The translations under genes and the position numbers were made by a program. This document shows positions 1 through 64,000 of a stretch of 64,000 bases of DNA, piece after piece. A model generated the notes under the pieces. It saw only the letters and a list, made by a program, of their open reading frames with translations, did no database searches and had not been told where the DNA came from. Within the stretch, counting starts at the first letter, position 1. Every line of letters starts with the position of its first letter. The DNA lies in contig JAPPNA010000162.1 of NCBI GenBank assembly GCA_028873925.1, positions 1 to 64,000 on the forward strand, in the 5' to 3' direction. The stretch is from Bacteroidota bacterium (GTDB lineage: Bacteria; Bacteroidota; Rhodothermia; Rhodothermales; Bin80).

Positions 1-116
1 GACACCAGATCCACCTCAAAAGGTTTTACTAGGCCATAACTTGGGGTAAGGGCAGTCCTTGGCTGGCACAGCTGTTCCAGGTCCTTGACACACCGGTATC
101 CAATCGTGCGGCCACA

Positions 117-2183
117 TTGGATGAGGACTTGGACAGGTTCCCGTACATCAACGGCAGACTGTTTCAAGGGTCACTGAGCATTCCGTCCTTTGACTCGGCC
201 ATGCGAAGTGCACTCCTGGATGCGTGCCTGTTTGACTGGTCCAATATCTCACCTGCTATCTTCGGCGCACTGTTCCAGTCGGTCATGAATCCGGCAGAGC
301 GTCGTGCGCAGGGCGCACACTATACAACCGAGAAGAACATCCTGAAGGTGATTGAGCCGCTCTTCATGGATGACCTGCGGGCTGAATTTGCTCGACTCAA
401 AAAGCGCAGAGATACGCGCCGAACGGCGGATCTGAGGAGATTTCAGGAGAAACTGGGGCAGATGCGATTCTTCGATCCGGCCTGCGGCTGCGGCAACTTC
501 CTCATCATCGCGTATCGGGAGCTGCGTCTGCTTGAGATCGATGTGTTGAAGCAGATTTATCCGAAAGAAGGCCGACAGATGGAGGCTTACGCGTCCGATC
601 TGTCACGAGTTAATGTGGACCAGTTTTTTGGCATTGAGCTCAGCGAATTCCCGGCCCGCATTGCTGAGACCGCCCTTTGGATGATGGATCACATCATGAA
701 TAACCGACTCAGTCTTGAATTTGGTCAGACCTATGTGCGCATTCCGTTGGACGCGTCACCGCACATAGTTCACGGGGATGCATTGGAAAAGGCATGGGCC
801 GACGTTCTGCCACCGGAGGAATGCTCATTCGTCTTCGGCAATCCACCATTTGTGGGCGCTAAGTTCCAATCGCCGGATCAGCGTGCAAAAGTGCGCCGCA
901 TTGCTGCACTTGACAGGACCGGCGGCACCCTTGATTATGTGGCCGCGTGGTTCGTCAGGGCAGGAGAGTTTATTCGCTCGGGTCCAGGCCGGATTGGATT
1001 TGTCGCGACCAATTCAATCACGCAGGGCGAGCAGGTGGGACAACTCTGGCCGATCCTCCTGAATCGCTGCGGATTGGAAATTGCATTCGCTCATCGCACG
1101 TTTGCCTGGGGATCAGACGCGCGCGGCAAGGCGCATGTGCATGTGGTCATAATTGGTCTTGATCTTCGCGCCCGTTCGCGCCCGAAAAAGCGACTCTTCA
1201 GTTACCCTGACATAAATGGTGAGCCGCATGAGAGCCAACATGCGATGCTCTCGCCTTACCTGCTTGATGCGAGCGGGTTCGCTGATCCGAACCTAACGGT
1301 ACGGTTTGAGAGCAGTCCTATCAATGGCATGAAGAAGCTGATCACGGGAACTCAGCCTCTTGAGAACGGCAACATCACTTTCTCAAGTAAAGCGAAATCC
1401 TCGTTTCTGGCTCGGGAACCAGGGGCTGAACCGTATTTCAGGCCCTTTCCAGGATCACGCGAATTCATTCGGCGGCAAGACCGATGGATCCTGCATACGG
1501 CGGACATCCCGCCACAGAAACTGCGCGAATTGCCCATGGTTCGTGAAAGGCTACGTGCCGTCCGCATGTTCCGGGCGAAGAGTAAGCGGATTGCAACACT
1601 ACGGCTCGCCGACTTTCCCCGATCCTATGGCGTAACCGTCGTGCCGGAAACACCGTTCCTGATCATCCCTCAAGTAAGTTCCGAACGCCGCGAGTATGTG
1701 CCCATCGGATGGCTTGAGCCCCCGACCATCCCCAGCGAGAAGCTCCGAATCCTCCCCGATGCGACTCTTGGCGAGTTCGCACTCCTCACATCCGCCATGC
1801 ACATGGCTTGGATGAGAGTTGTAACCGGACGGTTAGAGAGCCGATACATGTACTCCGTTGGCGTAGTCTATAACACCTTCCCGCCACCGCCTGGATTCCT
1901 GGATGGGGACCAATCCGCCATTTTGGACTCGCCGGCGAAAGCCGTGTTGGATGCTCGCGCTGCCTTTCCAGATGTGGCGCTCGCGGATCTATACGACCCG
2001 GACATTATGCCACCATCCCTTAGGAGCGCTCATCAATATCTGGACCGAGCGGTTGACCGGCTGTACAGGAAGCAAGGATTCTCATCAGAGCGGGAGCGTG
2101 TGGAGCTCCTCTTTACGCTGTACGAACACCAGCAGACACCGCTGCTGGAGCGAGTACCGGGCAGGACTCGCCGAAAACGATGA
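117..2183 (+). CDS. MmeI-like DNA methyltransferase, N-terminally truncated
   Basis: Probable adenine-specific DNA methyltransferase of the MmeI/type IIG family, which methylates and, when complete, also cuts DNA. The 688 residues begin in the family's helical spacer (YINGRLF, then AHYTTEKNI), continue with SAM motif I (FDPACGCGNF, about residues 119-128) and catalytic NPPF (242-245), and end in the target recognition and C-terminal parts. The nuclease domain expected in front is missing. The only start in frame is TTG at 117, yet codons 33-116 also read like the family (LFQVLDTP and following residues) back to a TAG at 30-32. I therefore infer a longer gene cut by a nonsense mutation, or a fragment. 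Product or activity of the remaining part is uncertain; the family assignment is firm from the motifs. Confidence 0.8.
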   Translation: MDEDLDRFPYINGRLFQGSLSIPSFDSAMRSALLDACLFDWSNISPAIFGALFQSVMNPAERRAQGAHYTTEKNILKVIEPLFMDDLRAEFARLKKRRDTRRTADLRRFQEKLGQMRFFDPACGCGNFLIIAYRELRLLEIDVLKQIYPKEGRQMEAYASDLSRVNVDQFFGIELSEFPARIAETALWMMDHIMNNRLSLEFGQTYVRIPLDASPHIVHGDALEKAWADVLPPEECSFVFGNPPFVGAKFQSPDQRAKVRRIAALDRTGGTLDYVAAWFVRAGEFIRSGPGRIGFVATNSITQGEQVGQLWPILLNRCGLEIAFAHRTFAWGSDARGKAHVHVVIIGLDLRARSRPKKRLFSYPDINGEPHESQHAMLSPYLLDASGFADPNLTVRFESSPINGMKKLITGTQPLENGNITFSSKAKSSFLAREPGAEPYFRPFPGSREFIRRQDRWILHTADIPPQKLRELPMVRERLRAVRMFRAKSKRIATLRLADFPRSYGVTVVPETPFLIIPQVSSERREYVPIGWLEPPTIPSEKLRILPDATLGEFALLTSAMHMAWMRVVTGRLESRYMYSVGVVYNTFPPPPGFLDGDQSAILDSPAKAVLDARAAFPDVALADLYDPDIMPPSLRSAHQYLDRAVDRLYRKQGFSSERERVELLFTLYEHQQTPLLERVPGRTRRKR

Positions 2184-2426
2184 GTAGTACTGCCCCGACG
2201 CATGATAACTTCACCCATTCTTTGAATACCGATTCTCCAAACAGCCTGTGAATAAAGCCCAGTAACTGACGCAGGCATCTTGCTATTCGTCCAGGAGATC
2301 GGCCCATTCGTGCTCAAGGACACACCGGTTCGCATGCGGAGCTGCCGGAAGCCCGCCGATTGCCCTGGCTGTCTCCAGCGCTATCGGATAGCGCACGGCA
2401 TGCAATCTTGAGAATTACCAATCAAA

Positions 2427-2822
2427 TCACGGTTGGGCTTTCTCCTCGGTGATCTGGATCAGGTTGCCGCAGGTATCGTCAAAGACTGCGATTACGGCAG
2501 GCCCGACATCGGTCGGCGGCTTCACGAATCGCACCCCTTTGGCCACGAGACGCTCATGCTCGGCTTCAACATCGTCGACCGCGAAGGAGGTATAGGGTAT
2601 CCCGTCCGCTACGAGCGCCTTCCTGAATGGACCGACAGCGGGGTGTGCAGCAGGCTCAAGCAATAACTCGGTCCCGTCTGGAGCCTCCTCGGATACCACG
2701 GTGATCCACGCGTATTCTCCCAGAGAGATGTTGTGCTTGAGTTGAAAGCCAAGCGTTTCCGTGTAGAATCGAAGTGCCTGCTGCTGGTCATCCACGCAGA
2801 CGCTGGTCAGATTGATTCTCAT
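2427..2822 (-). CDS. VOC (glyoxalase/bleomycin resistance) family protein
   Basis: A 131-residue single vicinal-oxygen-chelate fold protein. It opens with the family pattern in which a beta strand (INLTSVCVDD) is followed by a helix QQALRFYTETLGF, and ends with DTCGNLIQI, the usual metal-site strand of this family. Members are metal-dependent lyases, dioxygenases or drug-binding proteins; the substrate cannot be read from the sequence. It stands alone between the methyltransferase fragment and a 760-base gap. The ATG at 2822 is the only sensible start because the first beta strand begins right after it. Codon use and composition look like the neighbouring core genes. Confidence 0.85.
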   Translation of the reverse strand: MRINLTSVCVDDQQQALRFYTETLGFQLKHNISLGEYAWITVVSEEAPDGTELLLEPAAHPAVGPFRKALVADGIPYTSFAVDDVEAEHERLVAKGVRFVKPPTDVGPAVIAVFDDTCGNLIQITEEKAQP

Positions 2823-3584
2823 GTGCTGATGTGTTCACCCGTTGATGGCCCTCTTCCATTCAGATCGGCCACCGATCCGTGATTGCCTTCACCGGGGGGG
2901 CCATATGCCATTCCAAGTCTTACCTTCCCGCACACCGAATGATCCGGTGGCTTCTGAAATCTCCAGATGAGGCGAGATCATCTGCTGCGAAAAACCAATG
3001 CCGTGTTTCATAAAATGGCATGCGCTATGCCGGCAGATTCATTAATTCCGTCGGCAAGGGCGCAGCTGAATTCCTTATGTCGCAGGATTGGGAGCACGGA
3101 CTTGTCCATCAATTCCTGCGGATATATTGGCGTCGTCAAGCGGCCCGCACACCTGTGCATCGCGGAACAACGATGTCAACCGGCCACAGACGAAAGATTC
3201 CGGGCGCACGCAAAAGACTCCATGCCCGATCGTACCGGGTGGATCACCATGCACCTCCAATCGGACTGGTCACATGAGTTAACCGGCAGGCTGCCCCGGC
3301 AGTATCTTGGACCATCCTAATGCCCTGTCACAATTCAAGTATTTTATTAAGTATACCTCATAAATTCCTGCCATCATTACGCTTTGTCCGCACATCATGG
3401 TGAGTAACACTCAAGTTGACCCGATCGCATAGTGGTCATTTAAATCCCCGGCGGGTCGGCCCCGGGCGGCCTCTTCAGATGCCGCGGATTGGCCTGTGAT
3501 AGGGCACCAACAACGAGTCCTGCCCGCTGCGGTATGGAGCGGACAGGACATAACTCCGCCCCAGGCCTTCCGCAAGGGGCCCAT
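2823..3584. other. Intergenic gap without recognisable gene
   Basis: About 760 bases between the VOC gene and the 3' end of ppc. Short open frames exist on both strands (for example 2967-3320 plus), but none resembles a known protein, and their residue composition (many Arg, Pro, Ser, Cys) is that of chance frames. Near 3545-3570 there is a GC-rich imperfect inverted sequence (GGGGC/GCCCC arms) just past the ppc stop that might act as its terminator, without a clear T run. Confidence 0.5.
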
Positions 3585-6332
3585 TCACCCGGTGCTCTGC
3601 ATCGCCGCTGCAATGCCGTTGACACTCAGCAGCAGCGCGTGCGTGAGTCGTTTGCGGTCGTCGTCAGACCCGTTGCGGCTGCGTCGCATGAGCTCAATCT
3701 GTACCAGATTCAGAACATCCGTATAGGGATTGCGCAGGGCAATCGACTTAGCTATGACCGGCGAGTTGTCAAGGATTTCCTGCTGACCGGTAATCTGCAG
3801 AATCGCGCCTCTGGCCCGGTCAAAATCCGCCGCAATGAGCGCGTGCATCGCCTGACCATCCTCAGCGTCCGCTGACAAAGCCGCATAGCGCTCCGCCATT
3901 TCCAGACGGGCGCGGCCCATTTCGCGCTGTGCGCTGTTGACGACCGCCCGAAAAAATGGCCACTGACGGTACATCCGCTTCAGATCTTCACCACGCTCTT
4001 CCAACAGAGCCTCCAAACCGGCACCGGCCCCATACCAGCCGGGCACAAGGTAGCGGGCCTGGGTCCAGGCGAATACCCAGGGGATGGCCCGCAAATCTTC
4101 AAACGCTACCTCCTGCGCCGACGAACGGGACACCGGACGGGAGGCAATCGGCAGCTGGCTGATCTGCTCAATCGGGGTGACCGATATATACCAGGGCCAC
4201 AACACCGGATGCTGCACCAGTGACCGATAGGCCGCCATCGAAGTCTCGGCTATCTCACCGACCCGTGAAAAATCGACATCATCCTGCTGCCCGACCAAGG
4301 GGGCAATCAGCATGGCCCGCGTGATCTGCTCCAAATGCCGGTGCGCTATCGCCGGCAGAGCATATCGGAACGAAATCACCTCTCCCTGTTCCGTGAAGCG
4401 GATGCGCCCGTTATGGGTTTCAGCCGGCATCGCCAGGATGGCCTGACCGGCACGCCCGCCGCCCCGACCGACCGTACCCCCGCGGCCGTGAAAAAAACGC
4501 AACTCAACCCCGTGCTCCCGGCAGATGCGGGCAATGCTTCCCTGTGCCTCATGCAAAGCCCAATTCGCCATCCAGTACCCGCCATCCTTGTTGCTGTCGG
4601 AATATCCCAGCATGATTTCCTGGAGCCCCTGGCGGCAGTCAAGATGCCTGCGGTAGGTGGGGTGTACGAACAGGTCCCGGAGCAGGGTATCGGCGCGATG
4701 CAGGTCTTCCACCGTCTCAAACAGCGGCACCACATCCAGTGGCGATCTAACCTCGCCATCAACCAACTGCCAGATCCCGGACTCTTTGGCCAACAGGAGT
4801 ACCTCCAGAATGTGGCTGGTTTCATGGGTCATGCTGACCACATAGCTGCCCAAGGCCGCAGGAACAGTACGAACGATTTCCCGAATCACGTCAAAGGTAT
4901 CCATGACCTCCTGCACTGGTGGAGGTAGTGCAGCACCACGAGGCATCAGCGGACGCGGATTCCCCAGCTCACGCGTAAGAATCCCGGTCCTGTCCGACTC
5001 CGAAAGCCGCTGGTAGTCTTCACACACATCCGCCATCCGCAGCAGGGTGGCCACAGCTTCCCCGTGCCGCTGGCTGTGCTGACGTATGTCCAGAGCAGCC
5101 ATATGGAACCCGAAAATCCGGGCCTGCGTGATCATCCGACCCAAGTACCCGTGGTTGACCAGATGCCCGTGGCCCATCTGCGTCAGCGCTTCACCGACCA
5201 GCGTCAGATCCGCCAGGTACCGCTCTATGTTGTACGCCTGGCTGTTCATGTCGCGGGCCCGCTTTATACGCTGCATCATAAAGCTGATCTTGCTGCGGAA
5301 GGGCTCGCGAACAAACTGTCGTTCTTCATGATCGGACAGTGTTAGTGTGCGGGCATCTTCCGCAATTGAAGCAATCAGGCGCTCAGGGATTTTGGCAAGG
5401 TGCCCGGACACACTCAAATCACGCCGCAGGACGCGCAGGTCCTCCAGATAGCGGCTCAATACCGCCCGACGCTGCATGGCCAGTGTTGCCCGGGTGACCT
5501 CGGCGGTCACATTGGGATTGCCATCCCGGTCGCCGCCGATCCAAGAGCGGAAACGCGCAAAGATCGGCACCTGGATTTCGGCACCGTAATGCCTAACAAC
5601 AGCCCGCTCCACATCCCGGTGGATTTGAGGCAAGGTGGTCCAGATGGCATTACGGAGATAGTAAAGTCCGTTATAGACTTCGTCGGATACGGTGGGCTTG
5701 CTGGCCCGGATATTGTCTGAGGCAACCAGTAGCGCAATCTGGTTGTGGATCCGGCGAATGGTGGCCTCTCTTCTCTCCGGTGTCAGGTCCTGTCGCAGCA
5801 ATTCCAGCAGATCAGCCAGATCCTGCTGTTTGTAGAGAATGGTCCGCCGGCGTGCCTCAGTGGGGTGCGCCGTCAGGGTCGGCTGAATATCCAGCCGCCC
5901 AACTGTCGCCAGGGTCTGCTCCAGCGTGCAGCCCGCTGCATGCAACATCCCGATAGCTTCATCAATGGATTCCTGACGGGGCGTATCGGGAGACTGGCGG
6001 GCCCGATTGCGATTGATTCGGATGATTTCCAGCTGCTCGCACAGATTGGCGAGATAGAAGAAGGTGGTAAACGCGCGCAGCACCCATTCAATGTCGTCCA
6101 GTTTCAGGCTGGCAATCCGATCGGCCGCCTGCTGCCGCAACTCCGGCGCGTTCTCGAGGATGGCCCGTTTTGTCAGCAGGCGAAGTTCCTCAATGAGACT
6201 GAGCACCCCGTCACCAGCCTGCTCACGGATGACCTGCCCCAGCAGTCCGCCCGTCAGGTTTATATGCTCACTCAGCGGCACCGAAATCCCGGTCCCTTCA
6301 GCCTCCACATCGATCCCTTTCCAGTAATTCAT
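3585..6332 (-). CDS. ppc: Phosphoenolpyruvate carboxylase
   Basis: Carboxylates PEP with bicarbonate to oxaloacetate, refilling the TCA cycle in the cytoplasm. At 915 residues it is full length for the bacterial enzyme. Visible signatures are [10 protein letters not shown] with the catalytic histidine at about 156, [11 protein letters not shown] near 275, the [12 protein letters not shown] lysine motif near 580, the [13 protein letters not shown] loop near 610, and the expected C-terminal pattern [11 protein letters not shown], where most family members end in RNTG. The Q-S in place of R-N at the very end is a small departure from consensus. It is monocistronic and divergent from the HU gene across a 190-base gap that should hold both promoters. 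Confidence 0.98.
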
Positions 6333-6521
6333 CTAAAGGCCCTGCAGTCACATCCAAATTAGCGCATCCGGCAGGCGCGCATGATTCAGATGTCGATTAT
6401 TCAACGTTCCTTCTAATTCGGGTCTGATGCAGTTCCGCCTGCAGATAGCCGTTCCGCCGGGCCACAGTCGGCACAAACCTGAGGCTGCGGGGTCTAATCG
6501 GCAAACAGATTGCTCATTGCC

Positions 6522-6809
6522 GTGACCAAAGCCGATCTGCTGGATCAGATAGCCGCCGGAACCGGATTGACAAAGATTGAAGTTTCGGCCGTGATCGAAG
6601 GATTCATGTTGCTGGTGGCCAAAGCCCTGGAAAACGGCGAATCCGTCGACCTGCGCGGATTCGGCTCATTCAAGGTGCGCAAGCGCGCTGCACGCAAATC
6701 CCGCAACCCCTCAACCAACGAGGAGATCCATTTGGGCCCGCGACATGTACCGATCTTCAAGCCCTCACGGGATCTGCGGGATTCGGTCAACAACTCGCTG
6801 TCTGCATGA
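6522..6809 (+). CDS. HU/IHF family DNA-binding protein
   Basis: Small nucleoid protein that bends DNA as a dimer. The sequence TKADLLDQIA, the conserved core LRGFGSFKVRKR, RNPSTNEEI in the DNA-wrapping arm and FKPSRDLRD near the end are diagnostic. I place the start at the GTG at 6522, giving 95 residues beginning M-TKADLL, the usual family start; a TTG at 6510 or a rare ATT at 6516 (which would give M-AVTKADLL) are alternatives, and no Shine-Dalgarno sequence decides. Its stop overlaps the ATG of the next gene by four bases (ATGA), so it heads a chain running through the molybdate transporter genes. Confidence 0.93.
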   Translation: MTKADLLDQIAAGTGLTKIEVSAVIEGFMLLVAKALENGESVDLRGFGSFKVRKRAARKSRNPSTNEEIHLGPRHVPIFKPSRDLRDSVNNSLSA

Positions 6810-7801
6810 GCCCGCTGACCTGTACCGAATGCGGTGGGCGCGTGGATCCCGATCAGACGCAATGTGACCTGTGTGGATGGAGTGTAAATGTAACGCCCCG
6901 TCAGGCCGCCCGGGCTGAAGCGCTGGTCGCGGCACCGGGTCCGTTCTGTAACGACTGCGGCGGGGGTAATCCCGCCGGTGCACGGTTCTGCTCCCACTGC
7001 GGCAAGGCACTGCAGGTGTTTCCCCCACCGGCCGCGCGACCTCGGAAGCCTGCAGATAGGCGCAATGCATCCGTAGCCGCCGGTACAGGACGGCAGGTTG
7101 CGCTGATATTCGGACTCGCCGCCCTGCTGATCGTGGCTCTGTTCATGATTACCGCGATCAGTAAGCAGACGCACCGCCCGGACCTTGCCCTTGCCGCACC
7201 GCCGCAGGCATCGCCGGCGGTAGCGCGTGCCCCGCTGAGTGCCGGTCTGAGCCAGCAGGTGGCGGCGCTGGATAATGCTATCGCTGAAGATACCAGCCTC
7301 GCCTTGGAACGCGAAAAAGTCTTTGTGCTGGCCCAGGGAGGACGGACTGACCTCGCTGCGGAAGCACAGCAGAATATCGCCCGGCGTTCCGGTGAAGCAG
7401 AAGACTGGCGCATGGCTGGCAACCTTTACTTTGACTGGATGATAGTTGAAGAAGATCCGTCCGAACGGAGCCGGGCGGCCGGTCTGGCCGTGACCGCCTA
7501 TCAGGCGGTACTGACGCGGAATCCCGACAACCACGATGTGCGCACCGATATGGCTACCGCATACCTCAGTACCGGCAATCCAATGCTGGGTGTCACCGCC
7601 ATCAAGCAGGTGCTAGAGGCCGAACCGGATCATCTCAATGCTAACTTCAATTACGGGCTCATGCTCGCCCGTATCAATCGGACCGATCAGGCTCTTGAAC
7701 AGCTGACGCGCGTGCTGGAACTGTCTCCGGACACCGCATCCACCCATAACCGGCGCGCGCAGGCGCTGATGGCCTCAATCAGGGGACAAGCTGGCTCCTG
7801 A
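6806..7801 (+). CDS. Zinc-ribbon, transmembrane, TPR-repeat protein
   Basis: A 331-residue membrane-anchored protein of unknown specific role. Two zinc ribbons sit at the N terminus: CTECGG with CDLCG (residues 5-25), then CNDCGG with CSHCG (about 50-70). A single hydrophobic helix follows (about 97-118, LIFGLAALLIVALFMI), then an alpha-helical region with at least two TPR-like units (around residues 225-320, such as AYQAVLTRNPDNHDVR and LEQLTRVLELSPDTAS). The layout suggests cytoplasmic ribbons and a TPR scaffold on the other side of the membrane. Four-base overlap upstream with HU and one-base overlap downstream with modA indicate translational coupling; a functional tie to molybdate uptake is inference only. 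Confidence 0.75.
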   Translation: MSPLTCTECGGRVDPDQTQCDLCGWSVNVTPRQAARAEALVAAPGPFCNDCGGGNPAGARFCSHCGKALQVFPPPAARPRKPADRRNASVAAGTGRQVALIFGLAALLIVALFMITAISKQTHRPDLALAAPPQASPAVARAPLSAGLSQQVAALDNAIAEDTSLALEREKVFVLAQGGRTDLAAEAQQNIARRSGEAEDWRMAGNLYFDWMIVEEDPSERSRAAGLAVTAYQAVLTRNPDNHDVRTDMATAYLSTGNPMLGVTAIKQVLEAEPDHLNANFNYGLMLARINRTDQALEQLTRVLELSPDTASTHNRRAQALMASIRGQAGS

Positions 7802-8532
7802 TGCGTGCCGCACTCATTGCCGGGGTGCTGCTGGCAGGATGCAGCAGCAACGATACGCAGGACCTGGTGGTGTTCGCAGCCGCTTCACTTACCGATGCTC
7901 TGGAAGCGGTGGCGGACAGGTTTGAAGAATCCCACCCCGGTACACAGGTGCACATCAGCGTAGGCCCCAGCTCACTGCTGGCCCGGCAGATTCAGCATGG
8001 TGCCCCGGCCGATGTATTCATCGCCGCCAACCCGGACTGGACCGACCTGCTGACCGACAATGGGCTGGCCGTGTCCAGAGGCGACTTTGTGCTCACCAAC
8101 AGATTGGTGGCCGTAGCACGCTCCGGTGCCAAACCGCTCAGCTCACTGGAGGACCTCGTTGGATACGGCCGCATAGCGGTGGCCGATCCCACACATGTTC
8201 CGGCCGGCGTGTATGCCCGTCAGTCCCTGACCTGTGCCGGTCTGTGGGACCCGCTGGCCGCGCAGATTATTCCGACACTTGATGTACGAGCTGCTGCGGT
8301 GGCTGTCACCAGCGGCGCAGCCGACCTGGCCATTATCTACGCGACCGATGTGATGCTGACACCGCAACTCTCCGTGCTGCTCGCGTGGCCTCAGATCTGC
8401 GCGCCGGACATTGCCTATGCCGCATCCGTGGTCAGTCAACGGCCGACAACTGAAACGGCCGAATCCTTTGTAACCTTTGCAGCAGGTCCGATTACAGATT
8501 CCCTCTGGGCGCAATTCGGGTTCAGCCGATGA
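7801..8532 (+). CDS. modA: Molybdate ABC transporter, substrate-binding lipoprotein ModA
   Basis: Periplasmic receptor for molybdate or tungstate. The 243-residue protein has a short lipoprotein signal with lipobox LLAGC (Cys at about 14), then the ModA opening VVFAAASLTDALEAVADRFE, the oxyanion-binding GPSSLLARQI, the GAPADVFIAA segment and SGAADLAIIYATD near 180. Length and motifs fit the family well. It is followed by modB with a four-base overlap. No modC ATPase gene is next to it, which is unusual because modABC normally form one operon. Confidence 0.93.
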   Translation: MRAALIAGVLLAGCSSNDTQDLVVFAAASLTDALEAVADRFEESHPGTQVHISVGPSSLLARQIQHGAPADVFIAANPDWTDLLTDNGLAVSRGDFVLTNRLVAVARSGAKPLSSLEDLVGYGRIAVADPTHVPAGVYARQSLTCAGLWDPLAAQIIPTLDVRAAAVAVTSGAADLAIIYATDVMLTPQLSVLLAWPQICAPDIAYAASVVSQRPTTETAESFVTFAAGPITDSLWAQFGFSR

Positions 8533-9197
8533 TGCTCACGCCGGACGAATGGAGCATTCTGGGGTTATCCGTACGCGTAGCACTGCTGGCCGTAGCCCTG
8601 ATCGTGGTTCCGGGCGCGGCTACGGCATGGTACCTTTCGCGCCGCCATACACATACGGCCTTTATAGTGGAGAATCTGGTTCAGCTGCCGCTGGTGCTGC
8701 CGCCGGTCGTTACCGGACTGGCACTGCTGGTGGTATTGGGACCGGAAGGGCCCGTGGGACACCTGCTCGGTCTGCAGATTGCCTTTACCGGGTGGGCCGC
8801 CGCGGGTGCCGCTGGCATCATGGCCTTTCCGCTGCTGGTACAAACCTTTAGAGTTGCCTTTGAACAAATTGATCCACAATGGGAAGAGGCGGTACTGGTA
8901 TTCGGCGGCGGGCGCTGGGATGCATTCCGGCTGGTAACAGTGCCGATTGCCGCAAAAGGGGTCTTGGCTGGTATCGTCCTGGGATTTGCGCGCGCCATTG
9001 GTGAATTTGGAGCGACCATGATATTTGCCGGAAATCTGCCGGGACGCACGCAGACGATTCCGCTGGCCGTATTTTCAAGGTTGGGCCAGATCGGCGGAGA
9101 GGTCTATCTGATCCGGCTGGTACTCATCGCGGTGCTGCTGTCTGCGCTGAGTCTCACGGCGCATGCCGTCCTGACCCGGCGACTGCACCGAAACTGA
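8529..9197 (+). CDS. modB: Molybdate ABC transporter, permease ModB
   Basis: Inner-membrane channel subunit for molybdate import. The 222 residues form five to six hydrophobic helices and carry the ABC importer coupling loop (ARAIGEFGATMIFAGN, about 157-172), whose GEFGA core is typical of ModB/CysT permeases. PLVLPPVVTGLALL near residue 55 is another ModB hallmark. ATG overlaps the modA stop (ATGA). The partner ATPase is not encoded here; the next gene is unrelated. Confidence 0.93.
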   Translation: MMLTPDEWSILGLSVRVALLAVALIVVPGAATAWYLSRRHTHTAFIVENLVQLPLVLPPVVTGLALLVVLGPEGPVGHLLGLQIAFTGWAAAGAAGIMAFPLLVQTFRVAFEQIDPQWEEAVLVFGGGRWDAFRLVTVPIAAKGVLAGIVLGFARAIGEFGATMIFAGNLPGRTQTIPLAVFSRLGQIGGEVYLIRLVLIAVLLSALSLTAHAVLTRRLHRN

Positions 9198-9220
9198 ATC
9201 TTTTGAAACACAATCAACAC

Positions 9221-9874
9221 ATGAAAAAACTGCTGACTGAATCGGACCAGACACTCATCAAGGAAGCCGTGGCGGCGGCGGAGCAGCGTACCTCCGGCGA
9301 AATCGTACCCTATATCGTGCCGCGCAGCGGAGACTATGAGGTTGCGCTCTGGCGCGGAGCGGGAATCTGTACGCTGATCGCCAGCACCGTAGTGTTACTG
9401 GTATGGCGATTTTACGGGTGGGATGTCCCTATCTGGGTACAGGGTGTCACTCCGGTACTGGTATTGATGTCTGCCGGTGTACTGGGAGCAATCATCGTGC
9501 GTGTGATTCCGGCACTCCACCGATGGCTCGCCGGCAGCGAGCGACTCGATCGCACCGTGAACCGGCGTGCGGTGGCAGCTTTTATGGAAAAAGAGATCTT
9601 CCTGACAAAAGAACGCACCGGGATTCTGCTGTTTGTGTCCGTGTTTGAGCATCGGATTCAGGTGATCGGTGACAGTGGCATTAATGCTCAGGTTATGCAG
9701 GAGGACTGGGCGGATGTGGTGCGGGCCGTTCGTGAGGGAGTCAGCAAGGGCAACCTGGCGGAAGGCCTAATCGCCGGCATCGACATCTGCGGCACACTAC
9801 TGGAGCTTAGCGGGCTGAATATTCGCCCGGATGACGAGAATGAGCTGCCGGACGATGTGAGCTTCGGCACATAG
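9221..9874 (+). CDS. TPM-domain membrane protein
   Basis: A 217-residue protein with an N-terminal part of the TPM (TLP18.3/Psb32/MOLO-1) domain, AAEQRTSGEIVPYIV, two transmembrane helices (about 50-70 and 80-102), then the second part of the domain with ERTGILLFVSVFEHRIQVIGD and WADVVRAVREGVSKGN. TPM proteins have been linked to membrane or photosystem repair and weak phosphatase activity, but no specific reaction can be assigned. I prefer ATG 9221 (MKKLLTESD) over the TTG six codons upstream. It lies 23 bases behind modB and probably belongs to the same transcript. Confidence 0.8.
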   Translation: MKKLLTESDQTLIKEAVAAAEQRTSGEIVPYIVPRSGDYEVALWRGAGICTLIASTVVLLVWRFYGWDVPIWVQGVTPVLVLMSAGVLGAIIVRVIPALHRWLAGSERLDRTVNRRAVAAFMEKEIFLTKERTGILLFVSVFEHRIQVIGDSGINAQVMQEDWADVVRAVREGVSKGNLAEGLIAGIDICGTLLELSGLNIRPDDENELPDDVSFGT

Positions 9875-9893
9875 TCCATTTGACCAGGCCGGT

Positions 9894-12800
9894 ATGCAAT
9901 GGCACCGAGCAGTATGGATTGCACTTCTTCCGCTACTTGTAGAGGCGGCATCCGCACAGCCGCTGGGGGCTTACAAAGACACACTGCGCGGTCCCCAGCC
10001 TTACATCCTGCGCTCATTTGTCGTGCCTGGAACGGTGGCCCTACACGCGCATGGCGCACTGCTGGACACCACCGAATACACGATTGATCACCGGTTCGGA
10101 CACCTCTGGATCCCCTCATTGGCGGCCGAGGATACCGCCTTTGTGACTTATCAGGCCTGGGGGCTGGATCTTCAGGAAACCTACCGTCTGGTCCGCCCGC
10201 ACAGACCGCAGCGAAACGATACCACGCAGGCTGCTGCCGCCGCTGCCGGACCGCCCCCCAATCCGGCCTATACGCTGAGGCACTCGGGTTCCATCACGCG
10301 GGGGGTCCTGGCTGGCAACAATCGGGATGCGATTATTGAATCCGGATTGCGCCTGCAGCTTTCGGGCCAGGTCGCCAAGAATGTGAGCGTACAGGCAGTC
10401 CTGACCGACGAAAGCGTACCTATTGTGCCGGAAGGCACTACCCAGCGACTTGAAGAACTTGACCGAGTATTCATTGAGATAGCCGCACCGCGCGGCAATG
10501 CGCAGCTGGGGGACATTGACATTCGCATGGACGAAACGGTCTTCGGCAGGCTGACCCGCAAAGTGCAGGGAGTGGGCGTTAATGCCAGCCTTCCAAACGT
10601 CACGCTCAAGGCCACCGCTGCTACATCTCGGGGCGTTTTTCACAGCCTGGATGTACCCATCCTTGATGGCGTGCAGGGCCCCTACATGCTGACCGGTGCC
10701 GCCAACGAACCGTTCATCTTTATCATTCCGGGATCAGAGCGCATTTATCTGGACGCGCAACTGCTCCAACGCGGTGAAACCCGTGACTATACAATTGATT
10801 ACGCGACCGCTGAGCTGACCTTTACCGCCAGCCGACTGATGCGTGATCACCATAGGGTCGTGGCGGAATTTGAGTACCGCACTACGGAGTTTACACGCAC
10901 CCTGGTGACTTCCGATGCGGAAGCAGCCCTGGCACGCCGGCCCAATGGCACAGCCCGCATACGGCTTGGGGCCGCCTTCCTGAGAGAAGCGGATGGCCAG
11001 GCCTTTGATCAGCAGTTCGGCCTGACCGAAGAAGACCGAAGAGTGTTGGAAGCGGTAGGCGACAACGCAGCCGAGCGCAGCGGAGCCATACCGGTCACCT
11101 ACGATCCCGACAACCTCTTTACGCATTATGAGCAGATTGATACCGTTATCAGCGGGCAGCCGCAACAGATCTACCGGGCCGTAACCCGTCAGCCGGCCGG
11201 TACGGTGTACCGCGTTCATTTTTCGCAGGTCGGGACAAGCCGCGGTAGCTATGTGCGCCGGGGACTCAGCACCAACGGGATTGTCTTTGAGTACCGCGGA
11301 GAGGGGAGGGGTGACTATGCGCCGGTCCGCGTGCTGCCCCGCCCGATGCGACAGCAGATGGTGGACTTGCGGGGCAGTTTCGCGCTGCTGCGACAGCTTG
11401 AAATTTTTGGGGAGTGGGCCGGATCGCTGTATGATCAGAACAGATTCTCAAGTCTGGATGCGGATGATGACCACGCTTCGGCCCACCATGGAGGTCTGCG
11501 GTTGGCGGAGGTTCCGGTCGGCTGGGGCACCGCAAGTGCAACGGTGACCCGGCACCACACTGGGGCGAATTTTACCGCCTTCAATCGGATTAAGCCGGTG
11601 GAATTTCATCGGCAGTGGCAGTTGCCTGCATCACGCTCTGTGCGCCAGTCAGTCGGGGAAACTGTTGACGAAGCAGCCATCAGCTGGCAGCCGACCGCAC
11701 AGTCAAGCGTGGCGGGCACCGTCGGGCGAATTCAGCAGGGCCCCTTCTTCACCGGAACCCGCCAAGAATACAAAGTACAGACTCAGGAGGCCGGGCTGCC
11801 ACAGGTTTCCTATCAGCTCCATTCGATTGCCAGCCAGGCCGACTCGATCAGCGGCACATGGCTGCGTCAGCAGGCTCGTCTGGATGTCCCGATGCTTGAT
11901 AGCCGCCTTACGCCGAGTCTGAGCTACAAGCAGAACCGGCGACTTGAGCGAGCCGGCGGAGGGCTGACACCGAAGTCATCGGATTACTGGCAGCTGTCCC
12001 CAAGTCTCGCCTGGCAGGGGAGAACGGGATCTCTGGGTGCTGGCGTGGACTGGCGCAGCAAAAAGCTGTGGGACCGCGGTGACCTCCTGAGCGGCAGCCA
12101 GGCCTATACGCTGGGACTTACCTTTGACCTGCGCCCATCCCGCACATGGACTACCGAAGGACGGATTGGATGGCGAACACGCGCCTATAGCGAATACTTC
12201 CGTACTCGGCGCGGACTGGTCGATGAGCAATCCCTGGTGATGCAGTGGACCGGTCGTCTGAGGCCCTGGAAGCAGGCCCTGCAGGTAAACTGGCACTATG
12301 AAACCCTGGCCGAGCGTGCGCCGGTGATGCAGGAGATCTTTATCCGCACGGGGCCGGAACTGGGTGAGTATGTATGGGAAGATGCCAACGGCAACGGTGT
12401 TGTGGATCTGGATGAACTCATCCCGGAAACCACCCAGGATGAAGGCATCTACGCCCGCACGCTAATTCCGTCTGATTCCTTCCAGGCGGTTACCGGCGTA
12501 CAGGCCCGCCTGAGCATAACGGCGGATCCCGCCCGAATCTGGCGCAACGCCCCTGAAAGATGGAAAAAGCGGCTTTCCGGTGTAGTCTGGCGCATGCGGG
12601 TGGATATTCAGGAAAAAAGCCGCACGCCGCGGGCGAGCGACATCTACCTGATGCGGCTGGGACGGTTTCGTGACGAAGCCTTTTCGGTGAAGGGCCTGCT
12701 GAGCGTTGCCCAGGATGTGTGGCTGCTCCGGGCAAATCCGAATTTCGGAGCCGAAGGCTCCTGGCGGATGCTCCGCAGCCTGAATGCGCTGGCGGCAGGC

Positions 12801-13337
12801 GTGGAATCCCGAACGGCTGACCACTGGCAGACGCAGGTCCGCTGGAAGCCGCACGCTCTGTGGGGCTTGCGAATGAAATGGGCCCGGAGCCATAAGGTCA
12901 CCGGCAGCGAGTCCTTTGCCTCACGACGCTATGACATTGCCGCCACAGAGCTGGCACCGGAAGTGCTGTTCAACCCGCGGGCCCATCTGACCTTCATTAT
13001 AAGCACGGCCTATTCGTCCAAAAGTGCGCAGACCCTGGGGGATGCAGCCATCTGGAAAGTGCCGCTGGAGATGCAGTACAGCCGGGCAGGGCGGTGGAAC
13101 GCATCAGCCCGCATGGAATGGGCGGCCGTGACCGTTGCAGACGGTACGCCCTCATCCGGCCTGGCCTACTACGAGCTGACCGACGGAAGGGGGGAAGGTC
13201 CGTCCATGCTGTGGCGTTTCAATGCATGGCTGCAGATCACGCGCATCCTGCGGGCCACGTTTACGTATACCGGCCATCTTCCCCACCAGGCTCCGCCAGT
13301 CCATACGGCGCGCATGCAACTGGGGGCGGTGTTTTAA
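9894..13337 (+). CDS. Large secreted envelope protein, SprA-like N-terminal region
   Basis: A 1147-residue exported protein with a signal peptide ending about ASAQP (residues 18-22). Residues about 130-215 read GSITRGVLAGNNRDAI, then LQLSGQVAKNVSVQAVLTD and IPEGTTQRLEELDRVF-like text, closely recalling the repeated outer-membrane region of SprA, the type IX secretion channel of Bacteroidota, and related proteins in Ignavibacteria. The rest is rich in alternating polar/aromatic strands with basic turn residues, as in a big beta-barrel, and one calcium-type loop (DANGNGVVDLDE, about 827-838). It is half the length of true SprA, so I infer a barrel-type relative, not the translocon. Starts 20 bases behind the TPM gene. 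Confidence 0.6.
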   Translation: MQWHRAVWIALLPLLVEAASAQPLGAYKDTLRGPQPYILRSFVVPGTVALHAHGALLDTTEYTIDHRFGHLWIPSLAAEDTAFVTYQAWGLDLQETYRLVRPHRPQRNDTTQAAAAAAGPPPNPAYTLRHSGSITRGVLAGNNRDAIIESGLRLQLSGQVAKNVSVQAVLTDESVPIVPEGTTQRLEELDRVFIEIAAPRGNAQLGDIDIRMDETVFGRLTRKVQGVGVNASLPNVTLKATAATSRGVFHSLDVPILDGVQGPYMLTGAANEPFIFIIPGSERIYLDAQLLQRGETRDYTIDYATAELTFTASRLMRDHHRVVAEFEYRTTEFTRTLVTSDAEAALARRPNGTARIRLGAAFLREADGQAFDQQFGLTEEDRRVLEAVGDNAAERSGAIPVTYDPDNLFTHYEQIDTVISGQPQQIYRAVTRQPAGTVYRVHFSQVGTSRGSYVRRGLSTNGIVFEYRGEGRGDYAPVRVLPRPMRQQMVDLRGSFALLRQLEIFGEWAGSLYDQNRFSSLDADDDHASAHHGGLRLAEVPVGWGTASATVTRHHTGANFTAFNRIKPVEFHRQWQLPASRSVRQSVGETVDEAAISWQPTAQSSVAGTVGRIQQGPFFTGTRQEYKVQTQEAGLPQVSYQLHSIASQADSISGTWLRQQARLDVPMLDSRLTPSLSYKQNRRLERAGGGLTPKSSDYWQLSPSLAWQGRTGSLGAGVDWRSKKLWDRGDLLSGSQAYTLGLTFDLRPSRTWTTEGRIGWRTRAYSEYFRTRRGLVDEQSLVMQWTGRLRPWKQALQVNWHYETLAERAPVMQEIFIRTGPELGEYVWEDANGNGVVDLDELIPETTQDEGIYARTLIPSDSFQAVTGVQARLSITADPARIWRNAPERWKKRLSGVVWRMRVDIQEKSRTPRASDIYLMRLGRFRDEAFSVKGLLSVAQDVWLLRANPNFGAEGSWRMLRSLNALAAGVESRTADHWQTQVRWKPHALWGLRMKWARSHKVTGSESFASRRYDIAATELAPEVLFNPRAHLTFIISTAYSSKSAQTLGDAAIWKVPLEMQYSRAGRWNASARMEWAAVTVADGTPSSGLAYYELTDGRGEGPSMLWRFNAWLQITRILRATFTYTGHLPHQAPPVHTARMQLGAVF

Positions 13338-13401
13338 GTTGAACCTACGGTTTCCGGTCCGTATCTTGATTGGTTGCATTCATTGCTAAGACTTGACATA
13401 G

Positions 13402-14040
13402 ATGCCGATGCGCGCACTGGTACTGGCAGGCGGGTTGCTGACGATGTCAACAATCTGCCCAGCCCAGAACACGGAAGATCTGGAGGCCTTGTTCTGGGCA
13501 CGCCAGGACAGCGTGATTGACCGGTTCTCTGAAGCGGATGTGGCGTTTATGACCGGCATGATCGGACATCACGCCCAAGCGCTGATCATGTCCCGGCTGG
13601 CACCCGAAAACGGAGCGAGTCCGGCCGTACAGACGCTGGCAGCCCGAATCATCAACGCGCAGAATGACGAAATCAGGATCATGCAGCGGTGGCTGGAAGA
13701 CCGCGGTCAGTCGGTGCCGCAGGTCCACATTGAGGGTCTCAATCTGATGATTCATACCAATGGGCATCATGATGGGCATCACGATATGCCCGGAATGCTG
13801 ACCATGGAACAGCTGCAGGAATTGGAACAGGCTCAGGGAGCAGACTTTGACCGGCTGTTTTTGCGGTACATGATCCAGCATCATCGGGGAGCCGTAACCA
13901 TGGTTCGTGACCTCCTGGCTACCGATGGGGCCGTACGGCATGATGCCACCTACAAACTGGCCACCGATATTCATGTGGACCAGATTACTGAAATCGAACG
14001 TATGCAGCAGATGCTTGCTGCGACGATCACCGGCCAATAG
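13402..14040 (+). CDS. DUF305 family secreted protein
   Basis: A 212-residue exported protein with a signal peptide cut after about ICPAQ. The DUF305 ferritin-like helical fold is shown by two metal-type histidine pairs in the expected spacing: VAFMTGMIGHHAQALIM (about residues 48-64) and FLRYMIQHHRGAVTMV (about 153-168). Between them lies a histidine-rich insert, HHDGHHDMPGM. Relatives such as CopM have been tied to copper binding; here metal binding is likely, the metal unproven. An alternative ATG lies two codons downstream at 13408. Confidence 0.85.
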   Translation: MPMRALVLAGGLLTMSTICPAQNTEDLEALFWARQDSVIDRFSEADVAFMTGMIGHHAQALIMSRLAPENGASPAVQTLAARIINAQNDEIRIMQRWLEDRGQSVPQVHIEGLNLMIHTNGHHDGHHDMPGMLTMEQLQELEQAQGADFDRLFLRYMIQHHRGAVTMVRDLLATDGAVRHDATYKLATDIHVDQITEIERMQQMLAATITGQ

Positions 14041-14078
14041 GCCAATCTTTACCCCCTAACGCAATATTTGGATTGAAA

Positions 14079-15944
14079 ATGCGATTCGTACGCGGAGCAT
14101 TCGCGGTCATGCTGATGGCCGCAATCGGGCACACAGCTGTGGCCCAACAGCAGATGGTGCATGACGACCCCCGTGTCGGCCTGGAAGCGGGCCTGTTTGA
14201 TGCGGGAGAAGTCATGTGGAACATGCGCAAAGTGGCAACGGTGCAGCCGCCGGAGCAGTTTATCGGTGTCACCAACAGCGATCTGGCCTTCCAGGGTGAT
14301 CTGGTTTTTCAGGGCAACTACAACGGGATCATTATCTGGGACATCTCGGATCCCGGTGATCCCCAGATCGTGGCGGATTACCTCTGCCCGGCCTCACAGA
14401 GTGACGTATCAGTGTACGGACATCTGATGTTCGTCTCCGGCGAAGGATTCGGCGGCCGGCTGGACTGCGGTACCGAAGGGGTGGAAGAGGCCATCAGTCA
14501 CGACCGTCTGCGGGGAATCCGAATCTTTGATATTTCTGATGTCACTGATCCCCAGTATGTACATAATGTGCAGACCTGCCGGGGCTCCCATACACACTCG
14601 CTGCTCAAGGACCCCGACGATGACGAGAACGTCTACATCTATGTGTCCGGCTCCGCGCCGGTCCGTCCGGCTGAAGAGCTGCCCGGTTGTTCATCCATGC
14701 ATCCGTCTGAGGATGAAGGATCGGCTCTTTTCCGGATTGAAGTGATCAAAGTGCCGCTGGCGGATCCGACGCAGGCCGCTATCGTGAGTTCGCCGCGCAT
14801 CTTTGAAGACTTGGAGGCACCGCCGACCCATGGCCCTACCGAAGCCGAAAGAGCGCAGATGGCCAAGGCCATTGAGGAGGGTGCTTTTGTCGCGCAGATC
14901 TTCGGCCAGCCCCAGATCTTGCCGGATCAGTTTGCTTTCGTATTGATGGCGAACTTCTTTGAGGCCGAAGGCATCACCGAGCCGACCGCCGCTGATACCA
15001 CTCTTTTCCGGGATAACCTGAGCAGATTAGTGATGGAGTATATCGGGGCGGCCAGCGGTGATGCGGAGCGCAGGAACGAAGGGCCGAATCAGTGTCACGA
15101 CATCACGCTGTACCCTGAAATAGGTCTCGCCGGCGGTGCCTGTGAGGGCTACGGCATGCTATTGGACATTCGGGATCCCATCAACCCGGTTCGGATCGAT
15201 GCCGTAGCGGACAGCAATTTCTCGTACTGGCACTCCGCCACCTTCAGCAATGACGGAAGCAAAGTGCTCTTTACTGACGAGTGGGGCGGCGGCGGCGGTC
15301 CCAAATGTCGCGCCACAGACCCGATGGAATGGGGGGCCAATGCGTATTTCACCATCGGTGAAGATCAGACGATGGACTTCAAGAGCTACTATAAGCTTCC
15401 GGTGCCGCAGACGGACGAGGAAAACTGCGTCGCCCATAACGGATCCCTGATTCCGATTCCCGGTCGGGATATTTTTGTGCAGGCCTGGTATCAGGGGGGC
15501 ATTTCCATTACGGACTGGACCGATCCCAGCAATGTGATGGAGATCGCTTATCACGACCGCGGCCCGGTCAATGCTGAGCGCATGGCGATGGGGGGAAGCT
15601 GGTCAGTGTACTGGTATAACGGGCTGATTATCAGCAGTGAGATTGCCCGCGGGCTGGACATTTTTGAGCTGGTTCCCAGTGAGCATCTGACCGCGAATGA
15701 GATCGCCGCAGCGAACACGGTGCAGTTGCACGAGCTCAATGCGCAGGGCCAGCCCATGTTCACCTGGCCTCAAAGTTTTGCGCTGGCACGTGCGCATCTG
15801 GATCAGGCCGAGCGGAATGGCTCAATGCCATCGGATCAGATTGAACAGCTCCGAGCGCAGCTCAACGAGGCGGAATCCAACAGTGATGCCGTAAGGGATG
15901 TCCTCAATCAATTCTCCCCGCCAAGTGTGCGCGAGTCCAATTAA
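14079..15944 (+). CDS. LVIVD-repeat secreted beta-propeller protein
   Basis: A 621-residue exported protein; signal peptide ends about HTAVAQQ. The repeats read IIIWDISDPGDPQIVADY, IRIFDISDVTDPQYVHNV and LLDIRDPINPVRIDAVAD, the pattern of LVIVD blades that build a propeller. Cysteines near each blade (C-P, D-C-G, C-R-G-S, N-C-V) may form disulfides outside the cytoplasm. Many such proteins occur in marine Rhodothermota and Gemmatimonadota with unknown roles. I choose ATG 14079 over the TTG two codons before. A strong terminator follows the stop by 11 bases. Confidence 0.8.
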   Translation: MRFVRGAFAVMLMAAIGHTAVAQQQMVHDDPRVGLEAGLFDAGEVMWNMRKVATVQPPEQFIGVTNSDLAFQGDLVFQGNYNGIIIWDISDPGDPQIVADYLCPASQSDVSVYGHLMFVSGEGFGGRLDCGTEGVEEAISHDRLRGIRIFDISDVTDPQYVHNVQTCRGSHTHSLLKDPDDDENVYIYVSGSAPVRPAEELPGCSSMHPSEDEGSALFRIEVIKVPLADPTQAAIVSSPRIFEDLEAPPTHGPTEAERAQMAKAIEEGAFVAQIFGQPQILPDQFAFVLMANFFEAEGITEPTAADTTLFRDNLSRLVMEYIGAASGDAERRNEGPNQCHDITLYPEIGLAGGACEGYGMLLDIRDPINPVRIDAVADSNFSYWHSATFSNDGSKVLFTDEWGGGGGPKCRATDPMEWGANAYFTIGEDQTMDFKSYYKLPVPQTDEENCVAHNGSLIPIPGRDIFVQAWYQGGISITDWTDPSNVMEIAYHDRGPVNAERMAMGGSWSVYWYNGLIISSEIARGLDIFELVPSEHLTANEIAAANTVQLHELNAQGQPMFTWPQSFALARAHLDQAERNGSMPSDQIEQLRAQLNEAESNSDAVRDVLNQFSPPSVRESN

Positions 15945-15955
15945 GGCAGTAGATT

Positions 15956-15990
15956 AAGCGCCACAGGAGCTGTCTTCTGCGGCGCTTTTT
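15956..15990 (+). terminator. Rho-independent terminator after the LVIVD gene
   Basis: Stem AAGCGCC (15956-15962) pairs with GGCGCTT (15981-15987). After one mismatch, CAGGAG (15964-15969) pairs with CTTCTG (15974-15979, one G-T pair), closing a four-base loop CTGT. A T run follows to 15990. It separates the DUF305/LVIVD unit from the MFS gene. Confidence 0.85.
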
Positions 15991-16012
15991 CATTTTGCTA
16001 CTGACTGTTGAC

Positions 16013-17290
16013 ATGGATTCAAATCAAGTGATACGGATCGGGCGGCTCAGCCTGATGATGTTTGTGCAGTATCTGATCTGGGGTGCCTGGGCACCCACGC
16101 TCGGCAATTACATGGGATCTATCGGCTTGGGGGATCAGATCTCGTTTGCCTATGCGCTTCACCCGATTGCCTGCATAATCGGCCCGTTCTTCCTGGGCAT
16201 GGTTGCTGACCGGTTTTTTGACTCGGAAAAACTGCTCGGCATACTGATGCTGATCGCAGGGGTCTCCATGCTCGCCATGCCGTATGCAGCGGGCACCGGC
16301 CTTTTCATTCCGCTGCTGGCTTTGCATGCGATCTGTTACTTCCCAACGCTGGGACTGACCGCTTCCCTCGCATTCCATCATCTGAAAGATCAGGAAAAGG
16401 AATTTCCCTGGGTGCGCGTATTCGGCACACTTGGCTGGGCGGCGATCGGGCTCTTCATGGGCTATATACTCCAGGATGATGCTTCTACCACGCCGCTGTT
16501 TATCGGAGGCGGAGCTGCGGTGTTTCTGGGGCTGTACAGCTTTACGCTGCCGTATACGCCACCGCCCTCCAGGGGACAGAGCACCAACTGGCGCCAGATT
16601 GTCGGGGTTGACGCGTTTGCGGCCCTTAGGGACCGGTCGTTTGTGGTCTTCCTGGTGGCGGCCATGCTGATATTCATCGCGTTCGGTACTTACTTCCCCT
16701 TTGCGCCGCGCTACTTTAGCGCCTTGCACGAAGGATTCTTTCAGGGAACGAATCTGTTTGCCAACCCGAGCGGCGAGATGGCCTGGGGGCAGGTGAGTGA
16801 AATCGTGTTCATGCTCCTGATCCCGTTCTTTTTCCGGCACCTGGGTGTCAAGTGGATGCTGCTGCTGGGAATGCTGGCCTGGGTTGCCCGTTTTGCCATA
16901 TTTGCCGTTGGTGCCTCGGCGGGCATGTTTTACTTCGTGATGATCGGGATTCTGATTCACGGAATCTGTTACGATTTCTTTTTCGTGACCGGCCAAATCT
17001 ATATAGACAAGAAGACCGCACCCGAGGTGCGCGGTCAGGTACAGGGTCTGCTGGTGTTGCTGACGCAGGGGATCGGCTTTCTGCTGGGTACCCAGCTCTC
17101 CGGCTGGTATGTCAACACGCAGGGTCTCAACGGAACGCTGGAGCTGACCGGTTGGACAACGTTCTGGCTGCTGTTCGCCGGTGGAACGCTTGTGTTCTCG
17201 GTTGTGTTTGCTGTCCTATTCAATGATCGGGTGGCAGATTACAGGGCACCATCTGCCGATGACTCCACATCGCCACCCTCATACGACTGA
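16013..17290 (+). CDS. MFS permease, nucleoside:H+ symporter type
   Basis: A 425-residue, 12-helix inner-membrane permease. The opening RLSLMMFVQYLIWGAWAPTL, then GMVADRFFDSEKLLG after helix 2, and the FPWVRVFGTLGWAAIGL segment at helix 5 are marks of the NupG/XapB-like nucleoside permease family within the MFS. Substrate could be a nucleoside or sugar. The ATG at 16013 gives the standard N terminus. It is followed after 11 bases by a DUF1080 lipoprotein, likely in the same transcript. Confidence 0.85.
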   Translation: MDSNQVIRIGRLSLMMFVQYLIWGAWAPTLGNYMGSIGLGDQISFAYALHPIACIIGPFFLGMVADRFFDSEKLLGILMLIAGVSMLAMPYAAGTGLFIPLLALHAICYFPTLGLTASLAFHHLKDQEKEFPWVRVFGTLGWAAIGLFMGYILQDDASTTPLFIGGGAAVFLGLYSFTLPYTPPPSRGQSTNWRQIVGVDAFAALRDRSFVVFLVAAMLIFIAFGTYFPFAPRYFSALHEGFFQGTNLFANPSGEMAWGQVSEIVFMLLIPFFFRHLGVKWMLLLGMLAWVARFAIFAVGASAGMFYFVMIGILIHGICYDFFFVTGQIYIDKKTAPEVRGQVQGLLVLLTQGIGFLLGTQLSGWYVNTQGLNGTLELTGWTTFWLLFAGGTLVFSVVFAVLFNDRVADYRAPSADDSTSPPSYD

Positions 17291-17301
17291 ACCAATCCCT
17301 A

Positions 17302-18018
17302 ATGCGGAAAGAAATCTTGGTAGTAATGATGGGGCTGGGAGTTCTGCTTGCGGCCTGTCAGACGGGTGATGAAGCTGCGACGGAAAGCGAACCTGAAATG
17401 ATCCTTTCGGATGGCTGGCAGGTCCTCGGCGTGGATCAGTGGCGCCGGTACAACGGGGAAGGGCTGCCGGAAGCCTGGGCGGTTGAGGCGGATGGTACGC
17501 TGCACTTCACCGGCGAAGGCGTTGGGGGCGATATTGTAACGCTTGAACAGTACGACAATTTTGAGCTGGAGTTGGAGTGGAAGATATCCCCCGGTGGCAA
17601 CAGCGGCATCATGTTCAGGGTCAGTGAGGCCCACGATTATCCCTGGCGTACCGGGCCGGAGTACCAGATTCTTGACAACGGCGCGCATCCTGACGCGCTG
17701 GAAGGCGAAGACCGGCATGCCGGTGCCAATTACGATATGCATGCACCTTCGGAATCAGCCGTCAGACCGGTCGGAGAGTGGAATAAGGCGCGTATCGTGG
17801 TAAACGGGGCGTTGGTGGAACACTGGCTCAACGATGTCAGGATTGTTTCCTACGAGTTGTGGAATGACGACTGGGAGGCCATGATTGCCGCTTCCAAGTG
17901 GATTGATATGCCGGATTACGGACGGGAAGTTACCGGCCACATCTGCCTACAGGATCACAGTGACCCCGTGTGGTTCCGCAATATCCGGATCCGCCTGCTG
18001 GAGGTGGCTGACGCTTAG
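17302..18018 (+). CDS. DUF1080 (3-keto-disaccharide hydrolase type) lipoprotein
   Basis: A 238-residue lipoprotein with lipobox LLAAC (Cys at about 19). The jelly-roll domain DUF1080 is seen in YDNFELELEWKISPGGNSGI, FRVSEAHDYPWRTGPEYQILDN, and the end VTGHICLQDHSDPVWFRNIRI. Family members hydrolyse 3-keto-glycosides or bind glycans; the substrate is not evident. It lies 11 bases behind the MFS permease, so uptake of the released product by that permease is a reasonable guess. Confidence 0.88.
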   Translation: MRKEILVVMMGLGVLLAACQTGDEAATESEPEMILSDGWQVLGVDQWRRYNGEGLPEAWAVEADGTLHFTGEGVGGDIVTLEQYDNFELELEWKISPGGNSGIMFRVSEAHDYPWRTGPEYQILDNGAHPDALEGEDRHAGANYDMHAPSESAVRPVGEWNKARIVVNGALVEHWLNDVRIVSYELWNDDWEAMIAASKWIDMPDYGREVTGHICLQDHSDPVWFRNIRIRLLEVADA

Positions 18019-18080
18019 GCTCAGCCTTTACTGGCAGGTGCGGCTCGCCGAACCGGCATTTACAGGTCCGTAGCATAATC

Positions 18081-18104
18081 GCTCCCGGCACCTCTGCCGG
18101 GAGC
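18081..18104 (+). terminator. Perfect 10-bp hairpin after the DUF1080 gene
   Basis: GCTCCCGGCA (18081-18090), loop CCTC, TGCCGGGAGC (18095-18104): a perfect 10-base-pair stem. Only two T bases follow, so it may be a weak terminator or an attenuating or stabilising hairpin. Confidence 0.65.
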
Positions 18105-18149
18105 TTCAGCAGCGGACATCTATTGGTTAAAGCCAATCTAAAATCATTC

Positions 18150-20009
18150 ATGCAAGACACCATTTATTCAGCCGTATTCGTTGATTTTGACAACATATTC
18201 CTGGGGTTGACCCGAACCAAGGGAGCCGCTTCGGCCCATTCGTTCGCCTCGGACCCGGGAGGCTGGCTGAGCTGGCTCACCCGGTACACGGGATCCGAGG
18301 GAGATTCGGACGAGAAGGCCAGTTCCTGGCTGAGCTGGCTCAGTTTGAACCGAAGCAGGACTTCTCCACCGGATTCCGTAGGGGTTCGTGAGATTATTGT
18401 GCGCCGGTGCTACCTCAATCCGACTTCCTTCTGGCGTTACCGCCAGCCGTTTGCGCAAGCCGGATTTGAAGTTGTTGACTGTCCGTCTCTGACCCAGAAG
18501 AACAAGAGCGGTGCAGATATCCGTATTGTATTGGACATCATGGATCTTCTGCAGCAGCGTGATCCGTTGATCAATGAATTCATCATCATGTCCGGGGATG
18601 CGGACTTTACGCCTGTGGTGCTTCGCCTTCGTCAGCGGGGACGTCGGATCATGGTGATGATGACTCGAAACGCCGCGAATGCTTATCTCGCGGCCGCGAA
18701 CGCGGTCATCGACTCGGACGAGTTTGAGTCCAAAGCATTGAGTGATGTACCGATGCCGGAACCTAAGGCGGTCCCGGTCCAAAAGCCTGCAGAGGACCAC
18801 GCCGACAAGGATCTAAGTGCGGTGGATGTGCTGATCAAATCTGAGCTGGTTGAATCAGCCTCCCCTGTTCGGGGGGCCGTTGTGGCGCAGCAGATTGCTA
18901 ACCGATTTGATACTTCTGACTGGTTCGGCTATGGGAGCTTCAGGTCCTTTATTGAAGTCCGACTCAAGCCGATGGGATTCAAATACGCGGTGCAGGGCAC
19001 CCGCGATTACATTTATGATCCGACCCGACATGCAAATCCATTCCGGGAATTGTCCAAACCTGCGACACGTACGAATCGGAGTTCCAGTCTGCTTCCACGC
19101 ATTGATGCCTTTATTGCGGACACTGTTTCCGAGTCCGCTTCAGGTATGGTTGGCGGCGGGAAGATGGCCAAACTGCTGCGGGACCGATTCGGCTCCGGTT
19201 GGTACGGCTACGATTCATTCAAGGACTTTATCAACGCGCGCGCGGCGGAATTGGGACTGGAATTCCATGTTGCGGGGAGCCTCAATCAGGTCTTCGACCC
19301 CAATCGCTACAATCCTGCTGATGGCAACGGCCAGGGCACGGATGCAGGTGCGCAGTTTGAGGTCGCCGAAGTGGACCGGTGCATAACAGAGGCTCTGGGC
19401 AGATCCGAAACCCCCATTCTTGGCGTTCGGATGGCGCAGATTATTCAGGGCGAATTTGATACCGATGACTGGTTCGGATACGGGAAATTCAAGATTTTCC
19501 TTACCGATCGCGCCCAAAACCTCCAACTGACCTACATAACGACCGAAGATGGCCGCACCTGGATATTCGATCCGGCCCGCCATGAAGATCCGAGGTCAAA
19601 AGCCGTTCCTCACCTGCTTAGCGAAGAGAAGCACTCCGAACTGGTGGCGCTGGTGACCCCCGTTGCCGAGGCCTCGGGACTACCGCTGTTCAGCGTAGCA
19701 GTGTACAGAAAACTCTTCCGCATTATGGCCGAGGAATACAAGAAAGACGGATACGAATACGGGCGCATGGTGCAGTCGGTAAGCGGGCGGTTGAATGCGG
19801 AACTGATTCCAGTAACAGATTTTGAGGTGAGCTGGATCTTGGACGCGCTGGAGCAGGTCGGCTTTTCATTTGCCAATCCCAATCAGGTTACCGCTGGCAA
19901 CCTGTCCTTCTACTACCACTATTATGTCAGTGAGGATGTCAAGGCCCGGTGGGGCAGCCTTAATGAAGATCAGGAGGAACTGCTCCGATTCTGGCTGCGC
20001 ACCGGGTAG
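18150..20009 (+). CDS. NYN-domain RNase with three OST-HTH/LOTUS domains
   Basis: A 619-residue protein. The N-terminal NYN (PIN-like) nuclease domain, residues 1-190, shows the acidic site: VFVDFDNI with D12 and D14, NKSGADIRIVLD with D123, and IIMSGDADFTPVV with D150 and D152. Three OST-HTH/LOTUS domains follow at about 225-290, 317-390 and 408-480, each with the WFGYGSF or WYGYDSF-like motif, and then a C-terminal helical domain of about 120 residues. LOTUS domains bind RNA, often G-quadruplex RNA, or protein partners. An RNA-degrading role is likely by family (LabA/MARF1-like). It is a single gene; the ATG at 18150 starts right at the first NYN strand. Confidence 0.88.
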   Translation: MQDTIYSAVFVDFDNIFLGLTRTKGAASAHSFASDPGGWLSWLTRYTGSEGDSDEKASSWLSWLSLNRSRTSPPDSVGVREIIVRRCYLNPTSFWRYRQPFAQAGFEVVDCPSLTQKNKSGADIRIVLDIMDLLQQRDPLINEFIIMSGDADFTPVVLRLRQRGRRIMVMMTRNAANAYLAAANAVIDSDEFESKALSDVPMPEPKAVPVQKPAEDHADKDLSAVDVLIKSELVESASPVRGAVVAQQIANRFDTSDWFGYGSFRSFIEVRLKPMGFKYAVQGTRDYIYDPTRHANPFRELSKPATRTNRSSSLLPRIDAFIADTVSESASGMVGGGKMAKLLRDRFGSGWYGYDSFKDFINARAAELGLEFHVAGSLNQVFDPNRYNPADGNGQGTDAGAQFEVAEVDRCITEALGRSETPILGVRMAQIIQGEFDTDDWFGYGKFKIFLTDRAQNLQLTYITTEDGRTWIFDPARHEDPRSKAVPHLLSEEKHSELVALVTPVAEASGLPLFSVAVYRKLFRIMAEEYKKDGYEYGRMVQSVSGRLNAELIPVTDFEVSWILDALEQVGFSFANPNQVTAGNLSFYYHYYVSEDVKARWGSLNEDQEELLRFWLRTG

Positions 20010-20016
20010 GCCGGGT

Positions 20017-22161
20017 TCACCGTGCGGGGAGGGCAAAAGCCAGATAGGTGTCGCCTGATCGGGTCCCCATCTTGCCGCCGCCGGCGGCAATGACTACATA
20101 CTGGCGGCCGTCCACCGCGTAGGTCGCCGGTGTCGCATATCCGCCTGCGGGCAGATGTGCTTCCCAGAGAACAGTTCCGGTATCTTTGTCAAAGGCGCGT
20201 AACCGTTCATCCTGGGAGGCCGCAATAAACAGCAACCCGCCGGCGGTCACCACCGGACCGCCATAATTCTCTGTCCCGGTCGGCGGAATCCCGCGCTCCG
20301 TCAGCTCCGCAAATTCACCCAGCGGCACCGTCCACTCGTACTCACCGGTGTTGAGATTGATGGCATTGAGGGTACCCCACGGCGGCTTTACGGCCGGATA
20401 GCCATCCTGGTCAAAAAACCGATTGTACCCGGTATGACCATACGGCGAACCGGCAAAGGACTCGCTCATTCGGGCGGCATCTTCACTATCGGGGGTAGCG
20501 GCAGCTTCCATAGTCTCCCCAAACAGGAATCCGACCAGGGCCGACACTTCCGCCTCATTCAGGAAGCCGAAGGATGGCATAAATCCGGTGCCGCGCATAA
20601 TCTGCGAGCGCACCTCATCCATGGTAAATCGGGCACCGAGTCCGGCCAGCGCAGGCATGGACTGATCGGAACTGCCCTCCAGCGCCGCGCCGTGGCACCC
20701 CGCGCAGTAGCGGGCATAGAGACCATCACCCGACGAGGCATTGTCAGGATTGAGCTCGACCATGGTGAGAATCCACGGCATTTCGTTGCTGTTGACATAG
20801 AGAATGCCGGTGGTTGGATCATAGCCTGCACCGCCCCATTCCGCACCGCCATCGAAGCCTGGAAAGATCATCGTACCCTGTGTACTCGGCGGCACGAACT
20901 GGCCGTTGGAGCGCGTGGTTTTGAATCGCTCCAGCACATAGGCATGAGACTCCGGCGAGAGGTCGGTAATGTCTTCTTCATCAAACTGCTGCCGGGCAAA
21001 GGGTGCCGGTTTGAGCGGGAGGATCTGGGTGGGCCAGGCTTCTTCACCACGCAGGTCTGATGCGGGGAATGACCGCTCTTCCACTGGAAACAGCGGCTCA
21101 CCGGTCTCCCGGTCCAGCAGAAAAACATGCCCGCTCTTGGTAACCTGGGCAACCGCATCAACCTGCTCACCATCATGTTCCACCGTGACGAGATTCGGCG
21201 GCGCGGGCAGATCCCGATCCCAGATGTCATGGCGCACGATCTGATAGTGCCAGATGCGTTCTCCGGTCAGCGCATTCAAGGCGAGCACGGAATTGGCGAA
21301 CAGATTTTCTCCGATACGATTGCCGCCCCAAAAGTCAAATGCTGCCGAACCGGTGGGCAGATACACGATACCGCGCACTACATCAAGGCTCAGCCCTGTC
21401 CATGCGTTGGCCCCGCCGCTGTACGTGTACGCTTCTGGGGGCCATGTTTCGTAGCCGAATTCTCCGGGGTGGGGGATCGTGTGGAATATCCATTCAATAT
21501 CACCTGTGCGCAGGTCGTACGCGCGGATATGTCCGGGCGCTGAACGGATTCCTTCCGACAGTGAACTTCCCTGAATCAGCAGGTTTCGGTAGATGATACC
21601 CGGCGTGCGCGCGGTTACGGAGAGCCCCGTGACATCCCGGTCCAAGCCCAGCCGCAAATTCACAAATCCCTCTTCCCCGAAGTCGGCTATCGGCATTCCG
21701 GTAGCCGCATCCAGCGCGAAAAGGCGCGCTCCGGCCACCATCATGATTTGGGGCCGATGGGTGGCATCCCCTTCCCAGTAGGCAACGCCCCGATTGATGC
21801 CGGGGCCTTCCAGCACCGCTCCGGCTTCAAAAGGGTCAAAGGTCCAGATTTCCTCTCCTGTCGCCGCGTGCAGCGCAAAGACCGCCAGCCGGGGTGATGT
21901 CCCGTACAGCACGGTATCGACAACGATTGGGTTGCACTGGATTTGAGTGCGTCCAGAGGTGTCCGCATCGTTCGTACTGAACGTCCAGGCCAATTCCAGC
22001 TCAGCCACATTGCTGCGGTTGATGTTCTCCAAGGTGGAATAATGACTGCTGGTAGGGTCCCCCAGATACACCGACCAGGACGTATAGGGATCGTCGGGCG
22101 GTGGGGTTGGACGCGGCTGGCAGGCAGCCATAAAAACAAACAGCAATAGTGGCCAGCGCAT
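20017..22161 (-). CDS. PQQ-dependent dehydrogenase with inserted cytochrome c domain, lipoprotein
   Basis: A 714-residue quinoprotein that should oxidise a sugar or alcohol outside the cytoplasm and pass electrons to its own heme. Lipobox MAAC lies at about residues 11-14. Propeller repeats such as LHAATGEEIWTFDPFEAG, LNALTGERIWHYQIVRHD and LDRETGEPLFPVEE match the glucose-dehydrogenase-type PQQ family. A heme c site, CAGCH at residues 486-490, lies in an inserted cytochrome domain before the last blades, with a methionine-rich stretch (FMPSFGFL) as likely sixth ligand region. It converges with the NYN gene, the stops being seven bases apart. Confidence 0.92.
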   Translation of the reverse strand: MRWPLLLFVFMAACQPRPTPPPDDPYTSWSVYLGDPTSSHYSTLENINRSNVAELELAWTFSTNDADTSGRTQIQCNPIVVDTVLYGTSPRLAVFALHAATGEEIWTFDPFEAGAVLEGPGINRGVAYWEGDATHRPQIMMVAGARLFALDAATGMPIADFGEEGFVNLRLGLDRDVTGLSVTARTPGIIYRNLLIQGSSLSEGIRSAPGHIRAYDLRTGDIEWIFHTIPHPGEFGYETWPPEAYTYSGGANAWTGLSLDVVRGIVYLPTGSAAFDFWGGNRIGENLFANSVLALNALTGERIWHYQIVRHDIWDRDLPAPPNLVTVEHDGEQVDAVAQVTKSGHVFLLDRETGEPLFPVEERSFPASDLRGEEAWPTQILPLKPAPFARQQFDEEDITDLSPESHAYVLERFKTTRSNGQFVPPSTQGTMIFPGFDGGAEWGGAGYDPTTGILYVNSNEMPWILTMVELNPDNASSGDGLYARYCAGCHGAALEGSSDQSMPALAGLGARFTMDEVRSQIMRGTGFMPSFGFLNEAEVSALVGFLFGETMEAAATPDSEDAARMSESFAGSPYGHTGYNRFFDQDGYPAVKPPWGTLNAINLNTGEYEWTVPLGEFAELTERGIPPTGTENYGGPVVTAGGLLFIAASQDERLRAFDKDTGTVLWEAHLPAGGYATPATYAVDGRQYVVIAAGGGKMGTRSGDTYLAFALPAR

Positions 22162-22665
22162 GAGTAAACGGTTTTCACGGTGCCAATATAATCGTTCAAC
22201 TCACATCGGTCCGTGCGAATCACCCAATCTGATACAGCCTTGACCCAACAGACCGCTGAACAGGCCGGGAAAGCCAGTGCTTGAATCAATACTTCAATGC
22301 CAGCTCTTCATAGTGGCCGCGGATTCAGCTGCGCAAGCTGGCCAGCCCCACCATTGATTTTCCGCTTGGAGCCTGTAGCCGCCGCAGAAGATGGATTTGT
22401 CTGGAGCTGCGAGGCAGCAGCTCTGATTAAGGGCTTCTTGGAGGCGAGCTTGGTTCAAGATCATCCGGGGAAAGTCATGGAACGGTGCCCTAACCCTGGG
22501 CTTGGCAGAATTCTTCAGCGGATCTTACACGCCAAACCGAGTGGCGGTCCTGGCAATTCAGCAACAGCCCTTGGGCAGGGACAGATTCGGCAGTTCACAC
22601 CGTCCTACACTATTGACCGATGAAGTACAAACCGATTGGGATCCTCTAATCTCTTGATATCCGGC
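22162..22665. other. Intergenic gap without recognisable gene
   Basis: About 500 bases upstream of the PQQ dehydrogenase and downstream of the broken rloB copy. It should contain the promoter of the dehydrogenase. Open frames here (for example 22297-22623 plus) show no family resemblance. Considering the decay next door it is probably eroded sequence. Confidence 0.45.
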
Positions 22666-23028
22666 TCACCTGCATCGGAAACACTTTGGCCAATTTTCCA
22701 TCTTGGTGAGATCCGCAACCATCGTGGTCGTACCAGGTCGGTTCATCCAATCCTTTCCATAACATGTCGGACGAAGCTTAGCGCGGCAAATGGCCATTTG
22801 AATTCGAAGTGCAGTAGGAGCCAGCATTACAAACGTTGGGTTGTAGAAACCCAGTCCGAGCCGATCATCAGACTGCCCCCACTGACGTAAGTCATTGAGA
22901 GCTTCAATTGGCCAGCTATTGCGGTCTACGACAATCCAAGCTCCATCAATTGCTCCCAATGGTTCCTGCCCAAGATACTGGCGCATTTTGCTGACCGTCA
23001 TCCTGGAGGCAGTTTGAATCGGTGCCTT
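22666..23028 (-). pseudogene. rloB: RloB-like gene, 3' fragment
   Basis: The translation contains MRQYLGQEPLGAIDGAWIVV, continued by DRNSWPIEALNDL, LGLGFYNPTFVMLAP and a helical tail. This matches the middle and C terminus of RloB (AbiLii-like) proteins, where the DxAWxVxDxD and SNPxFExWLL signatures are usual; here SNP has become YNP and FELWLLLHF is eroded. The 5' part of the same gene lies beyond the IS30-like remnant at 23973-24125, in the same orientation. The open frame itself extends to 23169, but the residues upstream of about 23028 do not look like RloB. Confidence 0.7.
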
Positions 23029-23301
23029 ATGCCGGAAACGCCGGATTGTCGGGACCGGACATACGCAGCCACCATTCCTGGCAGGATCCGATGCCGACAT
23101 CCCGGAACTGCCCGTGCAGACACCGCCCGGCTGGACAGTTCCCTTAAGCACGCCGGAACCGTGCGACACCGGGGCGCTTATTGGTTACGATTAAAGCCTG
23201 GCTACTTGAATTGAACCTTCAGGCCGGTCTCCACCTGATTGTGCGACAAGTAACCGGCCTTATGAACTGCGAAACGCAACACCCCTGAAATTAGCGTTAG
23301 G

Positions 23302-23936
23302 GTGCCGATGGATGAGGAATTCGTGAAGGGGTGGTGTTCGGCCCAGGTAATGACGATAATAGGTGTGCACAAAAACCGGATTATCCCTAGCCAAGATCAG
23401 GCAACGAGCTGGCTCCGCACCCAGGAGAAGGGTGTCTCCCTATTGTGGATTTATCAGCTGGTCATCGAGGACCGGGCCCGCGGCGGCGATTTGCGCTTGC
23501 GCCGGAAGGGGAAGACGCGCCGTATGATGACGGACGAGGACAGGATGCCGAACCGGGTGGGGATTGCGTCACGCCCAGCGATAGTGGAGGAAAAGTCACG
23601 CATGGGAGACTGGGAGGTGGATTTTGTTGCGGGTATAATGGCTATGTGCTTACGCTGTGAGAGCGTAAGAGGAAGCTTTTGTTGATGAGCCAACTGGCCA
23701 ATAAGCAGGCCGACACGGTAAGGCGGGCCATTGTATGGCTGCTCGAGCCACACAAGCGGTGGGTACACAAGGTTACCACGGATGGCGGGGCGGAATTTGC
23801 GAAGCACGAAGTGTTCGCCAAGCGGCTGGGCGCTGCCGTGTATTTTGCGGATCCCTGTGCTTCGTGGCAGCGTGGACTGAGCGAGCATACCGTCAAGTCG
23901 CCCGGGGGTGAGATTCACCGGGCGATTCAGCGCTGA
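23302..23936 (+). mobile_element. IS30-family transposase remnant
   Basis: Parts of an IS30-type DDE transposase are clear: ARGGDLRLRRKGKTRR, RMPNRVGIASRPAIVEEKSR, MGDWEVDFVAG (first catalytic Asp), TTDGGAEFAKHEVF (second Asp) and WQRGLSEHT (Glu). The frame shifts near 23630 from frame 1 to frame 3, where GYNGYVLTL continues, a TGA then interrupts before ERKRKLLLMSQLANKQADTV. The N-terminal DNA-binding part is absent or unreadable, although vague resemblance reaches to about 23240. The copy cannot make a functional protein. I could not define terminal inverted repeats. It sits inside the rloB homologue. Confidence 0.85.
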
Positions 23937-23972
23937 GCAATTTACCTGGTGACTCCCTGTGTGCCCGTAGAT

Positions 23973-24125
23973 CTAAGGATTTTGACGGAAACTGCACTTT
24001 CGGGTCCTCCAAATCATAAGGAAATACTCTGGCTCGGCGACTTTGCCCTCGCAGGCGATGATGAACAAAGGTTTAGGCTCACGTAACTTCGGGGACCTGT
24101 GCGTAGAACTTCGGTGTCGGAGCAT
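23973..24125 (-). pseudogene. rloB: RloB-like gene, 5' fragment
   Basis: Starts with an ATG (24125-24123) that overlaps the rloA stop as TGATG, the usual coupling of rloA and rloB. The text REPKPLFIIACEGKVAEPEYF is split here as REPKPLFIIACEG and KVAEPEYF; it is the RloB Toprim-like start in which CEGxxTEPxYF is standard. After about 35 residues the frame is lost; another frame continues as AVSVKILRSTG, and then the transposase remnant begins. Together with 22666-23028 it represents one broken gene of about 200 codons. Confidence 0.75.
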
Positions 24126-25345
24126 CAGGGGGTAACTGGCAGGGAATCGTCTTGTTGGGCCATTGATGTGAAACCAAAGTGTGGCACGCCCCCAAGCTGA
24201 CCATTGATGTAGGCTCTGCGCAAATCGGTATCTGCCCGAAGACCTTTGAACTCGTTGAAGGAGTAGAGACGGGTCCCTCCACTGGACAGGCGTTCCGTAA
24301 CCCACATTTCGTCACGTCTGAGCAACAACTGATCCATGAGGTGAATGTCATGGGTGGTGAAAATAAGCTGCGAGCGACCATGCTCATTACATCTCTCCAG
24401 GAACGCTTCCACCAACTCGCGTGTCAGCGCAGGATGCAGGCTGCGCCCCAGCTCATCTATCACGCAGATAGTCCCCTGCTTGGGATCCGACAACTCAACC
24501 AGAAACGGCAACAATTCTATTAGATGCCGGGAGCCAGCTGACTCCATTACGATGTCAAAGGTGATAGCCGTTCCGTCGGCGTTTCGGTGGTTGGCCACTA
24601 GTTTTGCGGCACGCAATCGGACATCGTCCCGAGTGATAGAGAACAGCTGGCCAGTTGGTCCAGAAATAGTCACCCAATGATCCTCCCTAAGGGTGGCGAT
24701 AATGTCGCTTCTGACTTCCCCGAGCATTGGAACTGATTCAAGCGGGATCTCGGTGCTATTGAGATCTTCTATACCCGTGTTAAATTGTCTCAGCAAATGG
24801 CTGACTCGCCCTTTCAGTTGATTATCATGAGAAATTCGATGAGTGATGCCGATAGCCGGGCCGCCCAGTCGCAAATGCTCCCGGAACCAGTCGCTCACAG
24901 GGCGAAAGTGATCCACATTCTGAGATACCGAGTTAGTCAGAAAAAGCTCATTCTCCCGCGTGCCCTCAAATGCGAAACGCAAGAACTGAAGACGTTTCAT
25001 ACCCGGGGCGAATTCAATCCGGCCCCCATCGCGGGCAAACAATACTCTTTTACTCGCGCTGGTGACCCTAACGAGCTTCTCCGAGATCACCGCATCGGCT
25101 GCGACGCTAAAGCTGTCTCAAGAATGGTGTCGTCGATCAGCAGCTCAAAGGTGAAATGTGTCGGCAGGCGAATTGAATCGGAATCAAGCAGGAAGGGCTG
25201 CACCGGTATACGTTCGCCAAGCCGTGTACCATTCACCACAAGACTACGTGCGAGAGCGAGCGCAGCAACTAAGTTGGGCGCCTTGTGAAGTGCAGACCTC
25301 GCCAACCCGGCCACTCCCGTTCTTCCGAGCAAAGGCTGGCTTTGA
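24125..25345 (-). pseudogene. rloA: RloA-like AAA15 ATPase, frameshifted and 5' truncated
   Basis: Residues from 25090 down to 24125 form a clean 321-codon frame with the C-terminal half of an AAA15/AbiLi-type ATPase: CVIDELGRSLHPALTRELVE (Walker B and signature), QLIFTTHDIHLMD, and the usual end YINGQLGGVPHFG. The front half continues in another frame (25332-25087) with APNLVAALALARSLVVNGT and FTFELLIDDTILE, then shifts near 25100 into FSVAADAVISEKLVRVT. The P-loop is a degenerate RKNGSGRV in yet another frame near 25305-25330, and the first 40-50 residues are missing. At least two frameshifts, so non-functional. In intact systems this ATPase pairs with RloB in phage defence. Confidence 0.85.
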
Positions 25346-25849
25346 AGGTGGCTTGTGAATCAGAGCTGCGGTCAGTCCGCTAACGGCTGCAATCCAGGTC
25401 GCTAACATTTTGCTGCCATCCACATCACACGCATCCCAATTCCCCATCGTTCACTTATCCGACCCATCTGACCCCGGTAACCGGCGCACACCGGCCAAAG
25501 CGGCCATTCGGACCTGGATGCGAATGCTGGTGAGGTACGCGTTCGGTTCGAAATTCAATCCCCGTGCGGGTATTTGTACCCCGGTTGCACAGTCTCCAGG
25601 GATTCGATTGAGGATTACGTCAGGATTGCCGAGGAGTCAATGGCAGCGAGTCGGCCCCAACGGAGCCATGACCCACCATTGCCTCTACCATTCTGTCGGA
25701 CACATTATCCATCGGACCGAGCGAGTCCAAGGGGAATGTGCTCAAACTGCAGGATAACGCAAACCGGATCGCCGAATGACGCGCTTGATGGTAACCGACG
25801 TGGCCCGCTTAAGTCGGCATCGGCAGTCCGCAACTTCGGAGAAAGCATA
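25346..25849. other. Gap with possible unidentified gene remnant
   Basis: About 500 bases between the rloA remnant and the HAD gene. On the plus strand, frame 2 from about 25520 to 25660 reads DANAGEVRVRFEIQSPCGY and then LYPGCTVSRDSIEDYVRIAE, text with normal protein character that ends in chance-like sequence. I do not recognise it; it may be the tail of a lost gene. There is no start codon with a binding site ahead of it. Confidence 0.35.
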
Positions 25850-26575
25850 CTACTGCTGACCGGAATCCGCCGACTCGGGGGACAACTTGACATCCCCGCA
25901 CAGGTACTGCAGAATCGCGGAAGCGCTCTTGAAGGTCCGATGTGCTCCCACCTGTGTCAGTTCCCTGGCGCCGAAACTGCTGGTAAAGCCGATGACCGTG
26001 CAACCGGCCGCTGCTGCTGAGGCTACCCCGTACTTGGAATCCTCGATCACAAGACAGTCCGCAGGACGCGCATTCATACGGCTCGCGGCAAACTGGTAGG
26101 GCTGGGGGTTGGGCTTGGGATGCCTGATGTCTGCCGCCGTTACGACCATCGGGAAATATTTCCCGAGACCAAATCGCTGGAACGCGCGCACCTGATCCTT
26201 CTTGGCGGCAGACGTGACCAGTCCAAGCGGCCATTCTCGCCGGTGCATGAACTCAATCAGCTCCAGCATGCCCGGTATCAGTTCCACTTCCTGTGACAAC
26301 TCGGCGTATGCAGCAAACTTAGCATCCATAAGCGTGTCTGCATCCACCAGTCCCGCACCCCAGCGTTTGACAACCATCCGGCAGATTTCCTTCTCCGTCA
26401 GGCCCCGAAACAGCGGCGAGGCAGAAGCCGGAATCTCAATTTTGTAGGAACGCAGCGCCACCTGCAAGGCACGCTCATGGATGGGCTCAGAATCCAGAAT
26501 CACGCCATCCATATCAAACAATACGGCCTTGAATCCCGGCATATCGGTAGCTGAATGTGTCACTCTCGCAGTCAT
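25850..26575 (-). CDS. HAD-superfamily hydrolase, beta-phosphoglucomutase/GS1-like
   Basis: A 241-residue haloacid-dehalogenase-type phosphatase or phosphomutase. All four motifs are present: VLFDMDGVILDSEP (nucleophile Asp and acid/base Asp), VTSAAKK (motif II Ser), RHPKPNPQPY (Lys) and CLVIEDSKYGV (acidic motif IV). The helical cap between motif I and II includes PLFRGLTEKEI, fitting subfamily I with alpha cap. Substrate is unclear; sugar phosphate is typical. The ATG at 26542 (M-PGFKAVLFD) is an alternative start closer to the family norm. It looks intact, although it is flanked by pseudogenes on both sides. Confidence 0.88.
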   Translation of the reverse strand: MTARVTHSATDMPGFKAVLFDMDGVILDSEPIHERALQVALRSYKIEIPASASPLFRGLTEKEICRMVVKRWGAGLVDADTLMDAKFAAYAELSQEVELIPGMLELIEFMHRREWPLGLVTSAAKKDQVRAFQRFGLGKYFPMVVTAADIRHPKPNPQPYQFAASRMNARPADCLVIEDSKYGVASAAAAGCTVIGFTSSFGARELTQVGAHRTFKSASAILQYLCGDVKLSPESADSGQQ

Positions 26576-26964
26576 ATCATTGAATTTCAGATCCGATTCG
26601 CCTCAATAATAGTCATCTGCGGCGATTCCGCCCCCTGTTTTTGGCGACTGTTAGAATTGGGAGTCGCGACAAATAGAATTTGGGGGCTTCAAGCCGCTTT
26701 GTGCGTGAACGGGCCGTATGTGTTGCCCGCGCCCACGATCAACTCGCTGCGGCATTCAAGATACGGTCGCCGGATTGTTTGGCCTTAACTTCGCGAAAGA
26801 TGCGGCAGGTTGCGCAGTCAGCCGGCCGGCCTATCCATGCGCCTCCGGCTGGCCCGGATAGCACTTTGCGACTCAGCACCATAATCAGCGAGTGCGCTGG
26901 GAAGCGAACGCGTAATGTCGCGCGCGCACAGGACCGGCGAACTCTTCGTCAATATTCAACCGAA
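26576..26964. other. Gap upstream of the HAD gene
   Basis: About 390 bases. It should carry the HAD promoter on the minus strand. Plus-strand frame 26680-27303 is open but runs antisense through the decayed propeller gene and has no protein-like signature. Nothing else seen. Confidence 0.4.
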
Positions 26965-28029
26965 TTACACCACCACACGCTCACCCGAGGCAGTACGCCG
27001 GACACCGTAAGCATGATCAGCTGTGATCACTTGCAACGCGAGATCTTTGGGCAGTACGAATTCACCAACCAATTCGCCGGCGGAATCAAGCACCTGCCAC
27101 AGACGATCGCCGGCAACATCCTCCGGGGGATTCCCCCGCCAGACATGTCCCCGCGAATCCACTGCAAGCCGGTCATAGACGGGCTTGAACTCAGGCGTAG
27201 CCCTGCGCACATCTTCGCTCATTCTGGAGGGAAGATCAGCACGAATTACGGGCACTGGTTCGTGCGGATGTCGGATAGTACGTACCGAATCACCGGTAGG
27301 TGATGTTACGCAAATGGCAATTTCCCCGGACCACCCGGAATACAGAGGGTATCGGGGCTCATAATAAAGCGAAGAGCCCGGGCAAAACTGACTAACGATA
27401 CAGCCGGGCGGCCATCTTTGAGGAAGACTGCGAGATCAATGTTAGGCAGGCGGGCGAGCTCGCGCACGACATCTCCAGACCAGGAGGTCTGAACGGTAGA
27501 TCAATAGCGATCCTGGCCTACATTGCTGGTGCGGAGGCCCATGGAGTAAGTCATGATGGGGCCAATGCCGGAAACCCCCAATAATTTTCCAGGAAACCGT
27601 AGTACATCGTCTCCGGCATAGCGAATCTCCCGCACATAGCCTCGATCAGACAGACGAAAGATGTGCACCCGGTCACGCGTGCCATCAGCAACTTAAACTG
27701 AATCGGAAGGGCCAACGGCTACTCCGTTCACTTCAACGAACTCACCGGGGCCCTCGCCCTCGCGGCCGACGCTGCCGAGCAGTGACTCTTGAGCCGAGAA
27801 CACCACTACCTCGGGGGCGAATCAGCCGATACCACGATCCGACCCTGTGAATCCACCGCCAGTCCCCGTATCCGTCCGAATATATAGCCATCCGCCCCTC
27901 TTCACCAATGCGTCGTACTGCGCTAAACCGAAATTCCGGCGCACTGACCTGAGCTTGCCCGAAGGTCGCCCAGGGCAACACTATGCAGGCAGCAAACAGC
28001 GCAGCAAGGGGCTGACATTCCATGCCCAT
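26965..28029 (-). pseudogene. Decayed six-bladed beta-propeller secreted protein
   Basis: An NHL-type propeller gene in several pieces. The start at 28029/28023 gives a signal peptide (LAALFAACIVLPWATFGQAQ) and FRFSAVRRIGEEG. The frame shifts near 27890 to GYIFGRIRGLAVDSQGRIVV; further on, VGREGEGPGEFVEVNGVAVG is followed by PSDSV, a TAA codon, and VADGTRDRVHIFRLSD. The last piece (27255-26965) reads LAVDSRGHVWRGNPPED and ADHAYGVRRTASGERVVV, a typical end of this family. Frameshifts and at least one stop show it is not functional. The intact protein would have been about 350 residues and exported. Confidence 0.8.
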
Positions 28030-28578
28030 GCGGCCTCTATTCATCGTCTCTCCCAATCCCGATTTCAATCTGACATTCATCGCCCATCGTATTAGGTGCT
28101 TGATGGGGTTCAAAAGAAAACGATTCATCACGAATTGTGATTGGTTGGCGCATCGCCCACGCCACGCGATCGACTTCACGCAATGAGATTACAGGCCAAA
28201 TGATCCATCCAGTCAAGTCAGCCCACTTGGTGCAAGTCACACGGGGAAACAACATGCAGCGTAGCACGGCATGGCGCAGCAGGATGGTTCAAGCGGATGT
28301 ACAGCCCGGGTAACCGGTATACCCACCCCCTATTTGGTCCATTTTACCCGGATCAGTGCCTCGCACTGATCCGGATACGTACTTGATCCGAATGGATCGG
28401 GTGCTCCGGCATGAATTTGGTATTTTTCCTGCTCACAGAGATAGGACCTTGATGTGATGGGAGGTTTGCAGACTGGGGCGCATCCGGCAATACTGGGCAG
28501 CGCCGCGCCTCAACACTTCAATGCGATCGGCGTATCAGCGTCTGACCCGCAGGATGAATAGGGCAGGGAGGTGAATGC
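28030..28578. other. Gap ahead of the 472-residue unknown gene
   Basis: About 550 bases with no gene found. The 3' end carries the strong ribosome binding site of the next gene. The minus strand side would hold the lost promoter of the decayed propeller gene. The stretch is richer in A and T near 28395-28440 than the coding flanks, where a promoter for the next gene could lie, but no box stands out. Confidence 0.4.
28566..28574 (+). promoter_or_regulatory. Strong Shine-Dalgarno site
   Basis: GGGAGGTGA is almost the full complement of the 16S rRNA tail and stands four bases before the ATG at 28579. Most genes in the window have no clear site of this kind, so it stands out. Confidence 0.75.
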
Positions 28579-29997
28579 ATGAATTATCAGTCTGACCCGA
28601 AGACGGAGCGTGCCAAGCTGTTTCAGCATGCGCTGTTTGAGTCACTTGAGAAATCCTTGAAGGCTCACGAAACCCAGCAGTCCAGATTGGAAGGCTCGGT
28701 CAAAATAAAAGAAAAAGACCTCAAGTCAATTCAATGCCGGATGGAATATCTGGCTCACGCATATAAGCCGGATGAGCCCGACCTGGAGGTTGTATCCGTC
28801 TTCACGCGGCTGCAGGCAGCGGACCGACATGTACGGAGTACCCCCGCCGCGTCAAAGGATACGGATGATGACTGGGTTTTCTGTTCGGGTCATCTGGCTC
28901 CATACCTGGATGGCTGGGGCGTACAGGCCGATGAGGCTCCTCTGCTACAGCTGCTGCCATCCAGACTCACCGACGAACTCAAAGAGAACTTTGCACGCTA
29001 TCATCTTGCCGCTCCATGGACGAAGTGGGATTATGGTGCCGTGGCTGTTGCCGTGCTGGTCGCCTCGCTCTCAGACTATTTTCTCAATGTGGCTCCACCG
29101 GGCAGTTTCCGAGGCGAACGTCGCTCCAGAACAGCCATCTCCAGTTGGCTGAAAGCACAGGCCAGTCCGCTGGCACATCATCACAGCCTAAGCCCCATAC
29201 CCCAAAACGCTTTCCAACAATGGGTCCAAAAAGTACACCTGCTGGCCCGGCACTGGTCGCCGACGGCATTCGATGTGCTTGACCCTAACGAGGCCCTGAC
29301 CGACAACCTCAGAGCCGCGCTCCGTCTGACATCCGATCCGGTATTGGGTCTGGTGGTGAGCCTGGTAGATGTCGCGTCCGGCAGATTTGTTTTCCGCACC
29401 TGGAATGGAACATGGACTGAGATAAACCGGCTGCCCGGCCAGACATCCACGCTAAACATCCCCGAGGCCATTCTGAAACTGATTCTGTACGGGCTGGCGG
29501 ATGTGCTCGCGCCGAAGGGCCTACCTGTCGTGTACAACGGACTCCCCCATCTGCTGGGATTTGCCTCGTCACCCGAGGAATATCCTGATCCCGGATCCAT
29601 GCCGCTTAAGGAGGTGACCGCACACATGACCGATTATGGCTACAGACTGGTCGATTTTACGCGGCAGCCCTTCCATTCCGCCATAGTTGAGCTCCTTCTG
29701 GCTGCCTATCATGCCGCCCAGGCCATCAGAGGAATCGGCAGTACCGGAGGGAATGCCGAGTACGAATGGTTGAAGAGAGAACAGATGCGGCAACTTGCCC
29801 TTACCATGATGTCGTCGGCCAGTGTCGTCGGAAGCGGGCTGTACGGCTGGAATCCGTTGAATCCCAATCCGGATGACTTCGCCGCTCTGTCCACGAGGAT
29901 GATGACGGTGATGGGATCGGTGAATGAGCGGAATAAAAAGGTGAATAAAGGTCTGATCCAAGGCTGGAAGGATGTTGAGACCGACCTGTTCTTCTAA
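28579..29997 (+). CDS. Unrecognised 472-residue protein, possibly membrane-associated
   Basis: I do not recognise this protein. An N-terminal charged helix (about residues 10-60, KSLKAHETQQSRLEGSVKIK) may form a coiled coil. A hydrophobic segment follows WTKWDYGAVAVAVLVASL (about 147-165). The middle has DPVLGLVVSLVDVASGRF, then LILYGLADVLAPKGLPVV and a helical stretch IVELLLAAYHAAQAIRGI, and near the end LALTMMSSASVVGSGLYGW. I have a vague memory of similar unnamed proteins with a WDY transmembrane start and a DPxLG motif, but cannot name a family. Its stop overlaps the convergent SMP-30 gene by four bases. Position beside decayed defence genes and the strong binding site suggest an accessory gene. 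Confidence 0.7.
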   Translation: MNYQSDPKTERAKLFQHALFESLEKSLKAHETQQSRLEGSVKIKEKDLKSIQCRMEYLAHAYKPDEPDLEVVSVFTRLQAADRHVRSTPAASKDTDDDWVFCSGHLAPYLDGWGVQADEAPLLQLLPSRLTDELKENFARYHLAAPWTKWDYGAVAVAVLVASLSDYFLNVAPPGSFRGERRSRTAISSWLKAQASPLAHHHSLSPIPQNAFQQWVQKVHLLARHWSPTAFDVLDPNEALTDNLRAALRLTSDPVLGLVVSLVDVASGRFVFRTWNGTWTEINRLPGQTSTLNIPEAILKLILYGLADVLAPKGLPVVYNGLPHLLGFASSPEEYPDPGSMPLKEVTAHMTDYGYRLVDFTRQPFHSAIVELLLAAYHAAQAIRGIGSTGGNAEYEWLKREQMRQLALTMMSSASVVGSGLYGWNPLNPNPDDFAALSTRMMTVMGSVNERNKKVNKGLIQGWKDVETDLFF

Positions 29998-31016
29998 GAT
30001 GCCCCCGCTGTAGACAGCCGTACACGCATTAGGTACATGTCGGCGGTGATGTACAGCACGCTGCCATCGTTGCCAAACGCACAGTTGGATGTGGCCTGTC
30101 CGGTCATAAGCGTACCCAGATGCCGCCCCACCGGGGTGAGCACCAAAACGCCCCCGGGACCGGTGGCAAACAGGATACCCGCCGGGCTCACCTTCAACCC
30201 GTCCGGCAGCCCGCTGCGCCCGGCAGCCACCAGGTGAGAGGCATCAAAGAGTACGCGCCCACTGCCCAGCGTGCCATCTTCCAACACATCAAAGGCCATC
30301 CATACCGGATGGTCGGGGTCGGAATTCGCCACATACAAAGTAGACTCATCCGGAGAAAACGCAATACCGTTCGGACGGGACATGCCGGACTCCAAGAGCT
30401 TCACCGTTCCGTCCGGGGCCAGCCGGTATACCCCCTGAAAGTCAAGCTCCTTCAGCGGATCGGCCATATTCATCTCCAATCCGTAGGGCGGATCGGTGAA
30501 ATACAACGCGCCGCTGGAGTGATATACCAGGTCGTTCGGGCTGTTGAAACGCTTCCCGTCGTAGCGGTCCGCGAGAGTTCCATATTCGGGCAGCGGGCTG
30601 CCGAACACCGGTTGTGTCAGTCGCGCAATGCGCCGATCACCATGCTGCGCCAGTACCAGATGCCCCTGGTGATCCAGCGTCAGACCGTTGGATCCAACCT
30701 CGCCGCCCCGTACAGCAGTGCCCGTATAGCCGGAAGGCTCCAGAAAGACCTCCGATCCCCCATCTTCCCGCCATCGGTAGATGCGATTGGGCGGAATGTC
30801 TGAGAAAATCAGGAAGTCTCCGTCAGGAATCCAGAGCGGCCCCTCGGTCCATTGATGACCCTCTGAAAGGATCTCCAGGCGGGCATCAGCAGGCACCAGT
30901 GCGCGCAGGGCCTCATCCAGCACTTCAATAGATCCGGTCATAGGGTAGGGCGGGTCCGGCATCTGACACATGGTCAGGCTAATCAGAAGCAGGGGGCTCC
31001 AGCGGCAGCATATCAT
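29994..31016 (-). CDS. SMP-30/gluconolactonase family protein, exported
   Basis: A 340-residue six-bladed propeller of the SMP-30/gluconolactonase type, which opens sugar lactones. It begins with a hydrophobic export or lipoprotein-like signal (LLLISLTMCQ). Motifs are EGHQWTEGPLWIPDGDFLIF with the metal-ligand Glu, FNSPNDLVYHSSGALYFTDP with the Asn and Asp pair, and SRPNGIAFSPDESTLYVANS with the second Asn. Lactones made by the neighbouring quinoprotein dehydrogenase would be a logical substrate. It is the last gene of a six-gene minus-strand run and lies seven bases after the cytochrome gene. Confidence 0.9.
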   Translation of the reverse strand: MICCRWSPLLLISLTMCQMPDPPYPMTGSIEVLDEALRALVPADARLEILSEGHQWTEGPLWIPDGDFLIFSDIPPNRIYRWREDGGSEVFLEPSGYTGTAVRGGEVGSNGLTLDHQGHLVLAQHGDRRIARLTQPVFGSPLPEYGTLADRYDGKRFNSPNDLVYHSSGALYFTDPPYGLEMNMADPLKELDFQGVYRLAPDGTVKLLESGMSRPNGIAFSPDESTLYVANSDPDHPVWMAFDVLEDGTLGSGRVLFDASHLVAAGRSGLPDGLKVSPAGILFATGPGGVLVLTPVGRHLGTLMTGQATSNCAFGNDGSVLYITADMYLMRVRLSTAGAS

Positions 31017-31022
31017 GGCTAG

Positions 31023-31631
31023 TTATGAGTCTGTGGAGTCCGCGGGCGCTACCAGGAATCCGAAGGCACCGGGGATGCCCTGATTGGTCTCATCCATGAG
31101 CTCGTCCGCTGTCCAGGGGGTCGTACGGTCCGCCGTGGCTTCGCGAACCAGCCTGACTTCCTCAGCCATTACCGGAGAGGCATCGTTTTCCCAAGCACTG
31201 CGCATATAGGTCAGCAGGGCCGCTACCTCTTGGTCATTTAGGTATCCTCCCCAGGGTGGCATCGCACCGCTGTACGTCACATTGCCGACCTTCATCGGTC
31301 CCATGATTCCGCCCAGCACAATGCGGATGAGCCGCCCTTTGTCTCCGGTGACCCACTCAGTGTCATTTACAGGAGGAAACACCCCCGGAATGCCGTTACC
31401 ATCCACCTGGTGGCAGGACATGCAACGGGACAGGTACAATGCCTCCCCTTCGTCGGCCAATCCGGGCGGACCTTCCGCCCCCAGGAGCCACGCCGTAGCC
31501 AGCACAAGAGCACAGACAATCAACAGCCCCACCGGCCCGGTAAGGGAAGCCGGATGCCCAGCCCCGCAGCAGCAGTGGCTTGTACGCGAATCGGCTGCAT
31601 CCAGCCGGCCTTCGTTCTGGCAGCAGTTCAT
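31023..31631 (-). CDS. Membrane-anchored cytochrome c
   Basis: A 202-residue protein with one transmembrane anchor (LLIVCALVLATAWLLGA, about 34-50) and a single class I cytochrome c domain: heme site CMSCH near residue 70 and the Met ligand in GAMPPWGGYLNDQEV. The short cysteine-rich N terminus (MNCCQ and CCCGAG) is unusual and might bind metal or be palmitoyl-like modified; I cannot tell. It is two bases from the ThuA/dehydrogenase fusion gene, so it probably takes electrons from that enzyme. Confidence 0.88.
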   Translation of the reverse strand: MNCCQNEGRLDAADSRTSHCCCGAGHPASLTGPVGLLIVCALVLATAWLLGAEGPPGLADEGEALYLSRCMSCHQVDGNGIPGVFPPVNDTEWVTGDKGRLIRIVLGGIMGPMKVGNVTYSGAMPPWGGYLNDQEVAALLTYMRSAWENDASPVMAEEVRLVREATADRTTPWTADELMDETNQGIPGAFGFLVAPADSTDS

Positions 31632-31633
31632 GG

Positions 31634-34600
31634 TTATTGATCCCTGATCCAGCGGTAGCGTGTCACTCTGGCATTCGGGCCGGGGTCCCAGAATCCGTCG
31701 AACTCGGCGACATACAGGCTGCCATCCGGTGCCAGCTCCATCGAAATCGGTGCGGTTCGCCTAAGCTGGTCGAACGTTCGGATGTCCGTCAGACGCAGCG
31801 CTGGCAGGGTAATCGCGGGCGGATCCATACGCACATCGGCATCCCGGTCGCTGACGAAGGTGCCCTCTGTCAGCCTGCCGTATTTGATCCACCGACGCGC
31901 CCAGTCATAGACAAAGACCGTGTTCTGGAGCTGCGGGAAAGCGTACGGCCCCTCACTGCGATACACCGGACCAATTGTGGCTGACCGACCCCCATGCTCG
32001 TACGTGTAGTCCCAGAATGGAGGGACAAAGTCGGGTATCATTTCCGGTGTCCATTCATTGTAGAACAGCCGCCCGAGTGTTCGGGGCCAGCCGAAATTCT
32101 CACCACCCCGGGCCGCAACATTGTATTCGTCATAGTCAAAAGAAGCATCCGGGCCGACCACCCCGATGTAAAGGGCTCCGCTTTGATCGTCCACCTTGAA
32201 ACGGTAGGGATTGCGCAGGCCGTACGCATAAATCTCCCAGCGTACGCCCGGCGTGCCGAAAAAGGGATTGTCTTTCGGAATGGATCCGTCACGGTGAATA
32301 CGGAGAATTTTGCCGCGCAGATCCTGGAGATTCTGGGCCGACCGTTCCGAATCCACCAGACGTGACCAGTGGTAGTCCTTCAACCTGTGGGTCTGCATGA
32401 AGGTGTCCAGCTGCTCCTGAGACAGCTTCCATCCGGGGCGGACCTCGGACATGCCGGTATCTCCGGTGGACAGAAACAGGGTGGAATCCAAGCCCCATTC
32501 CAGATCGCCGCCCTGGTGGCAGCACTGAGGCTCGGTCGGTACCCGCAGCAGCACATGCTCGCTGCCCAAATCAAGCGCGCCATCACGATACGTGAAACGG
32601 GACAGCGTATTGATGAAGGTGTGCGGCTCCGCGTAGTACAGATAGATGTACGGTGCTCCCGCGTAAAACTCAGGATCCACCTCAATGCCGTACAGCCCGT
32701 GCTCCACATTGGTGGGGTCCGTAACGGGAAGTGCCGCAATCTGCGTGACCGCGCCGGATTCGGCATCGTAATGATGAACTTTGCCGCGCAACTCCGCAAT
32801 CCATACATTGCCCCGATCATCTACGGCAATGTCGTCCGGCCAAACATCGTCGGCGATTACCTCCTTTTCGCGATATCCGCCGAAACTCGCCTCGATCCGA
32901 CCGGCCGCCATGCGCAGCCCCTGCACCACATGCTCAACAAAGGCGGGAGTCTTCCAGACTTCTGCAAAATGACCGAGCTTGGTTACAAATACGCGGCCAC
33001 CGTTATGCCAGCGAATCCATGAAATCGGATAGTCATTGCGCTCATTGCCGGTGGTGGCCTCCTGCAGCTCCACAGATTTCGTGTCCAGGGACATGAGGAC
33101 CCGCGCGTTCCAGCGCGGATTCTCATCCAGCACATAGATCTCGTCGTGAATGCGGAAGTCATCCCCAAAGTGCCGCGTGGCCGGGCTGTCCTTATCTTCA
33201 ATCAGGATGCGCACTTCCTGCGTCCACGGATGGCTGACAAACAGTCCACCGCCTACCGCCTCCCGATATTCATCCCAGTTATAGAAGGCATCCAGCCCTG
33301 CATGGGCGACCGCCAGTCCCTTGCCATCCTCAAGAAAGTCCCGAACGGCCTGCATCTGCTCTTCACTGATGACGGGGCCTTCATGTCGGTTGATCGTGGC
33401 GGATTCCTCGCGAGCCTCAAACGACATCGTGACCCCGCTGCCGGTGATCGTGCCCGACCAAGTCGCAGCATCCATCGTACCCGCCGCATGAAAAACACCG
33501 TACGTACCGGTATCAAACATGAAGGTCACCTCGGTACTGTCGTACACCAGATCGGTAACCGACACGGTTCCCTCAGGAAACGCAATCATACTCGCTTCCC
33601 CATCCAGCCTGAGCCGTGCCTGAACAATGCCCTGAGGTCCGTCCAGCTCCAGTGCATAGGTCCTGGCAGGTGGAGCACTTGGTCCGCCTGCAACAGGTAC
33701 CTCATTGCCTGCCAGCCGGAGCATTCCGGACAGAGAATCACCGGCAATCCCCAATTCGGCGCGGGCCATCCCCATACCGCCGGTATCCCAGACCAGAATC
33801 AGTGAGTCCGCGGAATGCTGTATCCGTTCAAAGACGGCCGGTGTGGGAAACACACTGAACCGAATGGACCCGATAAGTGAATCGGTCTCTTCACTGAGTG
33901 CAATGGTACCGGTAATGGCATTATCTGGGATAAGCAGCGCTAGGTCGTAATTGGCGAACGTCCCCCAGGGTTCCTCTGCCACTTCCGGCTCGGGTACTCC
34001 TTCCGGTCGAGGTGCCCGCAGTGTTGAATTCGCCAGAAAGAGCACATCGTAATCGGCCAGCACATCAGCGCGCAGCCGGGATAAGTCCTCGGTAGTATCC
34101 ACGCGCAGTTCAGTCGTTTCGCTGAGCGCCAGCATGACTTCCTTCTGAGCCTCAATGGCGGGCCCGTGGCGGAAGCCGTGCGTTGTGGTTACCATCAGCA
34201 CATTGACCGGATCTCTGAGGCCATCGGTGGCCAGCTGTTGTGCAATCAACTCCGCGTCAGTGGGTGCACGCGTGTGCGCAGGGGCCTCCAGGAGGCCGTG
34301 CCCAACACTCTGCTGCCCGATGCGGCCCGTCAGGGGCCGGTCGCCCGCAAACTCATTAACCTGAACCTCAACCTGATCAGCGGTGGCACCGCTATGCTGG
34401 ACACTCAGCGGGTGGGGGCCCAAGGCGGACGGGGCGCATAGGCGCGCGGAAGGGTGTTTTGGATCGTGCGAAGATCGGATCGCATTGCTGCCATCACGGG
34501 TCACCCCAGGCTTTTCCCTTACGAAGTTACTGCGGGCGGCGGCCCAGCCTTCCGCACACACCGGCCTGCAGTCATCAGGATGCTTCGCTGTACTATTAAG

Positions 34601-34741
34601 TGGGGAGTGGCCCGCGAGCGAGCCAATGCTACGGATTGCGATATGGCCGGACAAGGCCGTGCAAGCGTCTGCTGCAGGCTGGGCTTGAGAGGATCCGGCC
34701 AAAAGAGCCAACAGCCCCCAGGCGGCAAAACGTATGTTCAT
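31634..34741 (-). CDS. ThuA domain + sorbosone-dehydrogenase-type quinoprotein fusion
   Basis: A 1035-residue exported protein (signal peptide residues 1-20, AGSSQAQ). Residues about 25-150 are unassigned. A ThuA (glutamine-amidotransferase-like) domain begins at about 179 (VLMVTTTHGFRHGP), is interrupted at about 264-447 by two beta-rich repeats of about 90 residues, and resumes at about 455 (ISEEQMQAVRDFLEDGKGLA, then HAGLDAFYNW). From about 625 a PQQ-type glucose/sorbosone dehydrogenase propeller follows: DDIAVDDRGNVWIAEL, HGLYGIEVDPEF, RGKILRIHRDGSIP, YGLRNPYRFKVD. Sugar oxidation in the periplasm with the adjacent cytochrome as acceptor is the likely role. The ATG overlaps the preceding gene's stop by four bases. 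Confidence 0.85.
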   Translation of the reverse strand: MNIRFAAWGLLALLAGSSQAQPAADACTALSGHIAIRSIGSLAGHSPLNSTAKHPDDCRPVCAEGWAAARSNFVREKPGVTRDGSNAIRSSHDPKHPSARLCAPSALGPHPLSVQHSGATADQVEVQVNEFAGDRPLTGRIGQQSVGHGLLEAPAHTRAPTDAELIAQQLATDGLRDPVNVLMVTTTHGFRHGPAIEAQKEVMLALSETTELRVDTTEDLSRLRADVLADYDVLFLANSTLRAPRPEGVPEPEVAEEPWGTFANYDLALLIPDNAITGTIALSEETDSLIGSIRFSVFPTPAVFERIQHSADSLILVWDTGGMGMARAELGIAGDSLSGMLRLAGNEVPVAGGPSAPPARTYALELDGPQGIVQARLRLDGEASMIAFPEGTVSVTDLVYDSTEVTFMFDTGTYGVFHAAGTMDAATWSGTITGSGVTMSFEAREESATINRHEGPVISEEQMQAVRDFLEDGKGLAVAHAGLDAFYNWDEYREAVGGGLFVSHPWTQEVRILIEDKDSPATRHFGDDFRIHDEIYVLDENPRWNARVLMSLDTKSVELQEATTGNERNDYPISWIRWHNGGRVFVTKLGHFAEVWKTPAFVEHVVQGLRMAAGRIEASFGGYREKEVIADDVWPDDIAVDDRGNVWIAELRGKVHHYDAESGAVTQIAALPVTDPTNVEHGLYGIEVDPEFYAGAPYIYLYYAEPHTFINTLSRFTYRDGALDLGSEHVLLRVPTEPQCCHQGGDLEWGLDSTLFLSTGDTGMSEVRPGWKLSQEQLDTFMQTHRLKDYHWSRLVDSERSAQNLQDLRGKILRIHRDGSIPKDNPFFGTPGVRWEIYAYGLRNPYRFKVDDQSGALYIGVVGPDASFDYDEYNVAARGGENFGWPRTLGRLFYNEWTPEMIPDFVPPFWDYTYEHGGRSATIGPVYRSEGPYAFPQLQNTVFVYDWARRWIKYGRLTEGTFVSDRDADVRMDPPAITLPALRLTDIRTFDQLRRTAPISMELAPDGSLYVAEFDGFWDPGPNARVTRYRWIRDQ

Positions 34742-35526
34742 TCGATCAGTCCACCATAGCGGGCGTGTTCAAGGGCCGTGTCCAGACCACCCTCCATCAT
34801 GACCGGGGCCACCGTTCCATCGCCATCTTCATCCATGCCGGCGCGGCAGCGCTCAATCAGGGCGGTCATGGCCTGCGCGTGCGATTGTGCCAGACCCACA
34901 TTCGCCCCGTAGTTGGTCTTGATCAGGTTGGTCGCCTGCGCGAACACCTCATTGAGCCAGCCCGTGTCAGCGGTGGTGTTCCAAAATCGGCTGGGAGCAT
35001 CCCATACATGCGTCAGGTCAATCCGCGGTTGGCGCTCGCCCTTGGTAACGCCATCATCAAGGCGCATCCAGCCGATCACATTGCTGAGCGACACAATCAC
35101 ATGCTCCATATGCGGTTCATCGGACCGCTCAAGCATCAGAGCCACCGCAGCGCGCCCGCGTCCCATGATGCCAAGTAGGGCCGGATTATCAATGACGGGG
35201 GGCAGATTGCCATGCCTGGCGACGTGATTCTCGTCAAATTCCTCCCCGGTAGTCTGCCAGCGCGTCTTCCATCCATGCATCTGGGCCGCACCGCCGGACG
35301 CGCCTAACAGACCGGAGGACTGCCCCCACACCATCGCAAATACCGCGTCGGCATGCTGCTTAATCAATTCAACCGTATTGGCGGTTTCTGCGGCCTTACT
35401 CTCGCGATAGGCATCTGCGAGCAGCTGATCGATAGACAGGAGATGCCCGCCAATGGCAGTTTCCTGCCCATGGGCGGCCTGGGGCACCCCCAGCATGAGA
35501 GCCAACAGCAGGGCAGACGTTCGCAT
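34738..35526 (-). CDS. Secreted protein of unknown function
   Basis: A 262-residue exported protein with a clear signal peptide (LLLALMLGVPQAAHGQ). The mature part is mostly helical: IDQLLADAYRESKAAETANT, VELIKQHADAVFAMVWG, ALLGIMGRGRAAVALMLERS and VIVSLSNVIGWMRLDDG. There is no cysteine pair for heme and no motif I know. It is translationally coupled to the ThuA/dehydrogenase gene and two bases from a creatininase gene, so it likely serves the same secreted pathway, perhaps as a regulator or carrier. It is listed as hypothetical with conserved context. Confidence 0.75.
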   Translation of the reverse strand: MRTSALLLALMLGVPQAAHGQETAIGGHLLSIDQLLADAYRESKAAETANTVELIKQHADAVFAMVWGQSSGLLGASGGAAQMHGWKTRWQTTGEEFDENHVARHGNLPPVIDNPALLGIMGRGRAAVALMLERSDEPHMEHVIVSLSNVIGWMRLDDGVTKGERQPRIDLTHVWDAPSRFWNTTADTGWLNEVFAQATNLIKTNYGANVGLAQSHAQAMTALIERCRAGMDEDGDGTVAPVMMEGGLDTALEHARYGGLIE

Positions 35527-35528
35527 AA

Positions 35529-36287
35529 TCAGGTCAAATACAAATTATCGCACCGGGCCAGTTCTACCATGAATCCGGCAATTTGGTGCGTCAGAGCCTG
35601 CAGAAACCTGCGGCCCTTCTCCGGCGTAGCTGCACTCGGATCACCGACTCCGGTATCACGGGTAACCTGGGACCACTGGCGCTCCGCCCAAGCCCATCCC
35701 TCCTGGAATCCCCGGATGCGAAACGGAACGGCGCGGCCATCGCCGGCCTTCTCCAGCGGCAGCACCAGTTCTGGGGAAATATGCATCATGCAGCTGGTTT
35801 CCAGCTCTCCGGCGTGATCGCCCGGCTCGTCAAAAAATTCCGTGCCGTCCAATACCCTGAACCAGTTGATTTCGCAGAGGAACAGGTCGGGGAAACGGGA
35901 TCCCACCTCCCGGATCATCTGCCTGAAATTATTACCGCCATGTCCGTTCAGGATCACCAGCTTTGTCACACCCTGCCCCGAGAGACAGTGCGCTACATCC
36001 CGGAGCACGGCCATCTGGGTGCTGGGCATCATGTTGATATCCAGCGGAATGTCCAGCTGCCCGGTATTGACACCGAACGGAATCGTCGGCAGCACCATCA
36101 CGCGCGCGCCATCCTCCCATGCAATACGGGCGGATTCTGCCGCAATATGGTCGAGCTGCATATTGTCGGTAGCATAAGGCAGATGCAGGTTGTGGGCTTC
36201 CGTGGCCCCCCAGGGCAGTACGGCCAGTTCCACCTTCAGTGACCGTACCGCGGTCCAGTTGGTTTCCGCCAGGATGTACGGACGCAT
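35529..36287 (-). CDS. Creatininase family amidohydrolase
   Basis: A 252-residue cytoplasmic metal-dependent hydrolase. Metal ligands of the creatininase fold are visible: LPWGATEAHNLHLPYATD (Glu, His, Asp), LVILNGHGGNNF (His) and GDHAGELETSCMM (Glu). Members cut cyclic amides such as creatinine, act in F420 or mycofactocin formation, or remain uncharacterised. The lack of an export signal is odd in a run of secreted proteins. It sits two bases upstream of the secreted unknown. Confidence 0.93.
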   Translation of the reverse strand: MRPYILAETNWTAVRSLKVELAVLPWGATEAHNLHLPYATDNMQLDHIAAESARIAWEDGARVMVLPTIPFGVNTGQLDIPLDINMMPSTQMAVLRDVAHCLSGQGVTKLVILNGHGGNNFRQMIREVGSRFPDLFLCEINWFRVLDGTEFFDEPGDHAGELETSCMMHISPELVLPLEKAGDGRAVPFRIRGFQEGWAWAERQWSQVTRDTGVGDPSAATPEKGRRFLQALTHQIAGFMVELARCDNLYLT

Positions 36288-36293
36288 CGCGCC

Positions 36294-36761
36294 TCAGGGC
36301 GTAACAATCAGTTCCAGATCATATTCATGATCCACAATCCGAATCGGGCCGGAATAGAACGGGATCATGAATCGGCCTTTTCGGTCCTGAGACAATTCGG
36401 TGGTCGTAAAGGTAAGCATGCCCCCGTCTACCGATCCGCGAAAGCTGTAGTCCATCATTACGCGACTGGCGGTGCGGACCCGCTCAATCTCGTAGTGGCG
36501 GACCTTTTCAAAGGAAGCCCCGACATGAAGGGATACGTTGGTGACTTCAAACTCGCGGCGGATGGTAACGGTAGCCGGCGTGGTGCTCTGCTGCACCCCT
36601 TCCACAAAAATCCAGGCACGCTTGGGCAGCGGAGGACCAGGGGCTGCCGTAGTATCGGCGGGTGCCCGCGAAGTAATCCTGACCCCTAGGGGTGTGGTCA
36701 CACAGCCCGCGATCAGAATCAGAACCAGTACGGGCGCAAAGCGGAACATTATGTGCGGCAT
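36294..36761 (-). CDS. Small lipoprotein of unknown function
   Basis: A 155-residue lipoprotein with signal and lipobox LILIAGC (Cys at about 20). The mature part is beta-rich (VTIRREFEVTNVSLHVG, MLTFTTTELSQDRKGRFMI) and ends in VDHEYDLELIVTP. A later ATG (36749, MFRFAPVL) gives a more standard signal. It is the first gene of the minus-strand sugar-oxidation run, seven bases before the creatininase gene. Confidence 0.7.
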   Translation of the reverse strand: MPHIMFRFAPVLVLILIAGCVTTPLGVRITSRAPADTTAAPGPPLPKRAWIFVEGVQQSTTPATVTIRREFEVTNVSLHVGASFEKVRHYEIERVRTASRVMMDYSFRGSVDGGMLTFTTTELSQDRKGRFMIPFYSGPIRIVDHEYDLELIVTP

Positions 36762-36907
36762 TGATCAAAGTATACGGCATTACGCATGATTTGTGCACCG
36801 GTTCGGAGCCGGAAGGCACACCGGGATACGCGGCGGGCCGGGGGCAGATTTGTACCGCTGAAGCCGCTGCAAATCGTAAATTGCGGCTGAGATCATTATG
36901 GGAGTAC

Positions 36908-38275
36908 ATGTCCAGAACTTTGGTTTCTGCAGCCCTGATTGCCGCGTTGGGCGGGTTGCTGTTCGGCTTTGATACGGCGGTGATTTCGGGCGCGGAAGGT
37001 ACATTGCGGGTGCTGTTTGCCGATACGTACGCTCAGTGGAGCCTGACCCTCGGCTCGCCGGCGTTCTGGCACGGGGTGCTGGTGGCGAGCGCACTTGCGG
37101 GCACGGTGGTCGGATCGCTGGTTTTTGCGAAGCCGGCCGACCGCTACGGTCGCCGTGTAACACTGATGCTGATGGGCCTATTGTATCTGGTATCCGCACT
37201 AGGTAGTGCGGCAGCTTGGGATGCCCTGTCGTTCACCCTTTTCAGGTTCATCGGCGGACTGGGGGTAGGAGGGTCTTCCGTGATTGCACCGATGTATGTG
37301 GCGGAAATTGCCCCTGCGCGCCTCCGGGGCCGGCTGGTGGCCATGGTTCAGCTCAATATTGTACTCGGCATCCTGGTGGCGTATCTGTCCAACTATGTGA
37401 TTGCCCAACTGGGATTTGCCGAAGCCGAGTGGCGTTGGATGGTGGGTATTGAGGCGGTGCCGGCGGCGGCCTTCACGCTGCTGCTCTTTACAAATCCCCG
37501 CAGTCCGCGCTGGCTGATTGCCTCGGGTCGGGACCGTGAGGCCGCCGGGGTACTGGAGCGCCTGGGAACGCGCAAAGCTGCAGTGGAACGCGAAGTCGCC
37601 GCAATTCGCGCGTCGCTGGCCGCTGCCGGGCAGCATCTGACCGAGCGCTTCTTCCAGAAGAAATACCTCAAGCCGATTCTGCTCGCCGTTGCCATCGCCG
37701 CCTTCAATCAGCTCTCCGGCATCAATGCGATCATCTACTATACACGCCGCATCTTTGAAATGGCCGGATATGCCGGGACCTCCGCGCTGCTGCAGGCGGT
37801 GATCATCGGGGGCATCAATCTGGTGGCTACGGCGATTGCGCTGAGTGTGATTGATCATTTCGGGCGCAGGAAACTCATGATAGTCGGATCCATCGGCTAC
37901 ATCCTGAGCCTCAGTGCTACGGCATGGGCATTTTCGACCGAAACAACAGGACCGGTCATACTGTTCTGCATGATCGTATTTATCGCGTCCCACGCCTTTG
38001 GTCAGGGAGCCGTTATCTGGGTGTTCATCGGGGAAATATTTCCGAACAGTGTCCGGGCACGGGGACAGAGTCTGGGCAGTTTCGTTCACTGGATCATGGC
38101 AGCGCTTATCTCGCTGACCTTCCCGATGATCGCTGAGGTATCTTCGTCCGGCATTTTCGTCTTCTACGCAGGCTGTATGGTCGTGCAACTGATATGGGTG
38201 CTCACCGTTATGCCTGAAACCAAGGGGGTCCCGCTGGAGGAAATGGAACAGAAACTGGGTATTACCGATACCTGA
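36908..38275 (+). CDS. Sugar:H+ symporter, MFS sugar porter family
   Basis: A 455-residue, 12-helix permease related to XylE/GalP. Hallmarks are ALGGLLFGFDTAVISGA in helix 1, DRYGRRVTLMLMG after helix 2, RFIGGLGVGGSSVIAPMYVA with ARLRGRLVA, QLSGINAIIYYTRRIF in helix 7 and GQGAVIWVFIGEIFPNSVRA. Upstream open codons reach 36692 but would overlap the divergent lipoprotein gene, and the ATG at 36908 gives the standard N terminus. Followed after four bases by a sodium:solute symporter gene. Transport of hexose or pentose is likely. Confidence 0.93.
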   Translation: MSRTLVSAALIAALGGLLFGFDTAVISGAEGTLRVLFADTYAQWSLTLGSPAFWHGVLVASALAGTVVGSLVFAKPADRYGRRVTLMLMGLLYLVSALGSAAAWDALSFTLFRFIGGLGVGGSSVIAPMYVAEIAPARLRGRLVAMVQLNIVLGILVAYLSNYVIAQLGFAEAEWRWMVGIEAVPAAAFTLLLFTNPRSPRWLIASGRDREAAGVLERLGTRKAAVEREVAAIRASLAAAGQHLTERFFQKKYLKPILLAVAIAAFNQLSGINAIIYYTRRIFEMAGYAGTSALLQAVIIGGINLVATAIALSVIDHFGRRKLMIVGSIGYILSLSATAWAFSTETTGPVILFCMIVFIASHAFGQGAVIWVFIGEIFPNSVRARGQSLGSFVHWIMAALISLTFPMIAEVSSSGIFVFYAGCMVVQLIWVLTVMPETKGVPLEEMEQKLGITDT

Positions 38276-38279
38276 TAGG

Positions 38280-39836
38280 ATGCTGACGCTGGTGGACTAT
38301 ATCGTCATTGTGGTATATCTGGTCGGCGTGGCCGCCCTGGGCATTTACATGGGCGGGCGTCAGCGGTCCACCTCGGACTACTTCCTGGGCAGCCGCAATC
38401 TGCCTTGGTGGGCGGTCTGCTTCTCCGTGGTGGCTACCGAAACCAGCACCCTGACCATCATCAGCGTCCCGGCGATCGCCTACGGCGGCAGTATGACTTT
38501 TCTGCAGATAACCGGGGGTTATCTGCTGGGGCGCCTGGCGGTTAGCGTGTTCTTTCTGCCAGAGTACTTTAAGGGCAATCTGACGACCGCCTACGCCTTT
38601 TTGGGCCGGCGATTCGGCGATCGAATGCGCATGACTGCCTCGGTGACCTTCATGGTGACCCGCCTGCTGGCCGATGGTGTGCGTCTGTTTGCTACGGCGA
38701 TCCCCCTCAAAGTGATAGCCGACAGCGCGGGACTCACCCTGTTCGGCGCGCCGGTTACCTATCTGCAGATCATCGTACTGCTCGGGATCGTCACCGTGAT
38801 TTACACCATGATCGGCGGCATTCGGGCGGTCGTATGGATGGATGTCATCCAGATGATCCTCTATCTGGGGGGCGGGTTGCTGGCCATCGTGCTGCTGGTA
38901 CAGATCATCCCCCAAGGCGGATGGAGCGAGGCGGCTGCGGCCGGTAAGTTCAGGATACTGGATTTCGGAATGGGCGGATCCTTTGCGGACTGGATCACCC
39001 AGCCCTATGTGTTTATCACGGCGCTGGTGGGCGGCGGAATTTTTTCGATGGCATCGCACGGGACCGATCAGCTGATCGTCCAGCGGCTGCTGACCTGCCG
39101 GAATGTACAGGACAGCCGGAAAGCACTGGTCGGCAGCGCCGTGGTCGTGGCCGCACAGTTCGCGCTGTTTCTGATGGTGGGGGCCCTACTGTGGGTCCAT
39201 TACGCCGGACAGTCTCCGGATGCATTAGGGCTCAGTCGGGCGGATGAGATATTTCCCAAATACATGATTGAGGGGCTCCCGGCCGGCCTCTCCGGCCTGC
39301 TGCTGGCCGGAATCCTCGCGGCCGCCATGAGCACCCTGTCGTCGTCGCTCAATTCACTGGCCTCGTCTACGATGATGGACCTGTATGAGCGGCTCATCAG
39401 GCGGCCCCTCGCCGACACGCGTGCGCTGCGGCTGTCCCGGTGGATGACGCTGGCGTGGGGGGGCCTGTTTGTGGTGTTTGCGAGCCTGTTTGAGGACACG
39501 CAGAATCCGATCGTGGAGCTGGGCCTGGCGATCGCCTCCTTCACGTACGGCGGGCTGCTCGGAGCCTTCCTGCTGGGACTGCTGGTTGCGCGCGCACGTG
39601 AGTCGGACGCAATCCTGGCATTTATCGTTACCATCGGCGCGATGGTAGGGATCATTTTCGGCCTTTGGCACCATCCGGAGCAGGGCTGGATCTTCACATT
39701 CATGCCCGGTGACGCGTACATTGCGGCCGAAGGACTGCGTCAGGTGGCGTGGCCCTGGTATACGGCGCTGGGAAGCGGACTGGCGGTGGGGATGGGGACG
39801 CTGCTGTCTGCCCGGTACAGACTAAGACAGGGATGA
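38280..39836 (+). CDS. Sodium:solute symporter (SSS family)
   Basis: A 518-residue, 13-helix Na+-coupled importer. It starts with DYIVIVVYLVGVAALGIY and has the family motifs SDYFLGSRNLPWWAV, ATETSTLTIISVPAIAYGG, and HGTDQLIVQRLLTCRN and AAAMSTLSSSLNSLASSTMM (Na+-site serines). Substrates may be sugars, iodide, proline or sialic acid; the neighbour points to sugars or polyols. The stop overlaps the ATG of the PgpH gene (ATGA). Confidence 0.93.
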   Translation: MLTLVDYIVIVVYLVGVAALGIYMGGRQRSTSDYFLGSRNLPWWAVCFSVVATETSTLTIISVPAIAYGGSMTFLQITGGYLLGRLAVSVFFLPEYFKGNLTTAYAFLGRRFGDRMRMTASVTFMVTRLLADGVRLFATAIPLKVIADSAGLTLFGAPVTYLQIIVLLGIVTVIYTMIGGIRAVVWMDVIQMILYLGGGLLAIVLLVQIIPQGGWSEAAAAGKFRILDFGMGGSFADWITQPYVFITALVGGGIFSMASHGTDQLIVQRLLTCRNVQDSRKALVGSAVVVAAQFALFLMVGALLWVHYAGQSPDALGLSRADEIFPKYMIEGLPAGLSGLLLAGILAAAMSTLSSSLNSLASSTMMDLYERLIRRPLADTRALRLSRWMTLAWGGLFVVFASLFEDTQNPIVELGLAIASFTYGGLLGAFLLGLLVARARESDAILAFIVTIGAMVGIIFGLWHHPEQGWIFTFMPGDAYIAAEGLRQVAWPWYTALGSGLAVGMGTLLSARYRLRQG

Positions 39837-42187
39837 GTTTACTGACGAAAATCCGGCGTGTGCTTCGGCTCAACCGCGTCCCTGAGGGCCGGTGGTTCCG
39901 AATCGTCGTGCTCGCTGCGCTGGTGAGCCTGACGGCCCTGGCCTTTTATCATGAGAATGTGCGGGAATTTGCGGTGGAGGAGGGGGAGATGTGGAGTGGG
40001 CGGACGATACAGGCACCGTTTGATTTTCCGCTGAGAAAATCGGAAGACTCGCTGCGGGCCGAGCGCGCGCGTGTGCGGCAGACTGTGGAGCCGATCTTCT
40101 ACCGCGTCCCCGACGCGGCCGGACGGATGCAGCGCAATCATGATGTGGTCGGCCGGGAACTGGACCTGGTCTTTGCGCGGTATGCAAACTATCTGATGCG
40201 CGCCAAGCGGGACAGCCTTGCGGTCAGTGAAGAAGAAGGCCCGGTCCGCCTCTCACCGACCACAGTTCAGGACTCGCTGGCCTACCTGGAGGCTCGGCAG
40301 GGTGTGACGGTACGATTCACCGAGGACCAGTGGCGTTGGCTGGGCTGGGACTACGCGCAGCGACTGCCATCGATGCCGGATGCGCAGCGCGGTGACTTTG
40401 CGCCCGCGCCGCCGATGTATGAGTCCATCCTGGAGGCGGTCTACACCCGCAGCGGGCGGCTGCAGGCCGGCGTGCTGAGCATACCGATTGACAGCATCCA
40501 TACCCGCGAAATCAGTCTGCGGGACACTACGGACAGCTCGTTTGAGATCGTTTCCAAAAGCGAGCTGATCGGACTCAATGCGCTATACGAACGGATCAGC
40601 GACTATGCGGAGGACTATCTGAGCCTGGATACGGCCGAAAGGCTGAATGTGGGTGAACAGCTGCTGGCCGCCATATTCGTGCCCGGGCTTGAATATCAGC
40701 GGGCCTCTACGGAGCTGCTGTGGCAGGAGGCGGAGGCGGGTATTTCAGAAGTCCGCGGCATGGTGTCACAGGGGGAAGAGATCGTTCGACGCGGGGAACA
40801 GGTTAGCGCCGAAACCCGCCAGAAGCTGCAATCACTGGCCACAACGCGGCTGGAATTTCAGCGGACCGGCGATTCCCGGCTGATCGTTTCGGAGCTGATC
40901 AGCTGGCGCACGCTCGGCAAGATCCTCATTGCGCTCGCCACTTTCATGGTGTTCTGCCTGTATCTGCTGATGGCCCGTCCTGCGGTGGTGAGGGACAACA
41001 ATCTGGTGCTGCTGATCGGACTGGTGTATGCAGGGGTCATTCTGCTGTTTTATGCGGCGGTTCGCGAAGATCCGGACTTCCTGTATGTGGTTCCGGTCGT
41101 GGTGGCCTCGGTGCTGTTTACGATTGTGTTTGATTCGCGTGTGGGGCTCGTCGGTACGCTCACGCTCGCGCTTATTGGGGGGCTGATCCTGGACTTTGAT
41201 TTTCAATATACTTACGCCACACTGGCCGCCGGCGGCTGCGCGGTCTACAGCGTCCGGGACATCCGAAACCGGGGACAGCTGTTCTACAGCGCTGGCTTCG
41301 CCCTGGTCGGCTACGGCATCGTGCTGGCCTCATTCTGGCTGCTGGACTACAGCTCTACGCTTACTCTGGGGAAGTACGCGGTACTCGTAGGTATCAGCTC
41401 ATTTTTGCTGGTGACGACCTACCCGTTCTTGTGGGTCCTTGAGCGTCTCTTCGGCATTACAACGGATCTGCGCCTGATGGAGCTGGCAGACACCAACCAG
41501 CCGCTGCTCAAACTGCTCAGCAATCAGGCACCAGGCACATTCAATCACGCTGTTCAGGTGTCCAATATTGCGGAAACAGTCGCAGAAACCCTCGGGGCCA
41601 ATGCGCTGCTTGCCAGGCTGGGCGGGCTGTATCATGATATAGGGAAGTCGTACAAGCCGGAAGCCTTTACCGAAAACCAGCGCGGTGGCATCAATCTTCA
41701 CGACCAGCTGACACCACGTCTCAGTGCCCGGCTCATTATTGCCCATGTGGAGGAAGGGGTCAAACTTGGGCGTGAACACGAACTGCCCCGGCCGATCATT
41801 GATCTGATCGCGACGCATCATGGTACCACAACCACCGCCTACTTCTATCACAAGGCCAAGTCAGCCAAGCGGGAGGGGGCCGAGCCCGTCAACGCGGATG
41901 ATTTCCGGTATCCCGGACCTCGACCCCAAACAAAAGAGGCGGCGATCCTGATGCTCACCGACAGTACGGAAGCCGCCAGCCGCAGCCTCCAGACCCAGGA
42001 CGAAAAGACGCTCCGCAGCCTGATTGACAACATCGTGGCGGCCCGCATTAGGGAGGGAGAACTGGACGATTGCGGTCTGACGTTCAGGGACATCCGCCTG
42101 ATTAAAGCCACACTGCTCAAGCAGCTGTGCGCCATCTACTACATCCGCCCGGAATACCCGGATCAGAGGCCGCCCCGGTCGAAGTGA
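39833..42187 (+). CDS. pgpH: 7TM-HD phosphodiesterase, PgpH type
   Basis: A 784-residue membrane protein. An N-terminal helix is followed by the extracytoplasmic 7TMR-HDED domain (about residues 50-380), seven transmembrane helices (about 385-560) and a C-terminal HD domain with LYHDIGKSYKPEAF (H601, D602) and ATHHGTTTTAYFYHKAKS. In Firmicutes this family (PgpH/YqfF) cleaves c-di-AMP to pApA. The same reaction is likely here, linking second messenger turnover to an external ligand. I use the ATG at 39833 because it overlaps the symporter stop and starts with SLLTKIRRV; the upstream codons of the open frame lie inside the symporter gene. Confidence 0.93.
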   Translation: MSLLTKIRRVLRLNRVPEGRWFRIVVLAALVSLTALAFYHENVREFAVEEGEMWSGRTIQAPFDFPLRKSEDSLRAERARVRQTVEPIFYRVPDAAGRMQRNHDVVGRELDLVFARYANYLMRAKRDSLAVSEEEGPVRLSPTTVQDSLAYLEARQGVTVRFTEDQWRWLGWDYAQRLPSMPDAQRGDFAPAPPMYESILEAVYTRSGRLQAGVLSIPIDSIHTREISLRDTTDSSFEIVSKSELIGLNALYERISDYAEDYLSLDTAERLNVGEQLLAAIFVPGLEYQRASTELLWQEAEAGISEVRGMVSQGEEIVRRGEQVSAETRQKLQSLATTRLEFQRTGDSRLIVSELISWRTLGKILIALATFMVFCLYLLMARPAVVRDNNLVLLIGLVYAGVILLFYAAVREDPDFLYVVPVVVASVLFTIVFDSRVGLVGTLTLALIGGLILDFDFQYTYATLAAGGCAVYSVRDIRNRGQLFYSAGFALVGYGIVLASFWLLDYSSTLTLGKYAVLVGISSFLLVTTYPFLWVLERLFGITTDLRLMELADTNQPLLKLLSNQAPGTFNHAVQVSNIAETVAETLGANALLARLGGLYHDIGKSYKPEAFTENQRGGINLHDQLTPRLSARLIIAHVEEGVKLGREHELPRPIIDLIATHHGTTTTAYFYHKAKSAKREGAEPVNADDFRYPGPRPQTKEAAILMLTDSTEAASRSLQTQDEKTLRSLIDNIVAARIREGELDDCGLTFRDIRLIKATLLKQLCAIYYIRPEYPDQRPPRSK

Positions 42188-42191
42188 TTTA

Positions 42192-42209
42192 TTCACTCAG
42201 CTGAATGAA
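42192..42209. repeat. 18-base palindrome at the 3' end of the AlbA-type gene
   Basis: TTCACTCAG directly followed by CTGAATGAA: nine-base arms with one mismatch, between the convergent stops of pgpH and the AlbA-type regulator. It shares the TCACTCA/TGAATGA element with the repeats at the other end of the same gene. Confidence 0.7.
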
Positions 42210-43779
42210 TGATTGAATAGGCTGTGGACCTGGCTTTTCCGACGGACTGAAGACGTCCCTGGTTCACGAGTGCCTGCAGCAGTCGGGTAGCTTTTGAGCC
42301 GTTGAGTCCCAGCAGATTGATGACATCGCGTCGGCGGATCCGGCCATGTTTCCGGGCAAAGTTCAGGAGTGCTTCCGTATCCTGCCGGCCGATCGTGGCG
42401 GCTGATGGAGCGCGGATGGGGGGCGGATCCGCAGGCAGGTCGGCGGGGGCGTGATCCAGCATGGACAGGAGCCTGCGGGCCTGCCGGGTATCGCATTGGG
42501 CGAGGCGGGCGGCTTCGTACACATCCATGGGATCGTTCGGAGGCAGCTGGGAAAGCAGCAGGAGGGCCTGGGTGGGCAGCGCATAGCCCAAGCGGTCTTT
42601 CGCGCGGGTGATGCGAGTCAGCAGCGACAGGCTGGCCGGTCGAGTGCTCAGTTCAACCACCACCTTATGAGCGGTAGACTGCGTGAAGGAGGGGGCCATA
42701 CGGCCGTGCTTCAGCAGCCCCCCGTAGATGTGGTCTAGTCCGCGACCGGAGCGTCGGGTCAGTCCGATACGCATCATCGCGGTGGCCAGGACCGGGTTGC
42801 GCGTCACTGGATCCGCATTCAGCAGTCGGGAAGGATCGATATCCGGCAGGAAGCCGCCCGGGCTGGTGATGGTAACCGAGTTGAGACCCCACTTGATCTG
42901 AATAGGGCCAAACCGCCCGTAATCGCGGTGGATAAAAGCATTGGTTACGGATTCTTTCAGGCACGCCCGGGCCAGGCTGGGTACCCGGATCAGATGTTGA
43001 TCCACATGTATATTGACCGCGGTCACGCGTTCCTGATAGTATTGCTCAATCAATTCATACAGCATCAGCAGCGGCGAGCGGTGGTATTGGTGTCCGTCAG
43101 GGTCGCCGATGGCCAGTTCGTGCGCCGGTACATGGCGCGTCAGGGCTTCCGGTGTCCCGGCAAGCAGCAGGCCCGCAACGGTAGGCACGCGCCTGCCGCC
43201 ATAGTCCACCGTCAGCTGCAGTGTCTCGTCCAGCTCCGCATTGGTGAGCGCCTGCAGGTCAGGCTCACCCCCGAATCTCAAGACTGCCTGGCGAATTCTG
43301 GCGCGTTCCAGATCGGACAGGTCCCCCAACCCAGCCTCCGGCACCGGCTGGGCGGTGACATCCAACACGCCACTACCGGCGAGCCTGGAAGCAAAGTGAT
43401 AGGGCAGTAGAGGGCGGTTTTCAAAACCGCCCTTAAACGTTTTCCGCCGCCCGTAAATCCTTCCGTCGTCGGTGGCAACCAGTTGGGCGGACCTGGGCAC
43501 CTCAAGCCGGAGCACACGCGTCTGCTGAATCCTGTGCGACCCAGCCCGGACCGCAACCGCCGGATGCGTCCCCTGGGCAATACGCCGTACAAGCCGCGTT
43601 CCGTCATCCCGATGAGGACGCAGTCCGCTGACCCGACCATCCGGCTCAATGCCGAGATAGATCAGACCGCCATCCGTGTTGGCCAGACTGGCTGCGGCTA
43701 AGGCTAAGGATTCGTCGCCATGCCCATTGTAATCACTCACGTACATAACAGTGAGTGATTCCATTTCTAATTCACTCAT
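42193..43779 (-). CDS. AlbA_2-domain transcriptional regulator-like protein
   Basis: A 528-residue protein of the Schlafen/AlbA_2 group. The N-terminal domain has ALAAASLANTDGGLIYLGIE (about residues 27-46); the middle carries a HATPase_c_4-like part with LARACLKESVTNAFIHRDYG and NPVLATAMMRIGLTRRSGRG; the end is winged-helix type (RIRRRDVINLLGLNGSKATR). These proteins act as DNA-binding regulators or in nucleic acid defence. The first residues differ from the usual ESxxLEFK start. ATG at 43779 is the longest form; an alternative ATG at 43746 lies within the spacer of a perfect inverted repeat, suggesting self-regulation. Confidence 0.85.
   Translation of the reverse strand: MSELEMESLTVMYVSDYNGHGDESLALAAASLANTDGGLIYLGIEPDGRVSGLRPHRDDGTRLVRRIAQGTHPAVAVRAGSHRIQQTRVLRLEVPRSAQLVATDDGRIYGRRKTFKGGFENRPLLPYHFASRLAGSGVLDVTAQPVPEAGLGDLSDLERARIRQAVLRFGGEPDLQALTNAELDETLQLTVDYGGRRVPTVAGLLLAGTPEALTRHVPAHELAIGDPDGHQYHRSPLLMLYELIEQYYQERVTAVNIHVDQHLIRVPSLARACLKESVTNAFIHRDYGRFGPIQIKWGLNSVTITSPGGFLPDIDPSRLLNADPVTRNPVLATAMMRIGLTRRSGRGLDHIYGGLLKHGRMAPSFTQSTAHKVVVELSTRPASLSLLTRITRAKDRLGYALPTQALLLLSQLPPNDPMDVYEAARLAQCDTRQARRLLSMLDHAPADLPADPPPIRAPSAATIGRQDTEALLNFARKHGRIRRRDVINLLGLNGSKATRLLQALVNQGRLQSVGKARSTAYSIIHSAE
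43731..43760. promoter_or_regulatory. Perfect inverted repeat at the start of the AlbA-type gene
   Basis: AATCACTCAC (43731-43740), ten-base spacer, GTGAGTGATT (43751-43760). Both ten-base arms match perfectly. It lies in the first codons of the gene and includes its second possible ATG (43746) in the spacer. A further half element TTCACTCA lies at 43771-43778. It is a candidate operator; binding is inferred. Confidence 0.6.
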
Positions 43780-44209
43780 GCGTTTGAATGTAATTATTCG
43801 TACGGATCCAGATGGCTGAATGAAGATGCTGTATGAATGAGTTAACGTTCGTGCGCGCGAAAGGTGCGCGTGAATAAATGATGGCGGTCATGCTGTCCGT
43901 ATGTGCAGGGCGGGTGGGGCTCGCGTTATGTTCATGTCGGTCGTGCCGGGTGAGTCAGGGGGTGAGGCGGTCTTGTCATCCGGGTCGTATCAGCGGGCTG
44001 GCTGGCCGGAAGAGGCGCTGATTCCCTGCAGCAGCGGAATTCCCATGACAGCAACGGCAACCGAACGGCGCAGATCACCGGCGGGGCTCAGCCAGGGTCG
44101 GGATAACCGGGTGCTGCCCGAATCTTTGCCGGTGCTGTTTACTCAAACCGGTCCGTGTACTGTGGAGATTTGACGGATCGGCTGCGATGTCGGGGGATTG
44201 GGCCCGTCA
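43780..44209. other. 430-base gap with TGAATGA-type direct repeats and a hairpin
   Basis: This gap should hold the promoter of the AlbA-type gene. It contains TGAATGAA at 43817-43824, TGAATGAG at 43834-43841 and TGAATAAATGA at 43871-43881, similar to the arms of the nearby inverted repeat. A plus-strand hairpin, 43848-43874, pairs TTCGTGCGCGC with GTGCGCGTGAA across a short GAAAG loop, with several G-T pairs. The remaining 320 bases have no gene I trust; plus frame 43901-44173 looks like chance. Confidence 0.45.
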
Positions 44210-45034
44210 CTATAAATCCCGATGACGCTGGGACAGCCAGCCAACGCCTACGAATACGACAGCATAAATCAGCGCGATCAGGACCAGCTCCTCAACAGGG
44301 CGAAAGGCATACGGAGCCGCCCCCTCACTAATAAGGTCAGCGTTGACGGATTCAAGCAGGTCAGGATACCACGCCAGGTCATCCCTCAGCTCCTCCGACA
44401 CATGCATGGGCAGGTACTCAGCCAAATGCCGCAGCACGGTGTCTGACAATCTCAACAAGACCGCAATGATTTCCTCCAGGATCATGTACAAAAACAGGAT
44501 ACCCAGTGCCGGCCCCGCGGACCGTACCAAGGTAGCAATCATCAGCCCCATTCCGCCGCCCTGTAACAGCGCTGCCGTTAATCCGGCACAATACGCAAGA
44601 TCAGCCAGGCGCACGAATTGGGGGCCGGAATCGTCCCCACTCACCAACGCGCCGATACCACCGATCAGAATCGGGATCAGCAGAAACAGCCCGGTCAGCA
44701 CGCCCAACAGGAGGACCTTACCACCGTAAGCCTGGTCCCTGCTGAGACCGTTTATAACCATTTGACGACCCGTGCGCCAGGTATACTCGGGCGCACAGAG
44801 CAGAATCATGAGCACGGGAACTAGGAATATCCCGCCCCCCTCGTGGAAGCCCAAAATCTGCGGCCAGCTGTCCGGCAAAGCAAAAGTCCGACCAGGGAAC
44901 TGCGCTGTTCGCACGGAGATGACCGTGAAGATCGTGTTGAGCGCTACTGCTAACAGGAGAATCACCCAGAAGGCGACCCGACTTCTGGTCTTGAGCACCT
45001 CTATCCTGAAGAGAATCTGCAGCTTCCCGCTCAT
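44210..45034 (-). CDS. ABC-2 type transporter permease
   Basis: A 274-residue inner-membrane protein with six hydrophobic helices (for example FWVILLLAVALNTIFTVI and VELVLIALIYAVVFVGVG-like text at the ends). It has a cytoplasmic N terminus and an early loop QILGFHEGGGIF, fitting permeases of the ABC-2 exporter group related to gliding or bacteriocin-immunity exporters. Its start overlaps the ATPase stop by four bases, so the two form one exporter. The substrate is unknown. Confidence 0.87.
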   Translation of the reverse strand: MSGKLQILFRIEVLKTRSRVAFWVILLLAVALNTIFTVISVRTAQFPGRTFALPDSWPQILGFHEGGGIFLVPVLMILLCAPEYTWRTGRQMVINGLSRDQAYGGKVLLLGVLTGLFLLIPILIGGIGALVSGDDSGPQFVRLADLAYCAGLTAALLQGGGMGLMIATLVRSAGPALGILFLYMILEEIIAVLLRLSDTVLRHLAEYLPMHVSEELRDDLAWYPDLLESVNADLISEGAAPYAFRPVEELVLIALIYAVVFVGVGWLSQRHRDL

Positions 45035-45960
45035 GAATCCTCCGGCACGGGCTTACCGTCAGTCAGATCCATGAAGATGCTCTCCAAGCTGTCGCGATAC
45101 GGTGCGAGATGGGACAGATAGATGCCCTGTCGGGCGAGGAATCGGTTTACGCCGACCAGATCTCCGTCTGTCAGCGTCACAATGACCCCTTCCTCCGTCT
45201 GGCGCACGACTGCCGCGGCCGCGTAGCCCTTCAGTGCGTTCAGTATTTCATCGTTGGTGTCCGCCCGGAGCAGGGCGCGCGTCCCCTGACTGACCACTTC
45301 TTCCACCGACCCCTGCGTTAGGATTTTTCCCTTATGGATAATTGCGACATGGGAGCAGACCCGCTCAACCTCCCACAACAGATGGCTTGACAGGAAAATG
45401 GTCCTGCCGCGGGCGGCCAGCGAGCGGATGATTCGGCGAATGTCCCGCATTCCCTGCGGGTCCAACCCATTCGCCGGCTCGTCAAGGATAATGAGCTCTG
45501 GATCATTCAGCATGGCAGCCGCAAGCGCGAGCCGCTGCTTCATCCCCATTGAGTAGGCGCGGAAACGCCGATGCCCCTGGTCGGCCAGGTCAACTAGACT
45601 GAGACATTCTTCCACCCGGGCGTGACCGACCCCCTTAATGGTCGCGGCAATACGAAGGTTGTCGCGCCCGCTCAGGTAAGGGTAGAAATTGGGTGTCTCT
45701 ATGGTGGCTCCAATACAGGAACGGGCGGCCAATACGTCCTTGGGGGCGGAGGATCCGAAAAGCGAAAACCGGCCGCCGGTCGGACGAATGATGCCCAGGA
45801 GCATGCCAATGGTGGTCGTCTTGCCACTCCCATTGGGGCCCAGAAAGCCGAAAACCTGACCCTGCTCAACCGAAATGGATACGCTGTCTGCCGCCATGAC
45901 GGACTTCCCCCTGAGACTTCGGTAGCGTTTGCTCAGGTCGTGGGTCGCAACTATCGGCAT
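45031..45960 (-). CDS. ABC transporter ATP-binding protein (ABC-2 exporter)
   Basis: A 309-residue ATPase. Walker A is GPNGSGKTTT (about residues 39-48), the signature region is read as YSMGMKQRLALAAAML (about 140-155), Walker B is LIILDEPANGLD and the switch histidine is in IFLSSHLLWEVERV. The C-terminal 80 residues resemble the accessory domain of CcmA/NatA-type ATPases. It powers the permease encoded by the next gene. No partner outer protein is seen. Confidence 0.93.
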   Translation of the reverse strand: MPIVATHDLSKRYRSLRGKSVMAADSVSISVEQGQVFGFLGPNGSGKTTTIGMLLGIIRPTGGRFSLFGSSAPKDVLAARSCIGATIETPNFYPYLSGRDNLRIAATIKGVGHARVEECLSLVDLADQGHRRFRAYSMGMKQRLALAAAMLNDPELIILDEPANGLDPQGMRDIRRIIRSLAARGRTIFLSSHLLWEVERVCSHVAIIHKGKILTQGSVEEVVSQGTRALLRADTNDEILNALKGYAAAAVVRQTEEGVIVTLTDGDLVGVNRFLARQGIYLSHLAPYRDSLESIFMDLTDGKPVPEDS

Positions 45961-46194
45961 GGATCAGGCAGGGCGGGATTCAGGAGCTGGCGGAATTGAA
46001 TGCGGATGCAGACGCATTCGGCATTCCCCCAATACCGCCGTGCCGCCACCCGGTTGCACACGCAGAAAACATACGCAATCAGCAGCCTGGACTTCACGGC
46101 CATTGCCGGCAGCCCGCCTGACGCTGAATGCAGCTCGTCTGAAAACAGCGCAAACTATCATTGCCTCGTTTTGCGGGGAATAAGCGCGACCATC

Positions 46195-47205
46195 TCAAGG
46201 CAAAAAGCAGCGGGGGATCGGCATGTCCAAGGCCGAAATCAGTCCCGCCTCACTTGCTGAAACCAGCGGGATCGCATTAATCAGTGCGCCCACCGTGGCC
46301 GTATCCCCGTGAATTCCTCCCTCAATCTCCATTCGGATGGGCGGGTCTCCATCTACCATGATCAGATCTGTGGGGTTATCGGCCCCAACATACATGTACA
46401 ACTCCAATGAAACCACCTCACGACCATACTTGTGCGCAACGGCAACCTGATGAATGCCCGCGACCTGCCCCCGTTGGATGGTCAGATCAGATGTTTCCAC
46501 GGTGGCCGTCGCAATGACGGGTTTCACTGTCTGGCGTACATAGCCTTCTTCGATCCCAAGTCCCTTCATCACCATCAGACAGGACTCCTGGAGTCCGGCA
46601 TGACCTATCTCCATCTTATCCGCCAGTGCCTTAAAATCTTCGCACGACAGGCCCGCACCAACCTTCTTTTGGAGAGGGAGCCGGCGCTTGCCAGCATCCA
46701 CGCGTCGGACCACCTTAACGGAGTTGACGCGCGTGCACACCCCGGTAGCCGTCAAGGCGAGCACATCCATGGCATAGCCCGGATTGACACCGGTGCCGAA
46801 CAGGGTTACGCCAAAATTAATGGCCGCTTGGTCAAGCTCGTATCCAACCAGGAAATTCTGCTCGGTCAGGTGGGAGAGCTCCTCGCAACTTGACACGACA
46901 TCCGCTCCAGCCAGAATACACTGCAACAACTGCGACTGAACCTGCTCCAGGGACGAACCGGTCGTGTGCAGAACTACATCCGGCTGAAGATTGTGAAGCG
47001 TGCTTTTGGCCTCGTCTGAGACAACCTCATCGCAGGATACGCCGGCCAGCTCACCCACCGTTCGGCCAAACTTGTCCGGATCATTATCAATGGCCCCCAC
47101 CAGCTCAATGGCCTCGGCAGGCTTCCTAAACAGCGCCCGAATGCATTCCAGTCCAATCGGACCCAGGCCGTATTGAACGACGCGGATTCTGCCAGGGTAG
47201 TTCAT
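46195..47205 (-). CDS. DapB-like/2,4-diaminopentanoate dehydrogenase-like oxidoreductase
   Basis: A 336-residue NAD(P)-dependent enzyme. The Rossmann start RVVQYGLGPIGLECIRAL is followed by ELVGAIDNDPDKFGRTVGEL, and the middle has VLHTTGSSLEQVQSQLLQC and TLFGTGVNPGYAMDVLALT. These match dihydrodipicolinate-reductase-like proteins such as 2,4-diaminopentanoate dehydrogenase, which deaminates an ornithine fermentation intermediate. ATG overlaps the stop of the glutamate-semialdehyde dehydrogenase gene (TGATG), so a role in amino acid breakdown is likely. The substrate is inferred only from family and context. Confidence 0.8.
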   Translation of the reverse strand: MNYPGRIRVVQYGLGPIGLECIRALFRKPAEAIELVGAIDNDPDKFGRTVGELAGVSCDEVVSDEAKSTLHNLQPDVVLHTTGSSLEQVQSQLLQCILAGADVVSSCEELSHLTEQNFLVGYELDQAAINFGVTLFGTGVNPGYAMDVLALTATGVCTRVNSVKVVRRVDAGKRRLPLQKKVGAGLSCEDFKALADKMEIGHAGLQESCLMVMKGLGIEEGYVRQTVKPVIATATVETSDLTIQRGQVAGIHQVAVAHKYGREVVSLELYMYVGADNPTDLIMVDGDPPIRMEIEGGIHGDTATVGALINAIPLVSASEAGLISALDMPIPRCFLP

Positions 47206-48839
47206 CAGTTGTCAGGCTGATGGAACGGATAGCCGAAATGACTCGGCGGCACGAAGGTCTCCTTTATGGTCCGGGCCGACACCCAGCGCAACAGGTTCAG
47301 GGGCGAACCCGCCTTATCATTGGTACCCGACGCGCGGGCACCCCCGAAAGGCTGCTGTCCTACCACGGCACCGGTGGGTTTATCGTTGATATAGAAATTG
47401 CCGGCGCAATCGCGCAGCGCGTCGCTCGCCTGAACAATGATCTTACGATCCGTGGCAAAGAGCGCACCCGTGAGGGCGTATGGCGATGTCCGGTCGACGA
47501 TTTTCAGGGTCTCCGCAAACTTAGCGTCTTCATAGACAAAGATGGTCACGACCGGACCGAAGATTTCCTCGCACATGGTCAGGTAACCCGGATCCGATGC
47601 CACAATGACCGTCGGCTGAATGAAATAGCCCTCTGCATCCGAAAATCCGCCGCCGGCAATGACAGTCGCCTCGGGCGCATCCTGCGCATGTCTGATATAG
47701 CCGGTGATGCTGTCATAGGCTTTTTGGTCAATGACCGCGTTGACAAAGTTTGAGAAGTCTTCCACCGTACCCATCCGGATTTCGGCCAATTGGTCCAACA
47801 GGGACCGGCGCGTGGCATCCCACCGGGAAGCCGGCACATAGACCCGGGAGGCCGCGGAGCACTTCTGCCCCTGATACTCAAAGGCACCGCGCACAATGGC
47901 CGTCGCAACCACCTCTGGATTCGCCGAAGCATGCGACACAATGAAATCCTTGCCGCCGGTTTCGCCTACAATGCGCGGATACGAATGGTAATGGGCGATA
48001 TTGGCCCCAATCGTGCGCCACATATGCTGGAATGTTCCCGTGGAGCCGGTAAAGTGCAGGCCGGAAAAATGCCGGGAGGCCAGCACCGGATCGCCAATTA
48101 CAGGGCCGGGACCCGGCACCATGTTGATCACGCCCGGCGGGAGCCCCGCCGCTTCCAGCAGGCGGTAAACATGGTACGCCGAGAAAATTGCGGTTGAGGC
48201 GGGCTTCCACAGCACTGTGTTGCCCATAATGGCGGGGGCCACCGGCAGATTCGCCCCAATGGCCGTGAAGTTGAAGGGGGTCACCGCAAACACAAAGCCC
48301 TCCAGCGCCCGGTATTCCAGCCTATTCCACATGCCGGGAGAGGAATAAGGCTGATCGGCGTACAGGTCGTTAAGGAATTCAGCGTTGAACCGGTAGAAAT
48401 CAATCGTCTCACAGGCGGCATCGATTTCAGCCTGGAAGGCATTTTTGCTCTGCCCCAGCATCGTGGACGCATTCAGCGTGTCCCGCCACGGTCCCGACAG
48501 CAGCTCGGCAGCTTTCAGGAAGATGGCAGCCCGGTCGGTATAGTGCATTCCGGACCAGTCGTGCCTCGCCTCCCGGGCCGCTTCAATGGCTCGGCTGACT
48601 TCTGCGGTACCGCAGTGGTGGACCTGGGCCAGCGTATGGGCATGCTCATGCGGCGGACGCACGGCCGCAGTCCGGCCTGTTCGGACCTCTTCGCCGCCGA
48701 TAAAGGCTGGAATGTCCACCACCGACTCCTTCATGGAGGCCAGCTTAGCCTGTAGTGACCGGCGCTCCGGGGATCCGGGTGCGTAGCTCAAGACCGGCTC
48801 ATTGATCGCATCAGGAATCGGAGCAATACTGTTGTTCAT
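47205..48839 (-). CDS. L-glutamate gamma-semialdehyde dehydrogenase (P5C dehydrogenase)
   Basis: A 544-residue aldehyde dehydrogenase that oxidises glutamate semialdehyde from proline or ornithine to glutamate with NAD. The catalytic Glu is in RIVGETGGKDF, the nucleophile Cys in YQGQKCSAASRVYV, and the cofactor-binding part is FTGSTGTFQHMW. The N-terminal text RSLQAKLASMKESVVDIPAF and the end FGGARASGTNDKAGSP are specific for this subfamily, as found in Bacteroidota and eukaryotic ALDH4. The ATG at 48839 is chosen; the 47 open codons upstream lack family resemblance. No proline dehydrogenase gene is next to it; ornithine or arginine may feed it with the coupled DapB-like enzyme. Confidence 0.95.
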   Translation of the reverse strand: MNNSIAPIPDAINEPVLSYAPGSPERRSLQAKLASMKESVVDIPAFIGGEEVRTGRTAAVRPPHEHAHTLAQVHHCGTAEVSRAIEAAREARHDWSGMHYTDRAAIFLKAAELLSGPWRDTLNASTMLGQSKNAFQAEIDAACETIDFYRFNAEFLNDLYADQPYSSPGMWNRLEYRALEGFVFAVTPFNFTAIGANLPVAPAIMGNTVLWKPASTAIFSAYHVYRLLEAAGLPPGVINMVPGPGPVIGDPVLASRHFSGLHFTGSTGTFQHMWRTIGANIAHYHSYPRIVGETGGKDFIVSHASANPEVVATAIVRGAFEYQGQKCSAASRVYVPASRWDATRRSLLDQLAEIRMGTVEDFSNFVNAVIDQKAYDSITGYIRHAQDAPEATVIAGGGFSDAEGYFIQPTVIVASDPGYLTMCEEIFGPVVTIFVYEDAKFAETLKIVDRTSPYALTGALFATDRKIIVQASDALRDCAGNFYINDKPTGAVVGQQPFGGARASGTNDKAGSPLNLLRWVSARTIKETFVPPSHFGYPFHQPDN

Positions 48840-48988
48840 TCTGCCTCTTGAACGGTGATAGAGCAAGCGTACGTAATCTGGCGCTCCATGTTCGCGTTCA
48901 ACTTTGCAGATTTGCTGAATTCGCCGGGGTCCGACAGAACATTGGTGCCGGCGATCCGTCTTACCTGATCCACCCTTCAATCCCGAAT

Positions 48989-50236
48989 TTGGCCTCGTTT
49001 CATTCCTTCGTCGCCTGGCGCTATTTGCGGGGGGTACAGGGCCGCGATGGTGATCGCCGGTTCCTGCGCTTTATTCTGATCATTGCCGTAGGCGGGGTCG
49101 CCATCGGTGTCGCTGCACTGCTGCTGGCCTTGGCCATCGTCCGCGGGTTCAGTGAGGAGATCGAAGCTAAGATCATCGGTTTCGGAGCCCACATCCAGAT
49201 CGAGAATGTGCGCAACGAGCCCCTTGATCAGGCCGAAGCGCTGACTGCCCATGTCATCCGGCACGAGGCGGTAGCTTATGTCCAGCCGGTCGTAAGCGAG
49301 TTCGCGCTGCTGCGAAGGTCCGCCCGGGAAATTGATGGGGTCAACCTGTGGGGCACAGACATGCTGCCCACATACCTTCAGGGGGCCATAGTTGATGGCA
49401 GCCGCGCACTTGGAGAGGACTCCAGCGGAGCCACCCGTCTGATTATGGGCCGCAGCTTGGCCGATCGCCTTCAACTGGAGATTGGCGAAACGGTGACCAT
49501 GCTTTCCACGCGAACGCTCAGCGGGTCGGCAGCTGAGCTGGTTCGGGCACGCCCCAGATTCAAGCAGCTAACGGTCACGGGTATTTTTGAAACCTCCCTG
49601 GCGGATTTTGACGAGACGTATGTATTCACCCATATCGATGCCGCACGCCAGTTCCTGGCCTATGCGTCGGATGAGGTCACGCGCCTGGATGTGATGCTCC
49701 ATGATGCGGCGCAGGCCCCGGACATAGTTCGGGATCTGGACGGTGAACTGGGGCTGGGTGTGCTCTCACGAACGATTTATGAGATCTATCGCGGGCTATT
49801 TGCGTGGGTGAGCCTGCAGGAAGCCATCATCCCGCTGGTGATCGGCATCCTGATCGTCGTTGCCGCCTTCAATATTATGGGCATTCTGCTCATGGTGGTG
49901 CTGGAGAAAACCCGCGAAATAGGCATCCTGACCGCCATGGGTACCACCAGGCGCGGCATCCGGCACCTGTATATGCTGCTGGGCGGGCTGATCGGCGGAG
50001 CGGGCACGGCAGCCGGAATTTCGCTGGCGCTCGTGTTGTGCCTGCTGCAAATGCGTTTCGGCATCATTCCACTGCCGGCCGAGGCATATTATATTTCGGT
50101 GGCACCTGTTTCCCTACGCTGGACTGATTTTGTGCTCGTCGGCATGATTGCGCTGGTACTGTGCACGGCTTCTTCCTATTTTCCGGCCCGTTACGCATCC
50201 CGTATTGATCCAATCCGCGTGATCCGATTCAACTGA
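48989..50236 (+). CDS. FtsX-like permease, LolC/LolE type
   Basis: A 415-residue inner-membrane protein of the lipoprotein-releasing type. The start FHSFVAWRYLRG, helix 1 FLRFILIIAVGGVAIGVAAL, the periplasmic MacB-like domain and three C-terminal helices (IPLVIGILIVVAAFNIMGIL, then EKTREIGILTAMGTT and the last two) fit LolC/E. The ABC ATPase (LolD) is not adjacent. No ATG occurs at the expected place; I propose TTG at 48989, because earlier in-frame codons up to 48848 overlap the divergent promoter side and look non-coding. It probably extracts lipoproteins from the inner membrane. Confidence 0.88.
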   Translation: MASFHSFVAWRYLRGVQGRDGDRRFLRFILIIAVGGVAIGVAALLLALAIVRGFSEEIEAKIIGFGAHIQIENVRNEPLDQAEALTAHVIRHEAVAYVQPVVSEFALLRRSAREIDGVNLWGTDMLPTYLQGAIVDGSRALGEDSSGATRLIMGRSLADRLQLEIGETVTMLSTRTLSGSAAELVRARPRFKQLTVTGIFETSLADFDETYVFTHIDAARQFLAYASDEVTRLDVMLHDAAQAPDIVRDLDGELGLGVLSRTIYEIYRGLFAWVSLQEAIIPLVIGILIVVAAFNIMGILLMVVLEKTREIGILTAMGTTRRGIRHLYMLLGGLIGGAGTAAGISLALVLCLLQMRFGIIPLPAEAYYISVAPVSLRWTDFVLVGMIALVLCTASSYFPARYASRIDPIRVIRFN

Positions 50237-50247
50237 CCGCACCGCCC

Positions 50248-50784
50248 ATGCTGCAGCAGAAGCTGACACCTACCCTGGAACGCAGATTTGTGCGGACACT
50301 GGATTTTCTGCAGGAATCCATGCCCGCACCCGCCCGCATTCTTGACCTGGGTGGTCCCAACCTGTTGGCCGAGCGCATGCGTGCTGTAGGCTATGAAGTC
50401 AGCAATACGGAGGGAGATCTGGATGACCCTCCGTCCGGAGTGCGTCAGTCCGGCCTGGATGCCGTAACGGCGTTTGAAATACTTGAGCACCTGGTGGCTC
50501 CGTTAAATGTGCTTCGCGCCATTGAAGCCCCCAGGCTCTTTGCCACGGTGCCGCTTCGACTGTGGTTTGCAACGGCCTACCGCAACCCGAACGATCCGCT
50601 CGACCAGCATTTTCATGAATTTGAGGACTGGCAGTTTGATTGGCTGCTGGAACGTGCCGGCTGGACCATAGTCAGGCGAGCAAAATGGACGAGCACGTTT
50701 TTCGGGATAGGCCTACGTCCGCTGCTTCGCACCGTTACGCCGCGACTGTATGCTGTAGAGGCTGTGCGCTGGAGGGATGACTGA
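50248..50784 (+). CDS. Class I SAM-dependent methyltransferase-like protein
   Basis: A 178-residue small methyltransferase-fold protein. The SAM-binding motif I appears as ARILDLGGPNLLAERM (residues about 30-45), the acidic end of strand 2 in YEVSNTEGDLDD, and motif IV as LDAVTAFEILEHLVAP, then HFHEFEDWQFDWLLERAGW. The last parts resemble methyltransferase_11/23 proteins. The substrate is unknown. It overlaps moaD by eight bases, which suggests a shared transcript with molybdopterin synthase genes, but a functional link is not evident. Confidence 0.78.
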   Translation: MLQQKLTPTLERRFVRTLDFLQESMPAPARILDLGGPNLLAERMRAVGYEVSNTEGDLDDPPSGVRQSGLDAVTAFEILEHLVAPLNVLRAIEAPRLFATVPLRLWFATAYRNPNDPLDQHFHEFEDWQFDWLLERAGWTIVRRAKWTSTFFGIGLRPLLRTVTPRLYAVEAVRWRDD

Positions 50785-51040
50785 GCGGAGTGTTGCGGCC
50801 GTTGAAGTTCAGCTATTCAGCGTTCTCAAAGAGCGCATGAAGTCGCGGTCGGTGCGCGTGATGGTGTCGGGGCCGCTGACAGCCGGGGGGCTCTTGGATG
50901 CCCTGTGTGCGGAGTATCCCCAACTGGGGCCGTACCGCGGCCTCATGGTGCTGGCGGTGAATCAGGCATATGCCCGTTCGGAAGACCCGGTGCGGCCCGG
51001 CGATGAAGTGGCGGTCATTACTCCGGTAAGTGGTGGATAA
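50777..51040 (+). CDS. moaD: Molybdopterin synthase sulfur carrier subunit MoaD
   Basis: An 87-residue ubiquitin-fold protein that carries the thiocarboxylate sulfur for molybdopterin formation. It has VQLFSVLKERM at the first strand, LLDALCAEYPQL in the helix, LAVNQAYARSEDPVRPGDEV near the end, and the obligatory C-terminal Gly-Gly (ITPVSGG). It overlaps the methyltransferase gene upstream by eight bases and moaE downstream by eleven. Confidence 0.92.
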   Translation: MTERSVAAVEVQLFSVLKERMKSRSVRVMVSGPLTAGGLLDALCAEYPQLGPYRGLMVLAVNQAYARSEDPVRPGDEVAVITPVSGG

Positions 51041-51485
51041 GCAAGCGGACAATTGGCGGGTACTGCTGACCCAGGCACCCCTGGATGTGCAGGCGGCCTA
51101 TGACTTTCTGCTGTCTCCCTCGGCCGGAGCAGCAGTTGTTTTTGCCGGCACGACGCGCGAGTGGACCCGGGGCCGCCAAACCGTTCATCTGGAGTATGAG
51201 AGTTACGAGCCGATGGCACTGAAGGCCATGCGCGATCTCCTGGCGCACGCCGCGTCAGAATGGCCCGTCCTTAAGGCCTGTCTCATACATCGGCTGGGCG
51301 TGGTCCCCGTCAGCCAAGCCAGCGTTCTGGTGGGCGTTTCCTGCGCACACCGGCAGGACGCATACGAGGCATCCCGCTTTCTCATAGACTCCCTGAAGGT
51401 CCGAATCCCGATCTGGAAACGCGAACACTGGGCCGATGGAGGCCAGGAGTGGATCACCGGCGATCATACACCGAACACCCCGTAA
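51030..51485 (+). CDS. moaE: Molybdopterin synthase catalytic subunit MoaE
   Basis: A 151-residue catalytic subunit that inserts two sulfurs into cyclic pyranopterin monophosphate. It has AAVVFAGTTREWTRGRQTVH, LEYESYEPMALKAM, the HRLGVVPVSQASVLVGV stretch, the HRQDAYEASRFLID helix and the lysine region KVRIPIWKREHW. The GTG at 51030 lies within the last codons of moaD (11-base overlap). Molybdenum cofactor synthesis fits with the ModAB genes elsewhere in the window. Confidence 0.94.
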   Translation: MVDKQADNWRVLLTQAPLDVQAAYDFLLSPSAGAAVVFAGTTREWTRGRQTVHLEYESYEPMALKAMRDLLAHAASEWPVLKACLIHRLGVVPVSQASVLVGVSCAHRQDAYEASRFLIDSLKVRIPIWKREHWADGGQEWITGDHTPNTP

Positions 51486-51486
51486 C

Positions 51487-52449
51487 CTACGCGCCGTAGG
51501 ACGCAAGGGCCCCCTGGATGCGATCCTTTGGGTTCGGATGGGTATCCGGGTTGAATGACCGGCCGGAAACCTTTTCGAACAGCTCAATGTACCGGGCTGA
51601 CACCTCCATCCGGACCTCATCGCTCAGATCGGGCAGGGTCTGACCTTCCTTCCCCGCAAAACCGTGATCCATCAACCATTCCCGGACGAACTCCTTGGAG
51701 AGCTGGCGCTGGGATTTACCCTGACTCAGCAGCTCTTCATAAGGCTCCTTGTAGAAATAGCGGGAGGAATCCGGGGTATGGACTTCATCAATAAGCAGGT
51801 ACCGGCCATCTGCCGTGCGTCCGAATTCATACTTAGTGTCCACCAGTATGAGGCCTTGTGCGGCTGCCATTGCCGTACCGCGCTCAAACAGCAATAGTGA
51901 GATGGCCTCAAGGGTATCAAATGTACCCGCGTCCATAAGGCCCTGCGCAATAACTTCGTCACGGGTGATGTCTTCATCGTGGCCTTCATGCGCCTTGGTC
52001 GTCGGTGTCATGATGGGCTTGGGCAGACGCTCATTCTGCCGCAGACCCTCGGGAAGTGTCTTGCCACAGAGCACACGCGCCCCGGTCCGGTATGTGCGCC
52101 AGGCGTGTCCGACCAAGTAGCCGCGCACGATAAATTCCAGCGGTGAAGGGTCCAGTTTCCGGGCCACCGTTACATTCGCATCCGGGACCGCGACGATATG
52201 ATTCGGCACGATGTCCTGTGTCGCCTCAAAAAAGTAGGCTGCCAACTGGTTCAGCACCTGTCCCTTAAAGGGGATGGTTTGGCGCAGCACAAAGTCAAAA
52301 GCGGATATCCTGTCCGTCGTAATCAGGATGAGCTGGTCTTCCTGGGTGTACGTGTCCCGTACCTTGCCCTGATAGCGGGTGCCCAGTTGCGGAAAGTCCG
52401 TCACCCGAAGGGACCGGCTGAGTTGGGTGCGGATTTGTTCAGTGTGCAT
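51487..52449 (-). CDS. purC: Phosphoribosylaminoimidazole-succinocarboxamide synthase
   Basis: SAICAR synthase of purine biosynthesis, joining aspartate to CAIR with ATP. The 320 residues fit the long single-domain type (yeast ADE1-like). Signatures are YQGKVRDTYTQEDQLILITT, DRISAFDFVL, LEFIVRGYLVGHAWRTY, LPKPIMTPTTKAHEGHDEDI and LLIDEVHTPDSSRYF. It is convergent with moaE, the stops being one base apart. The next gene upstream, lacI-type, is on the same strand but 15 bases away and probably unrelated in function. Confidence 0.97.
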   Translation of the reverse strand: MHTEQIRTQLSRSLRVTDFPQLGTRYQGKVRDTYTQEDQLILITTDRISAFDFVLRQTIPFKGQVLNQLAAYFFEATQDIVPNHIVAVPDANVTVARKLDPSPLEFIVRGYLVGHAWRTYRTGARVLCGKTLPEGLRQNERLPKPIMTPTTKAHEGHDEDITRDEVIAQGLMDAGTFDTLEAISLLLFERGTAMAAAQGLILVDTKYEFGRTADGRYLLIDEVHTPDSSRYFYKEPYEELLSQGKSQRQLSKEFVREWLMDHGFAGKEGQTLPDLSDEVRMEVSARYIELFEKVSGRSFNPDTHPNPKDRIQGALASYGA

Positions 52450-52464
52450 ATTGAATGAATAGAC

Positions 52465-53490
52465 TCATCTCTGGTGGTTACTGGAGTAGCGGATACGCAG
52501 GGTCGGGGTGACTCTCTGGTCCACCCGCTCCTTTGTGCCCGGATTGTCAAGGCGGTACATCAGCCGCTCTGCTGCGGCCTGTCCGGTGCCTTCAATTCGT
52601 TGATCCACGCTGCTGAGCCCAATATAGTAGCTGGTTTTGATGTCATCGTACCCGACCAGTGCAATGTCTTGCGGCACAGACAGTCCGGCATCCCGAATCG
52701 ACTTCCAGGCACCAATGGCCTGGACATCGCTGCTGGCCAGTACCCCGGTTGGGCGGGGCTCGGACTCAAGCAGTCGCTGCATGGCTTCAAAGCCATGCTC
52801 CTCACTGAAGCCGGCATGTTTGGCGGTCGTACCGCTCTGGAGTAGTTGCGGGTCAAAGTCTATCTCATGAGCCGTTAACGCGTCCTGATAGCCCCGGATA
52901 CGCTGCAGCTGGAGATAGCCATCCGTGTACGCACGGATCATGCCGATCCGCACATGCCCCGCCATTATCAAATGCGTGGCCGCTATGCGGGCCCCTTCGG
53001 TGTCATCCCAGAAAAATGAATCGAACTGCGTATGGTGATTGCCGATAAGGATGACCGGTGCGCGTAACGCCTTAAGCTCCCGTGCCAGTGGAGGATCCAC
53101 CGGAATGCCCGCCAGAATCAGGCCATCCACGGTACCGCCTTTGAGCTTGCTGCGGAGCCGCTGCAGCGGATCGCTGCTGCCGAGATCGAATAGGAGCAGA
53201 TCATGTTCCCTGCCGGCCAGCACGGTACGCAGGCCCTTCAGGAGCTCGTTGTGAAACGGCGTGGTGAAGGTGGGAATGGCAATGGCGATGACTGTGGACC
53301 GGGGCTGGGCGAGCGATTTGGCCACACGATTAGGCCGGTACTTGAGCGCATCTATGGTTTCCAGCACATGCGCCCGAGTGGCCGCCGCCACATCCGGCGA
53401 CTCGTTGAGCACCCGGGACACGGTGGATATAGCGACACCGGCCTGTTGGGCGACATCATAGATCGTCACGCGGGAAGCCTTACGGGCCAT
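52465..53490 (-). CDS. LacI family transcriptional regulator
   Basis: A 341-residue repressor. The N-terminal helix-turn-helix and hinge read VTIYDVAQQAGVAISTVSRV and YRPNRVAKSLAQPRSTVIAI; the periplasmic-binding-like core has ILIGNHHTQFDS, GHVRIGMIRAYTDGYLQLQR, GVLASSDVQAIGAW and QDIALVGYDDIKTSYYIGLS. The effector is probably a sugar. It is divergent from the MalK-type ATPase gene and may control it. Confidence 0.94.
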   Translation of the reverse strand: MARKASRVTIYDVAQQAGVAISTVSRVLNESPDVAAATRAHVLETIDALKYRPNRVAKSLAQPRSTVIAIAIPTFTTPFHNELLKGLRTVLAGREHDLLLFDLGSSDPLQRLRSKLKGGTVDGLILAGIPVDPPLARELKALRAPVILIGNHHTQFDSFFWDDTEGARIAATHLIMAGHVRIGMIRAYTDGYLQLQRIRGYQDALTAHEIDFDPQLLQSGTTAKHAGFSEEHGFEAMQRLLESEPRPTGVLASSDVQAIGAWKSIRDAGLSVPQDIALVGYDDIKTSYYIGLSSVDQRIEGTGQAAAERLMYRLDNPGTKERVDQRVTPTLRIRYSSNHQR

Positions 53491-53502
53491 CTGGCAATTC
53501 GA

Positions 53503-53556
53503 CCGGAAAATTTCAACGGCACCCTTGTACTATATTTGGGCGATACCTGTTCAGGA
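53503..53556 (+). promoter_or_regulatory. Candidate promoter and RBS for the MalK-type ATPase gene
   Basis: TATATTTG at 53531-53538 fits the Bacteroidota -7 element TAnnTTTG. A TTTC-type match lies 20 bases ahead (53511). AGGAG at 53552-53556 is eight bases before the ATG at 53565. A weak dyad (CCG, AA, TT, CGG spaced symmetrically) at 53503-53519 could bind the divergent LacI regulator. Confidence 0.45.
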
Positions 53557-53564
53557 GCGCAGCG

Positions 53565-54680
53565 ATGGCCAGTGTAACGCTGAAGAATGTGAGCAAGACG
53601 TACGAAAACGGACAGGAGGCCGTGCGAGAGGCCAGCTTCACGGTAAACGACGGGGAATTCATGGTACTGGTGGGCCCCTCCGGCTGCGGCAAGAGCACAA
53701 CATTGCGCATGCTCGCCGGTCTGGAATCGGTCACCGCGGGCACGATTGCGATTGATGGCGATGTGGTCAATGATATGCCGCCCAAGGATCGGGATGTGGC
53801 CATGGTATTCCAGAACTATGCGCTCTACCCTCATATGTCCGTCTTTGACAACATGGCCTTTGGCCTGAAGCTCAGGAAGTACTCTAAGAGGCAGATTCAG
53901 GAACGTGTCCATCAAGCCGCGGAAACCCTTGGCTTAACCGAAATTCTCAAGCGGAAGCCGAAGCAGCTTTCCGGCGGTCAGCAGCAGCGAGTAGCGGTCG
54001 GACGCGCGATTGTGCGCAAGCCTAAGGTGTTCCTGTTTGATGAGCCGTTATCAAATCTGGATGCTAAGCTCCGCGTCCAGATGCGCGCTGAAATCGCCCG
54101 GCTGCACCGGGACCTGGCGGCGACCATGGTGTATGTAACACATGACCAGACGGAGGCCATGACCTTGGGGGACCGGATTGTGGTGATGAAGGATGGGGTA
54201 GTGCAGCAGATTGATGCGCCGCTTGCGTTGTACCGCAGGCCTGCCAACCTGTTTGTTGGAGGATTTATCGGCAATCCCGCCATGAATTTCATTGAGGGCA
54301 CCCTAACCGGCGCTGATCAGATCTTTGAATCTTCGTCCGGCAGCGTCAGAATCCGCATAGAGGGCAGGGGGGATGATCAGGTCCGGCCCGTAACTGCGGG
54401 TATCCGGCCGGAAAGTCTGAAGCTCATCGGAAACGCGTCAGACGCTGATATCCGTGCGGAACGACTGCTGGTGGAGCACTTGGGGGCTGAAACACTGATT
54501 CATGCGCGCACCGGAACGGACCCATTCATTGCGCGCGTCAAGGCGGAAGAGGCCACCGACCTCGGCACCACGCTACACTTCAGGCTCGGCCCTGAGGATG
54601 TGCACCTTTTTGACACAGATACCGGACAGGCGTGGCCTTCGGCTGACCCGGATGTAACGGGTGGGGTTAAGGGAGCGTGA
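53565..54680 (+). CDS. Orphan MalK/UgpC-type sugar ABC transporter ATPase
   Basis: A 371-residue ATPase. Walker A GPSGCGKSTTLRM (residues about 38-50), Q-loop FQNYALYPHM, signature LSGGQQQRVAVGRAIV, Walker B FLFDEPLSNLDAKLR and switch THDQTEAMTL are complete, followed by the regulatory OB/TOBE domain, AGIRPESLKLIG and HFRLGPEDVHLFD. This matches the MalK/UgpC/MsiK group that powers one or several sugar importers. No permease or binding protein is adjacent, so it is an orphan. It could also serve ModAB, which lacks its ATPase, but ModC proteins look different. Confidence 0.93.
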   Translation: MASVTLKNVSKTYENGQEAVREASFTVNDGEFMVLVGPSGCGKSTTLRMLAGLESVTAGTIAIDGDVVNDMPPKDRDVAMVFQNYALYPHMSVFDNMAFGLKLRKYSKRQIQERVHQAAETLGLTEILKRKPKQLSGGQQQRVAVGRAIVRKPKVFLFDEPLSNLDAKLRVQMRAEIARLHRDLAATMVYVTHDQTEAMTLGDRIVVMKDGVVQQIDAPLALYRRPANLFVGGFIGNPAMNFIEGTLTGADQIFESSSGSVRIRIEGRGDDQVRPVTAGIRPESLKLIGNASDADIRAERLLVEHLGAETLIHARTGTDPFIARVKAEEATDLGTTLHFRLGPEDVHLFDTDTGQAWPSADPDVTGGVKGA

Positions 54681-55024
54681 GGCAGGAGTCAACCCGGGTG
54701 GAACTTTTGGCTGGCTGTCGATCTTGCGCAAGGCCAATTGCGCCCCAAGAGGGTTAAACGGCTTATTGGGCATCCTCCTTAAGCGTAAACAACCGCGGAC
54801 AATTGCCGGATGGCAGGTTGCGCCAAAGTCATGGTTGCGACCCGATGCGGCCATTTGTGATCTAAAACATGGTGCCTTGAGGCTAAGGCTGCCGTAGATT
54901 CCCCGGCACTCCTGCATGTTTCAGGGAAGGTCGGAAGGGGAACGAAGGATGGCAATTTGCCGTAGGAGCTTTGCGCGCAGGAATGGCATTTGGGGTGGCT
55001 GTAACCGATTGAACTGACAGCAGT
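54681..55024. other. Gap between the ATPase gene and the AAA gene
   Basis: About 340 bases. No gene and no clear terminator seen. The base composition is mixed and a promoter for the AAA gene should lie near 54950-55020. This marks the left edge of an accessory region. Confidence 0.4.
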
Positions 55025-56173
55025 ATGACCGAGATAGATCTCCGGTCGGATTCTCCACGCTCCAAGGATCACCTCAAAATTATTTTTGATGTGGACGACC
55101 GGGGGAAGGCGCGGTATTTTCATGGCCGCCAAACTGTGATTGAGTCATTTGACAGACTGCGTCGCAGCGCAAGTGAGCGAGGAAATGGGACAATCTTTGT
55201 CGTCCAGGGCGCGCCCGGTGCAGGCAAAACGGCGTTACTGCATGTTCTCAAGGCGCGGGCTCGGAAGGACAGGTGGCGTGTAGGGACGATTAATCCAAGT
55301 GCGCTGGGTGATCCGGTGGAGATGGCCGACAGCCTTGGGGTTAGGCTCAAGAGACACATCCGCAGCCATATTGAAGGAGGATTCCAGGGTGTGAAGGCTG
55401 GACTGACAAGTACCCGACCCGCGAAGGAATCCGTACGTCATGTTCTTAAGTCGGCATCACGATTTAAGCGTGGAGTGCTCCTGGTGCTTGATGAGGCACA
55501 GACCATCGCTTGGGAAGCGGAGCAGCGCACGGTCCTTTACACGCTGAATTCCATCCTCAATGGTGAATGGAATCGACCGGCGATCTTGTTGGCTGGTGGG
55601 CTCAGTACCACCCGCCAGGCTTTTCAAACGTTGGGGATTTCCCGGCTGCGGGGAGACTGCCTCGTCAATCTGGCCCGGCTGAATGCAGACGCTGAAAGGG
55701 CTGTAATCCGAGATTGGCTGGTCAAGGCAGGCCGGGCCAAGGGGGAAGTTGCGGAATGGATTGACGCTATTGCCAGCGAAACCGATGGCTGGCCGCAACA
55801 CATTGTCAGTTTTGCCGAGCCCGCCAGTCAGTTACTGAGGGCTACCAATGGGGTTCTAACAGCGCAAGGGCTTAGCGCCGTGATATCAGAAGGTGTGCGG
55901 CGCAAGAACCAATACTATTATGGCCGCATGGACGGGGTGTCACGCAAGAACCGCACTGCTCTGGCTGGCTTTCTCCGTGGAAGGCCGCCCGATGCGGCCT
56001 TCACCCGGGATGAGGTATGGTCAGTCCTGGAAAGTGCGAATCCGCCAGAAGAGGTCGTGATGATGTTTGAGGCATTCTTAAGGAAAGGCATACTTGCGTG
56101 GACTCGCGACGCTGACTTAGCAGTGCCTATCCCTTCAATGCGAAGGTGGTTGGTCAGCACCTACGGCCCGTAG
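55025..56173 (+). CDS. AAA-type P-loop ATPase, unknown role
   Basis: A 382-residue ATPase. Walker A is GAPGAGKTAL (G62-L71, K68), Walker B LLVLDEAQ (D156, E157), and a possible sensor is at LLAGGLSTTRQAF. After the ATPase core comes a helical lid and a C-terminal winged-helix-like part (RPPDAAFTRDEVWSVLESAN). The arrangement recalls STAND/Orc-like AAA proteins or the TniB/AAA_22 group, but I cannot assign it to a named system. It could be the ATPase part of a mobile or defence system, given the neighbours. The start lies at an ATG followed by TEIDLRS. Confidence 0.75.
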   Translation: MTEIDLRSDSPRSKDHLKIIFDVDDRGKARYFHGRQTVIESFDRLRRSASERGNGTIFVVQGAPGAGKTALLHVLKARARKDRWRVGTINPSALGDPVEMADSLGVRLKRHIRSHIEGGFQGVKAGLTSTRPAKESVRHVLKSASRFKRGVLLVLDEAQTIAWEAEQRTVLYTLNSILNGEWNRPAILLAGGLSTTRQAFQTLGISRLRGDCLVNLARLNADAERAVIRDWLVKAGRAKGEVAEWIDAIASETDGWPQHIVSFAEPASQLLRATNGVLTAQGLSAVISEGVRRKNQYYYGRMDGVSRKNRTALAGFLRGRPPDAAFTRDEVWSVLESANPPEEVVMMFEAFLRKGILAWTRDADLAVPIPSMRRWLVSTYGP

Positions 56174-56449
56174 CTGCCGGTGCGTAGCCCACTGCGGACG
56201 CATTTGGCTCCTTATCCGCGATGATTCGCACCCTTCGGAGTCCTTCTCGGAGTTCTGCGCCGCCGGTGCCGGGGCCTGGCGAAACTGGCTGCGCAGAGCC
56301 CGTCAATGTCGTCATCAGGTCAGCTCTGACTGGCGGGCAGCGACAACTGAACGGGGGCTTGAGGCCGCTAAGTCCAAAACGCCCGCGCAGACCAGGAACC
56401 CGCCGTTGGACTGCTGCATGTACCCCACCTTTTAAGCAGTTGAGGAACC

Positions 56450-56653
56450 ATGAAATCACCGGATCTAGGCAAGAGGGACTCAGAGGCTGGCAGGAGGGAC
56501 ATCGCACTCCTGAAAAAGCTGGCTGAAGGTGGCCGCAAGATGACACCGGCGGACTACCGGGCGCAACGCAGATCGTATGCGCTCACGGCTGCGACGACAT
56601 CTGAAGAAAGGGGAATGTTGGCGAAACATTATGATAGCATCCATGGCGATTAG
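56450..56653 (+). CDS. Small protein preceding fic, putative antitoxin
   Basis: A 67-residue basic/charged protein with the text RDIALLKKLAEGGRKMTPAD and YRAQRRSYALTAATTSEERG. A GAGGA sequence four bases before the ATG (ttgaggaacc) supports translation. It ends 13 bases ahead of the fic start, in the position taken by class I Fic antitoxins. The inhibitory S/T-xxx-E-G/N motif is not clean (T-T-S-E-E-R is the nearest), so the antitoxin idea is a guess from context. Confidence 0.55.
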   Translation: MKSPDLGKRDSEAGRRDIALLKKLAEGGRKMTPADYRAQRRSYALTAATTSEERGMLAKHYDSIHGD

Positions 56654-56666
56654 TCCATGATCGTTC

Positions 56667-57245
56667 ATGAGCTTGCAGGCGGTGCACGAAAGTCATGCGG
56701 CCTATAGAAAATTAGATGCAGAGAATCGGTTAAGGCAGCTCGATCGATTGACATCTCTCGTCAATGCAGCCATCCAGATCTCGTTTCTGTCGCAAACTGA
56801 AATCAAGGCTCTGAATTTCCACGCCATCGGATGACGGCATGCGCATGCGGGCCAGTATCGGCCTGTTGATGTACGTGTCGGCGAACACATGCCGCCTCAG
56901 CATTTCCGGGTCGCGTCGCTCATGTATGACATGGTTAACCGCGTCAATCGCCGTTGGACCGAATTCAGCCCGATGAGTATGGCTGCATACGTGTTGTGGC
57001 GGACCATTTGGATCCATCCGTTTGTCAACGGCAACGGCAGGACTGCCAGAACCGCGTGTTACTTTGTCATCTGCTTGCACGCAGGATTCTGAGTAAGCGG
57101 CGATCCTGTTCTACCGGTGCGTTTGAAGGGACACCCCGAGTACATTCCCGCTCTCAAAACAGCTGACCGAACCGGGGATCTGCTGCCGTTGGAAATGCTT
57201 ATTGGTCGTCTATTGATCGAGCAGGCAGGCATCCCATCAGAGTAG
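56667..57245 (+). pseudogene. Fic-domain protein gene with two in-frame TGA codons
   Basis: One continuous frame of 192 codons starts at ATG 56667 and ends at TAG 57243. It contains the full Fic core: AGQYRPVDVRVGEHMPP, then MAAYVLWRTIWIHPFVNGNG and RTARTACYFVICLHAGF. Two TGA codons interrupt it, at 56832 and 57090, with no frameshift. At the second, many Fic proteins have Trp (AGFWLPG), which suggests TGG to TGA change. The Fic loop reads HPFVNGNGRTAR, with Asn in place of the metal-binding Asp/Glu. With standard code it gives only fragments (56667-56831, and a 67-codon piece from 56889). It is therefore called a pseudogene. Confidence 0.85.
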
Positions 57246-57991
57246 AATTACCCAAGGCTATCTGCACCGAACCTGTCGGTGCCTGGGCGGGTTCTTGCGC
57301 CACCATCCCGCAATTCTTGCGTTTTTCCGGTCGTGGGAAAGGCAGAACTGGCTACGGGCTCCGGACAGCAAGAATCGCATAGACCCTCGTGCAGAATTCG
57401 GAGTCCGGTTCTATCGGCGAATCACTGACGGATGGTGGGGACGATATTCGCCAGGTGGGTGCCAGAAGGCAGTTTGGAGCAAGTCAGGACAGGATGGCTG
57501 GCCCGGCTGCTACCCGATTGCAGTCTGCAGGAGTGATGGCCACATACGAGAGGGCCTGGATCGGCGGATCGGAATAGTCGTCATGACCGTAGTACCTTGG
57601 TGGCGCGCCTCGCTGGCTGTTCAGTCGGTGTCGATCACCCAGCAGCTCGGGCAACCGGGACTACAACGCCCAAAGTGTGGTACATATTGGAGGCTGCGTT
57701 TCCGTGGCGGTAATCCAATCGGCAGGGTTGTCAAAATTGAGCAGAAATTGTGTGGAACCCTCCGACCAAAACGCGGATGTCGCATAAGCGCAGCATCAAC
57801 GAATTCGCCCTTCTGGACGCGTCATGTACTTGATGATCACCGGCTGTGCACAGGAAGGAACCTTACCCATATGACCCGCATCGGATTCAACGCTGCCTGA
57901 GCGGCCCTTGCGGTCCAGTGGATACCCGGCGTGGATCTGGGCTCAGAACCCGCACAATTCTTACGATTTATTGTAGATTATGCCCGGTTGA
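57246..57991. other. Gap between fic and the helicase operon
   Basis: About 750 bases. Plus frame 57295-57900 is open for 201 codons but its residues (many Arg, Trp, Cys, Gly) look like chance, and a second plus frame at 57389-57577 is as good. Neither matches a family that I know. Probably eroded sequence holding the helicase promoter near the right end; an A/T-rich patch lies at 57958-57982. Confidence 0.4.
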
Positions 57992-58099
57992 ATGGCCCCG
58001 AACATGATCTTGCTGGAGCATATTAAGGCCGAAAGCTACCGTGTCTGCTTGACTGCCGCCGGGCACTACGAGCGTGGCATCACCGGCTCCATCGGGTAA
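57992..58099 (+). CDS. 35-residue ORF abutting the helicase start
   Basis: ATG 57992 to TAA 58097-58099, directly followed by the helicase ATG (TAAATG). The residues (LEHIKAESYRVCLTAAGHYE, then RGITGSIG) have a normal amphipathic protein look. It may be a leader peptide coupled to the helicase, or the tail of a lost gene. No family is recognised. Confidence 0.3.
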   Translation: MAPNMILLEHIKAESYRVCLTAAGHYERGITGSIG

Positions 58100-61000
58100 A
58101 TGGACGTATTCGCCTTCCGTAAGAAACTGGTTGAAGAGTACGGGCGCTTCACGCGATCGTTCTGCGAGATCCGTGCCGAGGACATTAAGAAATTTGTGGA
58201 CGAAAAATATGCGGCGGAGAATTTTTGGCCCTCGCCCATCATTCAGCTCAACCCCAACTTCAAGTCAGGGGGCAGGGTGGACGCGCTGGTGGGAGAGGGC
58301 CTGCTTGAGCCTCCATGTGCGGAGATCTTCGCGGAGGCCGGCGAGCCTTATACACTTTACCAGCATCAGGTTGCGGCCATCAAGGTAGCGCAGAGTGGGG
58401 GCAGTTATGTGCTTACCACCGGCACCGGCTCAGGCAAGTCGTTGGCGTACTTTATCCCAATCGTAAATGATGTGCTTCGCAGGAAACGGGAGCAATCAGG
58501 TGGCCCACAAACCACGGCCATTGTTGTTTATCCGATGAATGCCCTCTGCAACAGCCAATTGGAAGAGCTGGAGCGATTCTTCGGCAAGTGTGATAAGGAC
58601 CACACGCCACCTGTGACCTTTGCGCGGTACACAGGACAGGACCCGGATGACCACAAAGACTGGGTAGCGGCAAACCCTCCAGACATTCTGCTAACCAACT
58701 ATGTCATGCTGGAACTCATCATGACCAGGTTCCTGCCGAATGACAAGCGTATTCGGCACCACGCCCAGGGCCTGCGCTTTCTGGTGTTGGATGAGCTGCA
58801 TATCTATCGAGGACGACAGGGAGCGGATGTGGCCATGCTGGTCCGGCGCGTGCGGGAGCGCTTCAATATGGACCTACAATGCGTGGGGACATCCGCCACG
58901 ATGTCATCCGGTGAAGAGAGGCCTGCGGAACGCAATAGGGTTGTTGCAAACGTAGCATCGCGGCTGTTCGGCTCCACCGTTAAGCCGGAGCATGTGATAA
59001 CCGAAACCCTTACTTCGGTCACGGAAAGGTCCAGCGTTCCGACGGGAGCAGCACTGAAGGCATTGATTGAGAGGAGCATACCCGCGGTAGTGTCCTACAA
59101 CAGGTTGAAGCGAGACCCGTTTACGGCTTGGGTGGAGTGGACGCTAGGGTTAGAAATCGTTGATGGTAAACTGATTCGCGTATCACGCCCGCTCTCGGTT
59201 AACGCGGCTGCGGTAAAGCTCTCGGAATCTACTGGACTTAGAGTTGATACCTGCATGCAGTACCTGCGCGAATATCTGCTGAGAGCATCCCGTTCGCAGA
59301 ATGAGCGTGGTCGCAACCTGTTTGCTTTTCGGCTGCACCAGTTCATCAGCGGAGCATGGAGCGTGTTCACTTCGCTGGAGCCACCAGGGGATCGCCACCT
59401 TACCCTTTCTGGACAGCGATTTGTGCCTGATGATGGCGAGCGGAAGCGCAGATTGTTTCCACTATGCTTCTGCAGGGAGTGCGGACAGGAGTATATCCCG
59501 GTGTGGGCCACCAAAGAAGGCCAGCGGATCGAGTCCCTTGATCCTCGGGACCTTACTGAGCGTTCCAACGATGATGAGACCATTCAGTCAGGCTTTCTGC
59601 TATTGGACCCCGAACGAGTGTTCCGGGCGGATGTAGTCGAGGGAAACTACCCGGAGGACTGGGTTGAGATATTCCATGGCGCTTGGCGACTCAAGAATTA
59701 CTACCGCAAATACCGCCCCATCGCCATTCATGTAGATACCCTTGGTGGGGCAGATGAATCAGGGACTCCCGGCTGGTATATCCCCGGTCCGTTCCGATTC
59801 TGCCTTAACGGTGAGTGTGGTGCCGTGTATTCCGGGCATGTGCGAAGTGATCTTTCTAAGCTTTCAAGCCTTTCGGGCGAAGGCCGCAGCTCAGCCACGA
59901 CGATACTAACGCTATCTGTTCTTAAGCGGCTGATCGAGGGGGATCTGGATGATGAGGCGAAGAAGCTCTTGGCCTTTACCGATAACCGTCAGGATGCCAG
60001 CCTGCAGGCCGGGCATTTCAACGACTTCATCCAGGTGCTACTGCTGCGGAGCGCCCTCATAGCGGCCGTAAAACAATCCCCAAGCCAATCACTCTCGGAC
60101 GAAACCATTGCTCTGGGTGTCCTTAATCAGCTCCGACTGACCAACGATCAGTTCGCTGCTAATACTCAGCTTCGGGGCCCGGCGCGAGAACGAACGCGCC
60201 AGACTCTGTTGAATGTGCTTGGGTACCGGATTTACAGAGATCTGGAACGCGGGTGGCGCATCAACAACCCCAATCTTGAGCAGCTGGGCCTACTTGGCAT
60301 CCGATACCTGGGGCTGAAAGCCTGTTGCAGCGATGAAGAGGTGTGGGGCGAAGGGCCAGAGCTCCTGACGAGTGCAACTGCTGCAAACCGTGAGAATATT
60401 GCGCATGACCTATTGGAGCGGATGCGACGGGCCCTGTGCATCAAGACAATCTACCTTGACCGTAATCGCATTGAGAGACTGCGCAACCAGAGTTATAACG
60501 ACTTAAAGGAGCCTTGGGGGCTTTCAGAGGGCGAGAATGTTTGGGGGGCCAGAACTATGGTGCCGGAATCAAGACGGGGCAGGGGGCCGAGCGACCATAT
60601 GTATCTGTCCAGTCGGTCCGAGTTCGGACGCAAGCTTAATGCGGATGATCGCTGGGGGGAAGATAATCCGTACTTCACCGGCAACCTCAGCAAGGACGAG
60701 TACAGCCAGGTGATCAACGCCTTGCTAACCGCGTTGGGACGGTACGGCCTGATTGAAGTGGTACCGCTGGCCAACAGACAGTCAGGGTATCAGATCAACA
60801 GCAGCGTGATGGAGTGGCACCTACCATCGAACGAGGATGCCCAACGGTCCAACCTGTTCTTCCGCAGACTTTATCGGGACACAGCGAATCTCTTGTCTGA
60901 CAACAACAATTTCCTCCATCGGATTGCCGCCAGAGAGCATACGGCTCAGGTTGAGTCCGAGGATAGAGAAGAACGTGAGAAACGATTCCGGCAGGGCCTC

Positions 61001-63307
61001 AAGAAGGACGGACTGCCGGTGCTTTATTGCTCACCAACCATGGAATTGGGTGTGGATATCGCCACGCTCAATACGGTGTATATGCGGAATGTGCCACCGA
61101 CCCCGGCCAATTATGTCCAGCGCGGTGGCCGGGCCGGCCGAAGTGGTCAGCCTGCCCTGGTGGTTACCTACTGTGCCGCCAGATCGCCGCACGATCAATA
61201 TTTCTTTCAGGATCCTCGGCGCATGGTGTCGGGGGAGGTGAATCCGCCATCCATTGATCTGGCCAATGAGGAGCTCATCCGCAGCCATTTGCATGCGGTG
61301 TGGCTCGCGGAGACGGGCGTTAGGCTGGACTCAACTGTAAAGGATTTACTTGACCTGGAGGATAACCAACAACCCGTGTATCAGGAACTCCATGCACAGT
61401 TGGATCGAAGCCTTGTGCGCGAACAGGCGATGCTGCGGTCAGGCAGGATTCTTGAGACCATCCACAGCGATCTTACGACGACAGCCGCCCCGTGGTATTC
61501 AAATGACTGGGTCAATTCCGCAGTACAGACTGCCTGGAGGCGCTTTGACACGTCGTTTGAGCGCTGGCGGTCACTTTATCGGGCCACGACGACACAAATG
61601 GATGTAGCCAACAGGGTAATTGGCAATCCTGCGGCAAATGCAACCGATCGTGATCGAGCCAAGAACCAGCACGACGAAGCTTTCCGGCAGCAGAAGCTCC
61701 TGCTTTCTGCAACTGATCGAAGGCAGTCAGATTTTGCAACATATCGCTATTTGGCGGCGCAGGGATTCCTCCCAGGGTATAACTTTCCACGACTGCCACT
61801 TATGGCTTTCATCCCCGGCAGCAGACTCACCGGATCAAGACAGTCCGTGCTGAACAGACCGAGATTTATTGGGTTGGCGGAGTTTGGCCCCCAGTCATTC
61901 ATCTACCATGAGGGGAATACGTTCCGCGTAGCGAAGGCCATGTTATCCATTGATGAGGTGGCAGACGCGTCTTCCAGAAGGATGCTCCCTGTTCGAGAGG
62001 TTGCCATTTGCTCAAGGTGCGGGTACGGACATTTTGGAGCGGAGAAAGACAGCGAGTGCTGCGTGCGGTGCGAAGGTCGCCTGACGGATGCTCGAATAAT
62101 TTCAAATCTATTCAGAATTGAGCAGGTGTCCACCCGGCGGGTGAATCGAATCACCTCTGACGCTGAAGAGCGACAGCGTCAGGGCTACGAAATGATCACG
62201 ACCTACAAATTTGCGACCAAGGATGGCACGCCTCTAGTGGACTCCTTCCAGTATGTGGTGGATGGCGAGGTTTTGATTGAGTTGGAATTCGGGCCGACAG
62301 CCACTCTCTGGAGAGTAAATCTCGGCTGGCGCCGACGGCGGGCAAAAACCATCTATGGTTTCAATGTGGATCCCAACACGGGCATATGGGCGAAAAATGA
62401 GCAGGCACCGACTGATGCGGAAGATGATCGGATAGAGAATACCGCCTACACTGAGCGCATTACCCCGTATGTCCAAGACACCAAGAATGTGCTGATCATC
62501 AAACCCTCGCCCGAACTGGACGACACGGCCGTTACAACCCTGCAGTACGCGTTTAAGCGCGGCATAGAGAAGGTTTATCAACTGGAGAATTCCGAGTTAG
62601 CCGCGGAGCCGCTGCCGGATGCCTCTAATCGCAGGGCTATCCTGCTGTATGAGGCCTCAGAGGGAGGGGCTGGTGTTCTGAATCGTATTGCCCGTGATGC
62701 CAGCGCGCTCGGGCGCGTGGCCCGGGCGGCACTTGAAATTTGCCACTACGAGGCTCAAGCAGACCGGTGGAGCAGCCACAAGGCACTTACAGATCAGTTG
62801 AAGAACTGCGAGGCAGGATGTTACAAATGCCTCCTGAGCTATTACAACCAATTGGATCACGACAGGATTGACCGGAAACACGAGGCGGTCATAGCCATCC
62901 TGTGCCAGCTAACAGCCGCCAAGCAGGAACGCACCCGTCACATAGAGATCCGTTCGCCATCACTTGACGCGCTGATTGAGCGCTGCGATTCCGATTTAGA
63001 AAGGGACTGGCTCCGATTCCTCTCAGACAACGATTATGTGCTGCCTGATCGTGCCCAGCCGCTGTTGAAAGGATACAAGACGCGCCCAGACTTCCAATAT
63101 TTTGACCATCAAGTCATTGTGTACGTAGATGGCATTCATCATTTTGGCGAGCAAAAAAGGAAGAAAGACGCAGAGATCAGGGCCTCGCTTGCGGCTGCGG
63201 GGTATACCGTCATATCGTTTGCGCACCGGAAAAAAGATTGGCCCAAGACCATAGATCGGTTTGCTTGGGTATTCAGGCCCTCAAGTGTATGTGCCTTACA
63301 TGGGTAA
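58100..63307 (+). CDS. Large DEAD/DEAH helicase + DUF1998 protein with C-terminal nuclease-like domain
   Basis: A 1735-residue defence-type helicase. It has a Q-like motif LYQHQVAAI, Walker A TGTGSGKS (107-114), motif II DELH (231-234), motif III GTSATM, and in the second RecA part GVDIATLNTVYMRNV and QRGGRAGRSGQ (1007-1017). Cysteine pairs occur near 460 (CFCRECGQ) and 1304-1324 (CSRCGYG). The DUF1998 part follows, with YEASEGGAGVLNRIA and C1570, C1574, C1577. The last 100 residues look like a DUF559/Vsr-type PD-(D/E)XK nuclease: RPDFQYFDH (D1664) and VIVYVDGIHHFGEQKRK (D1677). The layout equals DrmA+DrmB or DruE of DISARM and Druantia, plus the nuclease. It overlaps the SNF2 gene by eight bases. 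Confidence 0.85.
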   Translation: MDVFAFRKKLVEEYGRFTRSFCEIRAEDIKKFVDEKYAAENFWPSPIIQLNPNFKSGGRVDALVGEGLLEPPCAEIFAEAGEPYTLYQHQVAAIKVAQSGGSYVLTTGTGSGKSLAYFIPIVNDVLRRKREQSGGPQTTAIVVYPMNALCNSQLEELERFFGKCDKDHTPPVTFARYTGQDPDDHKDWVAANPPDILLTNYVMLELIMTRFLPNDKRIRHHAQGLRFLVLDELHIYRGRQGADVAMLVRRVRERFNMDLQCVGTSATMSSGEERPAERNRVVANVASRLFGSTVKPEHVITETLTSVTERSSVPTGAALKALIERSIPAVVSYNRLKRDPFTAWVEWTLGLEIVDGKLIRVSRPLSVNAAAVKLSESTGLRVDTCMQYLREYLLRASRSQNERGRNLFAFRLHQFISGAWSVFTSLEPPGDRHLTLSGQRFVPDDGERKRRLFPLCFCRECGQEYIPVWATKEGQRIESLDPRDLTERSNDDETIQSGFLLLDPERVFRADVVEGNYPEDWVEIFHGAWRLKNYYRKYRPIAIHVDTLGGADESGTPGWYIPGPFRFCLNGECGAVYSGHVRSDLSKLSSLSGEGRSSATTILTLSVLKRLIEGDLDDEAKKLLAFTDNRQDASLQAGHFNDFIQVLLLRSALIAAVKQSPSQSLSDETIALGVLNQLRLTNDQFAANTQLRGPARERTRQTLLNVLGYRIYRDLERGWRINNPNLEQLGLLGIRYLGLKACCSDEEVWGEGPELLTSATAANRENIAHDLLERMRRALCIKTIYLDRNRIERLRNQSYNDLKEPWGLSEGENVWGARTMVPESRRGRGPSDHMYLSSRSEFGRKLNADDRWGEDNPYFTGNLSKDEYSQVINALLTALGRYGLIEVVPLANRQSGYQINSSVMEWHLPSNEDAQRSNLFFRRLYRDTANLLSDNNNFLHRIAAREHTAQVESEDREEREKRFRQGLKKDGLPVLYCSPTMELGVDIATLNTVYMRNVPPTPANYVQRGGRAGRSGQPALVVTYCAARSPHDQYFFQDPRRMVSGEVNPPSIDLANEELIRSHLHAVWLAETGVRLDSTVKDLLDLEDNQQPVYQELHAQLDRSLVREQAMLRSGRILETIHSDLTTTAAPWYSNDWVNSAVQTAWRRFDTSFERWRSLYRATTTQMDVANRVIGNPAANATDRDRAKNQHDEAFRQQKLLLSATDRRQSDFATYRYLAAQGFLPGYNFPRLPLMAFIPGSRLTGSRQSVLNRPRFIGLAEFGPQSFIYHEGNTFRVAKAMLSIDEVADASSRRMLPVREVAICSRCGYGHFGAEKDSECCVRCEGRLTDARIISNLFRIEQVSTRRVNRITSDAEERQRQGYEMITTYKFATKDGTPLVDSFQYVVDGEVLIELEFGPTATLWRVNLGWRRRRAKTIYGFNVDPNTGIWAKNEQAPTDAEDDRIENTAYTERITPYVQDTKNVLIIKPSPELDDTAVTTLQYAFKRGIEKVYQLENSELAAEPLPDASNRRAILLYEASEGGAGVLNRIARDASALGRVARAALEICHYEAQADRWSSHKALTDQLKNCEAGCYKCLLSYYNQLDHDRIDRKHEAVIAILCQLTAAKQERTRHIEIRSPSLDALIERCDSDLERDWLRFLSDNDYVLPDRAQPLLKGYKTRPDFQYFDHQVIVYVDGIHHFGEQKRKKDAEIRASLAAAGYTVISFAHRKKDWPKTIDRFAWVFRPSSVCALHG

Positions 63308-64000
63308 GGCACTCGCGTATAGACCGGGAGATCTGGTGCGTGCTCGAGGGCGGGAATGGGTCGTGCTACCGGAGTTGCGGCCGAATTTGCTCAAACTGCG
63401 CCCGATGGGTGGGACCGACAGAGATTCCACGCTCATATACCTGCCGCTTGAACCCGAGCCTCCCAAGCCCGCCACATTCAGCTTGCCGGACCCCAATCAG
63501 TCTGGTACGCTGGAGGCCACTTGGCTCCTGATGACCGCCTGCCGCCTGAAGCTCCGCGCCGGGGCTGGGCCTTTCAGGAGCTTTGGGCATCTGAATTTTG
63601 AACCGCGTGCTTATCAGCTGGTCCCGTTAATGATGGCGCTCAGGATGGATACCATCCGGCTCTTGATTGCTGACGATGTCGGAATTGGCAAGACGATAGA
63701 GGCGGGCCTGATTGCCCGCGAGCTGCTGGATCGCGGTGAAATTACTAAGTCAGCGGTAATCTGCCCGCCCCATTTGTGTGACCAGTGGCAGCAGGAATTG
63801 GAGACAAAGTTCAGCATTCAGGCAGACATTGTCAGCGCCGGAACGGCGCGTCGGCTGGAGCGGAATGTGCCCGCTGGGGAGTCCATTTTTGAAGTTTACG
63901 ATCATACGGTCGTATCGCTGGATTACATCAAATCGAATCGTCGCCGGGACGAATTTGCGCGAGTCTGTCCTGACTTTGTGATCGTCGATGAGGCACATAC
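63300..64000 (+). CDS. SNF2-like helicase (DrmD-like), partial
   Basis: The frame starts with ATGGGTAA, overlapping the stop of the large helicase, and runs off the window after 233 codons. The N-terminal part reads ALAYRPGDLVRARGREWVVL, then a linker, then the helicase core: FEPRAYQLVPLMMAL (Q-like motif), ADDVGIGKTIEAGLIARELL (Walker A, K131), SAVICPPHLCDQWQQEL (motif Ia) and FVIVDEAHT (motif II), where the window ends. This is the start of SNF2/RapA-type proteins such as DrmD of class 1 DISARM. The full protein would be about 1000 residues. Tight coupling suggests both helicases act in one complex or pathway. Confidence 0.85.
   Translation, partial: MGKALAYRPGDLVRARGREWVVLPELRPNLLKLRPMGGTDRDSTLIYLPLEPEPPKPATFSLPDPNQSGTLEATWLLMTACRLKLRAGAGPFRSFGHLNFEPRAYQLVPLMMALRMDTIRLLIADDVGIGKTIEAGLIARELLDRGEITKSAVICPPHLCDQWQQELETKFSIQADIVSAGTARRLERNVPAGESIFEVYDHTVVSLDYIKSNRRRDEFARVCPDFVIVDEAH

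Follow-up and report, generated by a model that had tools for sequence, protein, structure and literature searches.

The two helicase genes that come last in the 64,000-nucleotide stretch of Bacteroidota DNA analysed here (hereafter the window) very probably belong to an ARMADA Type I operon, made up of a YprA helicase-nuclease, an SNF2/RapA-like helicase and an Eco57I/PglX-like methyltransferase, and judged from its sequence this operon is almost certainly a defence operon. ARMADA Type I has been described as a YprA helicase-nuclease followed by a BrxHII/RapA-like helicase and then by a PglX-like methyltransferase, in that usual order, and is marked by a Vsr-type C-terminal nuclease, a BrxA-like insert and a clade of its own (Bell et al. 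2025, PMC12458937). A sequence-only reading of the window had recognized a defence operon with two helicases and with ties to DISARM class 1 and Druantia, which the 1735-aa YprA-family protein and the SNF2 helicase described below bear out, and had found no named system to fit the layout. That layout had already been named in the September 2025 preprint (PMC12458937), and the locus is a further example of it rather than a new kind of system. Our identification rests on gene content, gene order, the integrity of domains and motifs, clade placement and the junction of an insertion element. The features of the locus are as follows.

58100..63307, + strand: YprA-family helicase-nuclease, 1735 aa (ATG start, Pfam, tree, motifs)
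58361..58909, + strand: RecA1 / DEAD domain, residues 88-270 (Pfam PF00270, 89.2 bits)
60887..61147, + strand: RecA2 / Helicase_C, residues 930-1016 (Pfam PF00271, 45.5 bits)
62540..62833, + strand: MZB / DUF1998 zinc-binding domain, residues 1481-1578 (Pfam PF09369, 41.3 bits)
62969..63274, + strand: predicted Vsr/DUF559-like nuclease domain, residues ~1624-1725 (DUF559, invariant residues, PDB profile match)
63300..64000, continuing to 66161, + strand: SNF2/RapA-like (BrxHII/DrmD-like) helicase, 953 aa (SNF2-rel_dom, Helicase_C, motifs, tree)

The first gene encodes a fused YprA helicase-nuclease

The first gene is a single open frame without internal stops, and relatives spanning the full length of its product occur in many genomes at 34-55% identity, including members of the same family and order, so 58100-63307 is a real conserved gene. 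The DEAD, Helicase_C, MZB and DUF559 matches each exceed the Pfam curated cut-off, and the protein carries the Walker A motif TGTGSGKS at residues 107-114, DELH at 231, QRGGRAGR at 1007 and C..C pairs at 458, 1304, 1321 and 1574 (CYKC at 1574). Its best PADLOC profile is DruE, at 317 bits against 48 for DrmA, none of the NCBIfam equivalog models scores above cut-off, and the solved structures matched by phmmer are two large helicases (9tu7, 9wae) and B. subtilis YprA/MrfA (6znp). By its sequence matches the protein is a YprA-family helicase from the Druantia side of the family; it is the YprA homologue of ARMADA Type I, whose Type II equivalent is ArmC. The sequence-only reading had seen DrmA and DrmB joined in this polypeptide: helicase and DUF1998 do share one frame, while their identity with DrmA and DrmB gives way, in view of the two profile scores, to an analogy. 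Directly after RecA1, where a BrxA-like helical insert is a feature of ARMADA Type I (PMC12458937), residues 282-437 are conserved and mostly helical, and the low-confidence structure model of this region (mean pLDDT 64) has no fold match.

The fused C-terminal PD-(D/E)XK-type nuclease that had been proposed from the letters alone passed the profile search, with DUF559 matching residues 1664-1709 at 23.0 bits (curated Pfam cut-off 20.6) and matching 11 of 16 homologues individually. Across these 16 homologues E1634, D1664, F1665, D1677, G1678, H1681 and D1690 are invariant, forming the pattern S-x-L/T-E, (P)DF, x-D-G-x-x-H, D. Profile matches in the PDB are both weak, the best being to the endonuclease-like protein 3hrl (E 0.016) and the other to the mobile intron protein 3r3p (E 0.24). 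Both are Vsr-like proteins, and 3r3p belongs to a family that takes its name from the EDxHD motif, the pattern found in this domain. The AlphaFold model of the nuclease, built for three sequences, is of low confidence (pLDDT 66) and gave no structural match, and the Foldseek matches of the nuclease and RecA1-insert models, at E > 0.2, were set aside as noise. Since the nuclease motif is lost in the Acidithiobacillus and Mesorhizobium rows, both outside the set of 16, not every member of the Type I-like clade has the nuclease. For the window protein itself we predict that the Vsr-type nuclease ending the YprA polypeptide is active, as is characteristic of ARMADA Type I.

Upstream of the operon, the window also holds a complete 382-aa AAA ATPase (AAA_22/AAA_16; 55025-56173), 1.9 kb away, which may be a transposon or defence ATPase, and a decayed Fic-like stretch with stops (56640-57250; IHPFVNGNGRTARTA). 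A Fic gene is likewise the neighbour of an ARMADA II locus on a plasmid (L093).

An SNF2 helicase overlaps the first gene

The overlap of the SNF2 gene with the first gene, noticed at the outset, amounts to 8 bp when the ATG at 63300 is taken as the start (953 aa); an alternative TTG start at 63261 would give 966 aa. The first 233 codons lie inside the window, and the stop is at position 66161 of the contig (C182, 66777 bases). The product carries DEAH at 230 and QREGRVDR at 578. Against NCBIfam it scores 336 bits with DrmD (cut-off 610), 180 with DpdE (cut-off 500) and 76 with DpdJ (cut-off 800), and the PADLOC profile PDLC02853, labelled 'DpdE', matches its whole length (L002:13300-16158) at 665 bits. 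This same profile reaches 1074 bits on the SNF2 protein of the Nocardioides ARMADA I operon (L097:14223-17081), which indicates that it describes the ARMADA I SNF2 family and that its 'DpdE' label is probably wrong; its match to E. coli ArmA is weak (136 bits). With the profiles of PADLOC-DB 2.0.0 the two genes would come out as 'DruE' and 'DpdE', and existing surveys may therefore contain Type I operons under wrong labels.

Relatives share the gene order and form one clade

The order YprA, SNF2, methyltransferase recurs in 12 tabulated relatives, mostly with overlaps or gaps of < 40 bp. SNF2 is the next gene in nearly all relatives with sufficient flanking sequence, and an Eco57I-type methyltransferase follows SNF2 in most. 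Of 114 genomes in the order, 11 give a strong SNF2 match (E<=1e-100), and every one of the 11 has the YprA helicase on the same contig. The layout is also found on named plasmids, namely Deinococcus radiodurans MP1 (where the methyltransferase is annotated as two pieces), Roseomonas p5-AD3, Nocardioides pNOCA01, Paraburkholderia pI and Mesorhizobium pMspAR02c. Natrinema, an archaeon, and Thermus have the SNF2 gene at the front, an order reported for many archaea (PMC12458937). Viral contigs searched by helicase and by SNF2 yielded no relative. The scan of named genomes gave only three MAG relatives, and sampling for the trees drew largely on other genomes and plasmid records.

In the helicase tree, the window protein falls within a 20-row Type I-like clade with 100% support, outside which lie both DruE and ARMADA II, the latter represented by E. 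coli loci including the preprint's representative WP_000937974.1. The Druantia III DruE proteins from E. coli and Azotobacter, each encoded next to STY4851/DruH, form a separate 100% clade, and the position of DrmA, on a branch of length 10, is not trusted. The SNF2 and methyltransferase trees recover the same nearest relatives as the helicase tree, the methyltransferase grouping at 99%. As the trees were built without the preprint's Type I reference (WP_108720193.1), placement in Type I stands on operon content together with exclusion from Type II.

Two further groups of genes came to light in these searches. ARMADA Type II genes are scattered over short contigs of the same genome (C14:62-2872, C53:1376-3577 and C163:3939-12037; L044). 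They encode a protein resembling ArmA (42% to that of E. coli), a fragment resembling ArmB, an ArmC-like protein of 1982 aa and a UvrD helicase resembling ArmD, which is 41% to the E. coli protein and aligns from the N-terminal part on. The full three-gene Type I set thus occurs in a genome that also carries Type II genes. In related genomes, a clade of ~1740-aa YprA helicases (L040-L043) has no SNF2 or methyltransferase gene found nearby and no DUF559 match where scanned; a separate Mrr-type nuclease gene follows in two of the four, a nucleotidyltransferase-HEPN pair precedes the helicase in one, and the clade may be another YprA system.

The methyltransferase lies across an insertion element

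A methyltransferase had been expected beyond the window, and no start for one is present in the 616 nt between the SNF2 stop and the end of contig C182. Searching the genome with a relative's methyltransferase gave a full-length match at 51% identity on contig C141, where an Eco57I/PglX-like protein of 1145 aa starts 275 bp from the contig end, with DPACGSG and NPPW intact. By sequence, this is a predicted N6-adenine DNA methyltransferase of the Eco57I/PglX-like kind and the third gene of the operon. The end repeats of C182 and C141 also occur at other contig ends in the genome. Their terminal inverted repeats resemble each other (GTAAGCGTACGGTAAAGTA and GTATCCGTATGGTAAACTA, 15/19 alike), and the 8 bases flanking them are identical in both contigs (ATTCGGAC). 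Among 30 pairings of six left with five right ends, an exact 8-bp flank was found in three (C182/C141, C143/C52 and C153/C158), the chance probability of a single 8-bp match being ~1.5e-5. These shared flanks imply that an element making 8-bp target duplications split the locus, and by their sequence signature the C182 end after SNF2 and the C141 end by the methyltransferase are the two ends of a single insertion element. The join rests on target duplication and phylogeny, as no sequence crosses the element.

With the element removed, a spacer of 647 nt would separate SNF2 from the methyltransferase, against < 40 bp in most relatives. The part of this spacer on C182 (66162-66724) holds an 81-codon ORF (66483-66728) whose stop is supplied by the element; without the element its frame would extend to ~91 codons. 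The MmeI-type methyltransferase with a target recognition domain at the other end of the window (117-2183; MmeI_Mtase, 277 bits) lies 56 kb away and does not belong to the operon; the sequence-only reading had already found it too distant to be assumed a member.

The insertion raises the possibility that the operon is ARMADA Type I by descent and does not work in this strain, the element having uncoupled the methyltransferase from operon transcription. This is compatible with the identification, and we think it somewhat unlikely. The position of the element between genes 2 and 3, the contig-end repeats and the 8-bp duplication would all fit such a loss, but the three reading frames are open and intact despite the element and their catalytic motifs are retained. 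In addition, the spacer predates the element, and its 647 nt would already have left room for a separate methyltransferase promoter.

Assignment to other systems

Of the assignments to a different system, a variant of DISARM class 1, with DrmA, DrmB and a nuclease fused together and with DrmD and DrmMI as partners, accounts for the match of SNF2 to NCBIfam DrmD and for the scores of the relatives' methyltransferases with PADLOC DrmMI (up to 841 bits). We nevertheless regard it as very unlikely: the DrmD score stays well below its cut-off, NCBIfam DrmA gives the helicase 20 bits against a cut-off of 950, the DruE profiles fit it far better than DrmA, and helicase and DUF1998 occupy one 1735-aa frame whereas DrmA and DrmB are encoded separately. 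On the conjugative Nocardioides plasmid pNOCA01 (L097 / L101), an annotated DISARM (drmA, drmB, drmD) and an ARMADA I operon occur separately within a few kb of each other, so that one plasmid holds the two as distinct systems.

The best PADLOC match of the helicase, DruE, could instead suggest a Druantia variant with unusual partners, a reading whose chances we put slightly lower still. DruE of Druantia III occupies its separate clade, and the partners in the relatives' operons are SNF2 and a methyltransferase, with DruH, DruM and other Dru genes not recognized there. Inspection of the downstream sequence, proposed beforehand as a check, turned up neither an ordinary DISARM nor an ordinary Druantia operon. 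Least probable of all is a component of a Dpd (7-deazapurine) system, as the whole-length PDLC02853 match of SNF2 would have it, given that the label of this profile looks wrong, that the curated DpdE and DpdJ models fall far short of their cut-offs and that no dpd genes lie beside the named relatives.

Proposed mechanism

ARMADA Type I is widespread by sequence, and among the papers found none tests a Type I system against phages. Since the phage defence experiments concern ARMADA Type II only (PMC12458937), we infer from sequence the mechanism of the present operon, including the activity of each enzyme, the formation of a complex and the role of methylation. On balance, we lean towards a scheme in which the YprA helicase would engage phage DNA, incoming or replicating, by loading on single strands that are exposed or 3'-tailed, and then translocate, the EDxHD-type nuclease at its C-terminus would nick or cut the DNA, and the SNF2 motor would remodel or deliver the target. 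The methyltransferase would mark host DNA, license the complex, or both, with methylation likely tied to self-recognition, and the defence would be direct and non-abortive, with survival of the infected cell as has been measured in Type II. In E. coli, Type II requires all four genes, the Walker A motifs and the NPPW motif, and the cells remain viable (PMC12458937).

Among YprA helicases studied biochemically, DruE from Druantia III comes nearest. It is a dimer that loads onto 3'-tailed DNA and cleaves long DNA with no strong preference for sequence, its DUF1998-type module adjoining the DNA channel (PMC13192584). By homology, we would expect the same loading but a cut of the Vsr type, not the PLD type; the roles given to the SNF2 helicase and the methyltransferase are guesses from DISARM and BREX. 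The insertion between the motors and the methyltransferase is in effect a natural experiment on the need for co-expressed methylation. With its three genes intact behind a 647-nt spacer and then an element, Type I might tolerate separation of the methyltransferase, and if that gene is silenced while the cell survives, methylation would be unneeded for self-protection and would act in defence itself. This last role is hinted at by the NPPW requirement of ArmB in Type II, and we give the proposal as a whole only a small chance of being right.

Comparison with known systems

ARMADA Type II (E. coli armABCD, WP_000937974.1) has the same three protein families in a different order, with SNF2, methyltransferase and YprA followed by a GajB-like helicase with a RelE-like N-terminus, and its YprA protein is larger (2113 aa) and belongs to a separate clade. 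No such GajB-like gene directly follows the window YprA gene, where SNF2 is next. DISARM class 1 shares the families of the YprA helicase, the SNF2 protein DrmD and the methyltransferase DrmMI, but encodes DrmA, DrmB and the PLD nuclease DrmC as separate genes, in contrast to the single polypeptide with a Vsr-type nuclease seen here. Druantia Type III (DruE-DruH) has in DruE the nearest helicase profile, a YprA helicase with DUF1998 and a fused nuclease, but that nuclease is of the PLD type, its partner is DruH, SNF2 and methyltransferase are absent, and it forms its own clade. Apart from the insertion element and the 647-nt spacer between genes 2 and 3, the only differences that we saw, the locus agrees with ARMADA Type I in these respects: it has no GajB-RelE gene, its genes run from YprA to the BrxHII/RapA-like helicase to the PglX-like methyltransferase, and its YprA-DUF1998 protein is fused to a predicted Vsr-type nuclease.
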